Below, piece by piece: positions 1 through 64,000 of a stretch of 64,000 nucleotides of DNA. Below the pieces are notes generated by a model. It was not told the origin of the DNA, did not search any database, and was given only the letters and a program-made list of their open reading frames with translations. Location of the stretch: the NCBI GenBank assembly GCA_022565595.1, contig JAIUML010000002.1, forward strand, positions 1-64,000. The letters are read 5' to 3'. The position numbers and the translations under genes were made by a program. The stretch comes from Saccharospirillum sp. Lineage in GTDB: Bacteria > Pseudomonadota > Gammaproteobacteria > Pseudomonadales > Natronospirillaceae. The number at the start of each line of letters is the position of its first letter. Position 1 is the first letter of the stretch.

Positions 1-130
1 GAAGCTGAACTTCTATTGGTCGACCTACAAGCGCCCACACGAATTACTTGATTCTCGATGTTAAAGATCGGCAGTTGCGCGTTTGGCTCTGCCCTGCCCC
101 GCTTGGGGCTCCCTGACTTGGGAGGCGAGT
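1..130 (-). promoter_or_regulatory. rRNA operon leader (start of a leftward rrn transcript)
   Basis: Read on the minus strand, this stretch carries a boxA-like element (GATCTTTAACAT, plus-strand 58-69) followed by AAGTAATTCGTGTGGGCGCT. I recognise that string from the leader and 16S-23S spacer of Pseudomonas-type rRNA operons. It lies directly downstream of two strong minus-strand promoters. The 16S gene itself would begin left of base 1 and is not in the window. The identification rests on recalled leader motifs plus promoter architecture; no mature rRNA sequence is visible. Confidence 0.7.
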
Positions 131-158
131 ATTCTACACCCCCCGCTTTGCCTGTCAA
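131..158 (-). promoter_or_regulatory. rrn promoter, proximal (sigma-70 type)
   Basis: On the minus strand TTGACA (plus 153-158), a 16-base spacer and TAGAAT (131-136) are followed by a C/G-rich discriminator, as expected for a stringently controlled rRNA promoter. It is the nearer of two tandem promoters feeding the boxA-containing leader. Confidence 0.75.
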
Positions 159-258
159 CCATCTTTCTAAATTTTTGTTTAGAATCAGGTTGTTAGGCGA
201 TTCACTCTACCAAAGCTGTGGAGCGAATCCAGGACACTGTCGGTGACAGCGGAGGCGC

Positions 259-286
259 ATTATAGAGACGAGGGGTTTCCTGTCAA
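259..286 (-). promoter_or_regulatory. rrn promoter, distal (sigma-70 type)
   Basis: On the minus strand TTGACA (plus 281-286), a 16-base spacer and a perfect TATAAT (259-264) are followed by GCGCCTCC. The discriminator and spacer length resemble the proximal promoter about 125 bases downstream, giving the tandem layout common for rRNA operons. No gene occupies 1-367. Confidence 0.75.
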
Positions 287-367
287 TAGCAACAAAACAA
301 CTATTGCTAACTTTGTTCAGAACCCGGCAAATGCCTCTATCCTGGCTGTACGAAAAACGCACCAGTA

Positions 368-1450
368 TCAGCGCCGTGCAAGCCTCTGATAGCAGTCAAT
401 CAAAGCCTCGGCTTCATGTTCAACGCGGTAGCCATGCTCAACTTTCTCCCTGCCGGCTTCACCCATCCGCTTACGCAGGGCGCTATCGCTCATCAAGGCC
501 GACAGCTTTTCTACCAGGGCGGCCTTGTCTCCTACCTCAATCAGTTGCCCATCCAGCCCGGGCTCAATGATGTCTGGCCATGCGCCCGCCCGGGTTGCCA
601 CAACAGGTACGGCACAACTCATGGCTTCAAGCACCGTCAGGCCAAAGCCTTCATTCCGGCTCAGGGCGGTGACGATGGACATGGCTTTGAAGTAAGCAGG
701 AACCTGCTCAAAAGGAAGTTCACCGGTAAAGACGATACGTTTGTCCAGGCCGTGATCGGCAATTTTCGCCTTCAGATTACGCACAAAATCGCGTTGATCA
801 GCCGTTATCTCTCCGACCACCACCACGCTAAACTCGGGGAAACGTGGCAACAGGTCCAGTGCCGCCTCTACGAGCAAGTCGACGCCCTTCTGGGGCCTCA
901 CTCGCCCGAAGATTCCGATGCTTTCCCGGGTCGGCAAGGAAAGCTCGGCTCGCAGTGCGTCCTTGTTGATCGCAGGCTGATATTGACGGGTATCAATACC
1001 GTGAGGAATGATTCGCTCTGGAGGTGTCGGCATATAGGCTGCAGCAGCTGTGCAGGTCGACAGCAAGCCATCCATGGCGCTCATCAGAAACCGAGTCAAC
1101 CAGGTTTTTTTGCGTTGAGCAGTAGAGGTAAAGACGATCCGAATTCGGGCTCGAAACAGATGTTTCAATACCAGCGCCTGAATCATTTCCATATTGCGTC
1201 TGGCGTGAAACACTCGGTAACCGCCTTTTGCTGGCCCTTGTCGACACTTGCTGGCCAGTTCAAGAAAGTCGACAGCCGGTATGCCCTCCGGCAAATGGTG
1301 CCGGCCCAGCACGACGAGTCCGATGCGCTGCTGCTGAACCAGTGCAACTTGCAACATGGTGCTGGTGACGCCGGAAAACCGCTTGTTGGCATTACCCAGA
1401 ATGACTTCAACATCCTCCCATGCAACACTGTCCTCCATGTCACCGCTCAT
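368..1450 (-). CDS. Glycosyltransferase family 4 (GT-B fold)
   Basis: A 360-residue retaining glycosyltransferase of the GT4 (glycos_transf_1) type, likely adding a sugar to a surface glycan or lipid from a nucleotide-sugar donor at the cytoplasmic face of the membrane. The C-terminal donor domain starts near residue 178 with IGIFGRVRPQKGVDLLVEA. The EX7E-type motif lies in NEGFGLTVLEAMSCAVPVVA around residue 270. There is no signal peptide. The start ATG overlaps the zapE stop (ATGA), so translation is probably coupled to zapE; a second ATG four codons in is an alternative start. Acceptor and sugar cannot be told from sequence. Downstream lies only the rRNA promoter region. Confidence 0.85.
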   Translation of the reverse strand: MSGDMEDSVAWEDVEVILGNANKRFSGVTSTMLQVALVQQQRIGLVVLGRHHLPEGIPAVDFLELASKCRQGPAKGGYRVFHARRNMEMIQALVLKHLFRARIRIVFTSTAQRKKTWLTRFLMSAMDGLLSTCTAAAAYMPTPPERIIPHGIDTRQYQPAINKDALRAELSLPTRESIGIFGRVRPQKGVDLLVEAALDLLPRFPEFSVVVVGEITADQRDFVRNLKAKIADHGLDKRIVFTGELPFEQVPAYFKAMSIVTALSRNEGFGLTVLEAMSCAVPVVATRAGAWPDIIEPGLDGQLIEVGDKAALVEKLSALMSDSALRKRMGEAGREKVEHGYRVEHEAEALIDCYQRLARR

Positions 1451-2550
1451 CCACGGTGCGCCTTGGCCAGAAACTCTTCCGACTGCATTTCTTGCAGTCG
1501 GCTGACTGTTCGCCTGAACTCGAACGACAAGCGACCCTGCTGGTAAAGCTCAAGTATCGGGGCTTCGGCAGTCATCAGGAGCTTGACCTGACGGTCATAG
1601 AATTCATCCACCATGTTGATAAAACGGCGCGCCTGGTCATCGTTTTTGCCATTGAAAATGGGGACTCCACTGACCAATACAGCGTGAAAGCAGCGTGCGA
1701 TCTCAATATAGTCGTTCTGGCTTCTGGGTCCATCGCACAGGGCTGCAAAATCAAACCATGCGACGTCTTCGCATATGCGTTTTACTCTAATACTTCGGCC
1801 CAGCACATCCAGAGGGTAGTTGTCTTCGGCCTCTTCAAGATCAGGGGCCAGACGTTCAAAGCTGGTCGCCAGACTGGTTTCCGCACCTTCGTCCAGAGGC
1901 GAGTGGAAAATCTCGACCTGTTTCAAGGTGCGCAGTCGGTAATCCACACCACCATCAACGTTCATTACGCGAGTATAACGCTTGAGCAATTCGATAGCTG
2001 GCAGGAAGCGAGCGCGTTGCAAACCATCCTTGTAGAGCCCATCGGGTTCGATGTTTGAGGTCGTCACCAGGGTCACTCCGCGCTTGAACAAAGCCTGCAG
2101 CAGGTTGGCCAGTATCATGGCATCGCCGATGTCTGATACGAAGAACTCATCAAAGCAGAGCACCCGGGCTTCAACAGCGATCTCATCGGCAATAGGCTCC
2201 AGCGGGTTGGCGACACCCTTGTGATCCTTCAAACCCTGATGAACCCGCCGCATGAAGTGATGGAAATGCAGCCGGCGTTTGTCCTTGAACGGCAGGGTGT
2301 CGAAAAAAGTATCCATCAAATAGGTTTTGCCACGCCCCACCCCACCCCAAAAATACAGCCCCGTTACAGGGGTTTTGTCTTTTTTAAAAAGCTGACTAAA
2401 GCGCCCAGAGAGGCTGGATTCTTGCTCATTGCGCTTAATCAATTCGTCGTATAGTGACTGAAGGGCCTTGACGGCTTCCTCCTGAGCCGCATCATGACTG
2501 AAACCTGATTGCTGTAAATCGGCTTGATAACGACTCCAGGGCGTACTCAT
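1447..2550 (-). CDS. zapE: Cell division protein ZapE (AFG1-like ATPase)
   Basis: AFG1/LACE1-family P-loop ATPase of 367 residues, the length of E. coli ZapE, which acts at the division ring and destabilises FtsZ polymers. Walker A is GGVGRGKTYLMD near residues 70-80, and the Walker B region LCFDEFFVSD follows. The start at 2550 (MSTPWSRYQ) is preferred because GGAG lies eight bases upstream and the family begins here. The frame stays open 25 codons further upstream without a better site. It is divergent from zapG, the same neighbour as in E. coli (yhcM-yhcB), and its stop overlaps the start of the glycosyltransferase. Confidence 0.93.
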   Translation of the reverse strand: MSTPWSRYQADLQQSGFSHDAAQEEAVKALQSLYDELIKRNEQESSLSGRFSQLFKKDKTPVTGLYFWGGVGRGKTYLMDTFFDTLPFKDKRRLHFHHFMRRVHQGLKDHKGVANPLEPIADEIAVEARVLCFDEFFVSDIGDAMILANLLQALFKRGVTLVTTSNIEPDGLYKDGLQRARFLPAIELLKRYTRVMNVDGGVDYRLRTLKQVEIFHSPLDEGAETSLATSFERLAPDLEEAEDNYPLDVLGRSIRVKRICEDVAWFDFAALCDGPRSQNDYIEIARCFHAVLVSGVPIFNGKNDDQARRFINMVDEFYDRQVKLLMTAEAPILELYQQGRLSFEFRRTVSRLQEMQSEEFLAKAHRG

Positions 2551-2726
2551 CCGAATCTCCGGGGCGGGGTTTGGATCGCGGATTTTACGGGTTACGGCGG
2601 CACAATCAATGACCTGCTGGCACAAATGTTTGCAGGCGAATGCAAGAAGATAACGCCTATACTGTATAGTGTTAGAACAGAATCAGGCCTGATCAGTAGA
2701 GATCATCAATAGATATGGAGAACAGC

Positions 2727-3242
2727 ATGCTGGAATTGGACTGGATTACCTTTGTGGTCATCATCATCGTCGCCTTGATTGTCGGGGCGGCGCTGAGTCG
2801 CCTGTGGGCAAGGAGCCAGGGAGAAGACACCACCAGCCTCAAACGTCAGGTGGACGACTTGAAACGCCAACATCAGAACTACCAGGTCAGTGTCACCGAA
2901 CACTTCAATCGCACAACCCAGTTGATTGACGGGCTGAACAAGAGTTACAACGATATCCGTGAACACCTCAATCAAGGGGCCGATGAGCTGGTTGCGCCTG
3001 AATATCGACTGGAGTCTGCTCGCATTGATGAGAATGACCTTGAAGAACTGGCCCCGGCTCGCAAATCTGAAGACGAAGGCCTGAGCATGCCTCGGGACTA
3101 TGCCCCCAAGAATCGCGACGAAGAAGGCACCCTGTCCGAAACCTTTGGCTTGCGTAAAGAGCAGTTCTTCGAAAAAGAAGGTGAGGAGCCCAAAGAGGAA
3201 GGCAAGGCCACAGCCGAAGAGCAACCTAAAAAGTCGCAATAG
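2727..3242 (+). CDS. zapG: ZapG/YhcB family protein (DUF1043)
   Basis: Inner-membrane protein with one N-terminal transmembrane segment (WITFVVIIIVALIVGAALSRL), a coiled coil of about 50 residues (TTSLKRQVDDLKRQHQNYQ onward) and an acidic, Lys/Glu-rich unstructured tail. This is the plan of YhcB/ZapG, linked in E. coli to cell division and envelope growth. The ATG at 2727 is chosen because GGAG sits eight bases upstream; the ATG at 2715 would add four residues and has no ribosome binding site. The neighbour zapE supports the family call. Confidence 0.85.
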   Translation: MLELDWITFVVIIIVALIVGAALSRLWARSQGEDTTSLKRQVDDLKRQHQNYQVSVTEHFNRTTQLIDGLNKSYNDIREHLNQGADELVAPEYRLESARIDENDLEELAPARKSEDEGLSMPRDYAPKNRDEEGTLSETFGLRKEQFFEKEGEEPKEEGKATAEEQPKKSQ

Positions 3243-3334
3243 ATCTATAATAAAACGGTCTTAAAACCAGCACAACAATAACAAAAAGCTCTGATATAGT
3301 TCGTCCTGTATGGTCAGACCCACCAGGATGAACT

Positions 3335-4243
3335 ATGTCGTACGACACCTTTACCCATCTCAAACAACTCGAAGCGGAAAGCATTCACATCATTCGTGAA
3401 GTGGCTGCAGAGTTTGACAATCCCGTTATGCTGTATTCGATCGGCAAAGACTCTGCCGTGATGCTGCATCTTGCGCGCAAAGCATTTTTCCCGGGAAGAC
3501 TGCCGTTCAAGCTGATGCATGTCGATACCGGCTGGAAGTTCAAGGAGATGTACGACTTCCGTGACCGCATGGTCGAAGCTTTTGACCTGGATCTGATTGT
3601 TCACCAGAACGCAGATGGCGTGCGCCAGGGCATCAACCCCTTCGACCATGGCAGTGCCAAACACACAGACATCATGAAGACTCAAGCACTGAAGCAAGCA
3701 CTGGACTTGCATCAGTTCGACGCTGCCTTTGGCGGTGCCCGTAGGGATGAAGAAAAGTCTCGCGCCAAAGAGCGAGTCTACTCATTCCGGGATCGGAACC
3801 ACCGCTGGGATCCGAAAAATCAACGCCCAGAACTGTGGAGCATCTTCAACGGCAAGATCAACAGAGGGGAAAGTATTCGCGTTTTCCCATTGTCCAACTG
3901 GACAGAGCTCGACATCTGGCAATACATCCACCTGGAGAGCATCCCCATTGTGCCCCTTTACTTCGCCACCGAACGGCCGGTGGTCGAGCGCGATGGCTTG
4001 CTGATCAACGTCAACGATGAACGCATGGTTTTACGTCCGGGGGAGAAAGTCGAACAACGCCAGGTCCGCTTCCGCACCCTGGGTTGTTACCCACTGACCG
4101 GGGCGGTTGAATCCAGCGCTACCACCCTGCCAGACATCATTCAGGAAATGCTGTTGGCCACCACCAGCGAACGCCAGGGGCGCGCCATCGATCATGATTC
4201 TTCTGGTTCGATGGAAAAGAAGAAGCAAGAAGGCTACTTCTGA
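3335..4243 (+). CDS. cysD: Sulfate adenylyltransferase subunit 2
   Basis: ATP sulfurylase catalytic subunit (302 residues, as in E. coli). It makes adenosine 5'-phosphosulfate from ATP and sulfate in assimilatory sulfate activation. The PP-loop YSIGKDS is at residues 34-40, followed by the PAPS-reductase-like fold with [16 protein letters not shown] ribosome binding site (CAGGATG) precedes the ATG. The gene is 27 bases upstream of cysN, and the pair forms the CysDN heterodimer. A TGGTCAGACC motif at 3311-3320 lies in the leader (see findings). A -10-like TATAGT at 3295-3300 without a good -35 would fit an activator-dependent promoter such as CysB's, but no clear CysB site is visible. Confidence 0.97.
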
Positions 4244-4270
4244 TTACCCGATTCTTGAGGAAATTTCGTT

Positions 4271-5890
4271 ATGGCACATCAATCTGATCTCATTGCTCAG
4301 GACATCAATGCTTACCTGAAGCAACACGAACACAAAGAACTGCTGCGGTTTCTGACCTGCGGCAGTGTCGATGACGGCAAATCAACCCTGATCGGTCGAT
4401 TGCTGCACGACTCGAAAATGATCTACGACGATCAACTGGCCGCGCTCGAAAGCGACAGCCGCAAATCGGGTACAACGGGCGAGAAAATCGACCTGGCTTT
4501 GCTGGTGGATGGCCTTCAGGCCGAGCGCGAGCAAGGCATCACCATTGATGTGGCCTATCGTTACTTTTCGACCAGCAAACGTAAATTCATCATCGCCGAT
4601 ACCCCCGGTCACGAACAATACACCCGTAATATGGCCACTGGCGCCTCAACCTGCGACCTGGCCATTATCCTGGTCGATGCGCGCTATGGCGTTCAGGTTC
4701 AAACCCGTCGACACAGCTTTATTGCTCACCTGCTGGGCATCAAGCACGTCGTTGTTGCCATCAACAAGATGGATCTGGTCGATTTTGATCAGTCGCGTTT
4801 CGAGCAGATTCGTAATGATTACCTGGGGTTCACAGAATACCTGGACATTCCGGATATCCAGTTCGTGCCCATGTCGGCGCTGGACGGTGACAACGTGGTT
4901 ACCCTGAGTGAACGGTCACCCTGGTATCAAGGCCCGACCTTGATGGATTTGCTGGAAAACATTGAAATCGCGCGCGACAAGGATACCGAGCACTTCCGTT
5001 TGCCGGTTCAGTACGTCAACCGCCCTGACCTCGACTTCCGTGGTTTTGCCGGCACCATTTCATCCGGTGTCATACGCCCCGGAGACCGAATCAAGGCATT
5101 GCCCAGTGGCCTGACCTCCAGCGTAGAGCGCATTGTTACCTTTGATGGTGACTTGAGCGAAGCACACCCCGGGCAAGCGGTGACCTTGACCTTGGCTGAT
5201 GAAATTGATGTCAGTCGTGGTGATATCCTTGTCGGTGAGGACGAAGACCCCTGGGTCGCTCAGGCATTCAAGGCCAAACTGGTCTGGATGCACGATGCCG
5301 CCATGGTTCCGGGTCGCCAGTACGACTTCAAAATAGGCACTCAAACCGCTACTGGGGCCTTCAGTGCCTTGCATCATCAGATTGATGTCAACACTCTGGA
5401 AAAGCACCCTGCCAGTGAACTCCCGCTCAATGGCATAGGAGAAGTGACGCTGCAATTGAACAAGGCCGTAGTGGTGGATTCCTATCGCCAGCAACCTGGT
5501 ACAGGATCATTCATCATTATTGATCGGTTGACCAATGCTACGGTTGGCGCCGGCATGATTGAAGAAACTGCGGCGGTAAGGGATACCCATCCGGTAACGG
5601 AAGAAGAGCGCCAGGCACGTTTTGGCCAGTCGCCTTTTTCTCTGGTATTGGCAGTCGAAGACGCTGCTGAAAAAGCCGTTGTATTGGAGCGTGCCCTCTT
5701 TGATGCTGGCCATGTTTGCGCCATAGTGCACCCATCCGACGCCTTGACGGTTGCGCCTTACCTGGAAGCGGCAGGCCTGATTGCCATTATCGCTGGTGAG
5801 GCCGATGCCCCCTTTGGAATAGAGGTCACCGATGCATCGCCCCGGGCCGTTCTGCAGATGTTGAAGCAGCAGGCGTTGATCAACCATTGA
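4271..5890 (+). CDS. cysN: Sulfate adenylyltransferase subunit 1, with degenerate APS-kinase-like tail
   Basis: GTPase subunit of ATP sulfurylase; GTP hydrolysis drives APS synthesis by CysD. G-motifs are intact: GSVDDGKS at residues 31-38, [14 protein letters not shown]-Tu-like beta-barrel domains follow. The protein is 539 residues against about 475 in E. coli and about 630 for CysNC fusions. After GAGMIEE, about 100 residues resemble a CysC domain: [10 protein letters not shown], then [20 protein letters not shown] and a terminal [12 protein letters not shown]. The kinase P-loop (GLSGAGKS in active enzymes) is missing, with AVEDAAEKA at that place. It therefore looks like a CysNC fusion whose kinase has decayed. 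It ends before a convergent gene with a hairpin between them. Confidence 0.95.
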
Positions 5891-5930
5891 AGTCTGCACT
5901 GCTCGCCTTGAGCAGTGTCATTCAGACTGG
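5891..5930. terminator. Hairpin between convergent cysN and the NIF3-family gene
   Basis: CACTGCTC (5897-5904), loop GCCTT and GAGCAGTG (5910-5917) form an 8-bp perfect stem; outer arms AGTCTG (5891-5896) and CAGACT (5925-5930) can extend it. It starts right after the cysN stop and overlaps the end of the opposite gene. No T-run follows on either strand, so intrinsic termination is only plausible. Confidence 0.45.
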
Positions 5931-6668
5931 AATCGGCAGGTCGATGAATTCGACCGCAATACCAAATCGCTGCCCCAGGTGCCTGCCAAGGGCCTGGGGG
6001 CCGCCTCGCTCGGTTGCATGGTGCCCGGCGGCGTAATAGTGAACGCCCGATTCCCGTGCCAGGTGGACGGTCGGTTCACTGATTTCTCCCGATACGAACG
6101 CATCGACACCTGCCTCTATGGCCTGCTGCAAATAGCCCTGGGCCGCACCGGTACACCAGGCGATGCTTTCGATCTCGTCTTCTTCTTCGCCGATGTGGAG
6201 TACATCAAATTCCAGGGCTTGAGACAGCGCCTGTTTTAAACTGGCACCGGTTTCCAGACTCGCCAGAGCGCCTCTAAGACCAACAGTGCCTGCCAGCTCC
6301 CCCTGAACCTCCCACCCCATCAAGTGTGCCAGCTGCATATTGTTGCCAACCTGGGGGTGAGCATCCAGTGGGAGGTGATAGGCAAAGAGGTTCAGATCAT
6401 GACGCAGCAAGGCAGCGATGCGATCCCGCTTGATCCCCGTCAGTGGTGCTGGTTCACCCTTCCAGAAGTAGCCATGATGAACCAGGATGGCATCCGCCTG
6501 ACGTTCAATGGCCTCATCGATCAAGCGCTGGCTGGCCGTGACTCCTGTCACGATCCTTCGAATATCTGGTTTTCCTGCTACCTGCAACCCGTTGGGGCAG
6601 TAGTCGTTGAAGCGGTCTACCTCAAGAAACTCTTGCAGATAGTCGGCCAATTCATCCCGATGCAACAT
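5922..6668 (-). CDS. NIF3/DUF34 family dinuclear-metal protein (YbgI-like)
   Basis: NIF3-like protein (248 residues) of the family once named GTP cyclohydrolase 1 type 2 homolog; toroidal hexamers with a dinuclear metal site, with no settled function. Visible family features are CPNGLQV near the N-terminus, ILVHHGYFW with metal-binding histidines, AYHLPLDAH, and near the end SGEISEPTVHLARE with YYAAGHHATERGG. The ATG at 6668 is chosen; a TTG two codons upstream (6674) is possible. It faces cysN tail to tail and lies downstream of malZ's end on the other side. A functional guess beyond metal binding is not supported. Confidence 0.9.
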   Translation of the reverse strand: MLHRDELADYLQEFLEVDRFNDYCPNGLQVAGKPDIRRIVTGVTASQRLIDEAIERQADAILVHHGYFWKGEPAPLTGIKRDRIAALLRHDLNLFAYHLPLDAHPQVGNNMQLAHLMGWEVQGELAGTVGLRGALASLETGASLKQALSQALEFDVLHIGEEEDEIESIAWCTGAAQGYLQQAIEAGVDAFVSGEISEPTVHLARESGVHYYAAGHHATERGGPQALGRHLGQRFGIAVEFIDLPIPV

Positions 6669-6731
6669 TACCAATCACCCAGTCAAGAAACATCCGGCTA
6701 GTGTACAACAGGATGCTCCCGGCAACAGGGT

Positions 6732-8531
6732 TCAACGCGACCAGAGGTTCGTCGACCTGGCCGCTAGTTCGATCCGCCAACCTGAGGAAGCTTCCTCCAG
6801 TTGTGCAACTCCCTCCACAAGCCTCCAGCTTCTGGCCATGGGCAACAAATCATCAGGGCAAAGTACCGCCGTTGCATCGCCGCGATTAACGGCTATCAGG
6901 CACTGCTCCGATTCCAGCACCCGTGCAAAAATCATCACATCGCCTGCGGCATGGAGTGTTACCAGAGCCCCCCTTTGCAAGGATACCAGTGCTTTACGAT
7001 GGGCAATCCAGCGCCGGGTTGTTTCGAACACCACTTCAGGCCATTGCGCCCTGTCCCAGGGGAAGCAGCGGCGGCAATCCGGGTCATCTTCACCGGGCAA
7101 AGCCAGCTCATCGCCATAGTACAGGCAGGGGGTGCCAATGTAGGTCATCAGCAAGCCAATGGCCGCCAGATAAAGATCCACCTGGCCATTCAGCATGGTG
7201 ATCAGCCGACGAGTATCGTGGCTATCCAACTGGTTCAGTTGCGCGGTGAGCTGAGCAAAAGGGATCACCGCCCGAGCCCTGGCCAGCCAGTTGGCAAAGT
7301 CAGCGGCATCCAGTTGAATGGGGTGATAAGCAATGTCCAGGCCGGTGAAAAAAGCCCGCACCGGATGCCCGAAGCCATAATAGTTCATGGCGGCATCTTC
7401 CTGGTCACCCTGCAACCAGGACGTCGCCTCAAAAAAGTGCTCGCCAAGCAAATAGGCATCAGCGTTTTCGGCCTTGATCGCCTTGCGCAACATGCGCACA
7501 TAGTGAGCATTGTTATAGGCGCCAGGCCCTTCGCCCAGCATATGAATCACATCCATGCGCCAGCCGTCGATGTTGAAAGGCGGCCGCAGCCAGTGCTTGA
7601 CGACCGAGTCTTCACCGCTAATAAAGGTTTCCACGTTGCCCTTATTGGCAAAGTCCAGAACCGGCAGGCTGCGATGCCCTTTCCAACTGACATAGTCGCC
7701 TTTGTCGTCGAACACATAGCGTGCTCTGGCTTGTTCGTCACCGGCCAGGGCGGCTTGAAACCAGGGGTGAAAGACACTGGTATGATTAATGACGGCATCC
7801 AGTATTAACCTCATGCCGCGCTGGTGGATGCTTTCGGACAATTGCACCAGGGCATCATCACCACCCAGGTGCTGATCGACGCTTGAATAGTCTGTGGTGT
7901 CGTACTTGTGGTTGCTGCGAGACTCGAAGACCGGGTTCAGGTATAAGGCCGTGACACCCAACTCCTCCTGAAGATAGGTCAGGTTCTGTTCAATGCCATG
8001 CAGATCTCCACCAAAAAACTCTATGGCGCCTTCTCTGGATTGCGGTAACTCACCCCACTGACGCTGTCGGGTTTTCTGACCCTGAAGGTAATCGTAGGCA
8101 CCCTCTGCGGGCGTCAGGCTGTGATCACCATTGGCAAAGCGGTCAGGAAAAATCTGATAAAACACCTGTTCGGCAACCCAACCAGGCACTTGTCCCGCGG
8201 GGACGTATCGAAACTGATGATTATTCTCTGGCATTGCCGTCGACAACCCGAGAGCACTGCACCAGAGCAGTCGGTCCGACCAGACCAGCTTGAACAGGTA
8301 ACGGGTCTGGAAATGACCCGTTTCAAAAGGAATGACCACCTTATAGCTGGCCCATTCCCCCTGATAATCTTGCGATGACATCGGCGTCAGTGTTTCTTCG
8401 TTGTCGGGTTCAGACCGAACCCATAGAGTGTCTGGTTGCGGGCCCTTGATCGACAACGTCAGTTCCAGGCCAGATGCGGTGGCGTTCAGATAACCCGGTA
8501 CGGCCTGATGAAAGGCAATGACTTTGGACAT
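6732..8531 (-). CDS. malZ: Maltodextrin glucosidase (GH13, MalZ-like)
   Basis: Cytoplasmic GH13 alpha-glucosidase of 599 residues, close to E. coli MalZ in length and in an N-terminal beta domain that precedes the TIM barrel. It releases glucose from the reducing end of maltodextrins. Catalytic motifs are present: DAVINH (Asp245), GWRMDVIHMLGE (nucleophile Asp327), LLGEHF (acid/base Glu364) and QLDSHDT (Asp439). The segment EDAAMNYYGFGHPVRAFF is also MalZ-like. The start at 8531 has AGGAAA nine bases upstream; the 20 extra open codons upstream lack a site. There is no signal peptide. No other maltose genes are nearby, so its regulation is not visible. Confidence 0.92.
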   Translation of the reverse strand: MSKVIAFHQAVPGYLNATASGLELTLSIKGPQPDTLWVRSEPDNEETLTPMSSQDYQGEWASYKVVIPFETGHFQTRYLFKLVWSDRLLWCSALGLSTAMPENNHQFRYVPAGQVPGWVAEQVFYQIFPDRFANGDHSLTPAEGAYDYLQGQKTRQRQWGELPQSREGAIEFFGGDLHGIEQNLTYLQEELGVTALYLNPVFESRSNHKYDTTDYSSVDQHLGGDDALVQLSESIHQRGMRLILDAVINHTSVFHPWFQAALAGDEQARARYVFDDKGDYVSWKGHRSLPVLDFANKGNVETFISGEDSVVKHWLRPPFNIDGWRMDVIHMLGEGPGAYNNAHYVRMLRKAIKAENADAYLLGEHFFEATSWLQGDQEDAAMNYYGFGHPVRAFFTGLDIAYHPIQLDAADFANWLARARAVIPFAQLTAQLNQLDSHDTRRLITMLNGQVDLYLAAIGLLMTYIGTPCLYYGDELALPGEDDPDCRRCFPWDRAQWPEVVFETTRRWIAHRKALVSLQRGALVTLHAAGDVMIFARVLESEQCLIAVNRGDATAVLCPDDLLPMARSWRLVEGVAQLEEASSGWRIELAARSTNLWSR

Positions 8532-8761
8532 GACTATTTTCCTGATTGGACCCGGTAAACTGGATAGGCGGGTGAACGAGGCAGCCGACATTAGAGCAAA
8601 GCGGTGCGGGTTTTAAGAGGCGGAAATCACAGGGGGGGCGGATTTTAAGGGGGACTATTAAGGGTTACGAACGAATACGTCGTCCTGAAGTAAGCGTTCG
8701 TTGCTCTGGGAATAAAAGCGCAGAACATCGCATCATCATGCATTGAAGAGCTACTCTTTGT

Positions 8762-9868
8762 TCAGGCGCCTGGCAGTACCTTCTGCAACGCAGCCAAACA
8801 TTGACTGTTTTCAGTCTCATTGGAAACGGTAATGCGCAAACAATCGGCCAGAAGGGGGTGGCTACCATCGAGCTTCTTGATCAGAACCCCCGCCTCGATC
8901 AACTCTTGATGAATTCTGGCTGCCTCGTCTGACTCGGTGCGAACCAGTACAAAATTGGCTTGACTGTCGTAGACCGACAAACCCGGCAGTTGCCGCAACG
9001 ACGCAATCAGACGCTCACGCTGATTCACCAGCTCCCGAGTCTGCTGCTCGAATACCGAGAAATGATCCAGCGCAAAGCTGGCGGTTACCTGAGTCAGGCT
9101 ATTGATATTGTAAGGCAGCCGAACCTTGTTGATTTGTTCGCACCAGGCGGCATCGCCTACCAGTATGCCCAGACGCAGGCCGGCCAGACCAACCTTCGAC
9201 AAGGTACGCATCACCAGAAGGTTCGGATAGTCATCCAGCCAGCTTGAATAATCGGCATGAGTGAAAGCGGTATAGGCTTCATCGATCACCACCAGACCTG
9301 GAGCCGCCTCGATAATGCGGCGCAGCTTTTCATCGCCCCAAAGGTTCCCGGTCGGGTTATTCGGCTGGGCCAGAAAGATGACGGCGGGCTGTTCGCGCTC
9401 GATCTTGAGCAGCATGGCCTCAAGGTCGAGCTCAAAATCCCGAGTCAAGGGGACGCCAACATAGTCCAGCCCCAAAAAGGTGGCGACCATGCCATAGAGG
9501 ACGAAGCTGGGTTCCGGCGCCAGCAGTTTTCTACCGGGCCCCTTGACGGCCATGGCAATCATCTGGATCAGTTCATCTGAACCGTTACCAAGCAGGATAT
9601 CCCAGCGCTCATCGATATTCATCACAGCGCGCAAGGCTGACTTCAATGCAGGGGCTTCAGGATGCGGATAGCGGTTTATTCGAGCCTGCTCCGCCAGACG
9701 TTGAAACCAGGCCTGGTGCAGATCCTCCGGGAAGGCGAAGGGGTTCTCCATGGCATCCAGCTTGACCAGGCCGCTGGCATCCGGTACCGGATAGGCGTTC
9801 AGCTTTTGCAGTGCGGGCTGAATCCAGCGGTGAATCTGCTCCTCCAGCACATCACGTCGATCAATCAT
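8762..9868 (-). CDS. hisC: Histidinol-phosphate aminotransferase
   Basis: Fold-type I PLP aminotransferase (368 residues) that converts imidazole acetol phosphate and glutamate to histidinol phosphate. Visible are [11 protein letters not shown] (substrate loop), [30 protein letters not shown] and the PLP-lysine motif [14 protein letters not shown]. The start overlaps the hisD stop by eight bases, indicating coupling. This is the last gene of the minus-strand order ibaG-murA-hisG-hisD-hisC. The 230 bases between it and malZ hold only a weak inverted repeat (ACGAACG 8667-8673 with CGTTCGT 8695-8701) and no gene I can see. Confidence 0.96.
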
Positions 9869-11168
9869 CCAGGCGAACCTCGGCGCTTTTGGCGTGGGCG
9901 GTCAACAACTCACCCCGAGACAACACAGAGGCTACCTTGCCCAGGGTTTGCGCACCCTGACGAGATACCCCTATGACAGAAGAGCGCTTCTGAAAGTCGT
10001 AAACACCCAGGGGAGAAAAGAACCTGGCAGTACCACTGGTAGGCAGCACATGGTTCGGGCCGGCACAGTAGTCGCCCAAAGCTTCAGGTGTGTAACGGCC
10101 CATGAAAATGGCACCGGCGTGGCGAATATCAGGCAACCAGGATTCCGGATTATCAATTGACAATTCCAGGTGCTCGGGCGCGATGCGGTTGATCAGTGCT
10201 TTGGCATCGCCAAGCTGTTCGACCAGAATAAAGGCACCACGATCATTCAATGACTGACGAATAATATCAGCCCGTTCCATCTCCGGCAGTAACCGCACCA
10301 TCGCTGCCTCGACTGCATCCAGATAGGCAGCATCATGGCTGATCAGTATGGACTGTGCATCTGAGTCATGCTCGGCTTGAGAGAAAAGATCGTAGGCGGT
10401 CCATTCGGCGGGTGTCTGGCCATCGCATACCACCAGTATCTCGCTCGGGCCGGCGATCATGTCGATGCCTACCTTGCCGAAAACCTGTTGTTTGGCTGTT
10501 GCAACATAGATGTTGCCGGGCCCAACGACCTTGTCAACTGCCGGCACTGTCTCGGTACCGTAGGCCAGAGCCGCTATGGCCTGAGCCCCGCCCAGAAGGA
10601 AGATTCGATCGATGCCCGCAACATGAGCCGCACCCAGAACAAAGTCACTGACCTGCCCTTTGGGAGCAGGGGTCGCCATGATGACCTCGGCCACTCCTGC
10701 AACGCGTGCCGGCATGGCATTCATGATTACAGAAGAAGCCAAGGGAGCCGAGCCACCGGGGACATAGATGCCAACACGGTCCATGGCCGTTACCTGCTGA
10801 CCCAGAACGGTGCCGTCGGCTTCTTCGTATTGCCAACTGCTGCTGACCTGGTGGCTGTGATACTGCTCGACACGCTCGGCCGCAGTCGCCAGCGCCTGCT
10901 GCTGGTCAGTTGGCAACCGATGAAAGCCTGCCGCTATGGCAGCCTGATCCAGCACCAGTTCAGCAGCACTGCTGACCTCAAACTGATCAAACTGGCGTGA
11001 GAACTCCAACAAGGCCTCATCGCCACGATGTCGAACCTGCTCAATAATGCTGGCAACCCGCTGTTGCACGGTGCTGTCAGAAACGGACTCCCAGGCCAGG
11101 AGAGTGTCCAGCGCGGAGTCGAAACCCTCGGCGCTGGCATTGAGTCTTCTCAGGTTCAGTTCGGTCAT
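9861..11168 (-). CDS. hisD: Histidinol dehydrogenase
   Basis: Zinc enzyme (435 residues) that oxidises L-histidinol to L-histidine in two NAD-dependent steps. Family features: [45 protein letters not shown] (matching the PROSITE-type signature), [21 protein letters not shown] and the C-terminal [23 protein letters not shown]. Zinc ligands of the family (Gln, His, Asp, His) lie in these blocks. It starts three bases after hisG and overlaps hisC. Full-length and intact. Confidence 0.97.
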
Positions 11169-11171
11169 GCG

Positions 11172-11819
11172 TCAGTTACTCTGCGTTACGGCGTTGGATA
11201 AACGGTCCACGATGGGCTGAATACGCTCATCTTTCAATTTGAGGGCCAGTCGGCTGGCAATCAAGCGGCTGCTGATATCGGCGATATGTTCTTCTGCTAT
11301 CAACCCATTAGCCTTGAGTGTGTTGCCAGTATCGACGATATCGACGATGCAATCGGCCAATTTCATGATGGGCGCCAGCTCCATACCACCATAAAGCTTG
11401 ATCAGATCAACCTGACGCCCCTGTTCGGAAAAATATTGCTTGGCAATTCGCACAAACTTTGTCGCTACTTTAAGCCGGCCCCGCACGGCCGGAGCATCGA
11501 CCAGGCGAGCCGTCATCAGCCGGCACCGGGCAATATTCAGGTCAAGCAACTCGTACATTTCTTCGGCGCCATGCTCCATCAGCACATCCTTGCCGGAAAC
11601 GCCGAGGTCGGCTACACCATATTCAACATAGGTCGGGACATCGGTCGCGCGAATCACGATGAATTGAACACCCGGCTGGGTGGTCTCGAAGATCAGCTTG
11701 CGCGATTCACTGATATCCTCAAGTGGCTCGATACCGGCTGCCGCAAACAGCGGCAGCGTCTCCTTCAGGATGCGGCCCTTGGACAGGGCAATGGTAATGT
11801 TGTCCGGATTGTGTTGCAT
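11172..11819 (-). CDS. hisG: ATP phosphoribosyltransferase, short form
   Basis: First enzyme of histidine synthesis, joining ATP and PRPP. At 215 residues it is the short form (HisGS), which lacks the C-terminal regulatory domain and in known cases needs HisZ for activity and feedback control. Motifs: [16 protein letters not shown] at the N-terminus, [13 protein letters not shown], and [18 protein letters not shown] (the PRPP-binding loop). The start at 11819 is chosen from the family N-terminus and AAGG upstream; the frame is open 20 codons further. No hisZ is present in the window. It lies between murA and hisD on one strand. Confidence 0.95.
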
Positions 11820-11900
11820 GCTTTGCCTTGTATCGAATGTTCCGTGGAAAAGGGCTCTGAGCTCGGGCGCTTTCCGCACCCGAGCTTAACAAGTCACATC

Positions 11901-13166
<1,266 letters not shown>

Positions 13167-13412
13167 TTACCCATTCCCCCGCTCGGTCCATTCCTGGGGC
13201 GTGTGCAGAGACATGGAAACCGCATGAATGGCGCCACTGGCAATATGCTCGTTCAGGACGCCGTAAATCAATTGTTGGCGCTGCACCGCTCGCTTTCCAG
13301 CGAACAGATCACCAATGGCTTGAACGGTAAATTTTGCACCGCCTCCCTCTACCTGAAACTGGGTATCCGGAAAGGCGGCGGTGAGCAAGGCTTGTACTTC
13401 GTCAGCGGACAT
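13167..13412 (-). CDS. ibaG: BolA-family protein IbaG
   Basis: Small BolA-like protein (81 residues). The family works with monothiol glutaredoxins in iron-sulfur and iron handling; IbaG is the paralogue encoded beside murA. The BolA core is visible: VQALLTAAFPDTQFQVEG, then FTVQAIGDLFAGKRAVQRQQLIYGVLNEHIASGAIHAVSM, with the conserved RxxxxQRxQ.xY helix and the HA(V/I)S strand. The start has AGAGAG upstream. It ends exactly where murA begins. In E. coli and P. aeruginosa this gene follows the mla genes; here a 227-base gene-free stretch separates it from mlaC. Confidence 0.92.
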   Translation of the reverse strand: MSADEVQALLTAAFPDTQFQVEGGGAKFTVQAIGDLFAGKRAVQRQQLIYGVLNEHIASGAIHAVSMSLHTPQEWTERGNG

Positions 13413-13585
13413 GAGTCTCTCTACAAACTATCGAGAATGAAGACGCGACATTATACGGAATAACCACCGAAATCTAAACGATCATGGTCCGTCAATGGCG
13501 TCCGATGAAAAAGGTGTTGTGCCATTTGTTGCTAATCAGGAAAGGAAACCGGGAAATGGCAGCGCTGCGACATGGTTTGGCGAAG

Positions 13586-13614
13586 GGCTCACCTTGAACA
13601 TAAGCGGGTGAGCC
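13586..13614 (-). terminator. Stem-loop downstream of mlaC
   Basis: GGCTCACC (13586-13593) and GGTGAGCC (13607-13614) form an 8-bp stem with a 13-base loop, 26 bases past the mlaC stop on the minus strand. No clear T-run follows, so it may be a weak or Rho-assisted end. The rest of 13413-13639 shows no gene or remnant frame. Confidence 0.4.
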
Positions 13615-13639
13615 TGGCTTGATGTGGGGGCCTTTCAGC

Positions 13640-14302
13640 TCACTCCTCGCCAATAAACTCTTCTTCTTCGAAAGTTTGCGCCGTCATACCTTCCCAGGCA
13701 GCAATGGTCGCATCCAGATCACCCTGATTCTCACGCAACAATTGCTGGAACTGGGTTCTGAAGGTCACCCCCAGGTTGATGCCGTTGAAGATCACATTCT
13801 GCATACGCCAGCCTTCAGCGGCCTGGCTGTAGTAAAGGCTCTGAACCATGGGGTAGCGCTGACCTTGCGGCGAGACCACTTCAAGGTATACCCTGGTGTT
13901 ACGCACCGTATCGTCTTCGGTCTTTTGATCGTTCAACAAACGCACCTCGAAACTGCCGAGATTGTAGAGCCCACCAGCGTAGGTATTCACCAGACTGCGT
14001 TTGAAGGTCGCCAGAAAACGCTGACGCTGCTGAGGCGTCGCCTGCTCCAGGGTGTCGCCCATTATCCTGCTGACAATGACCGTATAGCCAACAAGTGGTT
14101 CCAGGACCCCGGCGACTTCCTCCATGAATGCCTCTCGATTCTGATCGCCACCGTTGGGCATGGCACTGTATTTGTCCACAACCTGCTGAATGGCTCTGAT
14201 GCCTTCCATGACGCTTTCTTCCGGTGACTGGCTGATGTCTTCAGCGTTCGCCCAGAATGCCAGCATCACGGTAAGCCCGAATAGCGCGGCCAGTCTTTTC
14301 AT
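13640..14302 (-). CDS. mlaC: Periplasmic phospholipid carrier MlaC
   Basis: MlaC/Tgt2-family soluble periplasmic lipid carrier (220 residues) that shuttles phospholipid between the OmpC-MlaA complex and the inner-membrane MlaFEDB transporter to keep outer-membrane asymmetry. It has an N-terminal signal peptide (MKRLAALFGLTVMLAFWANA, cleavage before ED), then the family fold with PLVGYTVIVSRIMGDTLEQATPQQRQRFLATFKRSLVNTYAG and GWRMQNVIFNGINLGVTFRTQFQQLL. The C-terminal tail is unusually acidic (FEEEEFIGEE). The usual partners mlaF, mlaE, mlaD and mlaB are not beside it: upstream is the divergent kdsD and downstream is ibaG. GAGGGAG precedes the ATG. Confidence 0.93.
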   Translation of the reverse strand: MKRLAALFGLTVMLAFWANAEDISQSPEESVMEGIRAIQQVVDKYSAMPNGGDQNREAFMEEVAGVLEPLVGYTVIVSRIMGDTLEQATPQQRQRFLATFKRSLVNTYAGGLYNLGSFEVRLLNDQKTEDDTVRNTRVYLEVVSPQGQRYPMVQSLYYSQAAEGWRMQNVIFNGINLGVTFRTQFQQLLRENQGDLDATIAAWEGMTAQTFEEEEFIGEE

Positions 14303-14548
14303 GCATTACTCCCTCGGATTGACGTTAGGCGGAAGCATGATGCCTCAGTTAGAGGTTGGCAAGCCACTTGGCACAGTGTTGACAGTTTATTGGACCGGCT
14401 TTGCGAACCAATGCTCAACCTGCCAAGGCCATTTTCGAAACTGGCGTCTGTTTTGCATAAAAATCACCATTCCACCCTTCTGACAATGTGCCACTGTGCT
14501 AATCTATTAGGCAAACTTCATTCATGTCAGCGGGAACCGCCCGAAAAG

Positions 14549-15520
14549 ATGAAAGCACCGATAAACTTCCTTGATTCCGCCAGACGTACAGTGCGACTGG
14601 AAGCAGAAGCCATCGCCGAGTTGGCCGATCACCTGAGTCATGAGTTTGAAAAAGCCAGTGAACTGATTCTCAATGGCAAGGGCCGAGTCGTGGTCAGCGG
14701 TATGGGCAAATCGGGTCATATCGGCCGCAAAATTGCTGCCACCCTGGCCAGCACAGGCACTCCGGCTTTTTTTGTGCACCCGGGTGAAGCCAGTCATGGC
14801 GATATGGGCATGATTACTGAAGATGACATCGTTATCGCCTTGTCGAATTCGGGCGAAAGTGCTGAAGTGGTGACCCTGATCCCATTAATCAAACGGCTGG
14901 GAGCACGCCTTATCGGCATGACCGGTGCCAACAACAGCACCCTGGCTCTTGCATCCGATGCCCACCTTTATTGTGGCGTGTCTCAAGAAGCTTGTCCGCT
15001 GAACCTCGCTCCCACCTCCTCCACCACGGCGGCGTTGGTCATGGGAGACGCCCTGGCCATCGCCTTGCTTGAGGCTCGAGGTTTCACCGCCAACGACTTT
15101 GCCTTTTCGCATCCAGGTGGTGCTCTCGGTCGGAAATTGCTGCTCAAGGTCCGTGACATCATGCACAGCGGCGACAGCATGCCAAAAGTAGGTCCTACCA
15201 CTCTGTTGCGAGATGCACTGCTCGAAATGACCCGCAAGGGGCTGGGTATGACCACCGTAATGTCGAGTGACGGCCATCTGCTCGGGGTATTCACTGACGG
15301 TGACCTGCGTCGCATTCTCGACCAGGGCGTCGATTTCCAGACTACGCCCATCAATGAGGTGATGCATCGCGGTGCGCAAACCATTAGTGCAGATCAACTT
15401 GCAGCACAGGCGCTTTATGAAATGGAAGAGCGAAAAATCACCTCTCTGGTGGTACTCGAAGACAAAGCACCCATTGGCATAGTGCACATGCACGACATAT
15501 TGCGCGCCGGGGTCGCTTGA
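14549..15520 (+). CDS. kdsD: Arabinose-5-phosphate isomerase KdsD
   Basis: Interconverts ribulose 5-phosphate and arabinose 5-phosphate, the first step of Kdo synthesis for LPS. It is 323 residues: a SIS sugar-isomerase domain (VVVSGMGKSGHIGRKIAATLASTGTPAFFVHPGEASHGD and ALSNSGESAEV) followed by two CBS domains (from about residue 205 to the end). The start at 14549 (MKAPINFLD) is chosen by family length; the frame is open 53 codons upstream. The stop TGA overlaps the lptC ATG. In E. coli and Pseudomonas kdsC lies between kdsD and lptC; here it is absent. Confidence 0.94.
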   Translation: MKAPINFLDSARRTVRLEAEAIAELADHLSHEFEKASELILNGKGRVVVSGMGKSGHIGRKIAATLASTGTPAFFVHPGEASHGDMGMITEDDIVIALSNSGESAEVVTLIPLIKRLGARLIGMTGANNSTLALASDAHLYCGVSQEACPLNLAPTSSTTAALVMGDALAIALLEARGFTANDFAFSHPGGALGRKLLLKVRDIMHSGDSMPKVGPTTLLRDALLEMTRKGLGMTTVMSSDGHLLGVFTDGDLRRILDQGVDFQTTPINEVMHRGAQTISADQLAAQALYEMEERKITSLVVLEDKAPIGIVHMHDILRAGVA

Positions 15521-16092
15521 TGCCACGCTACCTGCAAAGAAGCCTTTGGGTCTTGTCCTTGCTCGCTATGGCACTGATACTGTGGTGGCGCCCGGGTCAG
15601 ACGGACCTTGCGACCGATCCGGGCCTGGCGCTACCTGCGGACCCTCCTGACCTCTACGTCGAGGACGTCCAACAGACTTACTACAACCGGGAAGGCATAC
15701 CCACCGGTACGCTGCGTGCCGATAGCCTGGCTTTTTACGAAGATCGAGGCAGCAGCGACATTATTAATCCACAGTTGCAACAACTTGAAGACGAAGTCGT
15801 CGTCTGGACAGTGCAATCTCTTCGGGCCCTGTTACTCAACAACGGGGATGTCGAGTTCATTGACCAGGTAGAGGTACGAGAAGAGAGTGTCGCTCAACCC
15901 TGGTTGCTGGAAACCGACTGGCTGCGCCTGGAGCAGGAAGGCCGCTTCGCGACTACGCCGAGCCCTGTTAAACTCACTCAAGGGAATCAACTGGCCACGG
16001 GCATCGGACTCGATGCCTGGCTGACTGGTGAAAAACCCGAACTGATTCTGAAATCTGAGGTCGCCATTCACTATGAGATGGACGCACGTTAA
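15520..16092 (+). CDS. lptC: LPS export protein LptC
   Basis: Bitopic inner-membrane protein (190 residues) of the LPS transport bridge; it passes LPS from LptB2FG to LptA. One N-terminal transmembrane segment (LWVLSLLAMALILWW) is followed by a periplasmic LptC/OstA-like beta-jellyroll with YYNREGIPTGTLRADSLAFYED, TSPVKLTQ-type strands and a final [13 protein letters not shown]. The ATG overlaps the kdsD stop (TGATG) and the 3' end overlaps lptA by 20 bases, indicating tight coupling. Sequence is divergent, as usual for LptC, but position and fold leave little doubt. Confidence 0.92.
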   Translation: MPRYLQRSLWVLSLLAMALILWWRPGQTDLATDPGLALPADPPDLYVEDVQQTYYNREGIPTGTLRADSLAFYEDRGSSDIINPQLQQLEDEVVVWTVQSLRALLLNNGDVEFIDQVEVREESVAQPWLLETDWLRLEQEGRFATTPSPVKLTQGNQLATGIGLDAWLTGEKPELILKSEVAIHYEMDAR

Positions 16093-16624
16093 CCCACTGG
16101 GCCGCTGGCTCTTCAGCGCCCTGTTACTGATTATTCTGGCAGTGCTGGCGGCCCTGCCTGCACAAGCGTTGCCGGAAGACCGAGACCTGCCAATCACTAT
16201 AGATGCTGACGAAGGCACTTTCCGCAGCCGCTCGGGTGAAGCAAGCTTCCAGGGCAACGTCTATTTGCGTCAAGGCACACTGGAAGTCTGGGCCGACTCC
16301 CTTGAGATTCGCCGTGACCCTGAAACCGGCGCCCTGCAGTACCTTGAAGCACGGGGTCAGCCCGCGCGCTATCAGGAACTGCCCAGCGTGGATGGCGAAC
16401 TGATTCAGGTGCGTGGGCTGCGCATCGAATACCTGCCGGCTGAAGACATCATCGTCACCGAAGGTCAGGGGGAGCTGGAACAGGCCAATAACAGGATCAG
16501 CGCCGAATTCATCCGCTATCATTTGCTGGACGAAACCCTTGAAGTACGCTCTCGACGCAGCACTCAGGCAGATCAGGATGCCCCTCAAGCCACTTGGGTA
16601 ATCCAGCCGAGGGAGCTGGACTGA
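16073..16624 (+). CDS. lptA: LPS export periplasmic protein LptA
   Basis: Periplasmic OstA-like protein (183 residues) that polymerises into the bridge carrying LPS to the outer membrane. A signal sequence ([20 protein letters not shown], cleavage near residue 32) is followed by the OstA/LptA core: [43 protein letters not shown], then [33 protein letters not shown]. It sits between lptC and lptB with overlapping ends (its TGA shares a base with the lptB ATG). Full-length for the family. Confidence 0.94.
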
Positions 16625-17349
16625 TGGCCCTACTCGAAGCCAGAAACCTGGCCAAAAGCTATCGCAAGCACCAGGTGGTTCGAGATGTCAGCATGAGTGT
16701 CGAGCAAGGCCAGATCGTTGGACTCCTCGGCCCCAACGGTGCTGGCAAGACCACCTGCTTCTATATGATCGTCGGCCTTATTCCGGCGGATAAAGGCGAA
16801 GTCACCATCAATGGCCAGGCCGTGATCAAGGCCCCGATGCACGTGCGCGCCAGGAAAGGCCTGGGCTACCTGCCTCAGGAAGCCTCCATCTTTCGCAAAC
16901 TCACGGTGGCCGACAACATTCTGGGCGTACTTCAAACGCGACGCGAATTAAATCGCAGCGAACAGAAACAAAGGTTGGAGTCACTGCTCGAAGAATTTAA
17001 CATTGGGCACATTCGAAACAGTCTGGGCATGGCACTGTCCGGAGGCGAGCGCCGCCGTGTAGAGATTGCTCGAGCGCTGGCCATGGAGCCTGCAGTGGTG
17101 CTTCTCGATGAACCCTTTGCCGGTGTTGATCCAATCTCGGTAGGCGACATCAAGGCCATCATCCACCACCTGCGCGACAGAGGCATTGCAGTACTGATCA
17201 CCGATCACAATGTTCGAGAAACCCTCGACATTTGCGAAAAAGCTTACATAGTCGGCAATGGTCACATCATTGCCGAGGGCACCGCGGACGAGGTATTGAA
17301 TAACTCAACCGTGCGTGAAGTATATTTAGGCGATCAGTTTCGTCTTTAA
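16624..17349 (+). CDS. lptB: LPS export ABC transporter ATPase LptB
   Basis: Cytoplasmic ATPase (241 residues) powering LptB2FG extraction of LPS from the inner membrane. Walker [11 protein letters not shown]-loop LPQEASIF, signature [15 protein letters not shown], Walker [14 protein letters not shown] and H-loop ITDHNVRE are all present. The ATG at 16624 overlaps the lptA stop. The permeases LptF and LptG are not in this window, as is usual. rpoN follows after 25 bases. Confidence 0.97.
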
Positions 17350-17374
17350 TTGACCAGGGCAAAATTGCACTTAT

Positions 17375-18871
17375 ATGAAGACCTCTTTACAACTCAAGAT
17401 GAGCCAGCAGCTGACCATGACGCCTCAGCTGCAACAGGCCATCCGCTTGTTACAATTGTCTACCCTGGACCTTCAGCAGGAGATTCAGGAGGCATTGGAA
17501 ACCAATCCCTTGCTGGAAATGCGCGAGGACGGCCACGACAGCGAAGAAACAGCCAACCGCGAATCCATGAACGGGGACACCAGTCCGGACCCTGAACCTA
17601 ACCAGCTACAGGACGATCGCAAAGAAGTTGAAGTCAATGAGCACATTCCGGACGATCTGGCCGTTGACAGCTCCTGGGATGACATCTACCCCAACACCCC
17701 AACCAGCCATGGCGTTGCTTCTGGCGATGACGACTTCAATTTCGAAAATGTTCACGGCACAACAGATTCGCTGTGGGATCATCTGGCATGGCAACTGAAT
17801 CTGACCACCTTTTCCGACCGGGACCGGACCATTGCCGAAGCCATTATTGAGAGCGTCAACGATGAAGGCTACCTGTCGTCAAGCATGGACGACCTCTTTG
17901 AAGGCCTGAGCAAAGAACTCTCTACCGATGATAATCCGCTTGAGATGGACGAGGTCGAAGCCGTCTTGCATAGAGTTCAACACTTTGACCCACCAGGAGT
18001 GTGCGCTCGCGACCTCGCCGATTGCCTCAGCATTCAGATCAAACAGCTACCAGACGACCTGCCGTGGCGTGAAGAGACCCTGCTGGTGATCAATCAGCAC
18101 CTGGACCTTCTCGGCTCCCGAGATTACGCCCAACTGATGCGTAAAACCCGCCTGAAAGAGCCAGAACTGCGCGACATCCTGTTACTCATCCAGAGCCTGA
18201 ACCCCAGGCCGGGCAATCAGATAGCCTCAGGCAAGGATGAATACGTCGTGCCGGACGTCATTGTCAGCAAGGACATCAAGAACAATCGCTGGCTGGTCGA
18301 GTTGAACCCTGAAATTGCGCCCAAACTGCGCGTCAACTCGTCCTACGCCTCCATGGTCAAACGCGCCGACAACAGCAGCGACAACACCTACTTGAAAGAT
18401 CAACTTCAGGAGGCTCGCTGGTTTATCAAGAGCCTGCAAAGCCGCAACGAAACACTGCTCAAGGTTGCCACCAACATCGTTGAACATCAGCGTGGCTTCC
18501 TGGAATATGGCGAAGAAGCCATGAAACCCCTGGTACTGCACGATGTAGCCCAGGCAGTAGAGATGCATGAATCGACCATTTCCAGGGTCACAACCCAGAA
18601 ATACATGCATACCCCCCGCGGCATCTTTGAACTCAAATATTTTTTCAGCAGCCATGTCAGCACCGACAGCGGTGGGGAATGTTCCAGCACGGCGATTCGT
18701 GCGATCATCAAGAAGCTGATCTCGGCCGAGAACACGCGCAAGCCGTTAAGCGACTCAAAAATTGCGAAACTGCTGGGTGAGCAAGGCATTCAGGTTGCTC
18801 GTCGTACCATAGCCAAGTATCGCGAGGCCATGCATATTCCACCGTCAAATGAGCGTAAGAGTTTGATTTAA
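17375..18871 (+). CDS. rpoN: RNA polymerase sigma-54 factor
   Basis: Alternative sigma factor (498 residues) for GG-N10-GC promoters that need an AAA+ activator. Region I is Gln/Leu-rich at the N-terminus ([34 protein letters not shown], residues about 5-40), region II is acidic, then the core-binding domain, the HTH and the RpoN box [10 protein letters not shown] at residues 475-484 are intact. The gene lies after lptB and before hpf-ptsN-rapZ-ptsO, the classical arrangement. A DctD-like activator and a matching promoter occur in the same window (57.9-61.6 kb). Confidence 0.97.
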
Positions 18872-19051
18872 ATCTATAAATCGTTGAAGTATTGACTTGA
18901 AGCGCCCGTCGAGAAGGGCCATATTGAACTCAGGGAAGAAATTTCGGTGTCACCACAGACCGACATCCGACGGCAAAGGAGTGAGGGAGCGAGGCCATAC
19001 CAGAGAAGGACCAATATCTGGTCAGACCCAATACTGCAAGAGGAGCAGATT

Positions 19052-19357
19052 ATGCAAGTCAACATCAGTGGTCATCACGTAGAAGTAACGGAAGCGCTGC
19101 ACGACTATGTCGATGAAAAATTGGACAGAATAGAGCGGCATTTTGACCAGATCGGCAACGTACAAATTACCCTTAGTGTAGAGAAGCAGCGGCAGAAGGC
19201 AGAAGCCTCTGTCAATATCAAAGGCGGTCAATTGCACGCCGACGCCGAGCACGACGACTTATACGCGGCCATCGACTTGATGATTGACAAACTTGACCGA
19301 CAAGTCCTTAAACACAAGGAAAAAACGGTCGATAGAATGCATGGGAACTCACGTTAA
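19052..19357 (+). CDS. hpf: Ribosome hibernation promoting factor (short HPF)
   Basis: Binds the decoding region of 30S subunits and drives 100S dimer formation in stationary phase. It is 101 residues, the short form: MQVNISGHHVEVTEALHDYVDEKLDRIERHF, then an E-K-rich strand and HADAEHDDLYAAIDLMIDKLDRQVLKHKEK. The start is fixed by AGGAG eight bases upstream of ATG 19052; the frame is open further upstream in sequence that does not resemble the family. The 180 bases between rpoN and hpf contain TGGTCAGACCCA (19019-19030) in the leader but no clear sigma-70 promoter. Confidence 0.95.
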   Translation: MQVNISGHHVEVTEALHDYVDEKLDRIERHFDQIGNVQITLSVEKQRQKAEASVNIKGGQLHADAEHDDLYAAIDLMIDKLDRQVLKHKEKTVDRMHGNSR

Positions 19358-19359
19358 TC

Positions 19360-19815
19360 ATGATACCTCTGGACCAGATACTCACTGCTAAGCAGGTCTA
19401 CATAGATCACCTGGGGAGCAGCAAGAAAAAAGTGCTGCAAACATTGGCCGAACACCTGGCCAGTGACATTCCCGGTCTGTCGGAGATCGACCTGTTTGAC
19501 CAGCTAATAGCGCGTGAGCGCCTGGGTTCTACCGGACTGGGGCAAGGCATCGCCGTGCCCCATTGCCGTCTCGCTCAGGTCAATAAACCCATCGCTGCCC
19601 TGGCGCATCTGACTGAGGCGGTCGACTATGAATCGCCCGACAACGAACCAGTGGATCTGGTGTTCACCCTCGTCGTCCCGGAAGACGCTACCGATGAACA
19701 TTTGAACTTGCTTGCCGCTGTCGTGGAACGCTTCAACGATACCAATCGCGTCGCTGAGTTACGTGCCGCAACGGATGCCAATACCTTGTTTCAACGATTC
19801 ATCGCGAGTAGCTGA
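19360..19815 (+). CDS. ptsN: Nitrogen-PTS enzyme IIA (PtsN)
   Basis: EIIA-Ntr (151 residues), a regulatory phosphocarrier of the PEP-Ntr phosphotransfer chain, which controls potassium, nitrogen and envelope functions by binding partners rather than by sugar transport. The phosphorylated His is in GIAVPHCRL, preceded by ERLGSTGLGQG; the C-terminal VPEDATDEHLNLLAAVVERFND matches the PTS EIIA type-2 fold. It starts two bases after hpf and is followed by rapZ after five bases. Confidence 0.96.
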   Translation: MIPLDQILTAKQVYIDHLGSSKKKVLQTLAEHLASDIPGLSEIDLFDQLIARERLGSTGLGQGIAVPHCRLAQVNKPIAALAHLTEAVDYESPDNEPVDLVFTLVVPEDATDEHLNLLAAVVERFNDTNRVAELRAATDANTLFQRFIASS

Positions 19816-19820
19816 CAGTC

Positions 19821-20693
19821 ATGTCATCCAGGCACTTTCGATTGATCATCATCAGTGGGCGCTCCGGCTCCGGTAAAAGTACCGTACTGGATACGCTGGA
19901 AGACGCGGGCTTTGATTGCATCGACAATCTACCACCCGTATTGCTGCCCGGTCTTGTTCAATGGATGGATGGAGCCAGCCAGCAACCCAGGGTTGCCGTC
20001 TGTATTGATGCCAGATTGGCACCTGCGGCCATTGCTGATTTGCCCGGCATTCTTGACAAATTGCCCGAGGCTTTTACGCCAGAAGTCCTGTATCTCGATG
20101 CTGAAGACGCAATATTGTTACAACGCTTTTCAGCTACACGGCGGAAACACCCGCTGACCAATCAGCAGCGCTCATTGGAAGAAGCCCTGGCCGAAGAAGC
20201 CCGATTACTCGCACCGGTGGCCGAACTGGCCGACCTCAAACTGGATACCAGCAGCCTGCCGTTACAGGAACTGCGCACCCAGATTCGTGAACGCCTGATT
20301 CGAGACAGCGACGGCATTGCCTTGCAGTTTCAGTCCTTTGGCTTCAAGCACGGCGTTCCTCGAGACGCTGATCTCGTTTTTGACGTACGATGTCTGCCCA
20401 ACCCCTACTGGGATCCGACCCTGCGCATGTATACTGGTAAGGACCAACCGATTCAGGATTTTTTGCAAGCCGAACCCAGTGTGACAGAAATGCTCGACGA
20501 CATTCGACAGTTCCTTGAGCGCTGGTTACCTCGCTATGAAGCCAATCAACGTTCTTACCTGACGGTCGCAATCGGCTGCACGGGGGGCCAACATCGCAGT
20601 GTGTTTCTGGCAGAACAGCTGTTTCAGTTCTTTGGCTCCAGGCATGGTAACGTTCAAATTCGACACCGTGATATGGGGCATGACGTCGCGTGA
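19821..20693 (+). CDS. rapZ: RNase adapter protein RapZ
   Basis: RapZ/YvcJ family (290 residues). In enterobacteria it senses glucosamine-6-phosphate and guides RNase E to the small RNA GlmZ. The N-terminal Walker A GRSGSGKST is at residues 13-21, and Walker B-like and P-loop kinase folds follow. The C-terminal sensory/RNA-binding domain contains FGFKHGVPRDADLVFDVRCLPNPYWDPTLRMYTGKD and IGCTGGQHRSVFLAEQL. Its stop overlaps the GTG start of ptsO (GTGA). Whether GlmYZ-type RNAs exist here cannot be seen. Confidence 0.95.
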   Translation: MSSRHFRLIIISGRSGSGKSTVLDTLEDAGFDCIDNLPPVLLPGLVQWMDGASQQPRVAVCIDARLAPAAIADLPGILDKLPEAFTPEVLYLDAEDAILLQRFSATRRKHPLTNQQRSLEEALAEEARLLAPVAELADLKLDTSSLPLQELRTQIRERLIRDSDGIALQFQSFGFKHGVPRDADLVFDVRCLPNPYWDPTLRMYTGKDQPIQDFLQAEPSVTEMLDDIRQFLERWLPRYEANQRSYLTVAIGCTGGQHRSVFLAEQLFQFFGSRHGNVQIRHRDMGHDVA

Positions 20694-20959
20694 TTGAGGA
20701 AAAACTGACCATTATCAACAAGCTTGGCCTGCATGCACGAGCCGCAGCGAAACTGGTCGGTGTGGCAGCCCAGTATGAAAGTCAGATAAAGCTGTTAAAG
20801 GACGGTCGCGAAGCCGATGCCAAGAGCATCATGTCAGTGATGATGCTGGCCGCCTCTCAGGGCACAGAATTGGATGTGCATATTCACGGGCCCGATGCTT
20901 CAGATGCGTGGGATGCCCTGCTAACTCTGGTCCAGGACCGATTTGGCGAAGCGGAGTAA
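20690..20959 (+). CDS. ptsO: Phosphocarrier protein NPr
   Basis: HPr-like phosphocarrier (89 residues) that relays phosphate from EI-Ntr to PtsN. The phosphorylation site is NKLGLHARAAAKLV (His about 15), and the second HPr signature DAKSIMSVMMLAASQGTEL is intact. Translation starts at GTG 20690, overlapping the rapZ stop. Together with ptsN and rapZ it completes the Ntr phosphotransfer cluster next to rpoN; the EI-Ntr gene ptsP is not in this window. Confidence 0.94.
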   Translation: MIEEKLTIINKLGLHARAAAKLVGVAAQYESQIKLLKDGREADAKSIMSVMMLAASQGTELDVHIHGPDASDAWDALLTLVQDRFGEAE

Positions 20960-21005
20960 GAGCCTCAAAGCTCGTCAACCTGACCACCAACCACAAGAGC
21001 CCATC

Positions 21006-21542
21006 ATGAGCCGCAAGACGCAAGACGACCAGGACCCGATTGAATACGAACTGGTCAGTAAATCCGTCATGAAGAAAGAAATGCACCGGCTTCAAGCCAT
21101 GGGTGAGCGTTTACTCACTCTGCGAGAAGACCAGTTGGCAACCATGCCATTGACGGAACGACTTCGAGCCGCCATAGCGGAAAGCAAGCGCGTCACCAAA
21201 AACGAGGCGCGAAGACGCCACCTGCAATTTGTCGGCAAGTTGATGCGCGACAACGATGAAGAAGCCATTCAACACGCCCTGGATCGGCTGGACCCCACCT
21301 CGGCGCTCTTCATTCAAGAACAGCAGCAGTCTGAAGCCTGGCGCGAGCGCTTGATCCGTGAGGACGAAGCCATTCTCGAATGGTTCGAAACCTATCCGAA
21401 CACCGAGAGCCAACCCTTTAGAGCCATGATCAGGGCTGCGCGCAAGGAACAACCCGCCGACCCTGAAGCACCGATCAAGAGTGGCCGCCAGACCAAAAAA
21501 CTGCTGCACAGCATTCGACAGATCCTGCAAACAAAAAAGTGA
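21006..21542 (+). CDS. darP: Ribosome-associated protein DarP/YjgA (DUF615)
   Basis: 178-residue, highly charged, helical protein of the YjgA family, a late 50S-assembly factor. Visible features are KSVMKKEMHRLQAMGERLLTL, LTERLRAAIAESKRVTKNEARRRHLQFVGKLMR and the C-terminal FRAMIRAARKE...KLLHSIRQIL. The start at 21006 (MSRKTQDDQD) is chosen by family fit; an open frame extends 21 codons upstream into ptsO. It is placed 46 bases after ptsO and probably shares its transcript. Confidence 0.92.
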   Translation: MSRKTQDDQDPIEYELVSKSVMKKEMHRLQAMGERLLTLREDQLATMPLTERLRAAIAESKRVTKNEARRRHLQFVGKLMRDNDEEAIQHALDRLDPTSALFIQEQQQSEAWRERLIREDEAILEWFETYPNTESQPFRAMIRAARKEQPADPEAPIKSGRQTKKLLHSIRQILQTKK

Positions 21543-21550
21543 AGGGTTCA

Positions 21551-21580
21551 TGATCCAGACCCCAACGACTGACGTAAAAG
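21551..21580 (+). promoter_or_regulatory. Autoregulatory ECF (RpoE/ChrR-type) promoter
   Basis: TGATCC (21551-21556), 18 bases, TAAAAG (21575-21580). The -35 TGATCC with an 18-base spacer is the known recognition element of the RpoE sigma that pairs with ChrR (Rhodobacter sphaeroides and Vibrionaceae). It lies directly upstream of just such a sigma gene, predicting autoregulation with transcription starting near 21587. Confidence 0.7.
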
Positions 21581-21597
21581 CAGTTAACAATAACTGC
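21580..21597. promoter_or_regulatory. Perfect dyad at the predicted start of the sigma factor transcript
   Basis: GCAGTTA (21580-21586), ACAA, TAACTGC (21591-21597): a 7-bp perfect inverted repeat with a four-base centre, lying on the predicted transcription start. It could be a repressor operator or a 5' hairpin. I cannot assign a binding protein. Confidence 0.4.
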
Positions 21598-21661
21598 AAC
21601 AGGTTCAAAAATGTCAGCCGCCAATGTAATCTCGATACTTTCATCGAAGAAAGCACGCACT

Positions 21662-22240
21662 ATGACTGAGCCCAACCCGGCCGCAGAGCAATGGGCAGAT
21701 GCCCTTGAATTGGTTGCCAAGAGGCAGGATACCGCTGCATTTGAGCGGTTATTCAAGCATTTTGCTCCATTGATCAAAGCCTTCGCCCTGTCATCAGGCT
21801 TGCACAAACAGGGCGATCACCTGCCCGATGAGCTGGTGCAGGAAGTGATGTTGGCAATCTGGCGGAAATCAGCCTCTTATGATCGACGTAAAGCGGCTGC
21901 TTCGACCTGGATCTTCACCATCGCCAGGAATCAGCGCATAGACATGCTCCGCCGGCTCAGCAAGTATCGTGGCGATGTCAGTGCGGATGAGATCTGGGAC
22001 CTGGAATCCGACACCGAGCTTTTTGGCGAAATACGCCAAAGCAGGGTGCAGGAACACGTCCGTATCGGACTGTATGAATTACCAGTCGACCAAAGACAGG
22101 TCATGGCCAAGGTCTTTCTTGAAGACAAAAGCCACCAAGAGGTCGCTGACGAGATGGGCCTACCCCTTGGTACCGTCAAAAGTCGCGTCAGACTGGCCAT
22201 GAAGAAGATGAAACTTTCACTCGAGGCATACGATCTATGA
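21662..22240 (+). CDS. ECF sigma factor, RpoE/ChrR type (ECF11-like)
   Basis: Sigma-70 family ECF factor (192 residues from 21662). Region 2 spans FERLFKHFAPLIKAFALSSG through DELVQEVMLAIWRKSASYD and ASTWIFTIARNQRIDMLRR. Region 4 contains LPVDQRQVMAKVFLEDKSHQEVADEMGLPLGTVKSRVRLAMKKMK. The insert YRGDVSADEIWDLES is typical of the singlet-oxygen sigma RpoE that ChrR holds inactive. The ATG at 21611 is an alternative start adding 17 residues; neither has a strong ribosome binding site. Its stop overlaps the chrR ATG (ATGA). A matching promoter lies upstream, so it likely activates itself. The inducer is inferred to be singlet oxygen or related oxidants. Confidence 0.9.
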   Translation: MTEPNPAAEQWADALELVAKRQDTAAFERLFKHFAPLIKAFALSSGLHKQGDHLPDELVQEVMLAIWRKSASYDRRKAAASTWIFTIARNQRIDMLRRLSKYRGDVSADEIWDLESDTELFGEIRQSRVQEHVRIGLYELPVDQRQVMAKVFLEDKSHQEVADEMGLPLGTVKSRVRLAMKKMKLSLEAYDL

Positions 22241-22890
22241 GTCAGTGGCATCCACAAACCGAGCAACTCGTGGAGTTTGCGGCCGGGACTTGCCACACCG
22301 GTATCAGCGTGGCGATTTCCGTGCACCTCCACTACTGCCCTGAATGCCGCAAACGCTTGAGCGAACTGGAAAGCGCCAGTGCTGTGCTGTTTGAGCACCA
22401 GAAGCCCATAGCCGTTTCGGACAACCTATTCGCTTCAGTGCTTTCTGAAATACAGCAAGGCAAGGTTACCGAGTCGGTCAAGCCGGCCGCACCGGCCAGG
22501 GCGACATCACGCTACCCGAAAGCGCTTTCATCCCTGATTCCGGGAACGCTTGAAGAGCTTGAATGGCGTTCGCCAATGAAGAATCTCAAAGTTACCCACT
22601 TGATGACGGATGAATCCGGCTTGATCGTTGGCTTACATCATATGAAAGCAGGCGGTCGAGTTCCCAATCACCAGCACAGGGGTGACGAGATCAGTGTGGT
22701 TCTGGAGGGTGGTTTCTCGGATGAACTGGGTACATACGGTCCGGGCGATTTTATTTTCAGAACAGAGGAAGATGTGCACTCGCCGCAGGCAGATGCCCAT
22801 GAAGATTGTTTGATGCTATCCGTTGTCTCGGCTCCCGTTAAATTGACGGGTGCTCTGGGCTGGTTGATTAACCCCTTCCTGAAAGCCTGA
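22237..22890 (+). CDS. chrR: ChrR-type zinc anti-sigma factor with cupin domain
   Basis: 217 residues. The N-terminal anti-sigma domain has the ZAS zinc ligands: His5, His30, Cys34 and Cys37 (HLHYCPECRK). This spacing equals that of R. sphaeroides ChrR within one residue. The C-terminal cupin domain (about 105-205) has VPNHQHRGDEISVVLEGGFSDELGTYGPGDF and VHSPQADAHEDC, which in ChrR is needed to release the sigma under singlet oxygen. It overlaps the sigma gene by four bases. A strong hairpin follows. The usual target genes (photolyase, cfa-like methyltransferases) do not follow in this window. Confidence 0.92.
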   Translation: MSQWHPQTEQLVEFAAGTCHTGISVAISVHLHYCPECRKRLSELESASAVLFEHQKPIAVSDNLFASVLSEIQQGKVTESVKPAAPARATSRYPKALSSLIPGTLEELEWRSPMKNLKVTHLMTDESGLIVGLHHMKAGGRVPNHQHRGDEISVVLEGGFSDELGTYGPGDFIFRTEEDVHSPQADAHEDCLMLSVVSAPVKLTGALGWLINPFLKA

Positions 22891-22903
22891 ACGAGAGACC
22901 TTT

Positions 22904-22931
22904 CCTGCTGCTTTCCTTGAAAAGCAGCAGG
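22904..22931. terminator. Hairpin between convergent chrR and the FAD/Fe-S oxidase gene
   Basis: CCTGCTGCTTT (22904-22914), loop CCTTGA, AAAGCAGCAGG (22921-22931): an 11-bp perfect stem 13 bases after the chrR stop and 17 bases before the end of the opposite gene. No long T-run is present, but position and stability fit a bidirectional terminator. Confidence 0.6.
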
Positions 22932-22948
22932 ACTCTATCCAACGCCCT

Positions 22949-25762
22949 CTAGTCTGCCTCAGCGGTACAACGATCAAGCACCTCAAACAATGAAAAGTAG
23001 GTCAAGCCGCTGTGCCGGCTGAGGCCAATTTCACAGGTGCGACTGGTTGAAATACCATAGACACAGCCCTCAATGGCCTCTGGCAAGTTCTTCAAAGCTG
23101 AGGCATTCAGTTCTGGCAGAGTAAAACCTTTGTCTCCGGCAAAACCACAACAGGCCATTCCCTCTGGCTGTGTCCACTGAGGTGTTATCCTGTCCAGCAC
23201 CCGTTTCAGGCTGGGTTCGAGCCCTTGCTTCTGTACGCTGCACGTCGTGTGCACAGCCACCTTGTTTGACTCAGGCTCAATGGATAATCGGTCCAGCAGA
23301 AACCGATCGATAAAGTCGACGCTGTCGTAAAACTGAATGCCTCGTGCCTGAGCTTGCTCACGAATTCTGAGACTGCAGGGGCTGGTATCGCTCAACACTG
23401 GAAAGCGACCACCACCAGAGACTTCCCACAACTCATCAATCAGCTCACGTCGCTGTTGATCGGCAACATCCGGGTGCCCCTTGGACTGGAACGGCTGGCC
23501 GCAACACAGGCCCCGCGTTGGCTGTGGCATGACCACCTGTAGCCCGGCCTTGCGCAATACCTTCAATACGGCTTGAGGTATGGGTTGTCGGCCGTCACCC
23601 TGAGCCGGGCCGAAGGCCTGGGTAACACAGGTTGCCCAGTACACCACTGTCTGCTGATGCTCCGGCCCTGGCGTCTGGGTGGGGGCATGCACTGGGCTGG
23701 CTGCGCCGGGCATCGTAGACGGCCACAAGGGGGTGCGCCCCTGGCTCAGTTGTCGCAAACGCAATGACCACTGATCGAGGCGTTGTGCACCGATCAGGCG
23801 CTGCCATCCTCGAGCCACCCAGAGCCCGCCACGCACAGTCGATGTCAGGGCGGCGAAGTGTCGGCCGAGGCTGGCCGCCAATTTTCGATAGGACAGAGCT
23901 CGTTGCTGGCGCAGCTTGAGCACCAGACTGCCTGTGTTGATGCCAACCGGACAACGCAGTTCGCACAGCCCGGTCGCCGCACAACTGTCTATGCCCTGAT
24001 ACTTGAATTGGCGCTCCCATTGGGCATCGGCTACACCATCACGGCGCTGACGCTGCAATTCCCGGTAGACGGTGATGCGTTGACGAGGCGTCAAGGTCAA
24101 CTCTCGGGACGGGCACACAGGCTCACAGAAACCGCATTCAATGCAGGTATCAACCAGAGGGTCGGCAGCCGGCAAAGCCTTCAGATGGCGCAGATGGGCC
24201 TTGTCATCATCATTGAGTATAACCCCCGGGTTCAAAACGCCGGTCGGGTCGAACAACTGCTTGAGTTGCTGCATCAACCCATAGGCGTCCTCTCCCCACT
24301 CCGTCTTAACGAAGGGGGCCATATTGCGCCCAGTGCCATGCTCAGCCTTCAAAGAGCCATCCAGTTCAGCTGTTACAACCTGAGCGATGTCCTGCATGAA
24401 GGCATCGTAGCGTTCGACTTCTGATGGCTTGTCAAAGCTTTGCGTGAACACGAAATGCAGATTACCCTCCAGCGCATGACCGAAAATGATTGCTTCGCTA
24501 TAACCGTGCCTGTCGAACAGTCGTTGCAAGGCCGCCACACCCTGAGCCAGTTGCTCTACAGGAAACGCCACATCTTCGATGATAACCGTCGTACCCAACT
24601 CTCGCTGGGCACCGACGGCCGGAAAGGTTCCCTTGCGCAAATTCCAGTATTGCCCAATGCGAGTGCTGTCTTCGGTGAAGCCGGTGCTGTGCCAACCATC
24701 GCCCAACTCCTGGAGTACCGCCATGACCGCAGCGCAATTCACGCTCAATGCAGCCGCCTGCTCAGCGCGAGTATCGATCAGCAGCAAACCGCCCTGCTCC
24801 GGTAGCTGGCGGGCAAATTCAGGCAGACCGGGCATATGAGCCACCGAGCGTATCGCCCTGCTGTCCAGTAGCTCTACCGCATCGACTGGCGCCTGCTTTA
24901 ACAGACTGACCGCCTCAGCGCAGAGGTTAAGGTCGTCAAAACCCACCATCAGAGACGCCCGATAAGGCCAATCCGGCACTGTATTCAGGCTGACTTCACT
25001 GATAAAACCCAGGGTCCCCTCGGAACCCACAATCAGATGCGTCAGCACATCGATCGGGTCATCAAAGTCGAGCAATGCATTCAGGCCGTAACCCGTGGTG
25101 TTTTTCAAGCGATACTTGTGCCGCACCCGTGCAGCAAGGCTTTCATCGGCCTTCAACTGGGCTGACAAGACGGCCAGACGGTCGAGAAAACAACCATGGC
25201 TGGCACGGAAAGCGTTGACGCTCTCCGGGTCACCACTGTCGAGCACTGTACCATCGGCCAGTATGACCCTCATGCCAGCCAGAGTGTGGTAACTGTTATG
25301 GCGCGTGCCGCAACACATGCCACTGGCATTGTTGGCGACAATGCCACCAATCTTGCAACTGTTGATGGAGGCCGGGTCCGGGCCAATTTTTCGACCGAAA
25401 GGCTGCAGCCGCTGATTAACCTGAGCGCCAATCAACCCGGGCTGAACATGCACCCGCTCACCCAGGGGGTCTATACGACAACCACGCCATTGATCGGTCA
25501 GCATGACCAACACCGAGTCTGTTACCGCCTGCCCAGAGAGGCTGGTGCCGGCGGCTCTGAACGTCACAGCCACCTGATACAACTGCGCTTGCACCAGCAA
25601 ATAGCTGAGCTCTGCTTCAGAATCGATCTGAACCACCAGTTGCGGCGTCATCCGATAAAAGCTGGCATCTGTGCCCAGTGCGAAACAGCGCATAGGGTCG
25701 GTTATCAAACGCGACTCAGGCAAACGGTGTTTTAACGCACGGTGAAATTTCTCGATCGTCAT
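22949..25762 (-). CDS. FAD-binding and Fe-S oxidoreductase, D-lactate dehydrogenase-like
   Basis: A 937-residue membrane-associated flavoprotein. The N-terminus has FAD_binding_4 (VTFRAAGTSLSGQAVTDSVLV, GGIVANNASGMCCGTRHNSY) and FAD-oxidase_C (EGNLHFVFTQSF, KAEHGTGRNMAPFVKTEWG). Next come two cysteine clusters for 4Fe-4S centres (CIECGFCEPVCPSRE and CAATGLCELRCPVG), then a C-terminal CCG region (CCGQPFQSKG and CCGFAGDKGF). This plan and length match Pseudomonas D-lactate dehydrogenase and YdiJ (D-2-hydroxyglutarate dehydrogenase). The start at 25762 is chosen by family N-terminus. The divergent FadR/LldR-type regulator favours lactate, but substrate is inference. Confidence 0.85.
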   Translation of the reverse strand: MTIEKFHRALKHRLPESRLITDPMRCFALGTDASFYRMTPQLVVQIDSEAELSYLLVQAQLYQVAVTFRAAGTSLSGQAVTDSVLVMLTDQWRGCRIDPLGERVHVQPGLIGAQVNQRLQPFGRKIGPDPASINSCKIGGIVANNASGMCCGTRHNSYHTLAGMRVILADGTVLDSGDPESVNAFRASHGCFLDRLAVLSAQLKADESLAARVRHKYRLKNTTGYGLNALLDFDDPIDVLTHLIVGSEGTLGFISEVSLNTVPDWPYRASLMVGFDDLNLCAEAVSLLKQAPVDAVELLDSRAIRSVAHMPGLPEFARQLPEQGGLLLIDTRAEQAAALSVNCAAVMAVLQELGDGWHSTGFTEDSTRIGQYWNLRKGTFPAVGAQRELGTTVIIEDVAFPVEQLAQGVAALQRLFDRHGYSEAIIFGHALEGNLHFVFTQSFDKPSEVERYDAFMQDIAQVVTAELDGSLKAEHGTGRNMAPFVKTEWGEDAYGLMQQLKQLFDPTGVLNPGVILNDDDKAHLRHLKALPAADPLVDTCIECGFCEPVCPSRELTLTPRQRITVYRELQRQRRDGVADAQWERQFKYQGIDSCAATGLCELRCPVGINTGSLVLKLRQQRALSYRKLAASLGRHFAALTSTVRGGLWVARGWQRLIGAQRLDQWSLRLRQLSQGRTPLWPSTMPGAASPVHAPTQTPGPEHQQTVVYWATCVTQAFGPAQGDGRQPIPQAVLKVLRKAGLQVVMPQPTRGLCCGQPFQSKGHPDVADQQRRELIDELWEVSGGGRFPVLSDTSPCSLRIREQAQARGIQFYDSVDFIDRFLLDRLSIEPESNKVAVHTTCSVQKQGLEPSLKRVLDRITPQWTQPEGMACCGFAGDKGFTLPELNASALKNLPEAIEGCVYGISTSRTCEIGLSRHSGLTYFSLFEVLDRCTAEAD

Positions 25763-25918
25763 GGCTGCGCTCTTGTTATTGGTGACGTTTTGTACAGACA
25801 GTGCCTGAATGCTATGCAAAAAACCGGCAAAGATGCACTTCCAGGCACCGTCTTTTGCTCCCTGGCCGCCTAAAACCCTTACAATACGGCCAACTTCGAT
25901 TTACTAAACCATTAAAAG

Positions 25919-25929
25919 TGGTCAGACCA
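25919..25929. promoter_or_regulatory. FadR/LldR-type operator
   Basis: TGGTCAGACCA is a perfect palindrome apart from its centre base and matches the TGGT-Nx-ACCA operators of FadR, PdhR and LldR family repressors. It lies directly before the GTG start of a regulator of that family and in the divergent region shared with the oxidase gene. A possible -10 TACAAT is at 25880-25885, which would place the operator in the transcript leader. Confidence 0.65.
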
Positions 25930-26673
25930 GTGACAGTGAGACGTATCGATCAGCTTTGCCAATTGCTGCAACAACAGTTATTGGAGGGAGCGCTGAAAGC
26001 AGGCGATAAACTGCCCTCCGAGCGCACTCTGGCAAGCCAATATGAGACCAGCCGCCCTATTGTTCGGGAAGCTCTGCAGCGCCTGAAAAGTCTGGGCTTG
26101 ATTGAAAGTCGCCAAGGAGGAGGCACCTATGTCAGCCAGAGCTATGGTGAAGCTCCAGGTTCGCCACTGGCCTCTTTGCTGAGCCACAGTGATGATCAGG
26201 CTCGTTTGCATGCTGAGTTGCTTGAATATCGCCTGACTCTGGAAGTGAGATGCGCAGCCCTTGCCGCAGAACGCGCCACCCAGCAGGATCTGCAACGACT
26301 GGAGCGGGCGCACCACCATTTGCGCAGAACGCACCAACAGCACGATCTGGAACAGGAAGCCAGGGCCGATGCCCGTTTTCATCTGGCCATCGCAGAAGCG
26401 AGCCACAACCGGGTTTTCCTGCACACCCTTCAAGGCTTGTTCAGCCTGCTCAAGGACAACGTCATCACCAACATTGGTGGTTTATCCAGCCACCCGGACA
26501 TTCGTGCGAGGCTGATGAATCAACACAATCGTCTCTATGAGGCGATACACCACCGCGACCCCGACGCTGCCGCCCAGGCCGCCATGGAACACCTGCACTA
26601 CGTCGAAGAATTTACCAAGGAACTGACTCGAGAGCGCCAGCGCTTAAGGCTCAATCAGCGTGTGAATGCTTGA
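25930..26673 (+). CDS. GntR-family (FadR/FCD subfamily) transcriptional regulator
   Basis: 247 residues from GTG 25930. The N-terminal winged helix (residues about 6-70) has EGALKAGDKLPSERTLASQYETSRPIVREALQRLKSLGLIESRQGGGTYV, diagnostic for FadR/PdhR/LldR proteins. The C-terminal FCD domain has LLEYRLTLEVRCAALAAERAT, RADARFHLAIAEASHN and the His-rich HNRLYEAIHHRDPDAA, which suggests metal-dependent binding of a carboxylate such as lactate. The GTG is chosen since the N-terminal sequence upstream is unlike the family, though an open frame runs back to 25801. The palindrome just upstream suggests autoregulation. Its 3' end overlaps the opposite gene by 23 bases. Confidence 0.87.
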   Translation: MTVRRIDQLCQLLQQQLLEGALKAGDKLPSERTLASQYETSRPIVREALQRLKSLGLIESRQGGGTYVSQSYGEAPGSPLASLLSHSDDQARLHAELLEYRLTLEVRCAALAAERATQQDLQRLERAHHHLRRTHQQHDLEQEARADARFHLAIAEASHNRVFLHTLQGLFSLLKDNVITNIGGLSSHPDIRARLMNQHNRLYEAIHHRDPDAAAQAAMEHLHYVEEFTKELTRERQRLRLNQRVNA

Positions 26674-27133
26674 CCATCATGATGTGTTCTATACCGTCTT
26701 CGAGGTATATTTCGCCAGCTGCAACAAAACCAAAACGACCATAAAAGGGCGCCAGATGCGCCTGGGCGTCCAGACTGATGCGACTATCAGGAAAGCGCTT
26801 CTCGGATTCGAACAGTGCCTCCTGCATAAGGGCGACACCCAGCCCCTGGCGACGAGCATTTGGATGGGTAATCACCCGGCCAATACTGACCGCTGTACCG
26901 ACCTGTTGCGGTGGCAGGATGCGTGCCACCGCCACCAGTTCGCCAGCCTGAAAACCCAGGACATGCCAGGCTTCAAAATCCTTGCCATCAATGTCCTGGT
27001 AAGGGCAATTCTGCTCAACGACAAAGACCTGAGTACGAAGTTGCAACAATCGGTACAGGCTGTGGGTGTCGAGCTGATCAAAGCTGACACACTGCCAATG
27101 CACTTCCATGCCCGGGGCACCCGCCAGAATCAT
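26651..27133 (-). CDS. GNAT acetyltransferase, ElaA-like
   Basis: 160 residues, closely matching ElaA: LYRLLQLRTQVFVVEQNCPYQDIDGKD, then LVAVARILPP, the acetyl-CoA motif IGRVITHPNARRQGLGVALMQEAL, and SLDAQAHLAPFYGRFGFVAAGEIYLEDGIEHIMM. The substrate is unknown for the family. ATG 27133 overlaps the riboflavin synthase stop (ATGA); ATG 27109 (MEVHWQ) fits E. coli ElaA better and is the alternative start. It converges on the GntR regulator gene with overlapping ends. Confidence 0.9.
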   Translation of the reverse strand: MILAGAPGMEVHWQCVSFDQLDTHSLYRLLQLRTQVFVVEQNCPYQDIDGKDFEAWHVLGFQAGELVAVARILPPQQVGTAVSIGRVITHPNARRQGLGVALMQEALFESEKRFPDSRISLDAQAHLAPFYGRFGFVAAGEIYLEDGIEHIMMVKHSHAD

Positions 27134-27741
27134 AGCTGGCCCGCCTCGCGCATGCGTTGCAGGGTGTCAACAATCACCTGAGTCTGACTGTCTATCTCAA
27201 TATTGACGCGCGCACCGGGTGTCATTTCACCAAAGGTCGTGATCGACAGGGTTTCGGGAATCAGAAAAACGTTAAAACGGTCTTTTTCGACCGTGCCTAT
27301 GGTCAAACTGCAACCGTTCAGGCCTGCATAGCCTTTGCTGAAAATATAGGGGCGGATGGCATCGTCTAGCCCAAACCAGACAATACGGTTGTTCTCCGGA
27401 CGCTCAATATCCAACACCGGCAAGACAGAGTGAACATGCCCGGACATCATATGCCCGCCGATGTCATCACCAAAGCGCGCAGCCCGCTCCACATTGACCA
27501 ATTCACCGTCACTTAATTCGCCAAGGTTAGTCACCCTCAGCGTTTCCATCATGACATCGAACCAGGCACGACCCTGCTCAATGCGAGTCACCGTCAGACA
27601 AGCCCCGTTCAACGCAATACTCGCACCGAGCGACAAACCCTCCAACTGGCTATCACTGAGCGCAATAGACAGGGTCCACAGATCCTGTTTGCGTGCTTCC
27701 ACCCTGACTGGTGCGGTGTTCTGAACTATACCGGTAAACAT
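27130..27741 (-). CDS. ribC: Riboflavin synthase, alpha subunit
   Basis: Converts two 6,7-dimethyl-8-ribityllumazine molecules to riboflavin. 203 residues with the two tandem lumazine-binding domains: the diagnostic N-terminus MFTGIVQ, ALNGACLTVTRI and GGHMMSGHVHSV in the first, then KGYAGLNGCSLTIGTVEKDRF and IPETLSITTFGEMTPGARVNIEID in the second. It lies alone rather than in a rib operon, coupled downstream to the acetyltransferase gene by a four-base overlap. No FMN riboswitch is visible upstream. Confidence 0.95.
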   Translation of the reverse strand: MFTGIVQNTAPVRVEARKQDLWTLSIALSDSQLEGLSLGASIALNGACLTVTRIEQGRAWFDVMMETLRVTNLGELSDGELVNVERAARFGDDIGGHMMSGHVHSVLPVLDIERPENNRIVWFGLDDAIRPYIFSKGYAGLNGCSLTIGTVEKDRFNVFLIPETLSITTFGEMTPGARVNIEIDSQTQVIVDTLQRMREAGQL

Positions 27742-27891
27742 TTCCAGGCCCTGTAACGCTGTTTGAGATGAAAATAGATCTTACCACCTCAAGATTCAGA
27801 AATGACACCTTTCGAGCGACGGCTGTCGGCAGTCGACTCAGAACACAGCCAGAGTAACTCTAGTTACCCTGACCGGGTGTCCGCCAAGGAA

Positions 27892-28665
27892 TCAAAGATT
27901 GGATGCGTAAAAAGCCGGTACATCAAAGCGCTGCAACTCATTGAAACGAATCATCTGCAACACTTCACGGACATACTCAACGCCACGAATGGAATAGCCA
28001 TCCAGTGCCCACATCAGATCTTCACTCGACAAAGGCTCCCCAAGCATACGCAACTCCGCGCGCATAAGTCGCATATCAGCATACTGGAAGTGCGTATTGA
28101 TGTTCTGAAAGTAGCCCTCGACTGAACCTTCTACCGACTCGAAAAGACGCACCTCATAGCGCTCGCCTTCTGGTCGACTGTTGGGCACCAATCCACAACC
28201 TTCGACAAAACACCATTGGCCGAAAAGGTTATTCCCCTCCAGCGCAAATCGGCTGGTGCCCCAGGCGCTCTCGTTGGCCGCCTGAGCCAGCACCATGGAC
28301 GCAGGCAAGGTGTCGACCCGCAGCAGCATCTCACTGAAGTAGCTTTCAGACCCAGGCTCTTCATCCACTCGGTAGTAGGCACCCAGTTCTGTCAGCAGGT
28401 TGTACTGCCAGTCGGTAAAGGGTCTCTCGCTGCTGGCTCTGGCCTGCATCTGCAGCAACCAGGCACGCTCAGTAGCGATACGCTCATTGTTTACCTGAAT
28501 CAGGGGATTTAAAAAATCGAAAAACTGCTCTTTCTTCTCATTCACATCGGTGATGCTGCCGAAATCGGGTAAAACCTCAGGCTCTGCTGCTTCCTGCGCC
28601 CGTGCCGAAACACTCAACACCACCAATATCACCCACAATTGCGGGTAAATGTTTAGCCTTAACAT
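27892..28665 (-). CDS. Glucosaminidase-domain protein (Bax-like)
   Basis: 257 residues. An N-terminal signal peptide (LWVILVVLSVSARA, cleavage near residue 23) indicates export. The body is a mannosyl-glycoprotein endo-beta-N-acetylglucosaminidase domain: MVLAQAANESAWGTSRFALEGNNLFGQWCF with the catalytic-type Glu, then YEVRLFESVEGSVEGYFQNINTH. This is the plan of E. coli Bax and related peptidoglycan hydrolases. A strong promoter (28695-28722) and GAGGTG ribosome binding site precede it. The stretch 27742-27891 on its 3' side has no gene. Confidence 0.88.
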   Translation of the reverse strand: MLRLNIYPQLWVILVVLSVSARAQEAAEPEVLPDFGSITDVNEKKEQFFDFLNPLIQVNNERIATERAWLLQMQARASSERPFTDWQYNLLTELGAYYRVDEEPGSESYFSEMLLRVDTLPASMVLAQAANESAWGTSRFALEGNNLFGQWCFVEGCGLVPNSRPEGERYEVRLFESVEGSVEGYFQNINTHFQYADMRLMRAELRMLGEPLSSEDLMWALDGYSIRGVEYVREVLQMIRFNELQRFDVPAFYASNL

Positions 28666-28694
28666 TCGCTCACCTCATCCCAATGGAGGCCGGC

Positions 28695-28722
28695 ATTATA
28701 GGTAAGGCTGCTCATTTTTCAA
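28695..28722 (-). promoter_or_regulatory. Sigma-70 promoter for the Bax-like gene
   Basis: On the minus strand TTGAAA (plus 28717-28722), 16 bases and a perfect TATAAT (28695-28700), with the start codon 30 bases further on. Transcription should begin near 28688. Confidence 0.7.
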
Positions 28723-28740
28723 CCAAAACAGTTATTCAGG

Positions 28741-28800
28741 GCGCACACCCCTGCACTCACTACATTCAGTGAACGAGAAAGTCGGTGCGGTAGTGTGCGC
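28741..28800. repeat. Nested inverted repeat
   Basis: GCGCACAC (28741-28748) pairs with GTGTGCGC (28793-28800), and inside it TCACT (28757-28761) pairs with AGTGA (28768-28772). The element sits 19 bases upstream of the promoter -35 of the Bax-like gene. It could be an operator region, a folded repeat or a transcription end; no second copy was noticed in the window. Confidence 0.45.
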
Positions 28801-28887
28801 TGCCCATTCGGTTAAAAGCTCAAAGAAGATGTAGCATAGGCACCCGAGGCCGTACCTCTTCGGATATGCTCACTTGAAGGTTGAAGT

Positions 28888-28905
28888 GAGGCACCTGAGT
28901 GCCTC
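28888..28905 (-). terminator. Stem-loop after the 41-codon gene
   Basis: GAGGCAC (28888-28894), loop CTGA, GTGCCTC (28899-28905): a 7-bp GC-rich stem 10 bases past the stop of the small gene on the minus strand. A second short dyad (GGCGCT/AGCGCC, 28909-28923) overlaps the stop codon. No T-run, so the end may be imperfect. Confidence 0.45.
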
Positions 28906-28915
28906 AGGGGCGCTA

Positions 28916-29041
28916 TCAGCGCCGACGTGCAGGATCGTCCTCACGCACCTCAATGCGTACTGGCTTTTGCTCCGGTTGCTGGTGTCTGAACAGCGCAACC
29001 GCTGCGAATGCGAACAGACTCAAAAGCAGAATGCTGGTCAT
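28916..29041 (-). CDS. Small membrane protein, 41 residues (unrecognised)
   Basis: A short reading frame with gene-like features: ATG 29041, a strong ribosome binding site (GAGAGGTAA) ending six bases upstream, and a stop at 28916-28918 followed by a stem-loop. The predicted peptide starts MTSILLLSLFAFAAVALF, a single hydrophobic segment of about 17 residues. It continues with a polar tail rich in Arg, Glu and Asp that ends EDDPARRR, giving an N-out or N-in single-pass topology. It follows the DUF1820 gene on the same strand, 204 bases away. I do not recognise the family; it may be a small regulatory membrane peptide. Confidence 0.55.
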   Translation of the reverse strand: MTSILLLSLFAFAAVALFRHQQPEQKPVRIEVREDDPARRR

Positions 29042-29245
29042 CGCTATTACCTCTCAGCGTCATGGTTGGAGTGTTGTCCGGTACCCGGCTGGAATGTCTT
29101 CCTTCCTTTTGCTACCAACCGCTACTTACCCAAGTATAGCGATCCCTGGGCAAAGGACCAGGAAAGCACTGACGGGTCTGTGTAAATATCGACCTCACGA
29201 AGCTGAATACGGCGGAACACCCTTGGTGCTTCAACCCCTGCTCGA

Positions 29246-29578
29246 TCAGTCTCGTTTGCGCCCTGGACTGGACTGAGGAAAGTGCACCACAGGGCTTCCA
29301 CCCTTGCTGTCACTGACCTTGGCGACCCCTTCCTTCTCAACTTCATCGATGCGGATGATGGCATGCATGGGAATAAAGCTGCGCTTCACACCATTGAACT
29401 CTTTCTGCAAACGCTCTTCACCGGGGTCTACCACGACCTGGCTGCGCTCGCCGAAGATCAACTCTTCGATTTCAATAAAGCCATAGAGGTCACCCTGATA
29501 GACTCGGGCGCAGTAAACCTCATAGACCTTATCCTGATTGACGAAGCTGACTTTATAGATGGACTTCTGCTCTTTCAT
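29246..29578 (-). CDS. DUF1820 family protein
   Basis: 110 residues from ATG 29578 (MKEQKSIYKVSFVNQDKVYEVYCARVYQGDLYGFIEIEELIFGE). This matches DUF1820, a small cytoplasmic family of unknown function confined to gammaproteobacteria and usually next to miaB, as here. The segment FNGVKRSFIPMHAIIRIDEVEKEGVAKVSD is the conserved second half and resembles an Hfq/Sm-like or LSm-type strand pattern only loosely. The open frame extends 21 codons upstream in sequence unlike the family. It is divergent from miaB with 178 bases between the starts. Confidence 0.85.
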   Translation of the reverse strand: MKEQKSIYKVSFVNQDKVYEVYCARVYQGDLYGFIEIEELIFGERSQVVVDPGEERLQKEFNGVKRSFIPMHAIIRIDEVEKEGVAKVSDSKGGSPVVHFPQSSPGRKRD

Positions 29579-29756
29579 GGGTTCCAGTGCGTCTCTAAAG
29601 AATACTGACAACCAATATGGGTGCTGTCCGACCGGTTTCAATCAAGGCCACCTTAGCGGAAAGCATCATTTTTTCGACCCCGTTTGGTTCCTGAGCCATG
29701 TGCGCGTATAATCTCTCGCCCCCAGCCACTTCATCAAATCAGTATTATCGAGACTC

Positions 29757-31121
29757 ATGACCAAGAAGCTCTTCATCAAGACCCACGGTTGCCAAATGAA
29801 CGAATACGACTCCTCCCGCATGGCCGATTTGCTGGGAGACAGCCATGGCTACGAGTTGACCGATAATGCTGAAGAAGCAGACATGCTGCTGCTCAACACC
29901 TGCTCAATCCGTGAAAAGGCTCAGGAGAAAGTATTCCACCAACTCGGTCGCTGGAAATCATTGAAAGCAAAGAACCCCAACCTCAAGATTGGGGTCGGTG
30001 GTTGTGTGGCTTCTCAGGAAGGTAAAGCCATATCCGATCGTGCGCCCTACGTCGACATGATCTTTGGCCCGCAAACCCTGCATCGCCTGCCCGCCATGCT
30101 GGACGCCTCTGCAAGCCAGGCGGTCAATGGGGCCAATCATCGCATCGCCACGGTGGATGTGACCTTTCCCGAAATCGAAAAATTCGACCATCTGCCCGCA
30201 CCAAGCAGCGATGGCGTCAGTGCTTTTGTTTCGATTATGGAAGGCTGTTCAAAATACTGTACCTTTTGCGTGGTTCCCTACACCCGGGGCGAGGAAGTCA
30301 GCCGTCCTTTCGATGATGTCATCGCCGAAGTCCACCATCTGGCCAAACAGGGTGTGCGTGAAATCAATTTCCTGGGGCAGAACGTCAATGCCTATCGCGG
30401 GCCGCGTCACGATGGTGACGAGGCCGATCTGGCTGACTTGATCACCCTGAGCGCCCAGATTGATGGCATAGACCGCATTCGGTTCACCACCAGCCACCCG
30501 GTGGAATTCAGCGATTCGCTGGTGGATGTCTACCTGGACGTACCCGAACTGGTCAGCCACCTGCACTTGCCTGTTCAGAGCGGGTCGGACGCCATTCTTT
30601 CCGCCATGAAACGCGGCCATACCGCAGCAGAATACGTCGAGAAAATGGAGCGTATTCGAGCCAACCGGCCTGATATCAGCTTTTCGTCGGATTTCATCGT
30701 CGGCTTTCCCGGCGAAACCGAGGCCGATTTCGAAGCCACCATGAACCTCATTCAACAGATCGGCTTCGATCACAGCTTCAGCTTTGTGTACAGCCCTCGC
30801 CCGGGTACACCGGCCAGCGATCTGGCAGACGACACCGCTGAAGCCGTCAAGAAACAACGCCTGGCCATCCTCCAGGATCGCATCATTCAGCAGGCGCAAG
30901 GGATCAGCCGGCGCATGGTTGGGTCGACCCAGATGATCCTGGTAACAGAACGCTCAAAACGCAATTCTGACGAGCTCCAGGGCCGCACCGAAAACAATCG
31001 CCTGACCTTTTTCAAGTGTGAGGATGATGAATTGATCGGCAAGTTTGTTCAGGTCACCATCACCGAGGCCTTTGCCAACAGCCTGAGGGGTGAAGTGGTC
31101 AATGCAGACCTTGCCTACTGA
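29757..31121 (+). CDS. miaB: tRNA-2-methylthio-N6-dimethylallyladenosine synthase
   Basis: Radical-SAM methylthiotransferase acting on i6A37 of tRNAs. 454 residues. The N-terminal UPF0004 domain carries the three auxiliary-cluster cysteines ([30 protein letters not shown]), the radical-SAM site is [18 protein letters not shown], and the TRAM domain is at the C-terminus ([25 protein letters not shown]). Full-length. It precedes the ybeZ-ybeY-corC operon, the same order as in E. coli and Pseudomonas. Confidence 0.97.
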
Positions 31122-31165
31122 TGAGAAAAAGGCATTAAAAACTGCCTGCTTAGACCAATGGCATT

Positions 31166-31193
31166 TTGACAAGATCCGCGCCTTGCGTATGCT
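31166..31193 (+). promoter_or_regulatory. Sigma-70 promoter for ybeZ-ybeY-corC
   Basis: TTGACA (31166-31171), 16 bases, TATGCT (31188-31193), in the 109-base gap between miaB and ybeZ. Transcription would begin near 31200, about 30 bases before the start codon. Confidence 0.6.
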
Positions 31194-31230
31194 TGGTTCA
31201 TGAGACACCAAACAGAGGGACAGACCCACT

Positions 31231-32231
<1,001 letters not shown>

Positions 32232-32235
<4 letters not shown>

Positions 32236-32690
32236 ACCTGACCCTGGACATTCAGGTCGCCAGTTCGACCACCCCCTTGCCCGATACCATTCAACTCCAA
32301 CAGTGGGTGGCGGCGGCGCTGAGAGATGCCAGAGACGACACCGAGCTCAGCATTCGTCTGGTAGACGAGGCCGAAGCCAGGACTCTGAATCGTGACTATC
32401 GCGGTAAAGACTATGCCACCAACGTACTCTCATTCCCATTTGAGCTGCCACCGGATATAGAAGACCCGGAAGCCGCCGCCTTGCTCGGTGATCTGGTGCT
32501 CTGTGCACCCGTCGTTGCCCAGGAAGCCGTCGACCAGGACAAGCCATTATTCGATCATTGGGCGCATCTGGTGGTACATGGCACCTTGCATCTACTGGGC
32601 CATGACCATATAGAGCCAGCAGAAGCCGACGCCATGGAGGCGCTGGAAGTCGAAATATTAAACCAATTGGGTATTGCAAACCCCTACTGA
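32232..32690 (+). CDS. ybeY: Endoribonuclease YbeY
   Basis: Zinc-dependent single-strand endoribonuclease (152 residues) for 16S rRNA 3' maturation and 70S quality control. The metal site [11 protein letters not shown] is intact, with the preceding [10 protein letters not shown] and [15 protein letters not shown]. It overlaps ybeZ at its 5' end and is followed by corC after 61 bases. Full-length. Confidence 0.96.
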
Positions 32691-32751
32691 CCCGGGCAGC
32701 CTGGTACAGACCAGGATCCGCTGTGCAGGCGAAAAGAGGAAAACGAGGACC

Positions 32752-33624
32752 ATGAGCGACGAACGACCGACGAGTAGCAGCCCCGGGAGGCGATCCTGGC
32801 TTGAACGCCTGTCCGACGCCTTTACCGGGGAGCCTAAAGATCGAGAAGACCTGCTCAATGTTCTGAAGGATGCTCAGGAAAAGGACATTCTGGACACCGA
32901 AGCCTTCAAGATTATCGAAGGCGCCATGAATGTATCCGACATGCACGTCAGAGACATCATGATCCCTCGCTCGCAAATGGTCTCACTGGAACAGGACGAA
33001 CCGATACAGGCCTGGCTGGAAAAGATCGTCGAGTCTGGTCACTCGCGCTTTCCTGTTCTCAGTGAGCACGGCGATGATGTCTCGGGTGTATTGCTGGCGA
33101 AAGACCTGCTTGGCCTTGGCCTGCAGACCAGCTTCGACTTGATCACTATGCAATCCGGCCTGAAAAACATCATACGTTCTGTGACTTTCGTCCCTGAAAG
33201 CAAACGATTGAATATCCTGTTGAAGGACTTTCGATCGAACCGCAACCATATGGCCATTGTTGTCGATGAATATGGCCAAACGGCAGGGCTGGTCACCATT
33301 GAAGACGTGCTGGAAGAAATTGTTGGTGAGATCGAAGACGAACATGACGATGAAGTAGACGCCAATATCCGTCCCAATGGCAATGGCGGCTTTCTTGTCC
33401 AGGCTTTGACGCCCATCGAAGACTTCAATGCCCATTTCTCGACAGACATCAGTGACGAAGAGTTCGATACCATTGGTGGTATCGTCATGCACAAATTCGG
33501 CAAGGTTCCGCAGCGGGATGAGTCCATTCAACTGGACGACCTCATGGTGCGGGTACTCAATGCCGACAATCGTCGGGTACGAGTACTGGAGGTCAATCGG
33601 CTGGATGCGGCCTCAATCGAATAG
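32752..33624 (+). CDS. corC: CorC/YbeX transporter-associated CBS protein
   Basis: 290 residues: a short N-terminal stretch, two CBS domains (MHVRDIMIPRSQMVSLEQDEPIQAWLEKIVESGHSRFPVLSEHGDDVSGVLLAKDLL and the paired SNRNHMAIVVDEYGQTAGLVTIEDVLEEIVGEIEDE), then a CorC_HlyC domain (EDFNAHFSTDISDEEFDTIGGIVMHKFGKVP). It is associated with Mg/Co handling and, with YbeZ/YbeY, with ribosome metabolism. GAGGACC precedes the chosen ATG. lnt, which follows corC in E. coli and Pseudomonas, is not here; a FIST gene follows instead. Confidence 0.94.
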   Translation: MSDERPTSSSPGRRSWLERLSDAFTGEPKDREDLLNVLKDAQEKDILDTEAFKIIEGAMNVSDMHVRDIMIPRSQMVSLEQDEPIQAWLEKIVESGHSRFPVLSEHGDDVSGVLLAKDLLGLGLQTSFDLITMQSGLKNIIRSVTFVPESKRLNILLKDFRSNRNHMAIVVDEYGQTAGLVTIEDVLEEIVGEIEDEHDDEVDANIRPNGNGGFLVQALTPIEDFNAHFSTDISDEEFDTIGGIVMHKFGKVPQRDESIQLDDLMVRVLNADNRRVRVLEVNRLDAASIE

Positions 33625-33728
33625 TCTATACTGTATTGCAATGATGGTACCAACGCTGGCATATGCCGGCTAGCCCAATTGCTCAGCCAGTTCGGGCGGG
33701 TTGACCTGTCAGGCCAGGAGTACGCAGT

Positions 33729-34883
33729 ATGAGCGAGTCAACATACCCCATTCGAACCGCCCAAAGCGTTGTTATTGACTCCGGCGAGGCGATAGCTGAC
33801 ATCGCCACCCAACTGGCCCCAGACCCTGGCAGCCTGGTCCTGTTCTTTTGTTCCAGTCAATATGACCTGGAGGCACTGACGCAAGCGATCAACACCGTTT
33901 TTTCAGATTGCCAGGTCATAGGTTGCACCAGCAGCGGTGAAATTGGCCCCCTGGGTTACACCACAGGCGGCCTGTCAGCAGTGAGCTTCCCACCGGAAGT
34001 ACTGACAGGTGTAGCAGGCCTTATCCACCCAATCAACCAGTTCCAGATTGGTGAAGGTGAAGCCTTCACACAAGGCTTGATGCGCATGCTGGAGAACCAG
34101 AATAACGCGGCACGCCACCACAATACCTTTGCCATGTTGTTGATCGACGGTTTGTCTCAATTGGAAGAGCCCATCGTCCGCTCACTCAGCAGCGCTCTGG
34201 GCGCGATTCCCATTGTAGGGGGGTCGGCGTCGGATGATCTGCAATTCGACCAGACGTTCATCTTCCATCAGGGTCAGTTTCACTCCGATTCAGCTCTGGT
34301 CTTGCTGGCAACAACACCGTTACGAATTTTTCCGTTCAAGACTCAGCATTTCAGGGCAACCGAACAGCGGCTTGTTGTTACAGCTGCCGACCCAACCTCT
34401 CGACGCGTACTCGAAATCAACGGCCTGCCGGCCGCCCAGGAGTATGCCCGTTTGGTGAAGGTTGACCTCGACGACCTCAATCCCATGCGTTTCGCCGCTT
34501 CACCGGTTGTTGTGCTGATCGATGGTCATGAATACGTTCGCTCCATTCAGAAAGCCAACCCGGATGGCAGCCTGACATTTTATTGCGCCATCGACGAAGG
34601 CATCGTCCTTCGTGTAGCACAGGGCATAGATCTGACCCACAACATGGAACAGGCACTTGAGGAGGTGCGACTGCGCATCGGAGAACCCTACCTCATACTT
34701 GGCAACGACTGTGTTCTGCGCAAGCTTGAAATCAACCAGAAGGGGCTGGAACAGGAAGTAGGCACACTGCTGGCAAAAGCCAGAGTGGTCGGTTTCAACA
34801 CCTACGGCGAGCAGTTTGGGGGCGTCCACGTAAACCAGACCTTCACTGGCCTGGCCCTGGGCTCGCCGTGGAGTAAGCCATGA
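33729..34883 (+). CDS. FIST-domain sensor protein (NosP-like)
   Basis: 384 residues with FIST_N (about 30-225: CSSQYDLEALTQAINTVFSDCQVIGCTSSGEIGPLGYTTGGLSAVSF, ... AIPIVGGSASDDLQFDQTFIFHQGQFHSDSALVLL) and FIST_C (about 225-375: RVLEINGLPAAQEYA, ... FNTYGEQFGGVHVNQTFTGLAL). FIST proteins sense small ligands; some, called NosP, bind heme and nitric oxide and regulate a partnered kinase or cyclic-di-GMP enzyme. Here the stop overlaps the start of a GAF-GGDEF-EAL gene (ATGA), so the two are co-translated. The ligand is inference. AGGAG lies eight bases before the ATG. Confidence 0.88.
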   Translation: MSESTYPIRTAQSVVIDSGEAIADIATQLAPDPGSLVLFFCSSQYDLEALTQAINTVFSDCQVIGCTSSGEIGPLGYTTGGLSAVSFPPEVLTGVAGLIHPINQFQIGEGEAFTQGLMRMLENQNNAARHHNTFAMLLIDGLSQLEEPIVRSLSSALGAIPIVGGSASDDLQFDQTFIFHQGQFHSDSALVLLATTPLRIFPFKTQHFRATEQRLVVTAADPTSRRVLEINGLPAAQEYARLVKVDLDDLNPMRFAASPVVVLIDGHEYVRSIQKANPDGSLTFYCAIDEGIVLRVAQGIDLTHNMEQALEEVRLRIGEPYLILGNDCVLRKLEINQKGLEQEVGTLLAKARVVGFNTYGEQFGGVHVNQTFTGLALGSPWSKP

Positions 34884-36499
34884 CCTCACGGCCCGAGCAG
34901 GAAGATCAAAGTGCCGAAATCAAGCGCCTCAACAAGATCATTGAAGCTTTGATGAACCGAGCCGAACGCACTCTCAGCAGCCAAGGAAGCGATTTCAGCC
35001 TGTTTCAAACCGCCTTGACACTGGAGCAAACCATCCGCGATCGAACTCGGGATCTGGAACAGACTCTGAGGGATAACGAGCGCATCACCCGAGACCTCCA
35101 TCGCACAGCCGAGGAAATGGAGGAGGAAATTGGTAAGCGACAGTTTGAAGAAACCCTGCGCGAACATCAGTTTTCCATCCTTGAAATGATCGCGACGGAT
35201 CAGAACCTCGAGCAAACATTAACGGAGCTGGTAGCCTCCATTGACCAGCAACTCGAAGACGGCATGACCTCACTGCTGTTGCTTTCGGACGATGGTCAAA
35301 CCATCGGCAGAACGATCGCCCCAACCATGCCACGACCCTACAACGAGGGGTTAATTGGGCTTCCTATCGGCCCCCAGGCAGGTTCCTGTGGTACCGCCAT
35401 GTATCGGGGTGAGCCGGTGATTGTTGAAGACATTGCCACTGACCCGAAATGGGAGCCTTATCGAGAATTCGCCTTGAGTTATCAGTTACGCAGTTGCTGG
35501 TCAACACCCATCATTTCTGCCAATGGCATGGTTCTTGGTTCTCTGGCGATCTACCATCGAAAACCACATACCCCGGACATCAAAGAGCGTCGGCTGGTAT
35601 CTGGAGGCGTACACCTGGCCGGTATTGCCATCGAACGCAGCCAGGCAGAAGCCCGTATTCGGCATATGGCGCATCATGACGCCCTGACCGACCTACCCAA
35701 CCGCACCCTGATGGAAGACCGCGTCAACCAGGCCATCTTGCAAGTTGGCCGCGAGGGTGGGCACGCCGCCTTGATTCTGATTGATCTTGATCGCTTCAAG
35801 AACATCAATGACTCGCTCGGCCACCAGACCGGTGACATTGCGCTCATACAGGTAGCAAAGCGCCTCAGATCCTGTGTACGCTCAAGCGATACTCTGGCTC
35901 GTCTGGGTGGCGATGAGTTTGTTATTTGTGTGCCTCATTTGATCGATACCGTCAGTTTGAGCCGTATGGCAGAAAAGATACTGCAGGCACTGGACAAGCC
36001 TTTTGAACTCGCCGACCTGTCGTTGCACATAGGCGCCAGTATTGGCATCGCTCTGTACCCTGACGATGGTTACGATTCAACAGAATTGCTGCGCAATGCC
36101 GATGCGGCCATGTATGCAGCCAAAGACAACGGACGCGGTAATTTCCAGTTTTTCACCCCGGAATTGAACGCCAGTGCACACGAACGCTTGTTGTTGATCA
36201 GCCAACTTCGCCAGGCCCTGGATAGAGAAGAGTTTGAACTCTATTTTCAACCCATAGTCGAGGTCGACAGCGCTAATCTGGTGGGCGCTGAAGCCCTGCT
36301 GCGCTGGAACCACCCGGAAAGAGGGTTGGTATCGCCAGACGTATTCATTCCCATACTGGAAGAGACTGGCATGATGGTCAATGTCGGCCCTGGGTGTTAC
36401 GCAAGGCTTGCCAGACCAGCCAGGCCTGGCGAGCTGCCGGGCTGCGGCCGATCAAGATGGCCGTCAACCTTTCAGCGGTGCAATTTTACCAAAGTTTGA
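34880..36499 (+). CDS. GAF-GGDEF-EAL cyclic-di-GMP protein, frameshifted in EAL domain (5' part)
   Basis: The frame encodes 539 residues. An N-terminal coiled coil (residues about 5-90) is followed by a GAF domain (about 95-255), a complete GGDEF domain (HDALTDLPNRTLMEDRV ... SDTLARLGGDEFVICV ... LLRNADAAMYAAKDNGRGNFQFF) and the start of an EAL domain with EALLRWNHPERGLVSPDVFIPILEETGMM. After MMVNVG the frame runs into unrelated sequence and stops. Conserved EAL sequence continues in the next frame (36391-36984). Restoring one base near 36386-36391 gives a 701-residue protein. The GGDEF half should still fold. It overlaps the FIST gene by four bases. Confidence 0.85.
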   Translation: MTSRPEQEDQSAEIKRLNKIIEALMNRAERTLSSQGSDFSLFQTALTLEQTIRDRTRDLEQTLRDNERITRDLHRTAEEMEEEIGKRQFEETLREHQFSILEMIATDQNLEQTLTELVASIDQQLEDGMTSLLLLSDDGQTIGRTIAPTMPRPYNEGLIGLPIGPQAGSCGTAMYRGEPVIVEDIATDPKWEPYREFALSYQLRSCWSTPIISANGMVLGSLAIYHRKPHTPDIKERRLVSGGVHLAGIAIERSQAEARIRHMAHHDALTDLPNRTLMEDRVNQAILQVGREGGHAALILIDLDRFKNINDSLGHQTGDIALIQVAKRLRSCVRSSDTLARLGGDEFVICVPHLIDTVSLSRMAEKILQALDKPFELADLSLHIGASIGIALYPDDGYDSTELLRNADAAMYAAKDNGRGNFQFFTPELNASAHERLLLISQLRQALDREEFELYFQPIVEVDSANLVGAEALLRWNHPERGLVSPDVFIPILEETGMMVNVGPGCYARLARPARPGELPGCGRSRWPSTFQRCNFTKV

Positions 36500-36984
36500 T
36501 CCATGAAACCGTCAAGGAGGTGTTAGCGTCGAGCCAACTCGAGCCGGGGGCTCTAACACTGGAGTTCACTGAGGCCATTCTCCTTGCCGATACCGAGTCG
36601 GTGATACAAACCATGTACGATCTCAAGGCTCTAGGGGTAGATCTGGCGCTGGATGACTTCGGTACCGGCTACTCATCGTTATCCTACCTGCAGCGGTTTC
36701 CGGTTGACCGCCTCAAGATTGACCGCAGTTTTCTGCTGGAAAGCATGAACGATGGTAACGCCGCTCACATCGTCCATTCCATTGTCCAGTTGGCCGATAA
36801 ACTTGGATTGATCAGCGTGGCAGAGGGAATAGAAACACAGGAACAACTGGAATTAATGCGCCATTTTGGTTGCAATGAACTGCAGGGTTTTCTCTTCAGC
36901 CGACCTCTGCCCGCAGATCAGTTTGCCGACTTGCTGGAAGCCAGCACCGACCAGGTCTTGCATTTTAAACAGACCCCTCTCTGA
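36391..36984 (+). pseudogene. Remaining EAL domain, out of frame with its 5' part
   Basis: Read from 36391 the sequence continues W-V-L-R-K-A-C-Q-T-S-Q-A-W and then all remaining EAL motifs: MAVNLSAVQFYQ, LTLEFTEAILL, LALDDFGTGYSSLSYL, VDRLKIDRSFL, ISVAEGIETQEQLE and CNELQGFLFSRPLP. Catalytic acids are therefore intact, and the family expects VGRWVLRKA where the sequence has VG then P-G-C. This implies a single deleted base in the GGCCC tract at 36386-36390. There is no good ribosome binding site for separate translation. It is either a real mutation that splits the phosphodiesterase or a sequencing error. Confidence 0.8.
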
Positions 36985-37050
36985 CACCTTGAACCAGGAA
37001 TTCTGATACTCTGAACAGGACGTTCAATAAGAATTGAAGGAGGAACCATC

Positions 37051-38418
37051 ATGCGTACAGAAACCGATAGCTTCGGCCCCATGGAAGTAGCAGATGATGC
37101 GCTTTATGGCGCTCAGACCGCCCGCGCGTTGGCCAACTTCCAACTATCCGATGAACGCCTTCCAGATCGCTTTATACAAGCCTGTCTCGCCATAAAGGCT
37201 GCTGCATCCCGGGCCAATTCAGAACTCGGTGTGCTCGAAGCGGATGTCAGCAATGCCATCGTTGCCGCCTGTCACAGTGCCGAACAACTGGACTTCAAGC
37301 AGCAGTTTCCTGTCGATGTGTATCAAACCGGCTCTGGTACCAGCACCAACATGAACGTCAATGAGGTGTTGGCGACGCTGGCCTCTCGCAACAGTGGCGT
37401 TAAAGTGAACCCCAACGACCACGTCAATGCCAGCCAAAGCAGCAACGATACCATTCCCGCAGCAATACAGATCAGTGCGGTATTGGCACTGGAATCGCAG
37501 TTGCTGCCCGCGCTGACTGCACTGAACAATTGCATCGAAGAACGCGGTGTGGCTTTCGCTGATGTGATTAAAACCGGGCGCACTCATCTGATGGACGCCA
37601 TGCCGATCAGTGTGCAACAGGAGTTTTCTGCCTGGTGCGAAACACTCAGCACCAATCAACGCCGTCTGCAGCAATGCCTGACCAGACTCAAAGCATTACC
37701 TCAGGGAGGCACGGCCATAGGCACTGGCATCAATGCACCGGATGGCTTTGCCGACCGCTTCTGTTTTCACCTCAACCACCAATTGCAAAGCGATTTTTGC
37801 CCACACAACAACCCGTTTTATGGCATCAGTATGCAGGATGCGACACTCGAACTGTCGTCCATTCTTAGAGCTATAGCCGTTGCCTTGATCAAAATCAGCA
37901 ATGATTTACGGTGGATGAATTCTGGCCCCCTGGCAGGCCTGGCAGAGATCGCCTTGCCGGCTTTGCAGCCCGGCAGCAGCATTATGCCTGGCAAGGTCAA
38001 CCCGGTCATACCTGAAGCGGTGATCATGGCGAGTTATCAGGTAATGGGGTTTGATAGTGCCATTGCGCTCTGTGCTCAGTCCGGCAATTTCCAGTTGAAC
38101 GTTACCCTACCCTTGATCGCGCGCAACCTGCTGCAAGGAATCGAACTGCTGAGTCAGGCCTGCCAACACCTTGATCACAAGGCGTTGCGCAAACTCAGCA
38201 TTCAACAAGTCAACATCGAACGACCACTGCAACTGAACCCGGTTTTGGTCACCGCACTGAACCCGATAGTGGGTTACCAGAAAGCTGCTGAAATCGCCAA
38301 AGCGGCCTACCAGGAGGGCCGACCCATCCTGGACGTGGCAGGAGAGATGACCGACCTGAGTGAGCAGGAATTGATCAAGCTACTGGATCCGAAGCGTCTG
38401 GCTCACCCGGAATCCTGA
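37051..38418 (+). CDS. fumC: Fumarate hydratase, class II
   Basis: Iron-independent fumarase (455 residues) of the TCA cycle, interconverting fumarate and malate. Motifs: QTGSGTSTNMNVNEVLA, NPNDHVNASQSSNDTIPAA, GRTHLMDAMP, and the superfamily signature GSSIMPGKVNPVIPEA with the catalytic Ser loop. A strong ribosome binding site (AAGGAGGA) precedes the ATG. The 3' end overlaps the convergent RND gene by 16 bases. Class II enzymes are often induced under iron limitation or oxidative stress; no regulator site is recognised here. Confidence 0.95.
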   Translation: MRTETDSFGPMEVADDALYGAQTARALANFQLSDERLPDRFIQACLAIKAAASRANSELGVLEADVSNAIVAACHSAEQLDFKQQFPVDVYQTGSGTSTNMNVNEVLATLASRNSGVKVNPNDHVNASQSSNDTIPAAIQISAVLALESQLLPALTALNNCIEERGVAFADVIKTGRTHLMDAMPISVQQEFSAWCETLSTNQRRLQQCLTRLKALPQGGTAIGTGINAPDGFADRFCFHLNHQLQSDFCPHNNPFYGISMQDATLELSSILRAIAVALIKISNDLRWMNSGPLAGLAEIALPALQPGSSIMPGKVNPVIPEAVIMASYQVMGFDSAIALCAQSGNFQLNVTLPLIARNLLQGIELLSQACQHLDHKALRKLSIQQVNIERPLQLNPVLVTALNPIVGYQKAAEIAKAAYQEGRPILDVAGEMTDLSEQELIKLLDPKRLAHPES

Positions 38419-41015
38419 TCCTTTGGCGAATGGAAACGAAACGGCTTGGAGATCACGATCAACCAGGGCAAGAGGGTGAGCGCGCCCAACAAGGCTATGG
38501 CCATGGCCATGGCTGTCAACAAGCCAAAGTACAAGGTCGGCCGGAAGTTGGACAACATCAAAATGGAAAAGCCCAGAATAATGGTCAGGGAGGTATAAAA
38601 CATGGCCTTGCCAATGGTCTCGTGGCTACGCTTCAATGCCAATACATAGCGGCCATCACGGCTGAACTCGCGTCGATAACGGACAATGTAATGAATGGTG
38701 TTATCGACCGCTATACCTATGGTGATGCTGGCAATCGTAATGGTCATGATGTCCAGCGGTATACGAAACCAGCCCATGATGCCCAGTACAAAGGTCGCTG
38801 CCAGAACATTGGGAACCATGGCAATCAGGCTCAATTTGAAGCTCCGGAACAACACCATGAACATGACGAAAATGCCGAGAAACACGACACCCAGCGTTGT
38901 TATCTGTGAGCCGAACAGGCTTTGCAGCATGTTATTATAGAGGACCATCATGCCAGTCAGTTCTACCTGACCAGGAGAGAACCCAAGCTCCTCCACTGCG
39001 GCGCGTTCGATGCGTCGCAACAGCTCGTCTCGTTTCAATCCCTCCATCGAGTCCAGGATTCGAGCATTGATGCGGATCTGATCGTGCTCAACAGAGACAT
39101 AGGGTTCGATAACTATGTCCCGGAACTCCTGAGGTATGACAGTATAAAGCAAGGCCAACTGGACATTGCTCAACGGCTCACCATCATTAAAGGACTCCGC
39201 CACTTCCATCATGGTCGCCAGTGAAATGACTTTGCCGATTTCAGGCTGCGCCTCCAGATAGCGATGCATGGCTTTGATACGCACTATCTTGTCGGTCGTG
39301 AACCAGTATTTGTCCGGATCATCGTCGAGGTCAAAGTCATCCTCGAAACTGCCAAAGCTGCCCATGCTCGACATGTCTTCGGACAAAAAAGCATCCTCAT
39401 CATCCATCAAGAAGGATGCTTCGTCGTCTTCAATAAAAGCCGCTTCATCATCGTCGATAAAAGCCGTTTCTTCATCCGGTTGGACACCAGACGCTGTGCT
39501 GTCCAGGGGTTCGAAATTGATTAACACATCCAACGGCGTCGTGCCGCCAAGGCGTTGATCTATGATGCTCATGCCTTGATAAATGTCGGTGCTTTTATCG
39601 AAGTAGTCGATAAAGCTGTTCTCTACCACCAGACGACTGATACCTACGGCCGTAAAAGCCGCAATGGCAAAGCCGGCCACGATCAACCAGTTCCCTGATC
39701 TGAGCGTCAGGCGAGTGAAAAACCGGCTGGCCTGACCACCCTGTTTCTTCTCGGCCGTTCCCTGATCCTTGCCCAAAACCATTAACGTTGCTGGAAACAC
39801 CATAAAGGTAACCAGATAAGCGCAGAGGATGCCCAGGGCCATCATCCAGCCAAAGTTGATCACAGGACGAATGCCGCTGAACAGCAACGAAATAAAGGCA
39901 ACCCCTGTGGTCAACGCCATATAAAAACAAGGCACAGCGATACGCCGCACCGTTGTCATGACGAGGCGTCCATGAGGCCAGTCCGGATACTTGCGCAAAA
40001 GCTCACGGTAGCGAACGATCAAGTGAATCGACATGGACAACGTCAATATCAACAGCAAGGATATAAAATTGCTGGAAATCACCGTGACGGGCCATCGACC
40101 CCAGCCAAGAATGCCGAGCATAAACACGACCACCACTGAGCAACACAGCAGAGGAATCCAGACCCAGCGTGGTCGGCGGAAAATCAACGTCAGGGTAGCG
40201 ATAATCAGAAACAGCACCGCCAGACTGAAGGTGAGCAGATCGCTGCGTACAAAATTCACGATATCATCAGCGATCATCGGCAAACCACTCAGATGCAGCT
40301 CCCCGTAGGGCTCAAACTGCACCATGATCTGACGAACATCCGATATCACTTCATGAATCTGTTGAGAGCGCTGGGCGGTGTTGAGTCGCAGTTGCTCGTT
40401 GAGTGCTCGCAATTGTGGCGAAGTAAACCCATTGGCGCTGCTAGCTTCCTCTTCCAGCAGACGATCCCGTTGCTCCAGCAACACCTGGCGCTCTTCATTG
40501 ATGGGAAAGGTAATCTGCAAGGCAGTCGTATTGGCGTCAAGGTTGAGCAACAAGTTGACATAGAGCGGGCTGTTGGCCAGTTCACTCTGCGCAAGTGCCA
40601 CATCTGTGTCCGGGTCTTCCAGAGTTTTGATATTGCTGACCAGTTCAGCCATGGGCACTGGAGGATTGGCCAGCAAAGGAACATCAAGCACGGTAACGAC
40701 CGATTCTACGCCATCGAGCTCGCGAACTTCCTCACGTATCAGGGTCAATAGTTCCAGGGAGGCAGCGGAGAACAGTGGTTGATTGGGGGTAAAGGTCAGT
40801 ACCAGGAACTCTTCTGAGCCATAACGTTCTGTTATCAGCCTGAAGTTCTCAAGGTCAGGATCACCCTCCAGTAATAAACTATCGGCAGAGGCATCCAGAG
40901 AAAAGTGACGCGCCTGATACCCAAGAAAAAGGGTGATCAGAGCGGTAAATATCAATACCCACACACTATGGCGAGTGACGGCCCGATAGTAGCGACGGTA
41001 CCAGCGCGCTGACAT
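38403..41015 (-). CDS. RND superfamily exporter (MMPL/HAE3 type) with acidic repeat
   Basis: 870 residues. TM1 near residue 18-38, a first large extracytoplasmic loop, TM2-6 (about 240-420), TM7 (about 440-465), a second large loop (465-690) and TM8-12, including VFLGIFVMFMVLFRSFKLSLIAMVPNVLAATFVLGIMGW and ITIGIAVDNTIHYIVRYRRE. This is the plan of hydrophobe exporters of the RND/MMPL (HpnN-like) type; the substrate is unknown, perhaps a lipid. A four-copy acidic octapeptide repeat lies at residues 517-548 in loop 2. AAGGAGAC precedes the ATG. No membrane-fusion partner is nearby. Confidence 0.88.
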   Translation of the reverse strand: MSARWYRRYYRAVTRHSVWVLIFTALITLFLGYQARHFSLDASADSLLLEGDPDLENFRLITERYGSEEFLVLTFTPNQPLFSAASLELLTLIREEVRELDGVESVVTVLDVPLLANPPVPMAELVSNIKTLEDPDTDVALAQSELANSPLYVNLLLNLDANTTALQITFPINEERQVLLEQRDRLLEEEASSANGFTSPQLRALNEQLRLNTAQRSQQIHEVISDVRQIMVQFEPYGELHLSGLPMIADDIVNFVRSDLLTFSLAVLFLIIATLTLIFRRPRWVWIPLLCCSVVVVFMLGILGWGRWPVTVISSNFISLLLILTLSMSIHLIVRYRELLRKYPDWPHGRLVMTTVRRIAVPCFYMALTTGVAFISLLFSGIRPVINFGWMMALGILCAYLVTFMVFPATLMVLGKDQGTAEKKQGGQASRFFTRLTLRSGNWLIVAGFAIAAFTAVGISRLVVENSFIDYFDKSTDIYQGMSIIDQRLGGTTPLDVLINFEPLDSTASGVQPDEETAFIDDDEAAFIEDDEASFLMDDEDAFLSEDMSSMGSFGSFEDDFDLDDDPDKYWFTTDKIVRIKAMHRYLEAQPEIGKVISLATMMEVAESFNDGEPLSNVQLALLYTVIPQEFRDIVIEPYVSVEHDQIRINARILDSMEGLKRDELLRRIERAAVEELGFSPGQVELTGMMVLYNNMLQSLFGSQITTLGVVFLGIFVMFMVLFRSFKLSLIAMVPNVLAATFVLGIMGWFRIPLDIMTITIASITIGIAVDNTIHYIVRYRREFSRDGRYVLALKRSHETIGKAMFYTSLTIILGFSILMLSNFRPTLYFGLLTAMAMAIALLGALTLLPWLIVISKPFRFHSPKDQDSG
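39372..39467 (-). repeat. 24-bp in-frame tandem repeat (acidic octapeptide x4)
   Basis: Within the RND gene four consecutive octapeptides read TAFIDDDE, AAFIEDDE, ASFLMDDE, DAFLSEDM, i.e. x-[AS]-F-[IL]-x-[DE]-D-[EM]. The DNA copies are diverged, so it is not a fresh expansion. The following SSMGSFGSFEDDFDLDDDPD continues the acidic, flexible character. Confidence 0.8.
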
Positions 41016-41100
41016 GATGTCTCCTTAACGATTCATGAAGATCGACGCTCGAATCCGATCGTTTGACGATAAAGGCTGAACAGCCAGCGATGATACGCCG

Positions 41101-41562
41101 CTACTTCGTTCCCCACCATCGATTAACGCGCTGACAATAATCGAAGTAGGCCTCGCCTTGCTCCTGTTCCAATTGCCGCTCTTCTCGCCGAATAAAAAAA
41201 TGCAACAACGCCCATGCAAACACCGGTAGCACCAGCCATGGTGACAAGGAGCCTACCCAGATTGCAAGCCCCGCCGCGATAAGCAGAAATCCAAGGTACA
41301 TGGGATTGCGACTGAGGCGGTAGACGCCTCGTTCAACCAGCACTTTGGAGCGCTCAAAAGGCATTGAAGGTGTGCCAGCCCGCTGCAATTCCCGATCGGC
41401 GGCAATGTTGAGTACAGCCCCAAGACTTATCGGCACTAGCCCCAGGAAGTTCCAGGGGTAGGGAAATAACACCAGGATTGGCTCAATAAAATGCATGGCA
41501 AAAATGGCCAGCATGACAAGCAAACCCAAAGCAGGTGGCAGTAACGGCGGTCTATGATGCAT
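41101..41562 (-). CDS. Isoprenylcysteine methyltransferase-family membrane protein
   Basis: 153-residue integral membrane protein with three to four transmembrane segments and the ICMT/PEMT C-terminal signature: LVERGVYRLSRNPMYLGFLLIAAGLAIWVGS and FFIRREERQLEQEQGEAYFDYCQRVNRWW. The family uses S-adenosylmethionine; bacterial members methylate unknown lipids or small molecules. There are no substrate clues from neighbours (RND exporter gene upstream-facing, tag behind). The gap 41563-41678 toward tag carries no gene. Confidence 0.85.
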   Translation of the reverse strand: MHHRPPLLPPALGLLVMLAIFAMHFIEPILVLFPYPWNFLGLVPISLGAVLNIAADRELQRAGTPSMPFERSKVLVERGVYRLSRNPMYLGFLLIAAGLAIWVGSLSPWLVLPVFAWALLHFFIRREERQLEQEQGEAYFDYCQRVNRWWGTK

Positions 41563-41678
41563 TCAGTACAACTCTAGCAGCTTGAAAGGATCTGAACGTC
41601 AGTGTATTCAAAAGACCTTGCCCTTGCAGGCGTCGAAAGTCACAAACCAGGCCAAGAACACACGCATTTTGTGGCTGA

Positions 41679-42272
41679 TCACTGAGAAACCCTGAATGTG
41701 CGAGCCAATTCTCGACACTCATCATGGCAATGGCAAGAAACAAGATGGTCCATTACCAACCCTGTTGCCTGCATGAAGGCATAACATATGGTGGGTCCTA
41801 CAAAGTTGAAGCCTCGCTTTTTCAAGGCCCTGGACATGGCCTCGCTTTCCGCTGTGGTCACCGGCACATCCTTTATCTGTGCCCATTGATTGATCTGCGG
41901 CTGGTATTCAACAAAGGACCAGATGAACGGAACAAAGTCTTCGCCTTCAGCTTCCATGGCCAGATAAGCCCTGGCATTGCGAAGGATGGATTCTATCTTG
42001 AGGCGATTGCGAACAATGCCGGGGTCGGTCATCAACCTGTCGACATCATCCGCATTAAACTGCGCAAGGCGCACAGGATCAAACTGAGCAAAAGCGTCGT
42101 AATAGGCGGGCTGCTTTTTCAGGATGGTGATCCAACTCAGCCCTGCCTGCTGGCCATCGAGACATAGCTTGGCGAACAGATCACGGGCGTCGGTAACCGG
42201 TCTGCCCCAGACATGGTCGTGATAGTCCTGGTAAATCGGATCATCAGAACACCAGTCGCAGCGCGTAAGCAT
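41679..42272 (-). CDS. tag: DNA-3-methyladenine glycosylase I
   Basis: Base-excision enzyme (197 residues) removing 3-methyladenine from DNA. Closely matches E. coli Tag: CDWCSDDPIYQDYHDHVWGRP, LFAKLCLDGQQAGLSWITILKKQPAYYDAF, GIVRNRLKIESILRNARAYL, VPFIWSFVEYQPQIN and LKKRGFNFVGPTICYAFMQATGLVMDHL. The zinc ligands (Cys5 with C-terminal His and Cys residues) are present. The gene lies 26 bases after proB on the same strand. Confidence 0.95.
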   Translation of the reverse strand: MLTRCDWCSDDPIYQDYHDHVWGRPVTDARDLFAKLCLDGQQAGLSWITILKKQPAYYDAFAQFDPVRLAQFNADDVDRLMTDPGIVRNRLKIESILRNARAYLAMEAEGEDFVPFIWSFVEYQPQINQWAQIKDVPVTTAESEAMSRALKKRGFNFVGPTICYAFMQATGLVMDHLVSCHCHDECRELARTFRVSQ

Positions 42273-42298
42273 GGGTCAGGTTCCTCTAAGCAAGTTCG

Positions 42299-43432
42299 CT
42301 ACATCAAGACCAGGTTGTCACGATGAATCAGTTCTGGTTCGGCCATAAAGCCGAGAATCGATTCAAACTGAGCCGAGGGCTTGCGTAAAATCTTGCTGGT
42401 CTCATCACTGCTGTAATTGCACAGGCCGCGACCCAGCATCAACCCCTGCTCATCGACCAGAGTGACGCACTCACCACGCTGAAAGCGCCCCTTGACGGCC
42501 ACTACGCCCACAGCCAGCAGGCTCTTCCCCTGCTCTTGCAGAGCTTTGCGAGCGCCGGCATCCAGGGTGACCTCGCCTTTGGTCTGCAGATGGCCAGCCA
42601 ACCACTGCTTTCTCGCCGCCAGGGGCGCCATATCGGGATGCAAGGCCGTACCAATGGCCTCCCCTGAGCGCAAGCGAGTCAGCACCTGATCGATACGGCC
42701 GCCGGCAATAACGGTCACGGCGCCGCTGCGCGACGCCAATCTGGCCGCCCTCACCTTGGTCACCATACCACCTCGGCCCAGCGCTCCACCATCGCCAGCG
42801 ACAGCCGCCAGACGAGGATCGGTGGCGAGGGCCGAACGAATCAGTTGCGCATCAGGGTTCTTGCGCGGGTCGTCGTCAAAGAGCCCGTCCTGATCGGTCA
42901 GAATGATCAACGCATCAGCTTCGACCAGGTTGGCCACCAGGGCGCCCAAAGTATCGTTGTCGCCAAAACGAATTTCATCGGTGACAACCGTATCATTCTC
43001 GTTCACGACCGGAATAACAGGCATGGTCAGCAGTGCCTGCAGAGTGCTGCGTGCATTCAAATAGCGCTTGCGATCCGAGAGATCATCATGAGTCAGCAGA
43101 ATCTGGGCAGTGTGGAGATCAAAAGGCTGAAACAACGCTTCGTAAGTCTGCACCAGCTTGGTTTGACCCACTGCTGCAGCCGCCTGCAATAGCGCCATGG
43201 ATTCAGGCCGTATTGTCCAGCCAAGCCGATGCATACCGGCAGCCACGGCGCCAGAAGACACCAGCACCAGTTCAACCCCCTGTTGATGCAGCTGCGCCAT
43301 CTGCCCCACCCATTGCTGGATGCGAACCAGGTCCAGGCCTTGACCATCATTGGTCAGCAGGGCCGAGCCTATTTTTACCACCCAGCGCTGCCCCTGGGTC
43401 AAGGCGAGTTGAGATTCTGACTGCACCGTCAC
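42299..43432 (-). CDS. proB: Glutamate 5-kinase
   Basis: First enzyme of proline synthesis (377 residues): amino-acid kinase domain plus C-terminal PUA domain. Motifs include [85 protein letters not shown] and [27 protein letters not shown]. The PUA part is [47 protein letters not shown]. Order obgE-proB is as in Pseudomonas, but 281 bases with a folded element separate them. Confidence 0.96.
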
Positions 43433-43574
43433 AGGCGGTCCTCTTGATCAAGATTGATTTTCCAGCCTCACCATTCCTGCTACCCCTTAACTGTTGTCAA
43501 CAGATACCAAGGTCACTTAAAACCGAATGGTAGATACTCAAACTTTGTTGCTGGCATGCAACGAGCGGCGGATG

Positions 43575-43667
43575 CTGGTGGTGCCTCAGCGGGGGAGTCC
43601 GCAGCATGGATGCTGCGGACTAGGCTCCATGGACGGATTCACGCCGACCCCGCAGAAGCACCACCAG
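43575..43667. repeat. Folded palindromic element between obgE and proB
   Basis: Three nested helices: CTGGTGGTGC (43575-43584) with GCACCACCAG (43658-43667); GCGGGG (43589-43594) with CCCCGC (43648-43653); and a perfect 12-bp hairpin AGTCCGCAGCAT / ATGCTGCGGACT (43596-43607 and 43610-43621) with a GG loop. It looks like a dispersed intergenic palindromic repeat or a small non-autonomous element. No second copy was found in this window. It is not a simple terminator (no T-run). Confidence 0.6.
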
Positions 43668-43713
43668 TAGCCGACGCGGGCCAAGCCGCCCGTACAAACC
43701 TGAAGTAGTTCCC

Positions 43714-44949
<1,236 letters not shown>

Positions 44950-44957
44950 CTAGAGAC

Positions 44958-44985
44958 AAAAAAAGCCCTGCAATGCAGGGCTTTT
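44958..44985 (-). terminator. Rho-independent terminator after rpmA
   Basis: On the minus strand an 11-bp stem AAAAGCCCTGC/GCAGGGCTTTT (plus 44961-44971 and 44975-44985, loop three bases) runs into further T residues (44958-44960), 24 bases after the rpmA stop. A textbook intrinsic terminator that attenuates read-through into obgE. Confidence 0.88.
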
Positions 44986-45009
44986 CGATATCCGTCGAAC
45001 CTGCTTGTT

Positions 45010-45267
45010 TCAGGCAGTGACGATGTTCACGAACTTGCGGTTTTTCTCGCCCTTGACGACAAATTCCACTTTACCATCCGCCTTGGCGAACAGAGTATGG
45101 TCTTTGCCTACACCAACGTTTTGTCCTGGGTGGAACCGGGTACCGCGCTGACGAATGATGATCGATCCAGCGCTAACGGCTTGACCACCAAAGGCTTTCA
45201 CACCCAGACGTTTACTCTGGGAATCACGACCGTTGCGTGTACTACCGCCTGCTTTCTTGTGAGCCAT
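45010..45267 (-). CDS. rpmA: 50S ribosomal protein L27
   Basis: 85-residue ribosomal protein at the peptidyl-transferase centre: [52 protein letters not shown]. The N-terminus reaches the tRNA CCA ends. Full-length, 12 bases after rplU and followed by a strong terminator. Confidence 0.98.
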
Positions 45268-45279
45268 GGTTTCTCTCCG

Positions 45280-45591
45280 TTATGCTGAAATGCCAGTAAT
45301 CTTGACTTCAGTGAACCACTGACGGTGGCCCATCTGCTTCATGTGGTGCTTACGACGCTTGAACTTCAGGATCTTCACTTTCTTGTGACGACCGTGAGAA
45401 ACGACTTCAGCACTCACCTTGGCGCCCTTGACTTCCGGTGCACCCACATTAACTTTTTCGCCGTCTACAACCAGCAATACCTTATCAAAATCAACTTTGG
45501 CACCGGTTTCGGCTTCAATTTTTTCCAGCTTCAGGGTATCACCCTCGCTGACGCGGTACTGTTTACCGCCACTTACAATTACAGCGTACAT
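45280..45591 (-). CDS. rplU: 50S ribosomal protein L21
   Basis: 103-residue ribosomal protein binding 23S r[33 protein letters not shown] and the basic C-terminus [30 protein letters not shown] are diagnostic. The ATG at 45591 is chosen from the family start; the frame is open 13 codons upstream. It is the first gene of rplU-rpmA(-obgE), divergent from ispB as in Pseudomonas. Confidence 0.97.
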
Positions 45592-45677
45592 GACTTTCTC
45601 CATTGAGTTAACTGACAACCCGCGAACCACTCATTACTGGCCTGATACTAAAGGCGACGCCGACGCTGTGGGGCACC

Positions 45678-45706
45678 CTATCACAGGGAATGAGGCAAGT
45701 TGTCCA
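45678..45706 (-). promoter_or_regulatory. Candidate promoter for rplU-rpmA
   Basis: On the minus strand TGGACA (plus 45701-45706), 17 bases, TGATAG (45678-45683), about 90 bases before rplU. One -35 mismatch and a weak -10. The 307-base divergent region 45592-45898 holds this, the ispB promoter and no gene. Confidence 0.4.
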
Positions 45707-45837
45707 GGGCGCGCAATTTTACGGACTTACGCTGCAAACTGCAAGCCCGGTATCACTCAACTGACCGGGGGGTCGCCTGAGGCCGTTTATCGACGCCTTT
45801 GCAGCCGTCTGATAGCCCCAGCGCCCAGCGCCCAAAC

Positions 45838-45866
45838 TTGACAAGCACAGGGCAGCTACCTAGCAT
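45838..45866 (+). promoter_or_regulatory. Sigma-70 promoter for ispB
   Basis: TTGACA (45838-45843), 17 bases, TAGCAT (45861-45866), 32 bases before the ispB start codon: a near-consensus promoter in the correct place. Confidence 0.7.
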
Positions 45867-45898
45867 CCCCGGCTGATATTCACCACTGTGCCCCGCCA

Positions 45899-46867
45899 AT
45901 GGATCATAAAGCCGTACACGACACCGTCGCTGATGACTTTGCGGCCGTCAACCAGACCATCCTGTCGCAATTGGAATCCCGCGTTCCCCTGGTGGAAAAA
46001 ATTGCTGATTACATCATCAGCAGCGGCGGCAAGCGCATGCGCCCACTGTTGGCATTGCTGAGCGCCCGCTTGTGCGGCCAACTTGACAGTCGCCACCACA
46101 AACTGGCGACCGTCATCGAGTTTCTGCATACCGCCACCCTGCTGCACGACGATGTGGTCGATACCTCCGATCTGCGCCGCGGCCGCGCTACCGCCAATGC
46201 CAAATGGGGCAATGCGCCCAGCGTGCTGGTTGGCGATTTCCTCTATGCTCGCGCTTTCGAGTTGCTGGTCGACATCGGCCAAATGCCGGTCATGAACCGA
46301 TTGGCCGTCGCCACCCGGACCATAGCCGAGGGCGAGGTCATGCAATTGATGAATGTTCGCAACCCGGATGCGACCGAAGCGCAGTATATGGAGGTCATCA
46401 AAGGCAAGACCGCCATACTCTTTCAGGCTTCCAGCGAGACTGCTGCTTTACTCAGTGGCGCCACGGCTGATCAGTGTGAACAACTGGGTCGTTATGGTTT
46501 GAACCTGGGCCTGGCATTTCAGTTGATCGACGATGTGCTCGATTACGAGGGTGATACCGCTAAAATGGGGAAAAATGTCGGAGACGATCTGGCCGAAGGC
46601 AAGCCAACTCTGCCCTTGATTCACGCCATGGCTAATGGCGACAAGGCCGATCGAGAATTGATTCGACAGGCCATCCGCAAAGGCGGGCTGGACGACCTGG
46701 AACCGGTCATCGAGGTTGTGCACCGTTGTGGCTCCATTGCATATGTTCGCAACAAAGCCGAAAGCCTGGTGGTAGAGGCGAGGGCACAACTGACAGGCTT
46801 CCCGGACTCCCCGGCCAAAACGGCCATGCAAGCCCTGGCCAACATGGCTGTAGCGAGAGACAGTTAA
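45899..46867 (+). CDS. ispB: Polyprenyl (octaprenyl) diphosphate synthase
   Basis: Trans-isoprenyl diphosphate synthase (322 residues) that makes the ubiquinone side chain. The first Asp-rich motif LLHDDVVDTSDLRRGRATAN and the second QLIDDVLDYEGD are intact, with SGGKRMRPLLALLSARL and KGKTAILFQASSETAALLSGA. Chain length (C40 or C45) cannot be read with certainty; the label follows the family in this genomic position, divergent from rplU. The 3' end overlaps the opposite PilZ gene by four bases. Confidence 0.95.
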   Translation: MDHKAVHDTVADDFAAVNQTILSQLESRVPLVEKIADYIISSGGKRMRPLLALLSARLCGQLDSRHHKLATVIEFLHTATLLHDDVVDTSDLRRGRATANAKWGNAPSVLVGDFLYARAFELLVDIGQMPVMNRLAVATRTIAEGEVMQLMNVRNPDATEAQYMEVIKGKTAILFQASSETAALLSGATADQCEQLGRYGLNLGLAFQLIDDVLDYEGDTAKMGKNVGDDLAEGKPTLPLIHAMANGDKADRELIRQAIRKGGLDDLEPVIEVVHRCGSIAYVRNKAESLVVEARAQLTGFPDSPAKTAMQALANMAVARDS

Positions 46868-47532
46868 CGCTCGGCACCCTTTGCGATCTGGGCATTAACG
46901 AATGCCTGCAACGCCAGAAAATCAATGTCCGAGACATACTTGAACTCGATGCCGTAGGCGGCCATGGAGTTGGCCAGCTCGAATCGATCCAGTTCGGCTC
47001 GAATCACCGCCTCGATCGACACCAGCCGAGTCACGTGCCCTATGGTGACCTTGCCACTGAGCAATAACACATTGCCTATGTCCCCCATGGGCTGCAAAGT
47101 CTCGAGACGCGCACCGGTGGTCGAAAGATCGACAATGGCTCCAGAGCCACGCGGCACCGCATCGTTGGCTTGATTGACAATGGACACCTGCAGGTTGGCC
47201 AGCACGCGCTCGGCCTTGCGCACTTCCCCGACTTCCACCCGTTTCGGCCAGGCCAGGTGCAGATAAGGCTGTGGAATGGTACAGAGGTGCAGAACAGGAC
47301 TGCGAAAGGCACAAGCACTGCGATTACTGAAAAAACGCACAATCATCCCCTGCTCCTTGCGGATCAGCAAAGGCCGGTTCTCGCTCAGCATCGGCGTGGT
47401 AACCAGCACACTGCGCCCTGGTAGCATGCCGATCAGATGGCTGTTGTAGCGGCGCTCATCACCCCCTTCCAGTTCCAGTTTCAGCCCGAGGCCGGAGGGG
47501 AGCCGAAGCTTAGAAAAATCCATACTGGCCAT
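46864..47532 (-). CDS. YcgR-like PilZ-domain cyclic-di-GMP receptor
   Basis: 222 residues: an N-terminal YcgR_N-like (DUF5634/PilZN) domain (LKLELEGGDERRYNSHLIGMLPGRSVLVTTPM) and a C-terminal PilZ domain (about 105-215). The cyclic-di-GMP motif is present as RKAER followed by DLSTTGARLE (RxxxR and D/NxSxxG). Such proteins brake flagellar motors or act on other outputs. It stands alone between ispB and an unknown membrane-protein gene; no flagellar genes are nearby, so the target is open. ATG 47523 is an alternative start. Confidence 0.87.
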   Translation of the reverse strand: MASMDFSKLRLPSGLGLKLELEGGDERRYNSHLIGMLPGRSVLVTTPMLSENRPLLIRKEQGMIVRFFSNRSACAFRSPVLHLCTIPQPYLHLAWPKRVEVGEVRKAERVLANLQVSIVNQANDAVPRGSGAIVDLSTTGARLETLQPMGDIGNVLLLSGKVTIGHVTRLVSIEAVIRAELDRFELANSMAAYGIEFKYVSDIDFLALQAFVNAQIAKGAER

Positions 47533-47677
47533 AAATACAAATCGCCTGTGACATACCGCGCAAAGGCAGCTTTATGCTTCAAAAACAGAAGCCCATCCAT
47601 TTTCATCGGTCAGTTGCGTTATTTCTTTATCTCGGGCACCTTTTTTTTGCTGTACTGCCCCCTTCTCACCCTTGTTC

Positions 47678-48286
47678 TTAGACCGGTCTGCCTACGGCCT
47701 GCTGAAACTCCAACTCAAGCGACAGCCACTGCTCCTGCAGCTCGATTACCGGGTTGTACTGACGCCATAGGGATCGCACCTGGCCAGCGCCTGCACTCGC
47801 ATCGAGTCGAGCGTTAATAAAAGTCACCAGCCAGGATGGTATGGCCCGGTTTCCGACATAAAGTCTTTGAAGCAACAGGGGGTAGTCCGGGTGCCAAAGG
47901 ATTCGCACCGGCAGGTAGCGCTCTCTTATACCCGTCGGCCACCAGGCTTGAATGCTGACCCCCGGGGGTCCGATCACCACCTCAAACTGGGTCTGCGCCG
48001 TTCGTGGGTGGCCATTGGCCAACAACGTGGCGATTTTCTGCAGGTCTTCTGCACTGTACTCGAACTGAAGCCGCTCGCCGCTGCGCAAACGCTCTGGCCG
48101 TAGGTCTTCTGCCATGCGTTGGAACCGACGCAAATCTGAAAAAGGAACAATGGTTCTGGGCACCATGTCCACTTGCAGAGTACTTTTCCACGCAGATCCC
48201 AACACCACTGTAGTAAATAGCACTAGCAGCACAAGCAGCAGCAACAAGGCACGTTGCCAAGTCAGGCTAAAGGCTGGTTGTTTCAT
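47678..48286 (-). CDS. Hypothetical single-pass membrane protein
   Basis: I do not recognise this 202-residue protein. It has one N-terminal transmembrane segment (RALLLLLVLLVLFTTVVLGSAW, residues about 12-33) and an apparently extracytoplasmic domain of about 165 residues. That domain contains FEYSAEDLQKIATLLANGHP, FEVVIGPPGVSIQAWWP and RILWHPDYPLLLQRLYVGNRAIPSWLV. There are no enzyme motifs or lipobox. Its start lies inside the end of the RmlD-like gene (20-base overlap), so the two are likely co-translated and may act together. Upstream in the same direction is ssb. Confidence 0.75.
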   Translation of the reverse strand: MKQPAFSLTWQRALLLLLVLLVLFTTVVLGSAWKSTLQVDMVPRTIVPFSDLRRFQRMAEDLRPERLRSGERLQFEYSAEDLQKIATLLANGHPRTAQTQFEVVIGPPGVSIQAWWPTGIRERYLPVRILWHPDYPLLLQRLYVGNRAIPSWLVTFINARLDASAGAGQVRSLWRQYNPVIELQEQWLSLELEFQQAVGRPV

Positions 48287-49130
48287 AGAGTTGTTTCAAG
48301 CTGTCCTGAACACCCCGTCGCCAGGGGTGTTGTTTGATACCGAACACATTCAATACCTTGCGACTGCTCAGTTCCGTGTTAACGATGCGCTCGCCTTTTT
48401 CTTGCGCTGTTGTTTCCACTCGCTCCACACTGACATCTATATAGGACTTGGCCGCCTTGACCACTGTTTCAACAAAGATCGAACGGTTCGCTACGTCGCT
48501 GCCTGCATAATGATATAGCCCCCACAACGGAGGCTCTACCTGGCAGTCTACCTGCAGCAGAATGGCCACCAATACCCGCGCCAAATCAGCCGCTGCCGTC
48601 GGACAACTGCGTTCACCGTCATCCACCTGAACGGTCGATTCCGTCACCGCCTGCTGCAGCAAACGGGTCAACCAGTTATCGCCATCTGGCCCAAACACCC
48701 AGGAGGTTCTTACGATCAGATGATGAGGACAATGTTGACGAACCACTTCCTCTATCCGCCAACAGGACTGCCCAATAGCCGATTGCGGATTAGGCTCATC
48801 ACTTTCGGTATAAGCCGAAGTCTTGGTTCCGTCGAAGACCTGCTCGGTTGACAGATGCAACAACCCTATGCCCATTTCCGTGCACGCTTGAGCCAGCTTC
48901 CGCATTGCCTCCACAGCGACATCTGAAGCCAGCCAATGCCAGTCTGCCTCGTCCGGGCACGGAATAACAAAGGTAGGCTCATACTGCTGCATTGTCTGCT
49001 GAAGGGTCGCCGGATTGGTCAAGCTATCCCGTAAATCAGCCAGCACAGCGTAACCCAGATGGCGTGAGTCCAACACCCTGGCCAAAGCCAGACCGACCTG
49101 CGATTGCCCCCCAAGAATCAATACCTTCAC
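48267..49130 (-). CDS. RmlD-like NAD(P)-binding protein with degenerate active site
   Basis: 287-residue extended short-chain-dehydrogenase fold of the RmlD_sub_bind (dTDP-4-dehydrorhamnose reductase) family. The nucleotide motif KVLILGGQSQVGLALA is intact, and LLHLSTEQVFDGTKTSAYTESDEPNP and VRTSWVFGPDGDNWL follow family order. The catalytic Tyr-x-x-x-Lys, expected as YGxSK, reads IGQSCWR: Tyr is Ile and Lys is Cys. It is therefore unlikely to be a reductase and may be a sensor or scaffold. No other rhamnose genes are present. It follows ssb and overlaps the next gene. Confidence 0.82.
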   Translation of the reverse strand: MKVLILGGQSQVGLALARVLDSRHLGYAVLADLRDSLTNPATLQQTMQQYEPTFVIPCPDEADWHWLASDVAVEAMRKLAQACTEMGIGLLHLSTEQVFDGTKTSAYTESDEPNPQSAIGQSCWRIEEVVRQHCPHHLIVRTSWVFGPDGDNWLTRLLQQAVTESTVQVDDGERSCPTAAADLARVLVAILLQVDCQVEPPLWGLYHYAGSDVANRSIFVETVVKAAKSYIDVSVERVETTAQEKGERIVNTELSSRKVLNVFGIKQHPWRRGVQDSLKQLYETTSL

Positions 49131-49151
49131 CAGACAACCGTCCTGCTGTGT

Positions 49152-49712
49152 TTAAAAAGGAATATCGTCGTCGAAATCGTCGAAATTACTGTTGGGCTGC
49201 TGCTGCCCAGTTTGTGGCGCCTGCTGAGCTGGCGCGGGTTGACGAGCCCCCCCCTGGTTCGGGTTGTTGCCATAGTTGCCCTGGGGTTGATTAGTCTGGC
49301 CGCCCTGGTTACCAGCGAAACCACCCTGCTGGGGCTGACCGCCAAAGCCGCCGCTCTGACCCTGATTATCGCTCCGTCCACCGATAAACTGCATTTCATT
49401 GCCAATAATTTCGGTACTGTAACGATCATTACCACTTTGATCCTGCCACTTGCGAGTCTGCAAACGGCCTTCTATGTAAACCTGTGAGCCTTTCTTCAAA
49501 TAGCTGGCGGCGTTCTCAGCCATGCGCCCAAAGAGCGTTATACGGTGCCATTCCGTCTGATCCTGGCGGTTGCCCTGTTCATCTCGCGGGCCCAGCTCGT
49601 TGGTGGCGACGTTCAGGTTAACCACTTGAGTCCCTGAGGCCGTTGCTCGAACATCCGGGTCCTGACCCAGGCGCCCGAGAATGATCACTTTGTTTACCGT
49701 TCCACGTGCCAT
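49152..49712 (-). CDS. ssb: Single-stranded DNA-binding protein
   Basis: 186 residues. The N-terminal OB fold is MARGTVNKVIILGRLGQDPDVRATASGTQVVNLNVATNE through GSQVYIEGRLQTRKWQDQSGNDRYSTEII. A Gly/Gln/Asn-rich linker (about 110-175) and the acidic tip NFDDFDDDIPF, which recruits repair and replication partners, follow. It is placed between the YajR-like MFS gene and the RmlD-like gene on one strand; ssb-MFS facing uvrA is the Pseudomonas order. No LexA box is visible immediately upstream of ssb itself. Confidence 0.97.
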   Translation of the reverse strand: MARGTVNKVIILGRLGQDPDVRATASGTQVVNLNVATNELGPRDEQGNRQDQTEWHRITLFGRMAENAASYLKKGSQVYIEGRLQTRKWQDQSGNDRYSTEIIGNEMQFIGGRSDNQGQSGGFGGQPQQGGFAGNQGGQTNQPQGNYGNNPNQGGARQPAPAQQAPQTGQQQPNSNFDDFDDDIPF

Positions 49713-49771
49713 AACAAGATTCCTATTGTCTGTATTTTCAAATAAATGAATCGGAGGCGCACCAACTCAGC

Positions 49772-51118
49772 TCAGCGAAGCTGTGCTTCGAGACTCTCCT
49801 GATCGAGGGCGTTCGGCCGCGCCACAACGGACCAGACGACCTGATTCGACTGTTTCTCGAACCGAGCCTGATAAACCCCCTCAAGCTTCTCCAGTTGCTC
49901 CACTCGTTGTTGCAACAGGTTATCATCGGCCAGAGCGGCGGGTACAACCCATTCCCGCACTTTCGATCGAGCCCCCTGAAACAGGGCAATCCAGGCCAGC
50001 ATCAAGAGGCCACTCAGCCAGGCGATACCCTCCATCTGGTAATGAGCGTATAGCCAGCCACCAACAACGCCACCAACGGCCGCACCCAGAAATTGACCCG
50101 TCGAGAAGATGCCCATGGCGGTTCCTCTGGCTGAGGTCGGAGCATAGCGGCTCACCAGAGAAGGCAAGGTCGCCTCCAGCAAATTAAAACCGACAAAGAA
50201 TAACCAGATCAGCCCCAATGTCATCAGCAAGCGATCGTTCAAGCCCATCCCTATGGCTGCAACGGCTATCATCAATGCAGCCAGAGACATGAAAAACCGG
50301 TGCGCCTTGTTCCGTTCCGCCATGATAATCAAGGGAAGCATACCGATAAAAGCAAAAATCATGATGGGGGCATACACCCAGCTCAATTGATCATCGCTCA
50401 GCCCCAGGCTTTGCAATTGCAAAGGTAGCCCTACAAACAATGCCACCAACACCAGATGCAGTACAAAGACACCCAAGGTGAGCGGCATCAAATGCCAACT
50501 GAACAGAATGCGCTGCAAATGCTCTGATCGCCAACGCCGATCGGCATGACGCCGAGCAGGGGGAGGAACGGGCAAACGCAAAACAACAACCATACTCACC
50601 AACGCCAGCGCCGCCGTTGCCCAGAAAACCGCCGACAAGCCGCCCCATTGAGCCAAAACAGGCCCCACCATAACGGCCACTACAAAAGAAGCGCCAATGG
50701 TAGCGCCGATAACAGCCATGGCCTTGGTTCGCTCGGCCTCACGGGTGTAATCGGCCAATAAAGCGAGGATAACGGCAGCAATAGCGCCTGCCCCCTGAAG
50801 CGCTCGACCCAGAATCAGCACCAGCACGTGTTCAGCCAGGGCAGCAACGACCGAGCCAAGCAAAAACACCAGTAACCCCGCCAGCATGACGGGCTTACGC
50901 CCATAGCGGTCCGATAGTGCTCCTAGCGGCAGTTGCAGCATCGCTTGAGTAGCGCCATAAATGCCAAGGGCAATACCCAGCGTCTGAGCCGTCGCCCCCG
51001 TCAAAGACTGACCACTGACAGCCAGCACAGGCAACACCATAAAAAGGCCGAGCATGCGCGATGCATAGAGTACGGCCAGCCCAGACAGCGCTTTTTTTTC
51101 CAGTGAGTTGAAAGCCAT
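49772..51118 (-). CDS. MFS transporter, YajR-like with C-terminal YAM-type domain
   Basis: 448 residues: 12 transmembrane segments with the motif-A loop GALSDRYGRKPVMLAGLLVFLLGS, then a soluble C-terminal domain (about 395-448, LADDNLLQQRVEQLEKLEGVYQARFEKQSNQVVWSVVARP). That ferredoxin-like tail is the mark of YajR-type drug-proton antiporters, whose natural substrate is unknown. It is divergent from uvrA and 59 bases upstream of ssb, sharing the uvrA intergenic region. The gene is full-length. Confidence 0.88.
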   Translation of the reverse strand: MAFNSLEKKALSGLAVLYASRMLGLFMVLPVLAVSGQSLTGATAQTLGIALGIYGATQAMLQLPLGALSDRYGRKPVMLAGLLVFLLGSVVAALAEHVLVLILGRALQGAGAIAAVILALLADYTREAERTKAMAVIGATIGASFVVAVMVGPVLAQWGGLSAVFWATAALALVSMVVVLRLPVPPPARRHADRRWRSEHLQRILFSWHLMPLTLGVFVLHLVLVALFVGLPLQLQSLGLSDDQLSWVYAPIMIFAFIGMLPLIIMAERNKAHRFFMSLAALMIAVAAIGMGLNDRLLMTLGLIWLFFVGFNLLEATLPSLVSRYAPTSARGTAMGIFSTGQFLGAAVGGVVGGWLYAHYQMEGIAWLSGLLMLAWIALFQGARSKVREWVVPAALADDNLLQQRVEQLEKLEGVYQARFEKQSNQVVWSVVARPNALDQESLEAQLR

Positions 51119-51258
51119 AGGTTCCAGCGTTGCGTAATTAACCGAAATTCGAGCGGCGCATCTTACCAGAAAGTTCTGGCCCGAGCCTTGTTCTATTCAT
51201 CAAACCAGACCCGCCAAAGCAGTGCGCTGGCATAGATGGCGTCAGCCCTCATTCTCGG

Positions 51259-51287
51259 TTGAAATATGTACATTTATACAGGATAAT
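51259..51287 (+). promoter_or_regulatory. uvrA promoter with LexA (SOS) box in the spacer
   Basis: TTGAAA (51259-51264), 17 bases, GATAAT (51282-51287). The spacer is occupied by a LexA-type box at 51266-51281: on the minus strand CTGTATAAATGTACAT, one mismatch from CTGT-N8-ACAG. LexA bound here would cover both promoter elements. The start codon is 60 bases downstream of the -10. Confidence 0.72.
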
Positions 51288-51346
51288 GGTCGGCTGTTAA
51301 ACCGTCACGATCACGCTCGTCAATTGATCTGGTACAAGAGGAACGC

Positions 51347-54217
51347 ATGGACACCATTTCCGTCCAGGGTGCTCGCACCCATAACCTGAAAAACGTCAAT
51401 ATTGATATCCCCAGAAACAAGCTGGTGGTCATCACCGGCCTTTCAGGTTCCGGCAAGTCATCATTGGCGTTCGATACCCTCTACGCCGAAGGCCAACGCC
51501 GCTATGTCGAATCGCTGTCGACCTATGCGCGTCAGTTTCTGTCGATGATGGAAAAGCCCGATGTCGACCACATCGAAGGTCTCTCACCCGCCATTTCAAT
51601 CGAGCAAAAAACCACCAGCCACAATCCGCGCTCAACGGTCGGTACCACTACCGAGATCTACGATTACCTGCGCTTGCTGTACGCTCGTGTAGGCGAGCCG
51701 CGCTGTCCTGAACATGGCGAGCCACTCGAAGCCCAAACCATCAGCCAGATGGTCGACCAGGTATTGGCGTTGCCAGAGGGCAGCAAGCTGATGATGCTCG
51801 CCCCGCTGATTCGGGATCGTAAAGGCGAACACCTCCATGTCTTCAATGAACTGCGCGCCCAGGGCTTTGTCCGGGTTCGTGTAGACGGCACTGTCATGGA
51901 CCTGGACGAAGTGCCCGCGCTCGATAAAAAGCGCAAGCACAGCATCGAAGCCGTCGTCGACCGCTTCAAGGTGCGAGACGACCTGCAACTGCGTTTGGCC
52001 GAATCCTTTGAAACCGCCCTCACCCTGGCCGGTGGCACCACCCAGATCGTCTGGATGGACGGCGATGGCCAGGACATGGTCTTCTCCAACCGCTTCGCCT
52101 GCCCGGTCTGTGGTTACGCCATCGCCGAACTGGAGCCACGACTGTTCTCGTTCAACAACCCGGCTGGCGCCTGTGAAAGTTGTGACGGCCTCGGGGTCAA
52201 GCAATACTTTGATGGCGGCAAGGTGGTGCGAGACACCAGCCTCAGCCTGGCAGAAGGCGCTATACCCGGCTGGGACAGACGCGCCGTCTACTACTTCAGC
52301 CAACTGCAATCGCTGGCAACACACTACGGTGTAGACATTGATCGACCCTTCAACAAGCTGCCGAAAAAATTTCAGCAATACGTACTCGAAGGCAGTGGCG
52401 ATACAGAAATTGAATTCTCCTATGTAAACAGTCGTGGGGCACAGTATAGCCGCAGCCATACCTTTGAAGGCGTCATGCCCAATATGGAGCGACGCTATCG
52501 CGAAACCGACAGCCAGATGGTGCGTGAAGAACTCAGCAAGTTTCTGACCGAGCAGCCCTGCCCGAGTTGCCAAGGCGCTCGCTTGAAAGAAAGCGCACGC
52601 CATGTCTTTGTCAAAGGCATCAGCCTGCCGGAAGTCACCCACATGGCCATCGGCGATGCCCTCGCTTATTTCGAGCAACTGAGCCTGACTGGCTCACGTG
52701 CACAGATCGCCGATAAAATACTGCGCGAGATATGTCAGCGCCTGAGCTTTCTGGTCAATGTCGGCCTCGACTACCTCACTCTGGATCGCAGCGCCGATAC
52801 CCTCTCGGGCGGAGAGACGCAGCGCATTCGACTCGCGAGCCAGATTGGGGCCGGCCTCGTCGGTGTCATGTACATTCTCGACGAACCTTCCATCGGCCTG
52901 CACCAGCGCGACAACGATCGACTACTGCAAACCCTGACCAACCTGCGAGACCTTGGTAATTCCGTCCTGGTGGTCGAACACGACGAAGACGCCATACGAG
53001 CGGCCGACTTTGTACTGGATATCGGCCCGGGCGCCGGTATACACGGTGGCGAGATCGTCGCCAGTGGTACCCCGGCCGACGTCATGGCCAACCCCAGGTC
53101 CCTGACCGGCCGCTACCTCAACGGCAGTGAACGCATCGAGATTCCCCAGAAGCTGACACCGTCCGACCCGAAGCGTCAGCTCAGCATTACCGGTGCCTGT
53201 GGCAACAACCTGCAGAACGTTAACCTGAATTTGCCGGTGGGCCTCTTTACCTGCATCACCGGGGTGTCCGGTTCAGGGAAATCCACCCTGATCAATCAGA
53301 CGCTGTATCCACTGGCAGCCACCGTTTTGAACAAGGCCACGACTCTGACCCCGGCACCTTACAAGAAAGTGCAAGGCCTCGAGCATTTCGATAAGGTGGT
53401 GGATATCGACCAGAGCCCGATTGGGCGAACACCCCGCTCCAACCCCGCCACCTACACCGGCATTTTCACTGGCGTACGCGATCTGTTCGCCGGCACCCAG
53501 GAAGCTCGCTCTCGCGGTTACCAACCCGGGCGCTTCAGTTTCAACGTCAAGGGCGGCCGCTGTGAAGCCTGCCAGGGCGATGGCCTGATCAAGGTCGAGA
53601 TGCACTTTCTAGCCGATATCTATGTCCCCTGCGACGTCTGCGCCGGTAAACGCTACAACCGGGAAACACTGGAGATCCGCTACAAGGGCAAGAACATCCA
53701 CGAAGTCCTGGAAATGACCATAGAGGAAGCCCGCACTTTCTTCGATGCCATACCGGCACTGTCACGCAAGCTACAAACCCTGACCGACGTAGGCCTGACC
53801 TACGTGAAGCTCGGCCAGGCAGCCACTACCCTCTCTGGCGGTGAAGCGCAAAGGGTCAAACTGGCGCGCGAGTTGTCCAAACGCGATACCGGCAATACCC
53901 TCTATATTCTGGACGAACCGACCACTGGCCTGCACTTTCACGACATCAAACAATTACTGACCGTACTACACCGCCTGCGTGACCACGGCAACTCGGTAGT
54001 GGTGATTGAGCACAACCTGGATGTCATAAAAACGGCGGATTGGATCATCGACCTTGGGCCAGAGGGCGGCAGCCGAGGTGGCCAGATTATCGCCGAAGGC
54101 ACTCCGACTGAACTGTGCAAACAGAAAGCATCAGTAACCGGTCAATACTTGAAGCCGTTATTGAAGGTTGGCAAGGGCAACAAGACGGCTGTCAGCAAGC
54201 AAAAAGAAAAGGCTTGA
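51347..54217 (+). CDS. uvrA: Excinuclease ABC subunit A
   Basis: DNA-damage recognition ATPase of nucleotide excision repair (956 residues). Two ABC modules: Walker [10 protein letters not shown] (about 31-39) and [10 protein letters not shown] (about 640), signatures [12 protein letters not shown] and [12 protein letters not shown]. Zinc modules are [30 protein letters not shown] and [27 protein letters not shown]. Full-length. Its promoter carries a LexA box, consistent with SOS induction, and a 13-bp hairpin follows the stop. Confidence 0.98.
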
Positions 54218-54218
54218 A

Positions 54219-54248
54219 TCACAAACGCCCCACCAGGGGCGTTTGTGA
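54219..54248. terminator. Terminator hairpin between uvrA and the TRAP permease gene
   Basis: TCACAAACGCCCC (54219-54231), loop ACCA, GGGGCGTTTGTGA (54236-54248): a perfect 13-bp stem starting two bases after the uvrA stop, between two convergent genes. The TTTGTGA arm gives a weak T-rich end. It likely works for both strands. Confidence 0.75.
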
Positions 54249-54262
54249 TAAGCACATAAAAC

Positions 54263-56314
54263 TCAAGCTGTTACAGGTTCTTGCTTCCAGCTGAAATAAT
54301 TCCATGCCAGCAATACCATCACCACAACACCACAAATCGCTTGAATAGTGGTATCCGGTATGGCCGGGCTCATGGTGCTGAGCAAGGGGATGAAGGACGT
54401 CAGGGTTTGCAGGTCCGGGATGATGATCAGCACGGTGATTATGCTCAAGGCCCATCGCATCCAGCCGCGAATCCAGGTGAAGAAGTACCCTTCAATGGCG
54501 GCGACAAAGGCCATCAACCCGACGATAATCATCAAGCCTTTCCAGAGCACCAGCATCAAGTCACCACCGATGATAATTTCCGGGTTGAACACCATGTAGA
54601 GCGGAATGATGTAGAGCCCCTTGGCGAATTTCCAGGCCTGCACACTGGTTTCCATGGTCTTGCTGCCTGCGATGGCGGCCGCCGCGAAGGCGGCCAGTGC
54701 AACCGGTGGCGTTACATTCGAATCCTGGGAGTACCAGAACACCAACAAGTGAGCAACCAGAAGCGGGATACCAAACTCTGCAGTCAATGCCGGCCCGACC
54801 AGAACGATGAGCACGATGTAGCTGGCCGTTACCGGTAAGCCTAGACCAAGAATCAAACTGGCCAGCGCCACAAGCAAAACAACAGCGATGATATTGCCAC
54901 CCGAAAAGGCCACCATCATGGATGAGAACTTCAATCCCAGTCCAGTCAGGCCGACAATACCAACGACTATTCCAGCAACCGCACAGGCTATACTTACAGA
55001 AACAGCATTACGCGCACCAAGCTCCAGGGCCACCACCAAATTTCGAAAGCCGCCTTTTATCGATTCGACCATGGCCGCCTGGAACCTGCCACCCTGATGC
55101 CCCGCTCTGCCTGCTCGCCATAGACCATTAAGAGCAGCAACAGCAACAACGCTAACCACCGCATAGAAGCCAACCCTCATCGGTGACAACCCCATCACCA
55201 ACAGCACCACCAGCAATAGGACCGGTATCAACAGGAACCAGCCACGCATCATGACTTCGTGCAGGTTCGGCAGTTCATGACGTGGCAGGCCCTTCATTCC
55301 CTGCTTGATGGCGATGATGTGCACAAAGAGATAGACGGTAGCGAAATACAGCAAGGCCGGAAATACGCTGACCTTGACGATATCGAGATAGGCAACGCGG
55401 GTGTATTCGGCCATCAGAAAGGCGCCGGCACCCATCAAGGGTGGCATGATCTGCCCACCGGTGCTGGCCGCTGCTTCGACGCCACCGGCTTGAGCAGGCT
55501 TGTAACCCAGCTTCTTCATCAGCGGAATAGTAAAGGCTCCACTGGTCACCACGTTGGCGATGGAACTGCCTGAGATCGATCCCATACTGGCGGAGGCCAG
55601 CACAGCTGCTTTGGCAGGCCCACCACGGCGGCTGCCGGTTCCGGCAAAGGCGAGATCAATAAAAAACCGTCCTGCGCCGGTGACTTCCAGGAAGGCACCA
55701 AAGAGTACAAAGATAAATACAAAGGTCGCGGCGACGCCCAGGGGTATCCCGAAAATGCCCTCCTGGCCAAGGTATAACTGAGCGGTAACGCGCTCCAGTG
55801 TGTAGCCACGATGGTTGAGAATACCGGGCAACCATTCACCCAACCAGGGCAACTCACCGCGAGGCCCGGCAAAGGCGTAGGTGATGGCGATCATGCCAAT
55901 CAAAGTCAAACCAAAGCCTACCGCTCTACGACTGGCTTCGAGCAGGGTAATAATAGCGATCACGCCAGCAGTGATGTCCGCTGAAGACCAGAAACCCGCT
56001 CGAGAGAAGATGGCATCGAGGTTGTAGACCAGATAGAACCCGGAATAGATAGCACCAGCAAAAAAGACCAGATCAAAAATGGAAGTAAACCAGTTCCGCT
56101 TGGTACCCGGCCAGGGTGGGTAAATCAGAAACGCCAACATCATCACAAGAGCCAGGTGGGTGCCGCGTTGATAAAACAACCCTAATGGCTGCACACCCGC
56201 TCCGTAAAGCTGAAAGAGAGATAAACCGATGCCAAGCAGGGTGATCAACCAGAGTAATGGTTTAGGCCCGGCTTTTTTAATCAGGGGGCCGGTGTCGGAA
56301 GTCGACAGTGTCAT
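54263..56314 (-). CDS. TRAP transporter fused permease (DctQM type, TAXI system)
   Basis: 683-residue integral membrane protein with roughly 16 hydrophobic segments. The N-terminal 4-TM DctQ-like part is fused to the large DctM-type ion-coupled permease: GSISGSSIANVVTSGAFTIPLMKKLGYKPAQAGGVEAAASTGGQIMPPLMGAGAFLMAEYTRVAY and NVTPPVALAAFAAAAIAG. Such fused 4TM/12TM permeases pair with TAXI receptors and import dicarboxylates or amino acids using a sodium or proton gradient. It is the third gene after the receptor and DUF1850 protein on the minus strand, all under the predicted sigma-54 promoter. Confidence 0.93.
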   Translation of the reverse strand: MTLSTSDTGPLIKKAGPKPLLWLITLLGIGLSLFQLYGAGVQPLGLFYQRGTHLALVMMLAFLIYPPWPGTKRNWFTSIFDLVFFAGAIYSGFYLVYNLDAIFSRAGFWSSADITAGVIAIITLLEASRRAVGFGLTLIGMIAITYAFAGPRGELPWLGEWLPGILNHRGYTLERVTAQLYLGQEGIFGIPLGVAATFVFIFVLFGAFLEVTGAGRFFIDLAFAGTGSRRGGPAKAAVLASASMGSISGSSIANVVTSGAFTIPLMKKLGYKPAQAGGVEAAASTGGQIMPPLMGAGAFLMAEYTRVAYLDIVKVSVFPALLYFATVYLFVHIIAIKQGMKGLPRHELPNLHEVMMRGWFLLIPVLLLVVLLVMGLSPMRVGFYAVVSVVAVAALNGLWRAGRAGHQGGRFQAAMVESIKGGFRNLVVALELGARNAVSVSIACAVAGIVVGIVGLTGLGLKFSSMMVAFSGGNIIAVVLLVALASLILGLGLPVTASYIVLIVLVGPALTAEFGIPLLVAHLLVFWYSQDSNVTPPVALAAFAAAAIAGSKTMETSVQAWKFAKGLYIIPLYMVFNPEIIIGGDLMLVLWKGLMIIVGLMAFVAAIEGYFFTWIRGWMRWALSIITVLIIIPDLQTLTSFIPLLSTMSPAIPDTTIQAICGVVVMVLLAWNYFSWKQEPVTA

Positions 56315-56338
56315 TAAATAAACCCTCAGCAGTGCCCC

Positions 56339-56821
56339 TTATAGTGGCGCTTTCTGCACTCGAATACGAACCGGTTCACCAGCAGCCAGGGCTGACAAGC
56401 TGGTTATGATTCCTTGTTGTACGATGCGGTGATCCACCTGGTTCGAGCCCACACGAAGCACCACTTCATTATTGTTCAGTGGTTCATTGATGTCCTGGAT
56501 AATATAGCCACCTTTACCATCGCTGAGCAAAGTTCCGCGACCAGGTAAATGATCCAGGCCTGCAGCAAAGTCAGGTTGGTGACTGTGACTGAGCATCAAC
56601 TGCTCTTGATGCCAGATAAAGCAATCGCGAACCAGAAAATGAGCAACGGAATGCTGCCAGTGAAGACACCATTGCCCACTTTCATTCAACTCGAGAGTCA
56701 ACACAACTTCATTATCATTCAGGCGCTGAACCTCCAGTTGCAGGGCCTGAGCGGGAGCCGAAACCCCTACCCAGACCAGCAGACTCAACAGACCGGTTTT
56801 TATCGAGTGCAAGCCGGCCAT
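56339..56821 (-). CDS. DUF1850 protein linked to TRAP-TAXI transporter
   Basis: 160 residues with an N-terminal signal peptide (GLLSLLVWVGVSAPAQA). The body matches DUF1850, a family found almost only between TAXI receptor and fused permease genes: LELNESGQWCLHWQHSVAHFLVRDCFIWHQEQLMLSHSHQPDFAAGLDHLPGRGTLL. Function is unknown; a periplasmic accessory role in the transporter is inferred from gene order. It lies nine bases after the receptor gene and 24 bases before the permease gene. Confidence 0.85.
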   Translation of the reverse strand: MAGLHSIKTGLLSLLVWVGVSAPAQALQLEVQRLNDNEVVLTLELNESGQWCLHWQHSVAHFLVRDCFIWHQEQLMLSHSHQPDFAAGLDHLPGRGTLLSDGKGGYIIQDINEPLNNNEVVLRVGSNQVDHRIVQQGIITSLSALAAGEPVRIRVQKAPL

Positions 56822-56830
56822 GTCAGGTCT

Positions 56831-57790
56831 TTACTCGCGCAAGCGATCAGGAATGCTGGCACCCGTTTCTTCGTAGTAACGCAATGCACCAGGATGCAAG
56901 GGGATTGGCGTGGCGCCGAGGCTGAACGGTATGGTGGTGCTGTTCGCAGAAGGGTGAATGGCACGCAACTCATCCACATGCTCAAAGAGGATGCGAGTTA
57001 TCTGATAAGCCAGCTCTTCATCCATGGCTTCATTGATCACCAGTACGTTGGGAATACCGATGGTTCTAATAGGGCCAACGCCCTCATAGGTACCCTCAGG
57101 CATATCGTAAGGTGCAAAAACAGGCTCTACATCAATGGCATTGGCAATCTGCTCATCGGTCAATTCAATCACTCGAATACTGCGTGCGGTTGCCAGACTC
57201 ATGATGGAACTGGTCGGTGGGCCCACACTCCAGAAACCGGCATCAATATCACCATCACGCAGGGCGTCAGCCGTTTCATTGAAGTTCAAACGCTGTGGCG
57301 AGAAATCGCTGTAGCTGATGCCGTTGGCCTCCAACAATGCCTGGGCGTTGACTTCTGTACCACTGCCAGGTGCGCCGACGGAAACACGCTTGCCGACCAG
57401 GTCATCCAGTGAGGTAATACCAGAGTTAGACAAGGTAACCAATTGAACGGCGTTCGGATAGATCGAACCAATGGCACGAATCGAATCCAATTGACGACCT
57501 TCAAATGGGCCAGACCCCTGATAAGCAGCGAGTACGGTATCTGCAAGGGCCAGAGCCATATCCGAATCTTCGCGGAACACCAGGCCCATGTTTTCTACAG
57601 AGGCACCCGTCACTTCAGCAACGCCGGTGTAGCCATCGATATGACGACCAATCATTTCTCCCAAACCGCCACCAATAGGGTAATACACACCACCAGTGCC
57701 GCCGGTCGCAATAGTTAAAGTGGTCTGTGCCTGGACACTGCCGACCGCCATGGTCAGGCCGAGTGCCAACGCGGGCAATAAACGACGCAT
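56831..57790 (-). CDS. TAXI-family TRAP transporter substrate-binding protein
   Basis: Periplasmic receptor (319 residues) of a TRAP transporter. The signal peptide MRRLLPALALGLTMAVGSVQA is followed by the TAXI start TTLTIATGGTGGVYYPIGGGLGEMI (the family name comes from the T-A-x-I motif; here TIAT). Later blocks are RVSVGAPGSGTEVNAQALLEANG, DAGFWSVGPPTSSIMSLA and YEGVGPIRTIGIPNVLVINEAMDEELAYQITRILFEH. GGAGAG precedes the ATG. The upstream 325-base region holds a sigma-54 promoter. A dicarboxylate-like ligand is inferred only from the DctBD-like regulators. Confidence 0.93.
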   Translation of the reverse strand: MRRLLPALALGLTMAVGSVQAQTTLTIATGGTGGVYYPIGGGLGEMIGRHIDGYTGVAEVTGASVENMGLVFREDSDMALALADTVLAAYQGSGPFEGRQLDSIRAIGSIYPNAVQLVTLSNSGITSLDDLVGKRVSVGAPGSGTEVNAQALLEANGISYSDFSPQRLNFNETADALRDGDIDAGFWSVGPPTSSIMSLATARSIRVIELTDEQIANAIDVEPVFAPYDMPEGTYEGVGPIRTIGIPNVLVINEAMDEELAYQITRILFEHVDELRAIHPSANSTTIPFSLGATPIPLHPGALRYYEETGASIPDRLRE

Positions 57791-57934
57791 AGAGTTCTCT
57801 CCGTAATGTTGTCTTTTTTAAAGGAGTGCAAACACGTCCGTCGATCGCCAGTGCGACTGTTGGTACGTGGTTGCTGGTTGTAGACCGGTCACCTTTATGT
57901 TTTTTATCGGGTCACAGTCCAGTACTCCTGTTGT

Positions 57935-57951
57935 AGCAAATACTCTGCCAA
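57935..57951 (-). promoter_or_regulatory. Sigma-54 promoter for the TRAP-TAXI operon
   Basis: On the minus strand TTGGCAGAGTATTTGCT: GG-N10-GC with TGGCA at -24 and TTGC at -12, against consensus TGGCACG-N4-TTGCA. Transcription would start near 57924, leaving a leader of about 134 bases before the receptor gene. The palindrome CCCCATCTGGGG (57963-57974) lies just upstream and could help regulate. A DctD-like sigma-54 activator is encoded next door. Confidence 0.75.
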
Positions 57952-58115
57952 CCTTGAAATCGCCCCATCTGGGGACTTGCCAGGCCTCATAGGCAGTATT
58001 TTGCTCAAAGACACTCTGCCGATAAGCAAAATTCCGCCGATCAATAAAAATCTGCGGATTCGGTGCCTTTTCCGTTAGGATAGAAGCATAACAAGAGACT
58101 GATAAGCCGTGTTCC

Positions 58116-60290
58116 ATGACTGCGCATGACTCGCCAAAACTCCTTCCGCCCTGGCTATCCTTTATTTCCTTGCGCGGAGTTCTGATCGGCCTGGCACTCA
58201 CCCTGTCAATGCTGTTGCTGGCCTCAGATAGCCATCTGATGGGCCGGGAAGCCGCACGCACGGCAGAACAAGCCGAACGCCGGCTAGGAGCTTACAAGAC
58301 CTCACTCCAGGCCACCATTCATCGCCATCAGTATCTGTCGCGCATACTCGCCGAAGACCCTCGCCTGGTTGTTCCGCTGCGCCAGGTGGTAAGACACCCC
58401 AATACCCTGGGGCTGGACATCAATCACTCCGAATTGCTGAATCAGATCAATGAGGCGGCAGGCTCGGACGAGATATTCGTTATGGACCGGGAGGGATACA
58501 CACACTGGTCCAGCAACTACCAGGCTGCAACCAGTTTCGTTGGCCAGAATTATGGCTTCCGTCCCTACTTTATCGACGCCATGGCCGGGCGCCAGGGCTT
58601 CTATTATGCCGTTGGAGCGACATCTGGTATTCCCGGGCTATTTTTTGCCAATCCGATTCGCAGTGACGGTGAGATCCTGGGTGTGGTCGTTGTCAAAATC
58701 GATCTGGCACCACTGGAACTGAGCTGGCAAGAATCCGGTGACCAGGTCTGGGTGACAGACCGCAACGGCATCATCTTTCTGGCCTCGGATGAGCGCTGGC
58801 ATTACCGCGCCATTCGGCCGATCAGTCAGGGCGTACAGAACCGGTTGAACACCACTCTACAATATGGGCCGGGGCCCATTGAACTGCTGCCTCAGGAAGA
58901 GACCCGCCTGAGCTCCGAGTGGTCAGCCTTTTCCGATGCCGACCAGAATCTGTTACTCAACTTCCCCTCTGACATCGGTTTCTACCCCTGGGATATGCAC
59001 TGGCTGGTGCCTTTGAGTCAATTGCGACAACGCGTTTGGGGCCAACAACTGGCGATCATCCTGGCCTACATCCTGTGCGCTGGCGGTCTGCTGTACTATC
59101 GTGAGCGCCATCGTCGTACCTCCGCTCAAATGGCGCTGAGCCGCATGACTCAGGAACGAGAAAGTCACCAGCGAGCCATTATTCAGAATACCGACGCTGG
59201 CTTGTTGAACCTGGACGATGGGTTTAGACCCATTTTTATCAATGAAAAAGCGCGCGATCTCTTCCTGCTGTCAGCAGAAAGCCTTTCGCCCCGGCCGGAT
59301 TCTCTATTCTCGCCCTGGTGCCCAGAAAAGGCAGGTGCTTCCTCAATAAGGGCGGAAGGGTTGCGCCGCGATGGCAGCCGCTTCCCGTTGCTCTACACAC
59401 TGAAATCCATTCGCGTTGGCGATCAGAACGAATACATCCTGACCGTTCAGGACATCACCGAATTGACCGACGCCCAGATCGCGCTGCAGGAAGCCAACGA
59501 AGCACTGGAGCGTCGCGTTGAAGAGCGCACAGCCGATCTACAGCGAGCACAGGCTGCACTGGCTCAGAACCAGAAACTGGCCGCGCTGGGGCGAATGTCT
59601 GCCGCCATTGCTCATGAGATCAATCAGCCCATCACCGCTCTTGGCAATTACGCTGCCAGCAGCAGATTACTGTTACAGCATCAGCAACCCGACAAGGTGG
59701 CTGAAAACCTGACCAGAATTGAAGCTCTGCTCGAACGACTGTCCAGTCTGTCGCGTCAGTTGCGTATCTTCTCAGGCAAGCGCAATACCGGCAGCGAGTG
59801 GGTCTCCTTGCAGGGGCCGATGCGCTATGCGCTGGACCTGCTCAAGCCCCGGCTCGACGAGGCAGGTATAGAATGCAAGGTCGCCTTGAATGACGATGCA
59901 AGGGTTCAGGCGAATACCATGTTACTTGAGCAAATTGTGGTCAACCTGCTATCAAATGCCATAGATGCCCTGGACGGGCACCCCAACCCTGCCATCAACA
60001 TCAGCCTCAACCAGGACACTGAAGGTGCCTTGCAGCTGATCCTGGAAGACAACGGACCCGGCATGACCGCAGAGCAGCAGTCCAGGGTTTTTGAGCCTTT
60101 TTACACCACCAAGGCTGTCGGCAAGGGCGTCGGTCTGGGCCTGGCCATCAGCTACAGCCTGGCGCTGGACATGGGCGCCCATCTGTCAGTTGCCAGCACG
60201 CTCGGCCAGGGTAGCCGATTCATCCTGCATTTTCGATACAGTCAGCATGAACAACAGCAACCATCAACCAGTGAGCACACTTCAATATGA
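58116..60290 (+). CDS. Sensor histidine kinase, DctB-like
   Basis: 724 residues. TM1 near residues 22-42, a double-Cache (dCache) periplasmic sensor (about 45-305: NEAAGSDEIFVMDREGYTHWSSNYQ ... YAVGATSGIPGLFFANPI), TM2 (about 312-330), a PAS domain (about 345-465), a coiled coil, and the kinase core. The H-box is AAIAHEINQPITALGNYA, the N-box EQIVVNLLSNAIDALDG and the G-boxes EDNGPGM and GVGLGLAIS. This is the DctB plan for C4-dicarboxylate sensing. The response-regulator gene overlaps its 3' end. No CDS lies in 57791-58115. Confidence 0.92.
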   Translation: MTAHDSPKLLPPWLSFISLRGVLIGLALTLSMLLLASDSHLMGREAARTAEQAERRLGAYKTSLQATIHRHQYLSRILAEDPRLVVPLRQVVRHPNTLGLDINHSELLNQINEAAGSDEIFVMDREGYTHWSSNYQAATSFVGQNYGFRPYFIDAMAGRQGFYYAVGATSGIPGLFFANPIRSDGEILGVVVVKIDLAPLELSWQESGDQVWVTDRNGIIFLASDERWHYRAIRPISQGVQNRLNTTLQYGPGPIELLPQEETRLSSEWSAFSDADQNLLLNFPSDIGFYPWDMHWLVPLSQLRQRVWGQQLAIILAYILCAGGLLYYRERHRRTSAQMALSRMTQERESHQRAIIQNTDAGLLNLDDGFRPIFINEKARDLFLLSAESLSPRPDSLFSPWCPEKAGASSIRAEGLRRDGSRFPLLYTLKSIRVGDQNEYILTVQDITELTDAQIALQEANEALERRVEERTADLQRAQAALAQNQKLAALGRMSAAIAHEINQPITALGNYAASSRLLLQHQQPDKVAENLTRIEALLERLSSLSRQLRIFSGKRNTGSEWVSLQGPMRYALDLLKPRLDEAGIECKVALNDDARVQANTMLLEQIVVNLLSNAIDALDGHPNPAINISLNQDTEGALQLILEDNGPGMTAEQQSRVFEPFYTTKAVGKGVGLGLAISYSLALDMGAHLSVASTLGQGSRFILHFRYSQHEQQQPSTSEHTSI

Positions 60291-61651
60291 ATAATGACCT
60301 GGAAGCCGTGGTCATTGATGACGATCCCGCCGTCCTTGAATCCCTTGAGCAATGGCTGAGTCTGGCCAACATCAAGGTACAATGCTTTGCCAGTGCCAAG
60401 GAGGCTCTGCCTCTGTTAACAGAGCACTACCCCGGCGTTGTCGTTTCAGACATTCGTATGCCAGGACTCGATGGCATGAGCCTGCTGCGCCAGATGGACG
60501 CGCAAATACCCGTTATCCTGATTACTGGTCACGGCGGCATTGCTCAAGCGGTAGAAGCGATGAAGCTGGGGGCGTTCGATTTTCTGGAAAAACCCTACAA
60601 ACCAGAACGCCTGGTTGAGACCATCAAGCGCGCGTGCCAGCAACGCCAGGTGACCCTGGCGACCTCACCTGTTGTATCCGATTCTGATGACGGCTTGTGC
60701 CAGCGTATATTAGGCCAGTCCCCTCAGATCGAGGCCGTACGCAAGCAGGTTCGTGCCTTGGCTCGAGCCAACGCCGACATCATCATTACCGGTGAAACCG
60801 GTACCGGCAAGGAACTGGTCGCGCGCAACCTGCATGATCTGAGCGTGCGCCAACAGGCACCCTTTGTTGCCATTAACGTCGCAGCGATTCCAGAAAACCT
60901 GCTCGAAAGCGAATTGTTTGGCCACGAAGCTGGCGCCTTTACTGGGGCGCAAAAAAGACAGGAAGGTTTTTTCGAAGCCGCCAACAATGGCACGCTCTTT
61001 CTGGATGAAATCGAAAGCATGTCGATGGAGTTTCAGATCAAATTACTGCGAGTATTGCAGGAGCGGGAAGTCATGCGAGTCGGGTCTCGCAAAGCCATAG
61101 CCATCAATGTTCGTATTCTTTCCGCCAGCAAGGAAAACCTGCGAGAATCCGCGACTCGAGGGGGGTTTCGTGAGGATCTTTACTATCGATTGATGGTAGC
61201 GGAAATCCAACTGCCACCATTGCGCGAACGTCAGGGCGATGTTCCGCTGCTGTTTCAACACTTCCTCAAACAGGCGGCGCAAGCCAATGAGATTGAGCTG
61301 CCCGAATTAAGCTATGACGACGTACTGGCACTCGAACTGCATGACTGGCCGGGCAATGTTCGAGAACTCAAACACACGGCCGAACGTTGGCTTCTGACCA
61401 ACAGTTTTCAGCAGGTCTCCGTCAGTGAACTATTGCAGTTGGGCAGCAACCAGCGCTTTGCTTTGGGTGACCAGGAGGCCTCACTCAGTGCGCGCATGGA
61501 GCAGGTTGAAAAAGCTCTGATTTCGGCCGAACTGAAACAGCATCAGGGTGACATCAAGCAGGTCATGGAAGCCCTTGATCTGCCGCGTCGTACACTCAAT
61601 CAAAAAATGCAAAAGTACGGATTAAAGCGTGAAGAATTTCTACTGAGTTGA
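60287..61651 (+). CDS. Sigma-54-dependent response regulator, DctD-like
   Basis: 454 residues: a receiver domain (VIDDDPAVLESLEQWL, phospho-Asp in VVSDIRMPGLDGMSLLR, near residue 53), a AAA+ domain with Walker A GETGTGKEL and the sigma-54 contact loop ESELFGHEAGAFTGAQKRQEGFFEAANNGTLFLDEI (GAFTGA intact), arginine-finger region and a Fis-type HTH at the end (IKQVMEALDLPRRTLNQKMQKYGL). It overlaps the kinase gene by four bases. It most likely activates the sigma-54 promoter upstream of the divergent TRAP genes; the ligand is inferred to be a carboxylate. Confidence 0.94.
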   Translation: MNNDLEAVVIDDDPAVLESLEQWLSLANIKVQCFASAKEALPLLTEHYPGVVVSDIRMPGLDGMSLLRQMDAQIPVILITGHGGIAQAVEAMKLGAFDFLEKPYKPERLVETIKRACQQRQVTLATSPVVSDSDDGLCQRILGQSPQIEAVRKQVRALARANADIIITGETGTGKELVARNLHDLSVRQQAPFVAINVAAIPENLLESELFGHEAGAFTGAQKRQEGFFEAANNGTLFLDEIESMSMEFQIKLLRVLQEREVMRVGSRKAIAINVRILSASKENLRESATRGGFREDLYYRLMVAEIQLPPLRERQGDVPLLFQHFLKQAAQANEIELPELSYDDVLALELHDWPGNVRELKHTAERWLLTNSFQQVSVSELLQLGSNQRFALGDQEASLSARMEQVEKALISAELKQHQGDIKQVMEALDLPRRTLNQKMQKYGLKREEFLLS

Positions 61652-61656
61652 ACGAA

Positions 61657-62592
61657 TCACTCTCGGCTTAGCCGGAGATCGTCCAGCAACACGAAACGTG
61701 GCGATTCCAGGCCCGTTGCAAAGAGGCCAAGCCGTTGTATTCGATTCAGGTCCATTTCCCGATCCCTTGGAGCCTGCTTCACATCAGCCAATGGCAAGGT
61801 GAATTCATTCCAACCTGGTGTCAACGGCAAGCGAACATTGTACCGGTTGTTGAAGTCTGACTCACCTTGATCGTGTGCTCGATCATTTATGCGCAACGTC
61901 ATGTACCAGTCTTCCGGCTCCGGATTATAGAGGCGAAACTGCAATTGGTCATAGCCTCGCCAGTCTCTGGGCAGCCGACTGATAAAGACGCCAGTGTAGA
62001 GTCGGCGATGAGTGAGGTCCAGGCGAAGTGGTTGCGCATAGCGTCCCTCTTGCTCATCGGTCCAGCCAATATTGCCCTGCCAGTAGCGCAAGTTATCTGG
62101 CCTCGACTGATCGAAAACCAGCGGAAGTTGCGTTTGCAAACGCCACTCGTCCACAGCCAGTCTACTCAAATGCAAGGCTTCTCGGCCACCCAGTAAAACG
62201 ACCGACACCACCAGAACACTCCACAAAGGCACTGGCCGCCAACGCGCTCGGGGCCATAACACCAGCGCCAACCAGGCTCCGGTGAGGTTCAGCAAAACAT
62301 CGTGCCAATCGAAGACTCGGCCAACCTTGCTTTGCACGACTTCAATACTCACCCCTACCACAGCCACCGCCATGGTAATCACCAACCAGGCTTGCCAACC
62401 TTGCCAACGGTCGGTCAGTAAAATGGTCAAGGCAAAACAGAAAAAAAAGAAACCGTGGCCACTGTTCCATAAGGCGCGCTCAAGAGGGCTGGCAGTCCAG
62501 TCGAGGCCACCAATAAAAAAGAAGGGCGCCATCACCAGCAGAATCAGACACAACGTCCAGAAGACCGCCTGTCTCAAAGGGGTGGATAACAC
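61657..62592 (-). CDS. VanZ-like membrane protein with C-terminal beta-sandwich domain
   Basis: 311 residues. The N-terminal part has about four transmembrane segments with the VanZ signature SIEVVQSKVGRVFDWHDVLLNLTGAWLALVLW (about 85-115) and a further TM near 122-138. The C-terminal half (about 150-311) is soluble and resembles a galactose-binding/CBM-like jellyroll: RRLYTGVFISRLPRDWRGYDQLQFRLYNPEPEDWYMTLRIND, ending FVLLDDLRLSRE. It may bind glycans at the cell surface. Function is unknown; VanZ relatives affect teicoplanin tolerance in Gram-positives. Its end lies five bases from the response-regulator stop. Confidence 0.82.
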   Translation of the reverse strand: MLSTPLRQAVFWTLCLILLVMAPFFFIGGLDWTASPLERALWNSGHGFFFFCFALTILLTDRWQGWQAWLVITMAVAVVGVSIEVVQSKVGRVFDWHDVLLNLTGAWLALVLWPRARWRPVPLWSVLVVSVVLLGGREALHLSRLAVDEWRLQTQLPLVFDQSRPDNLRYWQGNIGWTDEQEGRYAQPLRLDLTHRRLYTGVFISRLPRDWRGYDQLQFRLYNPEPEDWYMTLRINDRAHDQGESDFNNRYNVRLPLTPGWNEFTLPLADVKQAPRDREMDLNRIQRLGLFATGLESPRFVLLDDLRLSRE

Positions 62593-62687
62593 TGAGTCGC
62601 TTCTCCCATTAAAATTCTCACCAGAGTAAGATCCCTTGCTCGAAAAATCGCTATACTTGACGGCCTTTTTACCGGGGACTGTCGACC

Positions 62688-63182
62688 ATGACCGATGAAA
62701 ATTTGATCGTACGCCCTGCCGTGCCAGCCGATCTCGACGACATCAATGCCATCATCGCACGAGCCATTCAGGGCTGGGATCTTCCTGAGCGGGTCAAACG
62801 GTTGACGCTGCCAAGCCTGCAATACAGCGTCACTGATTTCGGCTTTCAGAGTCTGTGGGTAGCCGAGAACGACAGCATTCCTGTCGGTATGGCCGCCTGG
62901 CAAGAAGCAAGCCCGATCGACCGAATTAACACTTCCCCGTCTCTGCTGTTACACGGTATTTATGTCAATCCGGATGCTCAAGGCTACGGCGTCGGCCGTC
63001 GGCTCTTTGCGCAGTCAGAGGAGGCCGCTCGTGCCAGGGGAATGGCCGGTATTGTCGTCAAGGCACAGAAAGGCAGCGAAGCCTTTTACCAGGCCATGGG
63101 TATGACACCCATGCCGGTTACCGATGCTGTGCGACAGTTCGAAAACCGCTTGATGAAAGTGCTTGAAGTGCCGAGTCAGTAG
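62688..63182 (+). CDS. GNAT family N-acetyltransferase
   Basis: 164 residues of the GNAT fold: IVRPAVPADLDDINAIIARAIQGW at the N-terminus, then LWVAENDSIPVGMAAW and the acetyl-CoA motif LHGIYVNPDAQGYGVGRRLFAQSEEAARARGM. The end, KGSEAFYQAMGMTP, is the usual C-terminal strand. The substrate cannot be inferred. It overlaps the convergent mazG gene by seven bases and is divergent from the VanZ-like gene. Confidence 0.88.
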   Translation: MTDENLIVRPAVPADLDDINAIIARAIQGWDLPERVKRLTLPSLQYSVTDFGFQSLWVAENDSIPVGMAAWQEASPIDRINTSPSLLLHGIYVNPDAQGYGVGRRLFAQSEEAARARGMAGIVVKAQKGSEAFYQAMGMTPMPVTDAVRQFENRLMKVLEVPSQ

Positions 63183-64000
63183 CGCTTTTCCTGTTTGGCC
63201 AGATTCCAGAACGCATCCAGTTCCTCCAGTGTGAAATCATCCCAGGGGCGGCCAACCTCTTGCACTGAACGCTCAATGTGGCTGAATCTGTACTCAAACT
63301 TGCGGGCAGCCTCTCGCAACGCCTGCTCCGGATCGATTTTCAGATGACGAGACAGGTTGGCCAATACAAAGAGAAGATCGCCTAGTTCTTCCTGCGCATG
63401 GGCCTGATCACCGCTGGCGACCGCTTCTTTCAACTCCAGCAGTTCTTCATCAATCTTGTCAAAGACGGCCGTCTTTTCTGGCCAGTCGAAGCCAACACTG
63501 GCGGCTTTTTTCTGCAGCTTTTTGGCTCTCAATAAACCGGGCATGGCGGCCGGCACATCGTCGAGGATCGAGGCAGTTACATTCTTGCTGACTTTCTCTT
63601 CAGCCTTGAGTGCATCCCATTGCCGATTAACAGCCTCTGGGTCAGGCCGGTTTTCAGGATCGATACGGCTTTCCAGGGTGCCTTCCGGAAAGACATGAGG
63701 ATGGCGGTAAAGCAACTTGGCCACCAGACCGTGCACGATATCATCCAGAGTGAAGCGCTCTTCCTCGGCGGCAATCTGAGCATAAAACACCACCTGAAAC
63801 ACCAGATCGCCAAGCTCTTCCTGGAGGTGGTCATAGTCCTGCCGCTCAATGGTGTCGATGACTTCGTACACCTCTTCCAGGGTGTGCGGCACAATGGACG
63901 CGTAATCCTGTTTCAGATCCCAGGGGCAACCGGTTTGTGGGTCGCGCAAGCGTTGCATCAGTGTTTTCAGATCGTCGTAGCCGTAGCGTCTTTGTGTCAC
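63176..64000 (-). CDS. mazG: Nucleoside triphosphate pyrophosphohydrolase MazG
   Basis: 274 residues to the window edge, about the length of E. coli MazG, which hydrolyses NTPs and affects ppGpp levels. Two MazG repeats: RLRDPQTGCPWDLKQDYASIVPHTLEEVYEVIDTIE with EELGDLVFQVVFYAQIA (metal-binding EExxD-type acids), and a second domain with EKTAVFDKIDEELLELKEAV and AQEELGDLLFVLANLSRHL. The first codon visible, GTG at 64000, fits the family start (MTQRRYGYDDLKTLMQRL), but the frame is open to the edge, so a few residues may be missing. Confidence 0.94.
   Translation of the reverse strand: MTQRRYGYDDLKTLMQRLRDPQTGCPWDLKQDYASIVPHTLEEVYEVIDTIERQDYDHLQEELGDLVFQVVFYAQIAAEEERFTLDDIVHGLVAKLLYRHPHVFPEGTLESRIDPENRPDPEAVNRQWDALKAEEKVSKNVTASILDDVPAAMPGLLRAKKLQKKAASVGFDWPEKTAVFDKIDEELLELKEAVASGDQAHAQEELGDLLFVLANLSRHLKIDPEQALREAARKFEYRFSHIERSVQEVGRPWDDFTLEELDAFWNLAKQEKRY

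Follow-up and report, generated by a model that had tools for sequence, protein, structure and literature searches.

A predicted sigma-54 promoter and paired candidate activator sites between a DctB-like sensor-regulator pair and a TAXI-type TRAP transporter operon in Saccharospirillum

The window analysed here is a stretch of 64,000 nucleotides from Saccharospirillum sp. (contig JAIUML010000002.1, positions 1 to 64,000), in which the genes of a TAXI-type TRAP transporter lie divergent from those of a sensor kinase and a response regulator. The genes and the features between them are as follows.

54263 to 56314, minus strand: fused TRAP permease, 683 aa (TIGR02123 2.5e-191, PF06808 1.1e-78)
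56339 to 56821, minus strand: DUF1850 protein, 160 aa (PF08905 1.8e-14)
56831 to 57790, minus strand: TAXI-type TRAP solute-binding protein (receptor), 319 aa (TIGR02122 5.6e-96, PF16868 1.3e-88)
57935 to 57951, minus strand: predicted sigma-54 -24/-12 promoter TTGGCAGAGTATTTGCT, the top-scoring site of the window (17.3)
57963 to 57974, no strand: perfect 5-2-5 dyad CCCCATCTGGGG, judged to be chance
57989 to 58008, no strand: proximal candidate activator palindrome, sense TTGAGCAAAATACTGCCTAT, centred 49.5 nt before the promoter GG, score 15.5
58022 to 58041, no strand: distal candidate activator palindrome, sense ATCGGCGGAATTTTGCTTAT, centred 82.5 nt before the promoter GG, score 27.1
58116 to 60290, plus strand: sensor kinase with a DctB-like periplasmic dCache sensor (PF02743, PF02518; HisKA just below its cut-off)
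60287 to 61651, plus strand: NtrC-type response regulator with receiver, AAA+ and Fis-type helix-turn-helix domains (PF00072, PF00158, PF02954)

Assignment to the TAXI type was based on TIGR02122 and TIGR02123, both of which scored above their cut-offs. The place of the DUF1850 gene beside the fused permease is not unusual, since a match to this domain was found in 78 of 80 related loci; a literature search for DUF1850 with TRAP returned no paper. Among solved structures, those nearest to the kinase sensor were 3by9 (1e-33) and DctB 2zbb (1.8e-30), and the kinase has in common with DctB the FR-YF motif and, within VVVK, the lysine. The motif HEINQP occurs at residue 500, its His being the presumed phospho-acceptor. 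The start of the regulator overlaps the kinase stop, the two reading frames sharing four bases, and the regulator carries Asp55 in its receiver and GAFTGA at residues 216-221. The earlier note had described this pair as DctB/DctD-like, which is appropriate as a broad class, but the regulator and its close relatives form a separate clade, and it is 42% identical to Sinorhizobium meliloti DctD versus 47% to an AauR-like regulator of Pseudomonas aeruginosa, whose gene neighbours are an amino-acid ABC transporter, ggt and asparaginase (a subfamily comparison that covered DctD and the AauR-like protein).

All positions of the window were scored with a -24/-12 weight matrix. The site at 57935-57951 scored 17.3, with the runner-up at 15.9, and 40 Markov shuffles gave 0.075 expected sites of this score per 64 kb on both strands. 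As a positive control, the same matrix gave 17.5 for the promoter of the S. meliloti gene that we take to be dctA, the record of which reads dicarboxylate symporter. The site TTGGCAGAGTATTTGCT contains GG-N10-GC and matches 10 of the 12 letters of TGGCACG-N4-TTGCW, the -24/-12 consensus quoted in PMC4482717, which bears out the near-full consensus that the earlier note had claimed. Its placement before the receptor gene, divergent from the kinase and the GAFTGA-bearing activator, was also as that note had described. The promoter lies ~145 nt upstream of the receptor start (57790), and transcription would begin near 57924. The sigma factor itself is encoded within the same window, where a PF04552 match (2e-71) at G000:C2:18386-18859, G000 being the window's genome, identifies rpoN.

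Attention had also been drawn to the dyad CCCCATCTGGGG right upstream of the promoter. It does exist, and its perfect 5-2-5 form directly upstream of the promoter would suit an activator site or a repressor site; however, it is not exceptional. Perfect 5-2-5 dyads number 86 in the window versus 62.5 expected under equal base use, and among 18 promoters compared CCCCATCTGGGG was present in the window's alone (0 of 17 others). A regulatory role for this dyad is thus extremely improbable; we rejected it as an activator site and regard it as fitting chance.

Further upstream are two other palindromes, about ATAAGCRRAATYYYGCTTAT and spaced 33 nt, which had been overlooked. Reading the upstream sequences of relatives side by side gave an ideal form, ATAAGCGGAATTCCGCTTAT; palindrome sites were aligned by eye before scoring, and the motif used on the window drew on ten sites, all from Marinobacter or Nitrincola. 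Over the 64 kb, this outside-genus motif placed 58022-58041 first (27.1) and 57989-58008 second (15.5), whereas the highest value in 30 shuffled windows was 18.9 and the mean maximum 13.3. The distal site therefore stands on its score, and the proximal site, which scores below the shuffled highest, stands also on its place and spacing. An extra, overlapping match in the window promoter scored 11.4. We then scanned 13 promoters from genomes carrying the window's regulator clade, leaving the locus under test out of the motif and using a reporting limit of 7. A pair spaced 32-34 nt was present in all 13, with one weak copy (7.4-7.9) in L018, L088 and L099. The proximal centre was 60.5-61.5 nt from the GG in eight of these promoters and elsewhere 49.5 nt (the window), 70.5 nt (L088 and L099), 107.5 nt (L019) or 131.5 nt (L018), so that the window's proximal site is 11 nt nearer the GG than in the eight, about one helical turn.

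The palindrome was also searched as a pattern across nine genomes. Zero-mismatch matches, for a pattern itself drawn from the TAXI and dctP loci, occurred in only four places, each before a TAXI or dctP gene, giving one operon in each of four genomes. Away from the transporter promoters, one-mismatch matches occurred at G000:C9, G003:C1, G010:C1, G001:C3 and G002:C8; the contexts read, those of the first three, were the interiors of open reading frames, with no sigma-54 site of at least 9 within about 400 nt. Because the true sites in G004, G010 and G016 need two mismatches, a wider regulon is possible. The two palindromes are probable activator sites, and they would provide the paired upstream enhancer sites of an NtrC-type activator.

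We examined whether the promoter and the regulator travel together among relatives. At 1e-60 the receptor was found in 8 of 57 genomes, own included. Seven gene sets were strong, the window's own and those of six relatives: L018 and L019 share the divergent layout, L020 has the kinase-regulator pair upstream on the same strand, and near L021, L022 and L023 nothing closely related to the pair is encoded. Sense-strand sites scored 15.7 in L018, 13.5 in L019, 13.0 in L020, 16.3 in both L022 and L023, and 7.3 in L021. The genomes of L022 and L023 (G001 and G004) encode a 73-74% identical regulator elsewhere; in that of L021 (G005), with a site of only 7.3 and no regulator above 44%, both are absent.

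A comparison of named genomes covered the best 80 of 459 related loci, with receptor starts taken from the match start and sites counted within 400 nt. A sense-strand site of at least 13.5 was present in 12 of these 80, the next best scoring 10.3. A kinase and/or regulator of at least 43% identity was encoded nearby in ten of the 80, all ten among the 12 with a site (in L035 and L038, which lie at a contig end, the regulator alone). The remaining two, Saccharospirillum impatiens (L088) and a Saccharospirillum MAG (L099), have a 73-74% regulator elsewhere in the genome. This comparison overlaps the preceding one in three loci, L088 being L022, L099 being L023 and L032 being L019. At L039 and L040 a 40-41% regulator lies 7.5 kb downstream and there is no site; L083 has an antisense site (13.5) and no pair. 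The converse search took in 30 of the 80 genomes, with 56 candidates scored in the larger ones. In 24 searched genomes with a TAXI gene and no site, the regulator was at best 46-51% identical (17 genomes) or gave no match at 1e-120 (7), while a 68-71% regulator was found in four of four genomes with the site and the first regulator type, and regulators of 47-49% in the second-type genomes (L033, L036). The loci are related and the counts are not independent events, so they are given without a probability. In a class-wide sample, the regulator at 1e-185 was found in the window's genome only (1 of 369, about four candidates scored per genome), and a short-pattern search of genome contigs confirmed no relatives of the kinase.

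These comparisons also bear on the alternative that the -24/-12 match and the gene pair stand together by accident, with an ordinary promoter driving the TAXI operon and the regulator acting elsewhere. That 68 of the 80 close TAXI operons lack a sense-strand sigma-54 site is consistent with such a reading. It must nevertheless contend with a site score far above chance, the two-way co-occurrence of site and regulator, and the fixed-spacing palindromes in 13 of 13 promoters; moreover, no sigma-70-like promoter was found on either strand of 57780-58130, by a weak scan (0.3 expected in shuffles) that finds no kinase promoter either. We consider the accident very unlikely. Comparison with relatives instead gives strong support to the earlier note's proposal that promoter, regulator pair and TAXI operon belong together, and in these sequences the promoter and the paired sites occur jointly with the regulator across relatives and genome positions.

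The 13 regulators form one clade (support 100/99, midpoint root). Within it, the window's regulator joins L018 and L019 (95/98) rather than its congeners, and some deeper branchings are open. GAFTGA is present in 11 of the 13 and reads GSFTGA in L018 and L037. The stretch PRRTLN[QE]KM, taken as the recognition helix, occurs in all 13, and PRRTLNQKM in three second-type regulators compared; L027 and S. meliloti DctD have a different sequence at the putative helix, and palindrome motif scores were 13.5 for the L027 promoter and 6.1 for the dctA promoter. The second regulator type, about 44-48% identical and found with the same TAXI type, is that of L033, L035, L036 and L038 (Marinospirillum, Nitrincola and an Oceanospirillales MAG), the promoters of which have a related palindrome motif, e.g. 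ATAAGCAAAAAATGGCTGAT, in one copy only at L038.

L027 (G000:C7:158000-173000) is a second receptor-permease-kinase-regulator set of the TAXI type in the window's genome; its sigma-54 site is weaker (12.5) and paired palindromes are absent. Related permease-kinase-regulator sets occur in L135 and L137. For the paralogous or weakly related TAXI genes at L024-L026, L028, L029 and L031, site scores reached at most 8.4, in a scan for which the L030 stretch was only roughly placed.

The five-gene cassette is already in public records. On a plasmid of Marivivens sp. LCG002 (L170), receptor, DUF1850 protein, permease, kinase and regulator genes lie in a row. The regulator is annotated as sigma-54 dependent, yet it lacks GAFTGA, and no sigma-54 site precedes the receptor gene (best score 8.5); the regulator shares PRRTLN-KM, with a promoter palindrome score of 5.9. 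Control probably differs in this cassette, and the cassette therefore does not always mean sigma-54 control. Among plasmid records with a receptor relative (five of six read), the pair was annotated alongside in Marivivens; no kinase-regulator pair was annotated beside the receptor relative in the Roseivivax, Pontibrevibacter and Ilyobacter plasmids, and the Pseudorhodobacter record carries no annotation.

Two further genomes of the window's genus, G002 and G003, have no TAXI receptor at 1e-60 and encode the regulator (71% and 73%) directly before a DctP-type TRAP operon. In G002 (L132), DctP, DctQ and DctM were identified by Pfam; in L133 the receptor was identified by Pfam and the two permease genes by their likeness to L132 in order and first residues. 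The DctP promoters of G002 and G003 have sigma-54 sites of 15.9 and 14.2 together with paired palindromes. The kinase-regulator pair of G002 follows genes resembling dnaG and rpoD (named from their first residues). G001 and G004 have the pair at the same place without the DctP operon, their TAXI operon and sites lying elsewhere, and in G003 it is at another genome place. At 1e-40, DctP relatives were found in G002 and G003 only among nine genomes, and the nearest solved chain to the G002 DctP receptor (3.5e-15) gave no hint of a ligand. The sensor stretch around [FY]RPYF...AVGATSG-PGLF is near-identical in TAXI-linked, unlinked and DctP-linked kinases. This pattern suggests one regulon in which the transporter has been exchanged, in whichever direction and with or without horizontal transfer: what appears to stay constant is the regulator with its sites, and what appears to change is the transporter. 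We put forward, tentatively and at slightly less than even odds, that one sensor-regulator pair and enhancer code serves two TRAP types with unrelated receptors, TAXI in some species and DctPQM in close congeners, in cis or in trans. On this reading the transporters were swapped beneath an unchanged sensor and would be expected to share a substrate.

We sought to narrow down the ligand. VcGluP of Vibrio cholerae holds glutamate's amino group with three side chains, those of Y45, Q93 and E125, and with the M201 main chain (PMC11574862). The solved chain 8s4j, which we infer to be VcGluP, fits this numbering with an offset of 28. Aligned to it, the window receptor keeps Y45 (as Y36) and has L82 for Q93 and N113 for E125, so that two of the three amino-group side chains are replaced. 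Across the best 80 of 459 loci, the pocket letters Y36, S64, L82, Y111, N113, G144, T145, W187 and S188 are identical in all 80; S64, Y111 and N113 sit in the peptide patterns that selected these loci, so that only the remaining six letters are independent of how the loci were chosen. A further TAXI receptor in the window's genome, L026 (G000:C34:26000-41928), keeps the Q and the E and may be of the glutamate type.

The earlier note had offered C4-dicarboxylates, 2-oxoglutarate and glutamate as inducers. With Q93 and E125 replaced, glutamate would be less likely than a plain carboxylate, and with modest confidence we favour a carboxylate without an amino group, such as a C4-dicarboxylate or 2-oxoglutarate; this assignment follows from the residue mapping, and the likeness of the kinase sensor to DctB among solved structures is cited alongside it. 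Alternatively, the unit could sense and take up glutamate or aspartate, as P. aeruginosa AauSR does, with TAXI replacing the ABC transporter. The 47% identity to the regulator beside the amino-acid ABC transporter, ggt and asparaginase is in keeping with this, as are the binding of glutamate by the V. cholerae TAXI receptor and the need for a TAXI system in the sodium-dependent growth of Cereibacter sphaeroides on glutamate (PMC11574862, PMC12632250), but the exchange of Q93 and E125 for L82 and N113, and their retention in L026, make it unlikely. Known TAXI substrates include L-glutamate (PMC12632250) and orthophthalate (PMC11574862), so the ligand may also be a carboxylate other than those we favour.

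The nearest known arrangement is S. meliloti dctA/dctBD, in which the transporter is likewise divergent from a kinase-regulator pair with a DctB-type sensor and the sigma-54 site scores alike (17.5 vs 17.3). It differs in that the transporter is a symporter and not TRAP, the regulator is 42% identical, and the palindrome motif reaches only 6.1 in the dctA-dctB gap. The Pseudomonas plasmid pZYPA1927 encodes a pair that we take to be AauSR, with a 47% identical regulator, the closest reference compared besides the second TAXI type; unlike in the window, its neighbours are ABC transporter, ggt and asparaginase genes and its motif is HAFTGA. P. aeruginosa MifSR, related to DctBD, controls PA5530 with RpoN for 2-oxoglutarate (PMC4482717), and so resembles the window in joining such a pair and RpoN to one organic-acid transporter. 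PA5530, however, is related to the E. coli alpha-ketoglutarate permease (PMC4482717) and, judged by locus number, is not a neighbour of the PA5511/PA5512 pair. V. cholerae VcGluPQM likewise has a TAXI receptor with a membrane component, but is neighboured by argR, mdh and a UspA gene (PMC11574862), and its Q93 and E125 are replaced in the window receptor. In the openly accessible literature searched, we found no description of such sigma-54 control of a TAXI operon. Excerpts of the DctB paper PMC4077058 yielded no ligand residues, those of PMC3162934 did not use the word TRAP, and those of PMC7666164 held nothing on the window's transporter. To judge from sequence, the locus is a true sigma-54 unit; its logic is ordinary, and its target is one that has been little described.

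Our model, to which we assign a probability of roughly 0.87, is a divergent unit composed of a carboxylate-sensing kinase, a regulator acting on two palindromes, and a sigma-54 promoter driving the TAXI operon. The kinase would sense a small extracellular carboxylate via its DctB-like dCache domain and phosphorylate the NtrC-type regulator. The regulator would bind the palindromes at 58022-58041 and 57989-58008, 33 nt apart, and loop to sigma-54 polymerase parked at 57935-57951, so that receptor, DUF1850 protein and fused permease would be switched on as one operon. In this model the binding, phosphorylation, activation, co-transcription and ligand are inferred. Beyond the earlier note, the analysis contributes the predicted enhancer pair, the co-occurrence in both directions, and an apparent exchange of TAXI and DctPQM transporters under one regulator.

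Few TAXI transporters have known substrates (PMC11574862), and members of the TAXI subfamily concerned are numerous among Halomonas, Marinobacter and related bacteria. Should the transporter indeed be what changes while the regulator stays, the ligand of the sensor would offer a direct route to the substrate of this subfamily; if the shared control of TAXI and DctPQM proves true, the kinase ligand would identify the substrate of an orphan TAXI family. The enhancer motif, in turn, would let the regulon be read from sequence.
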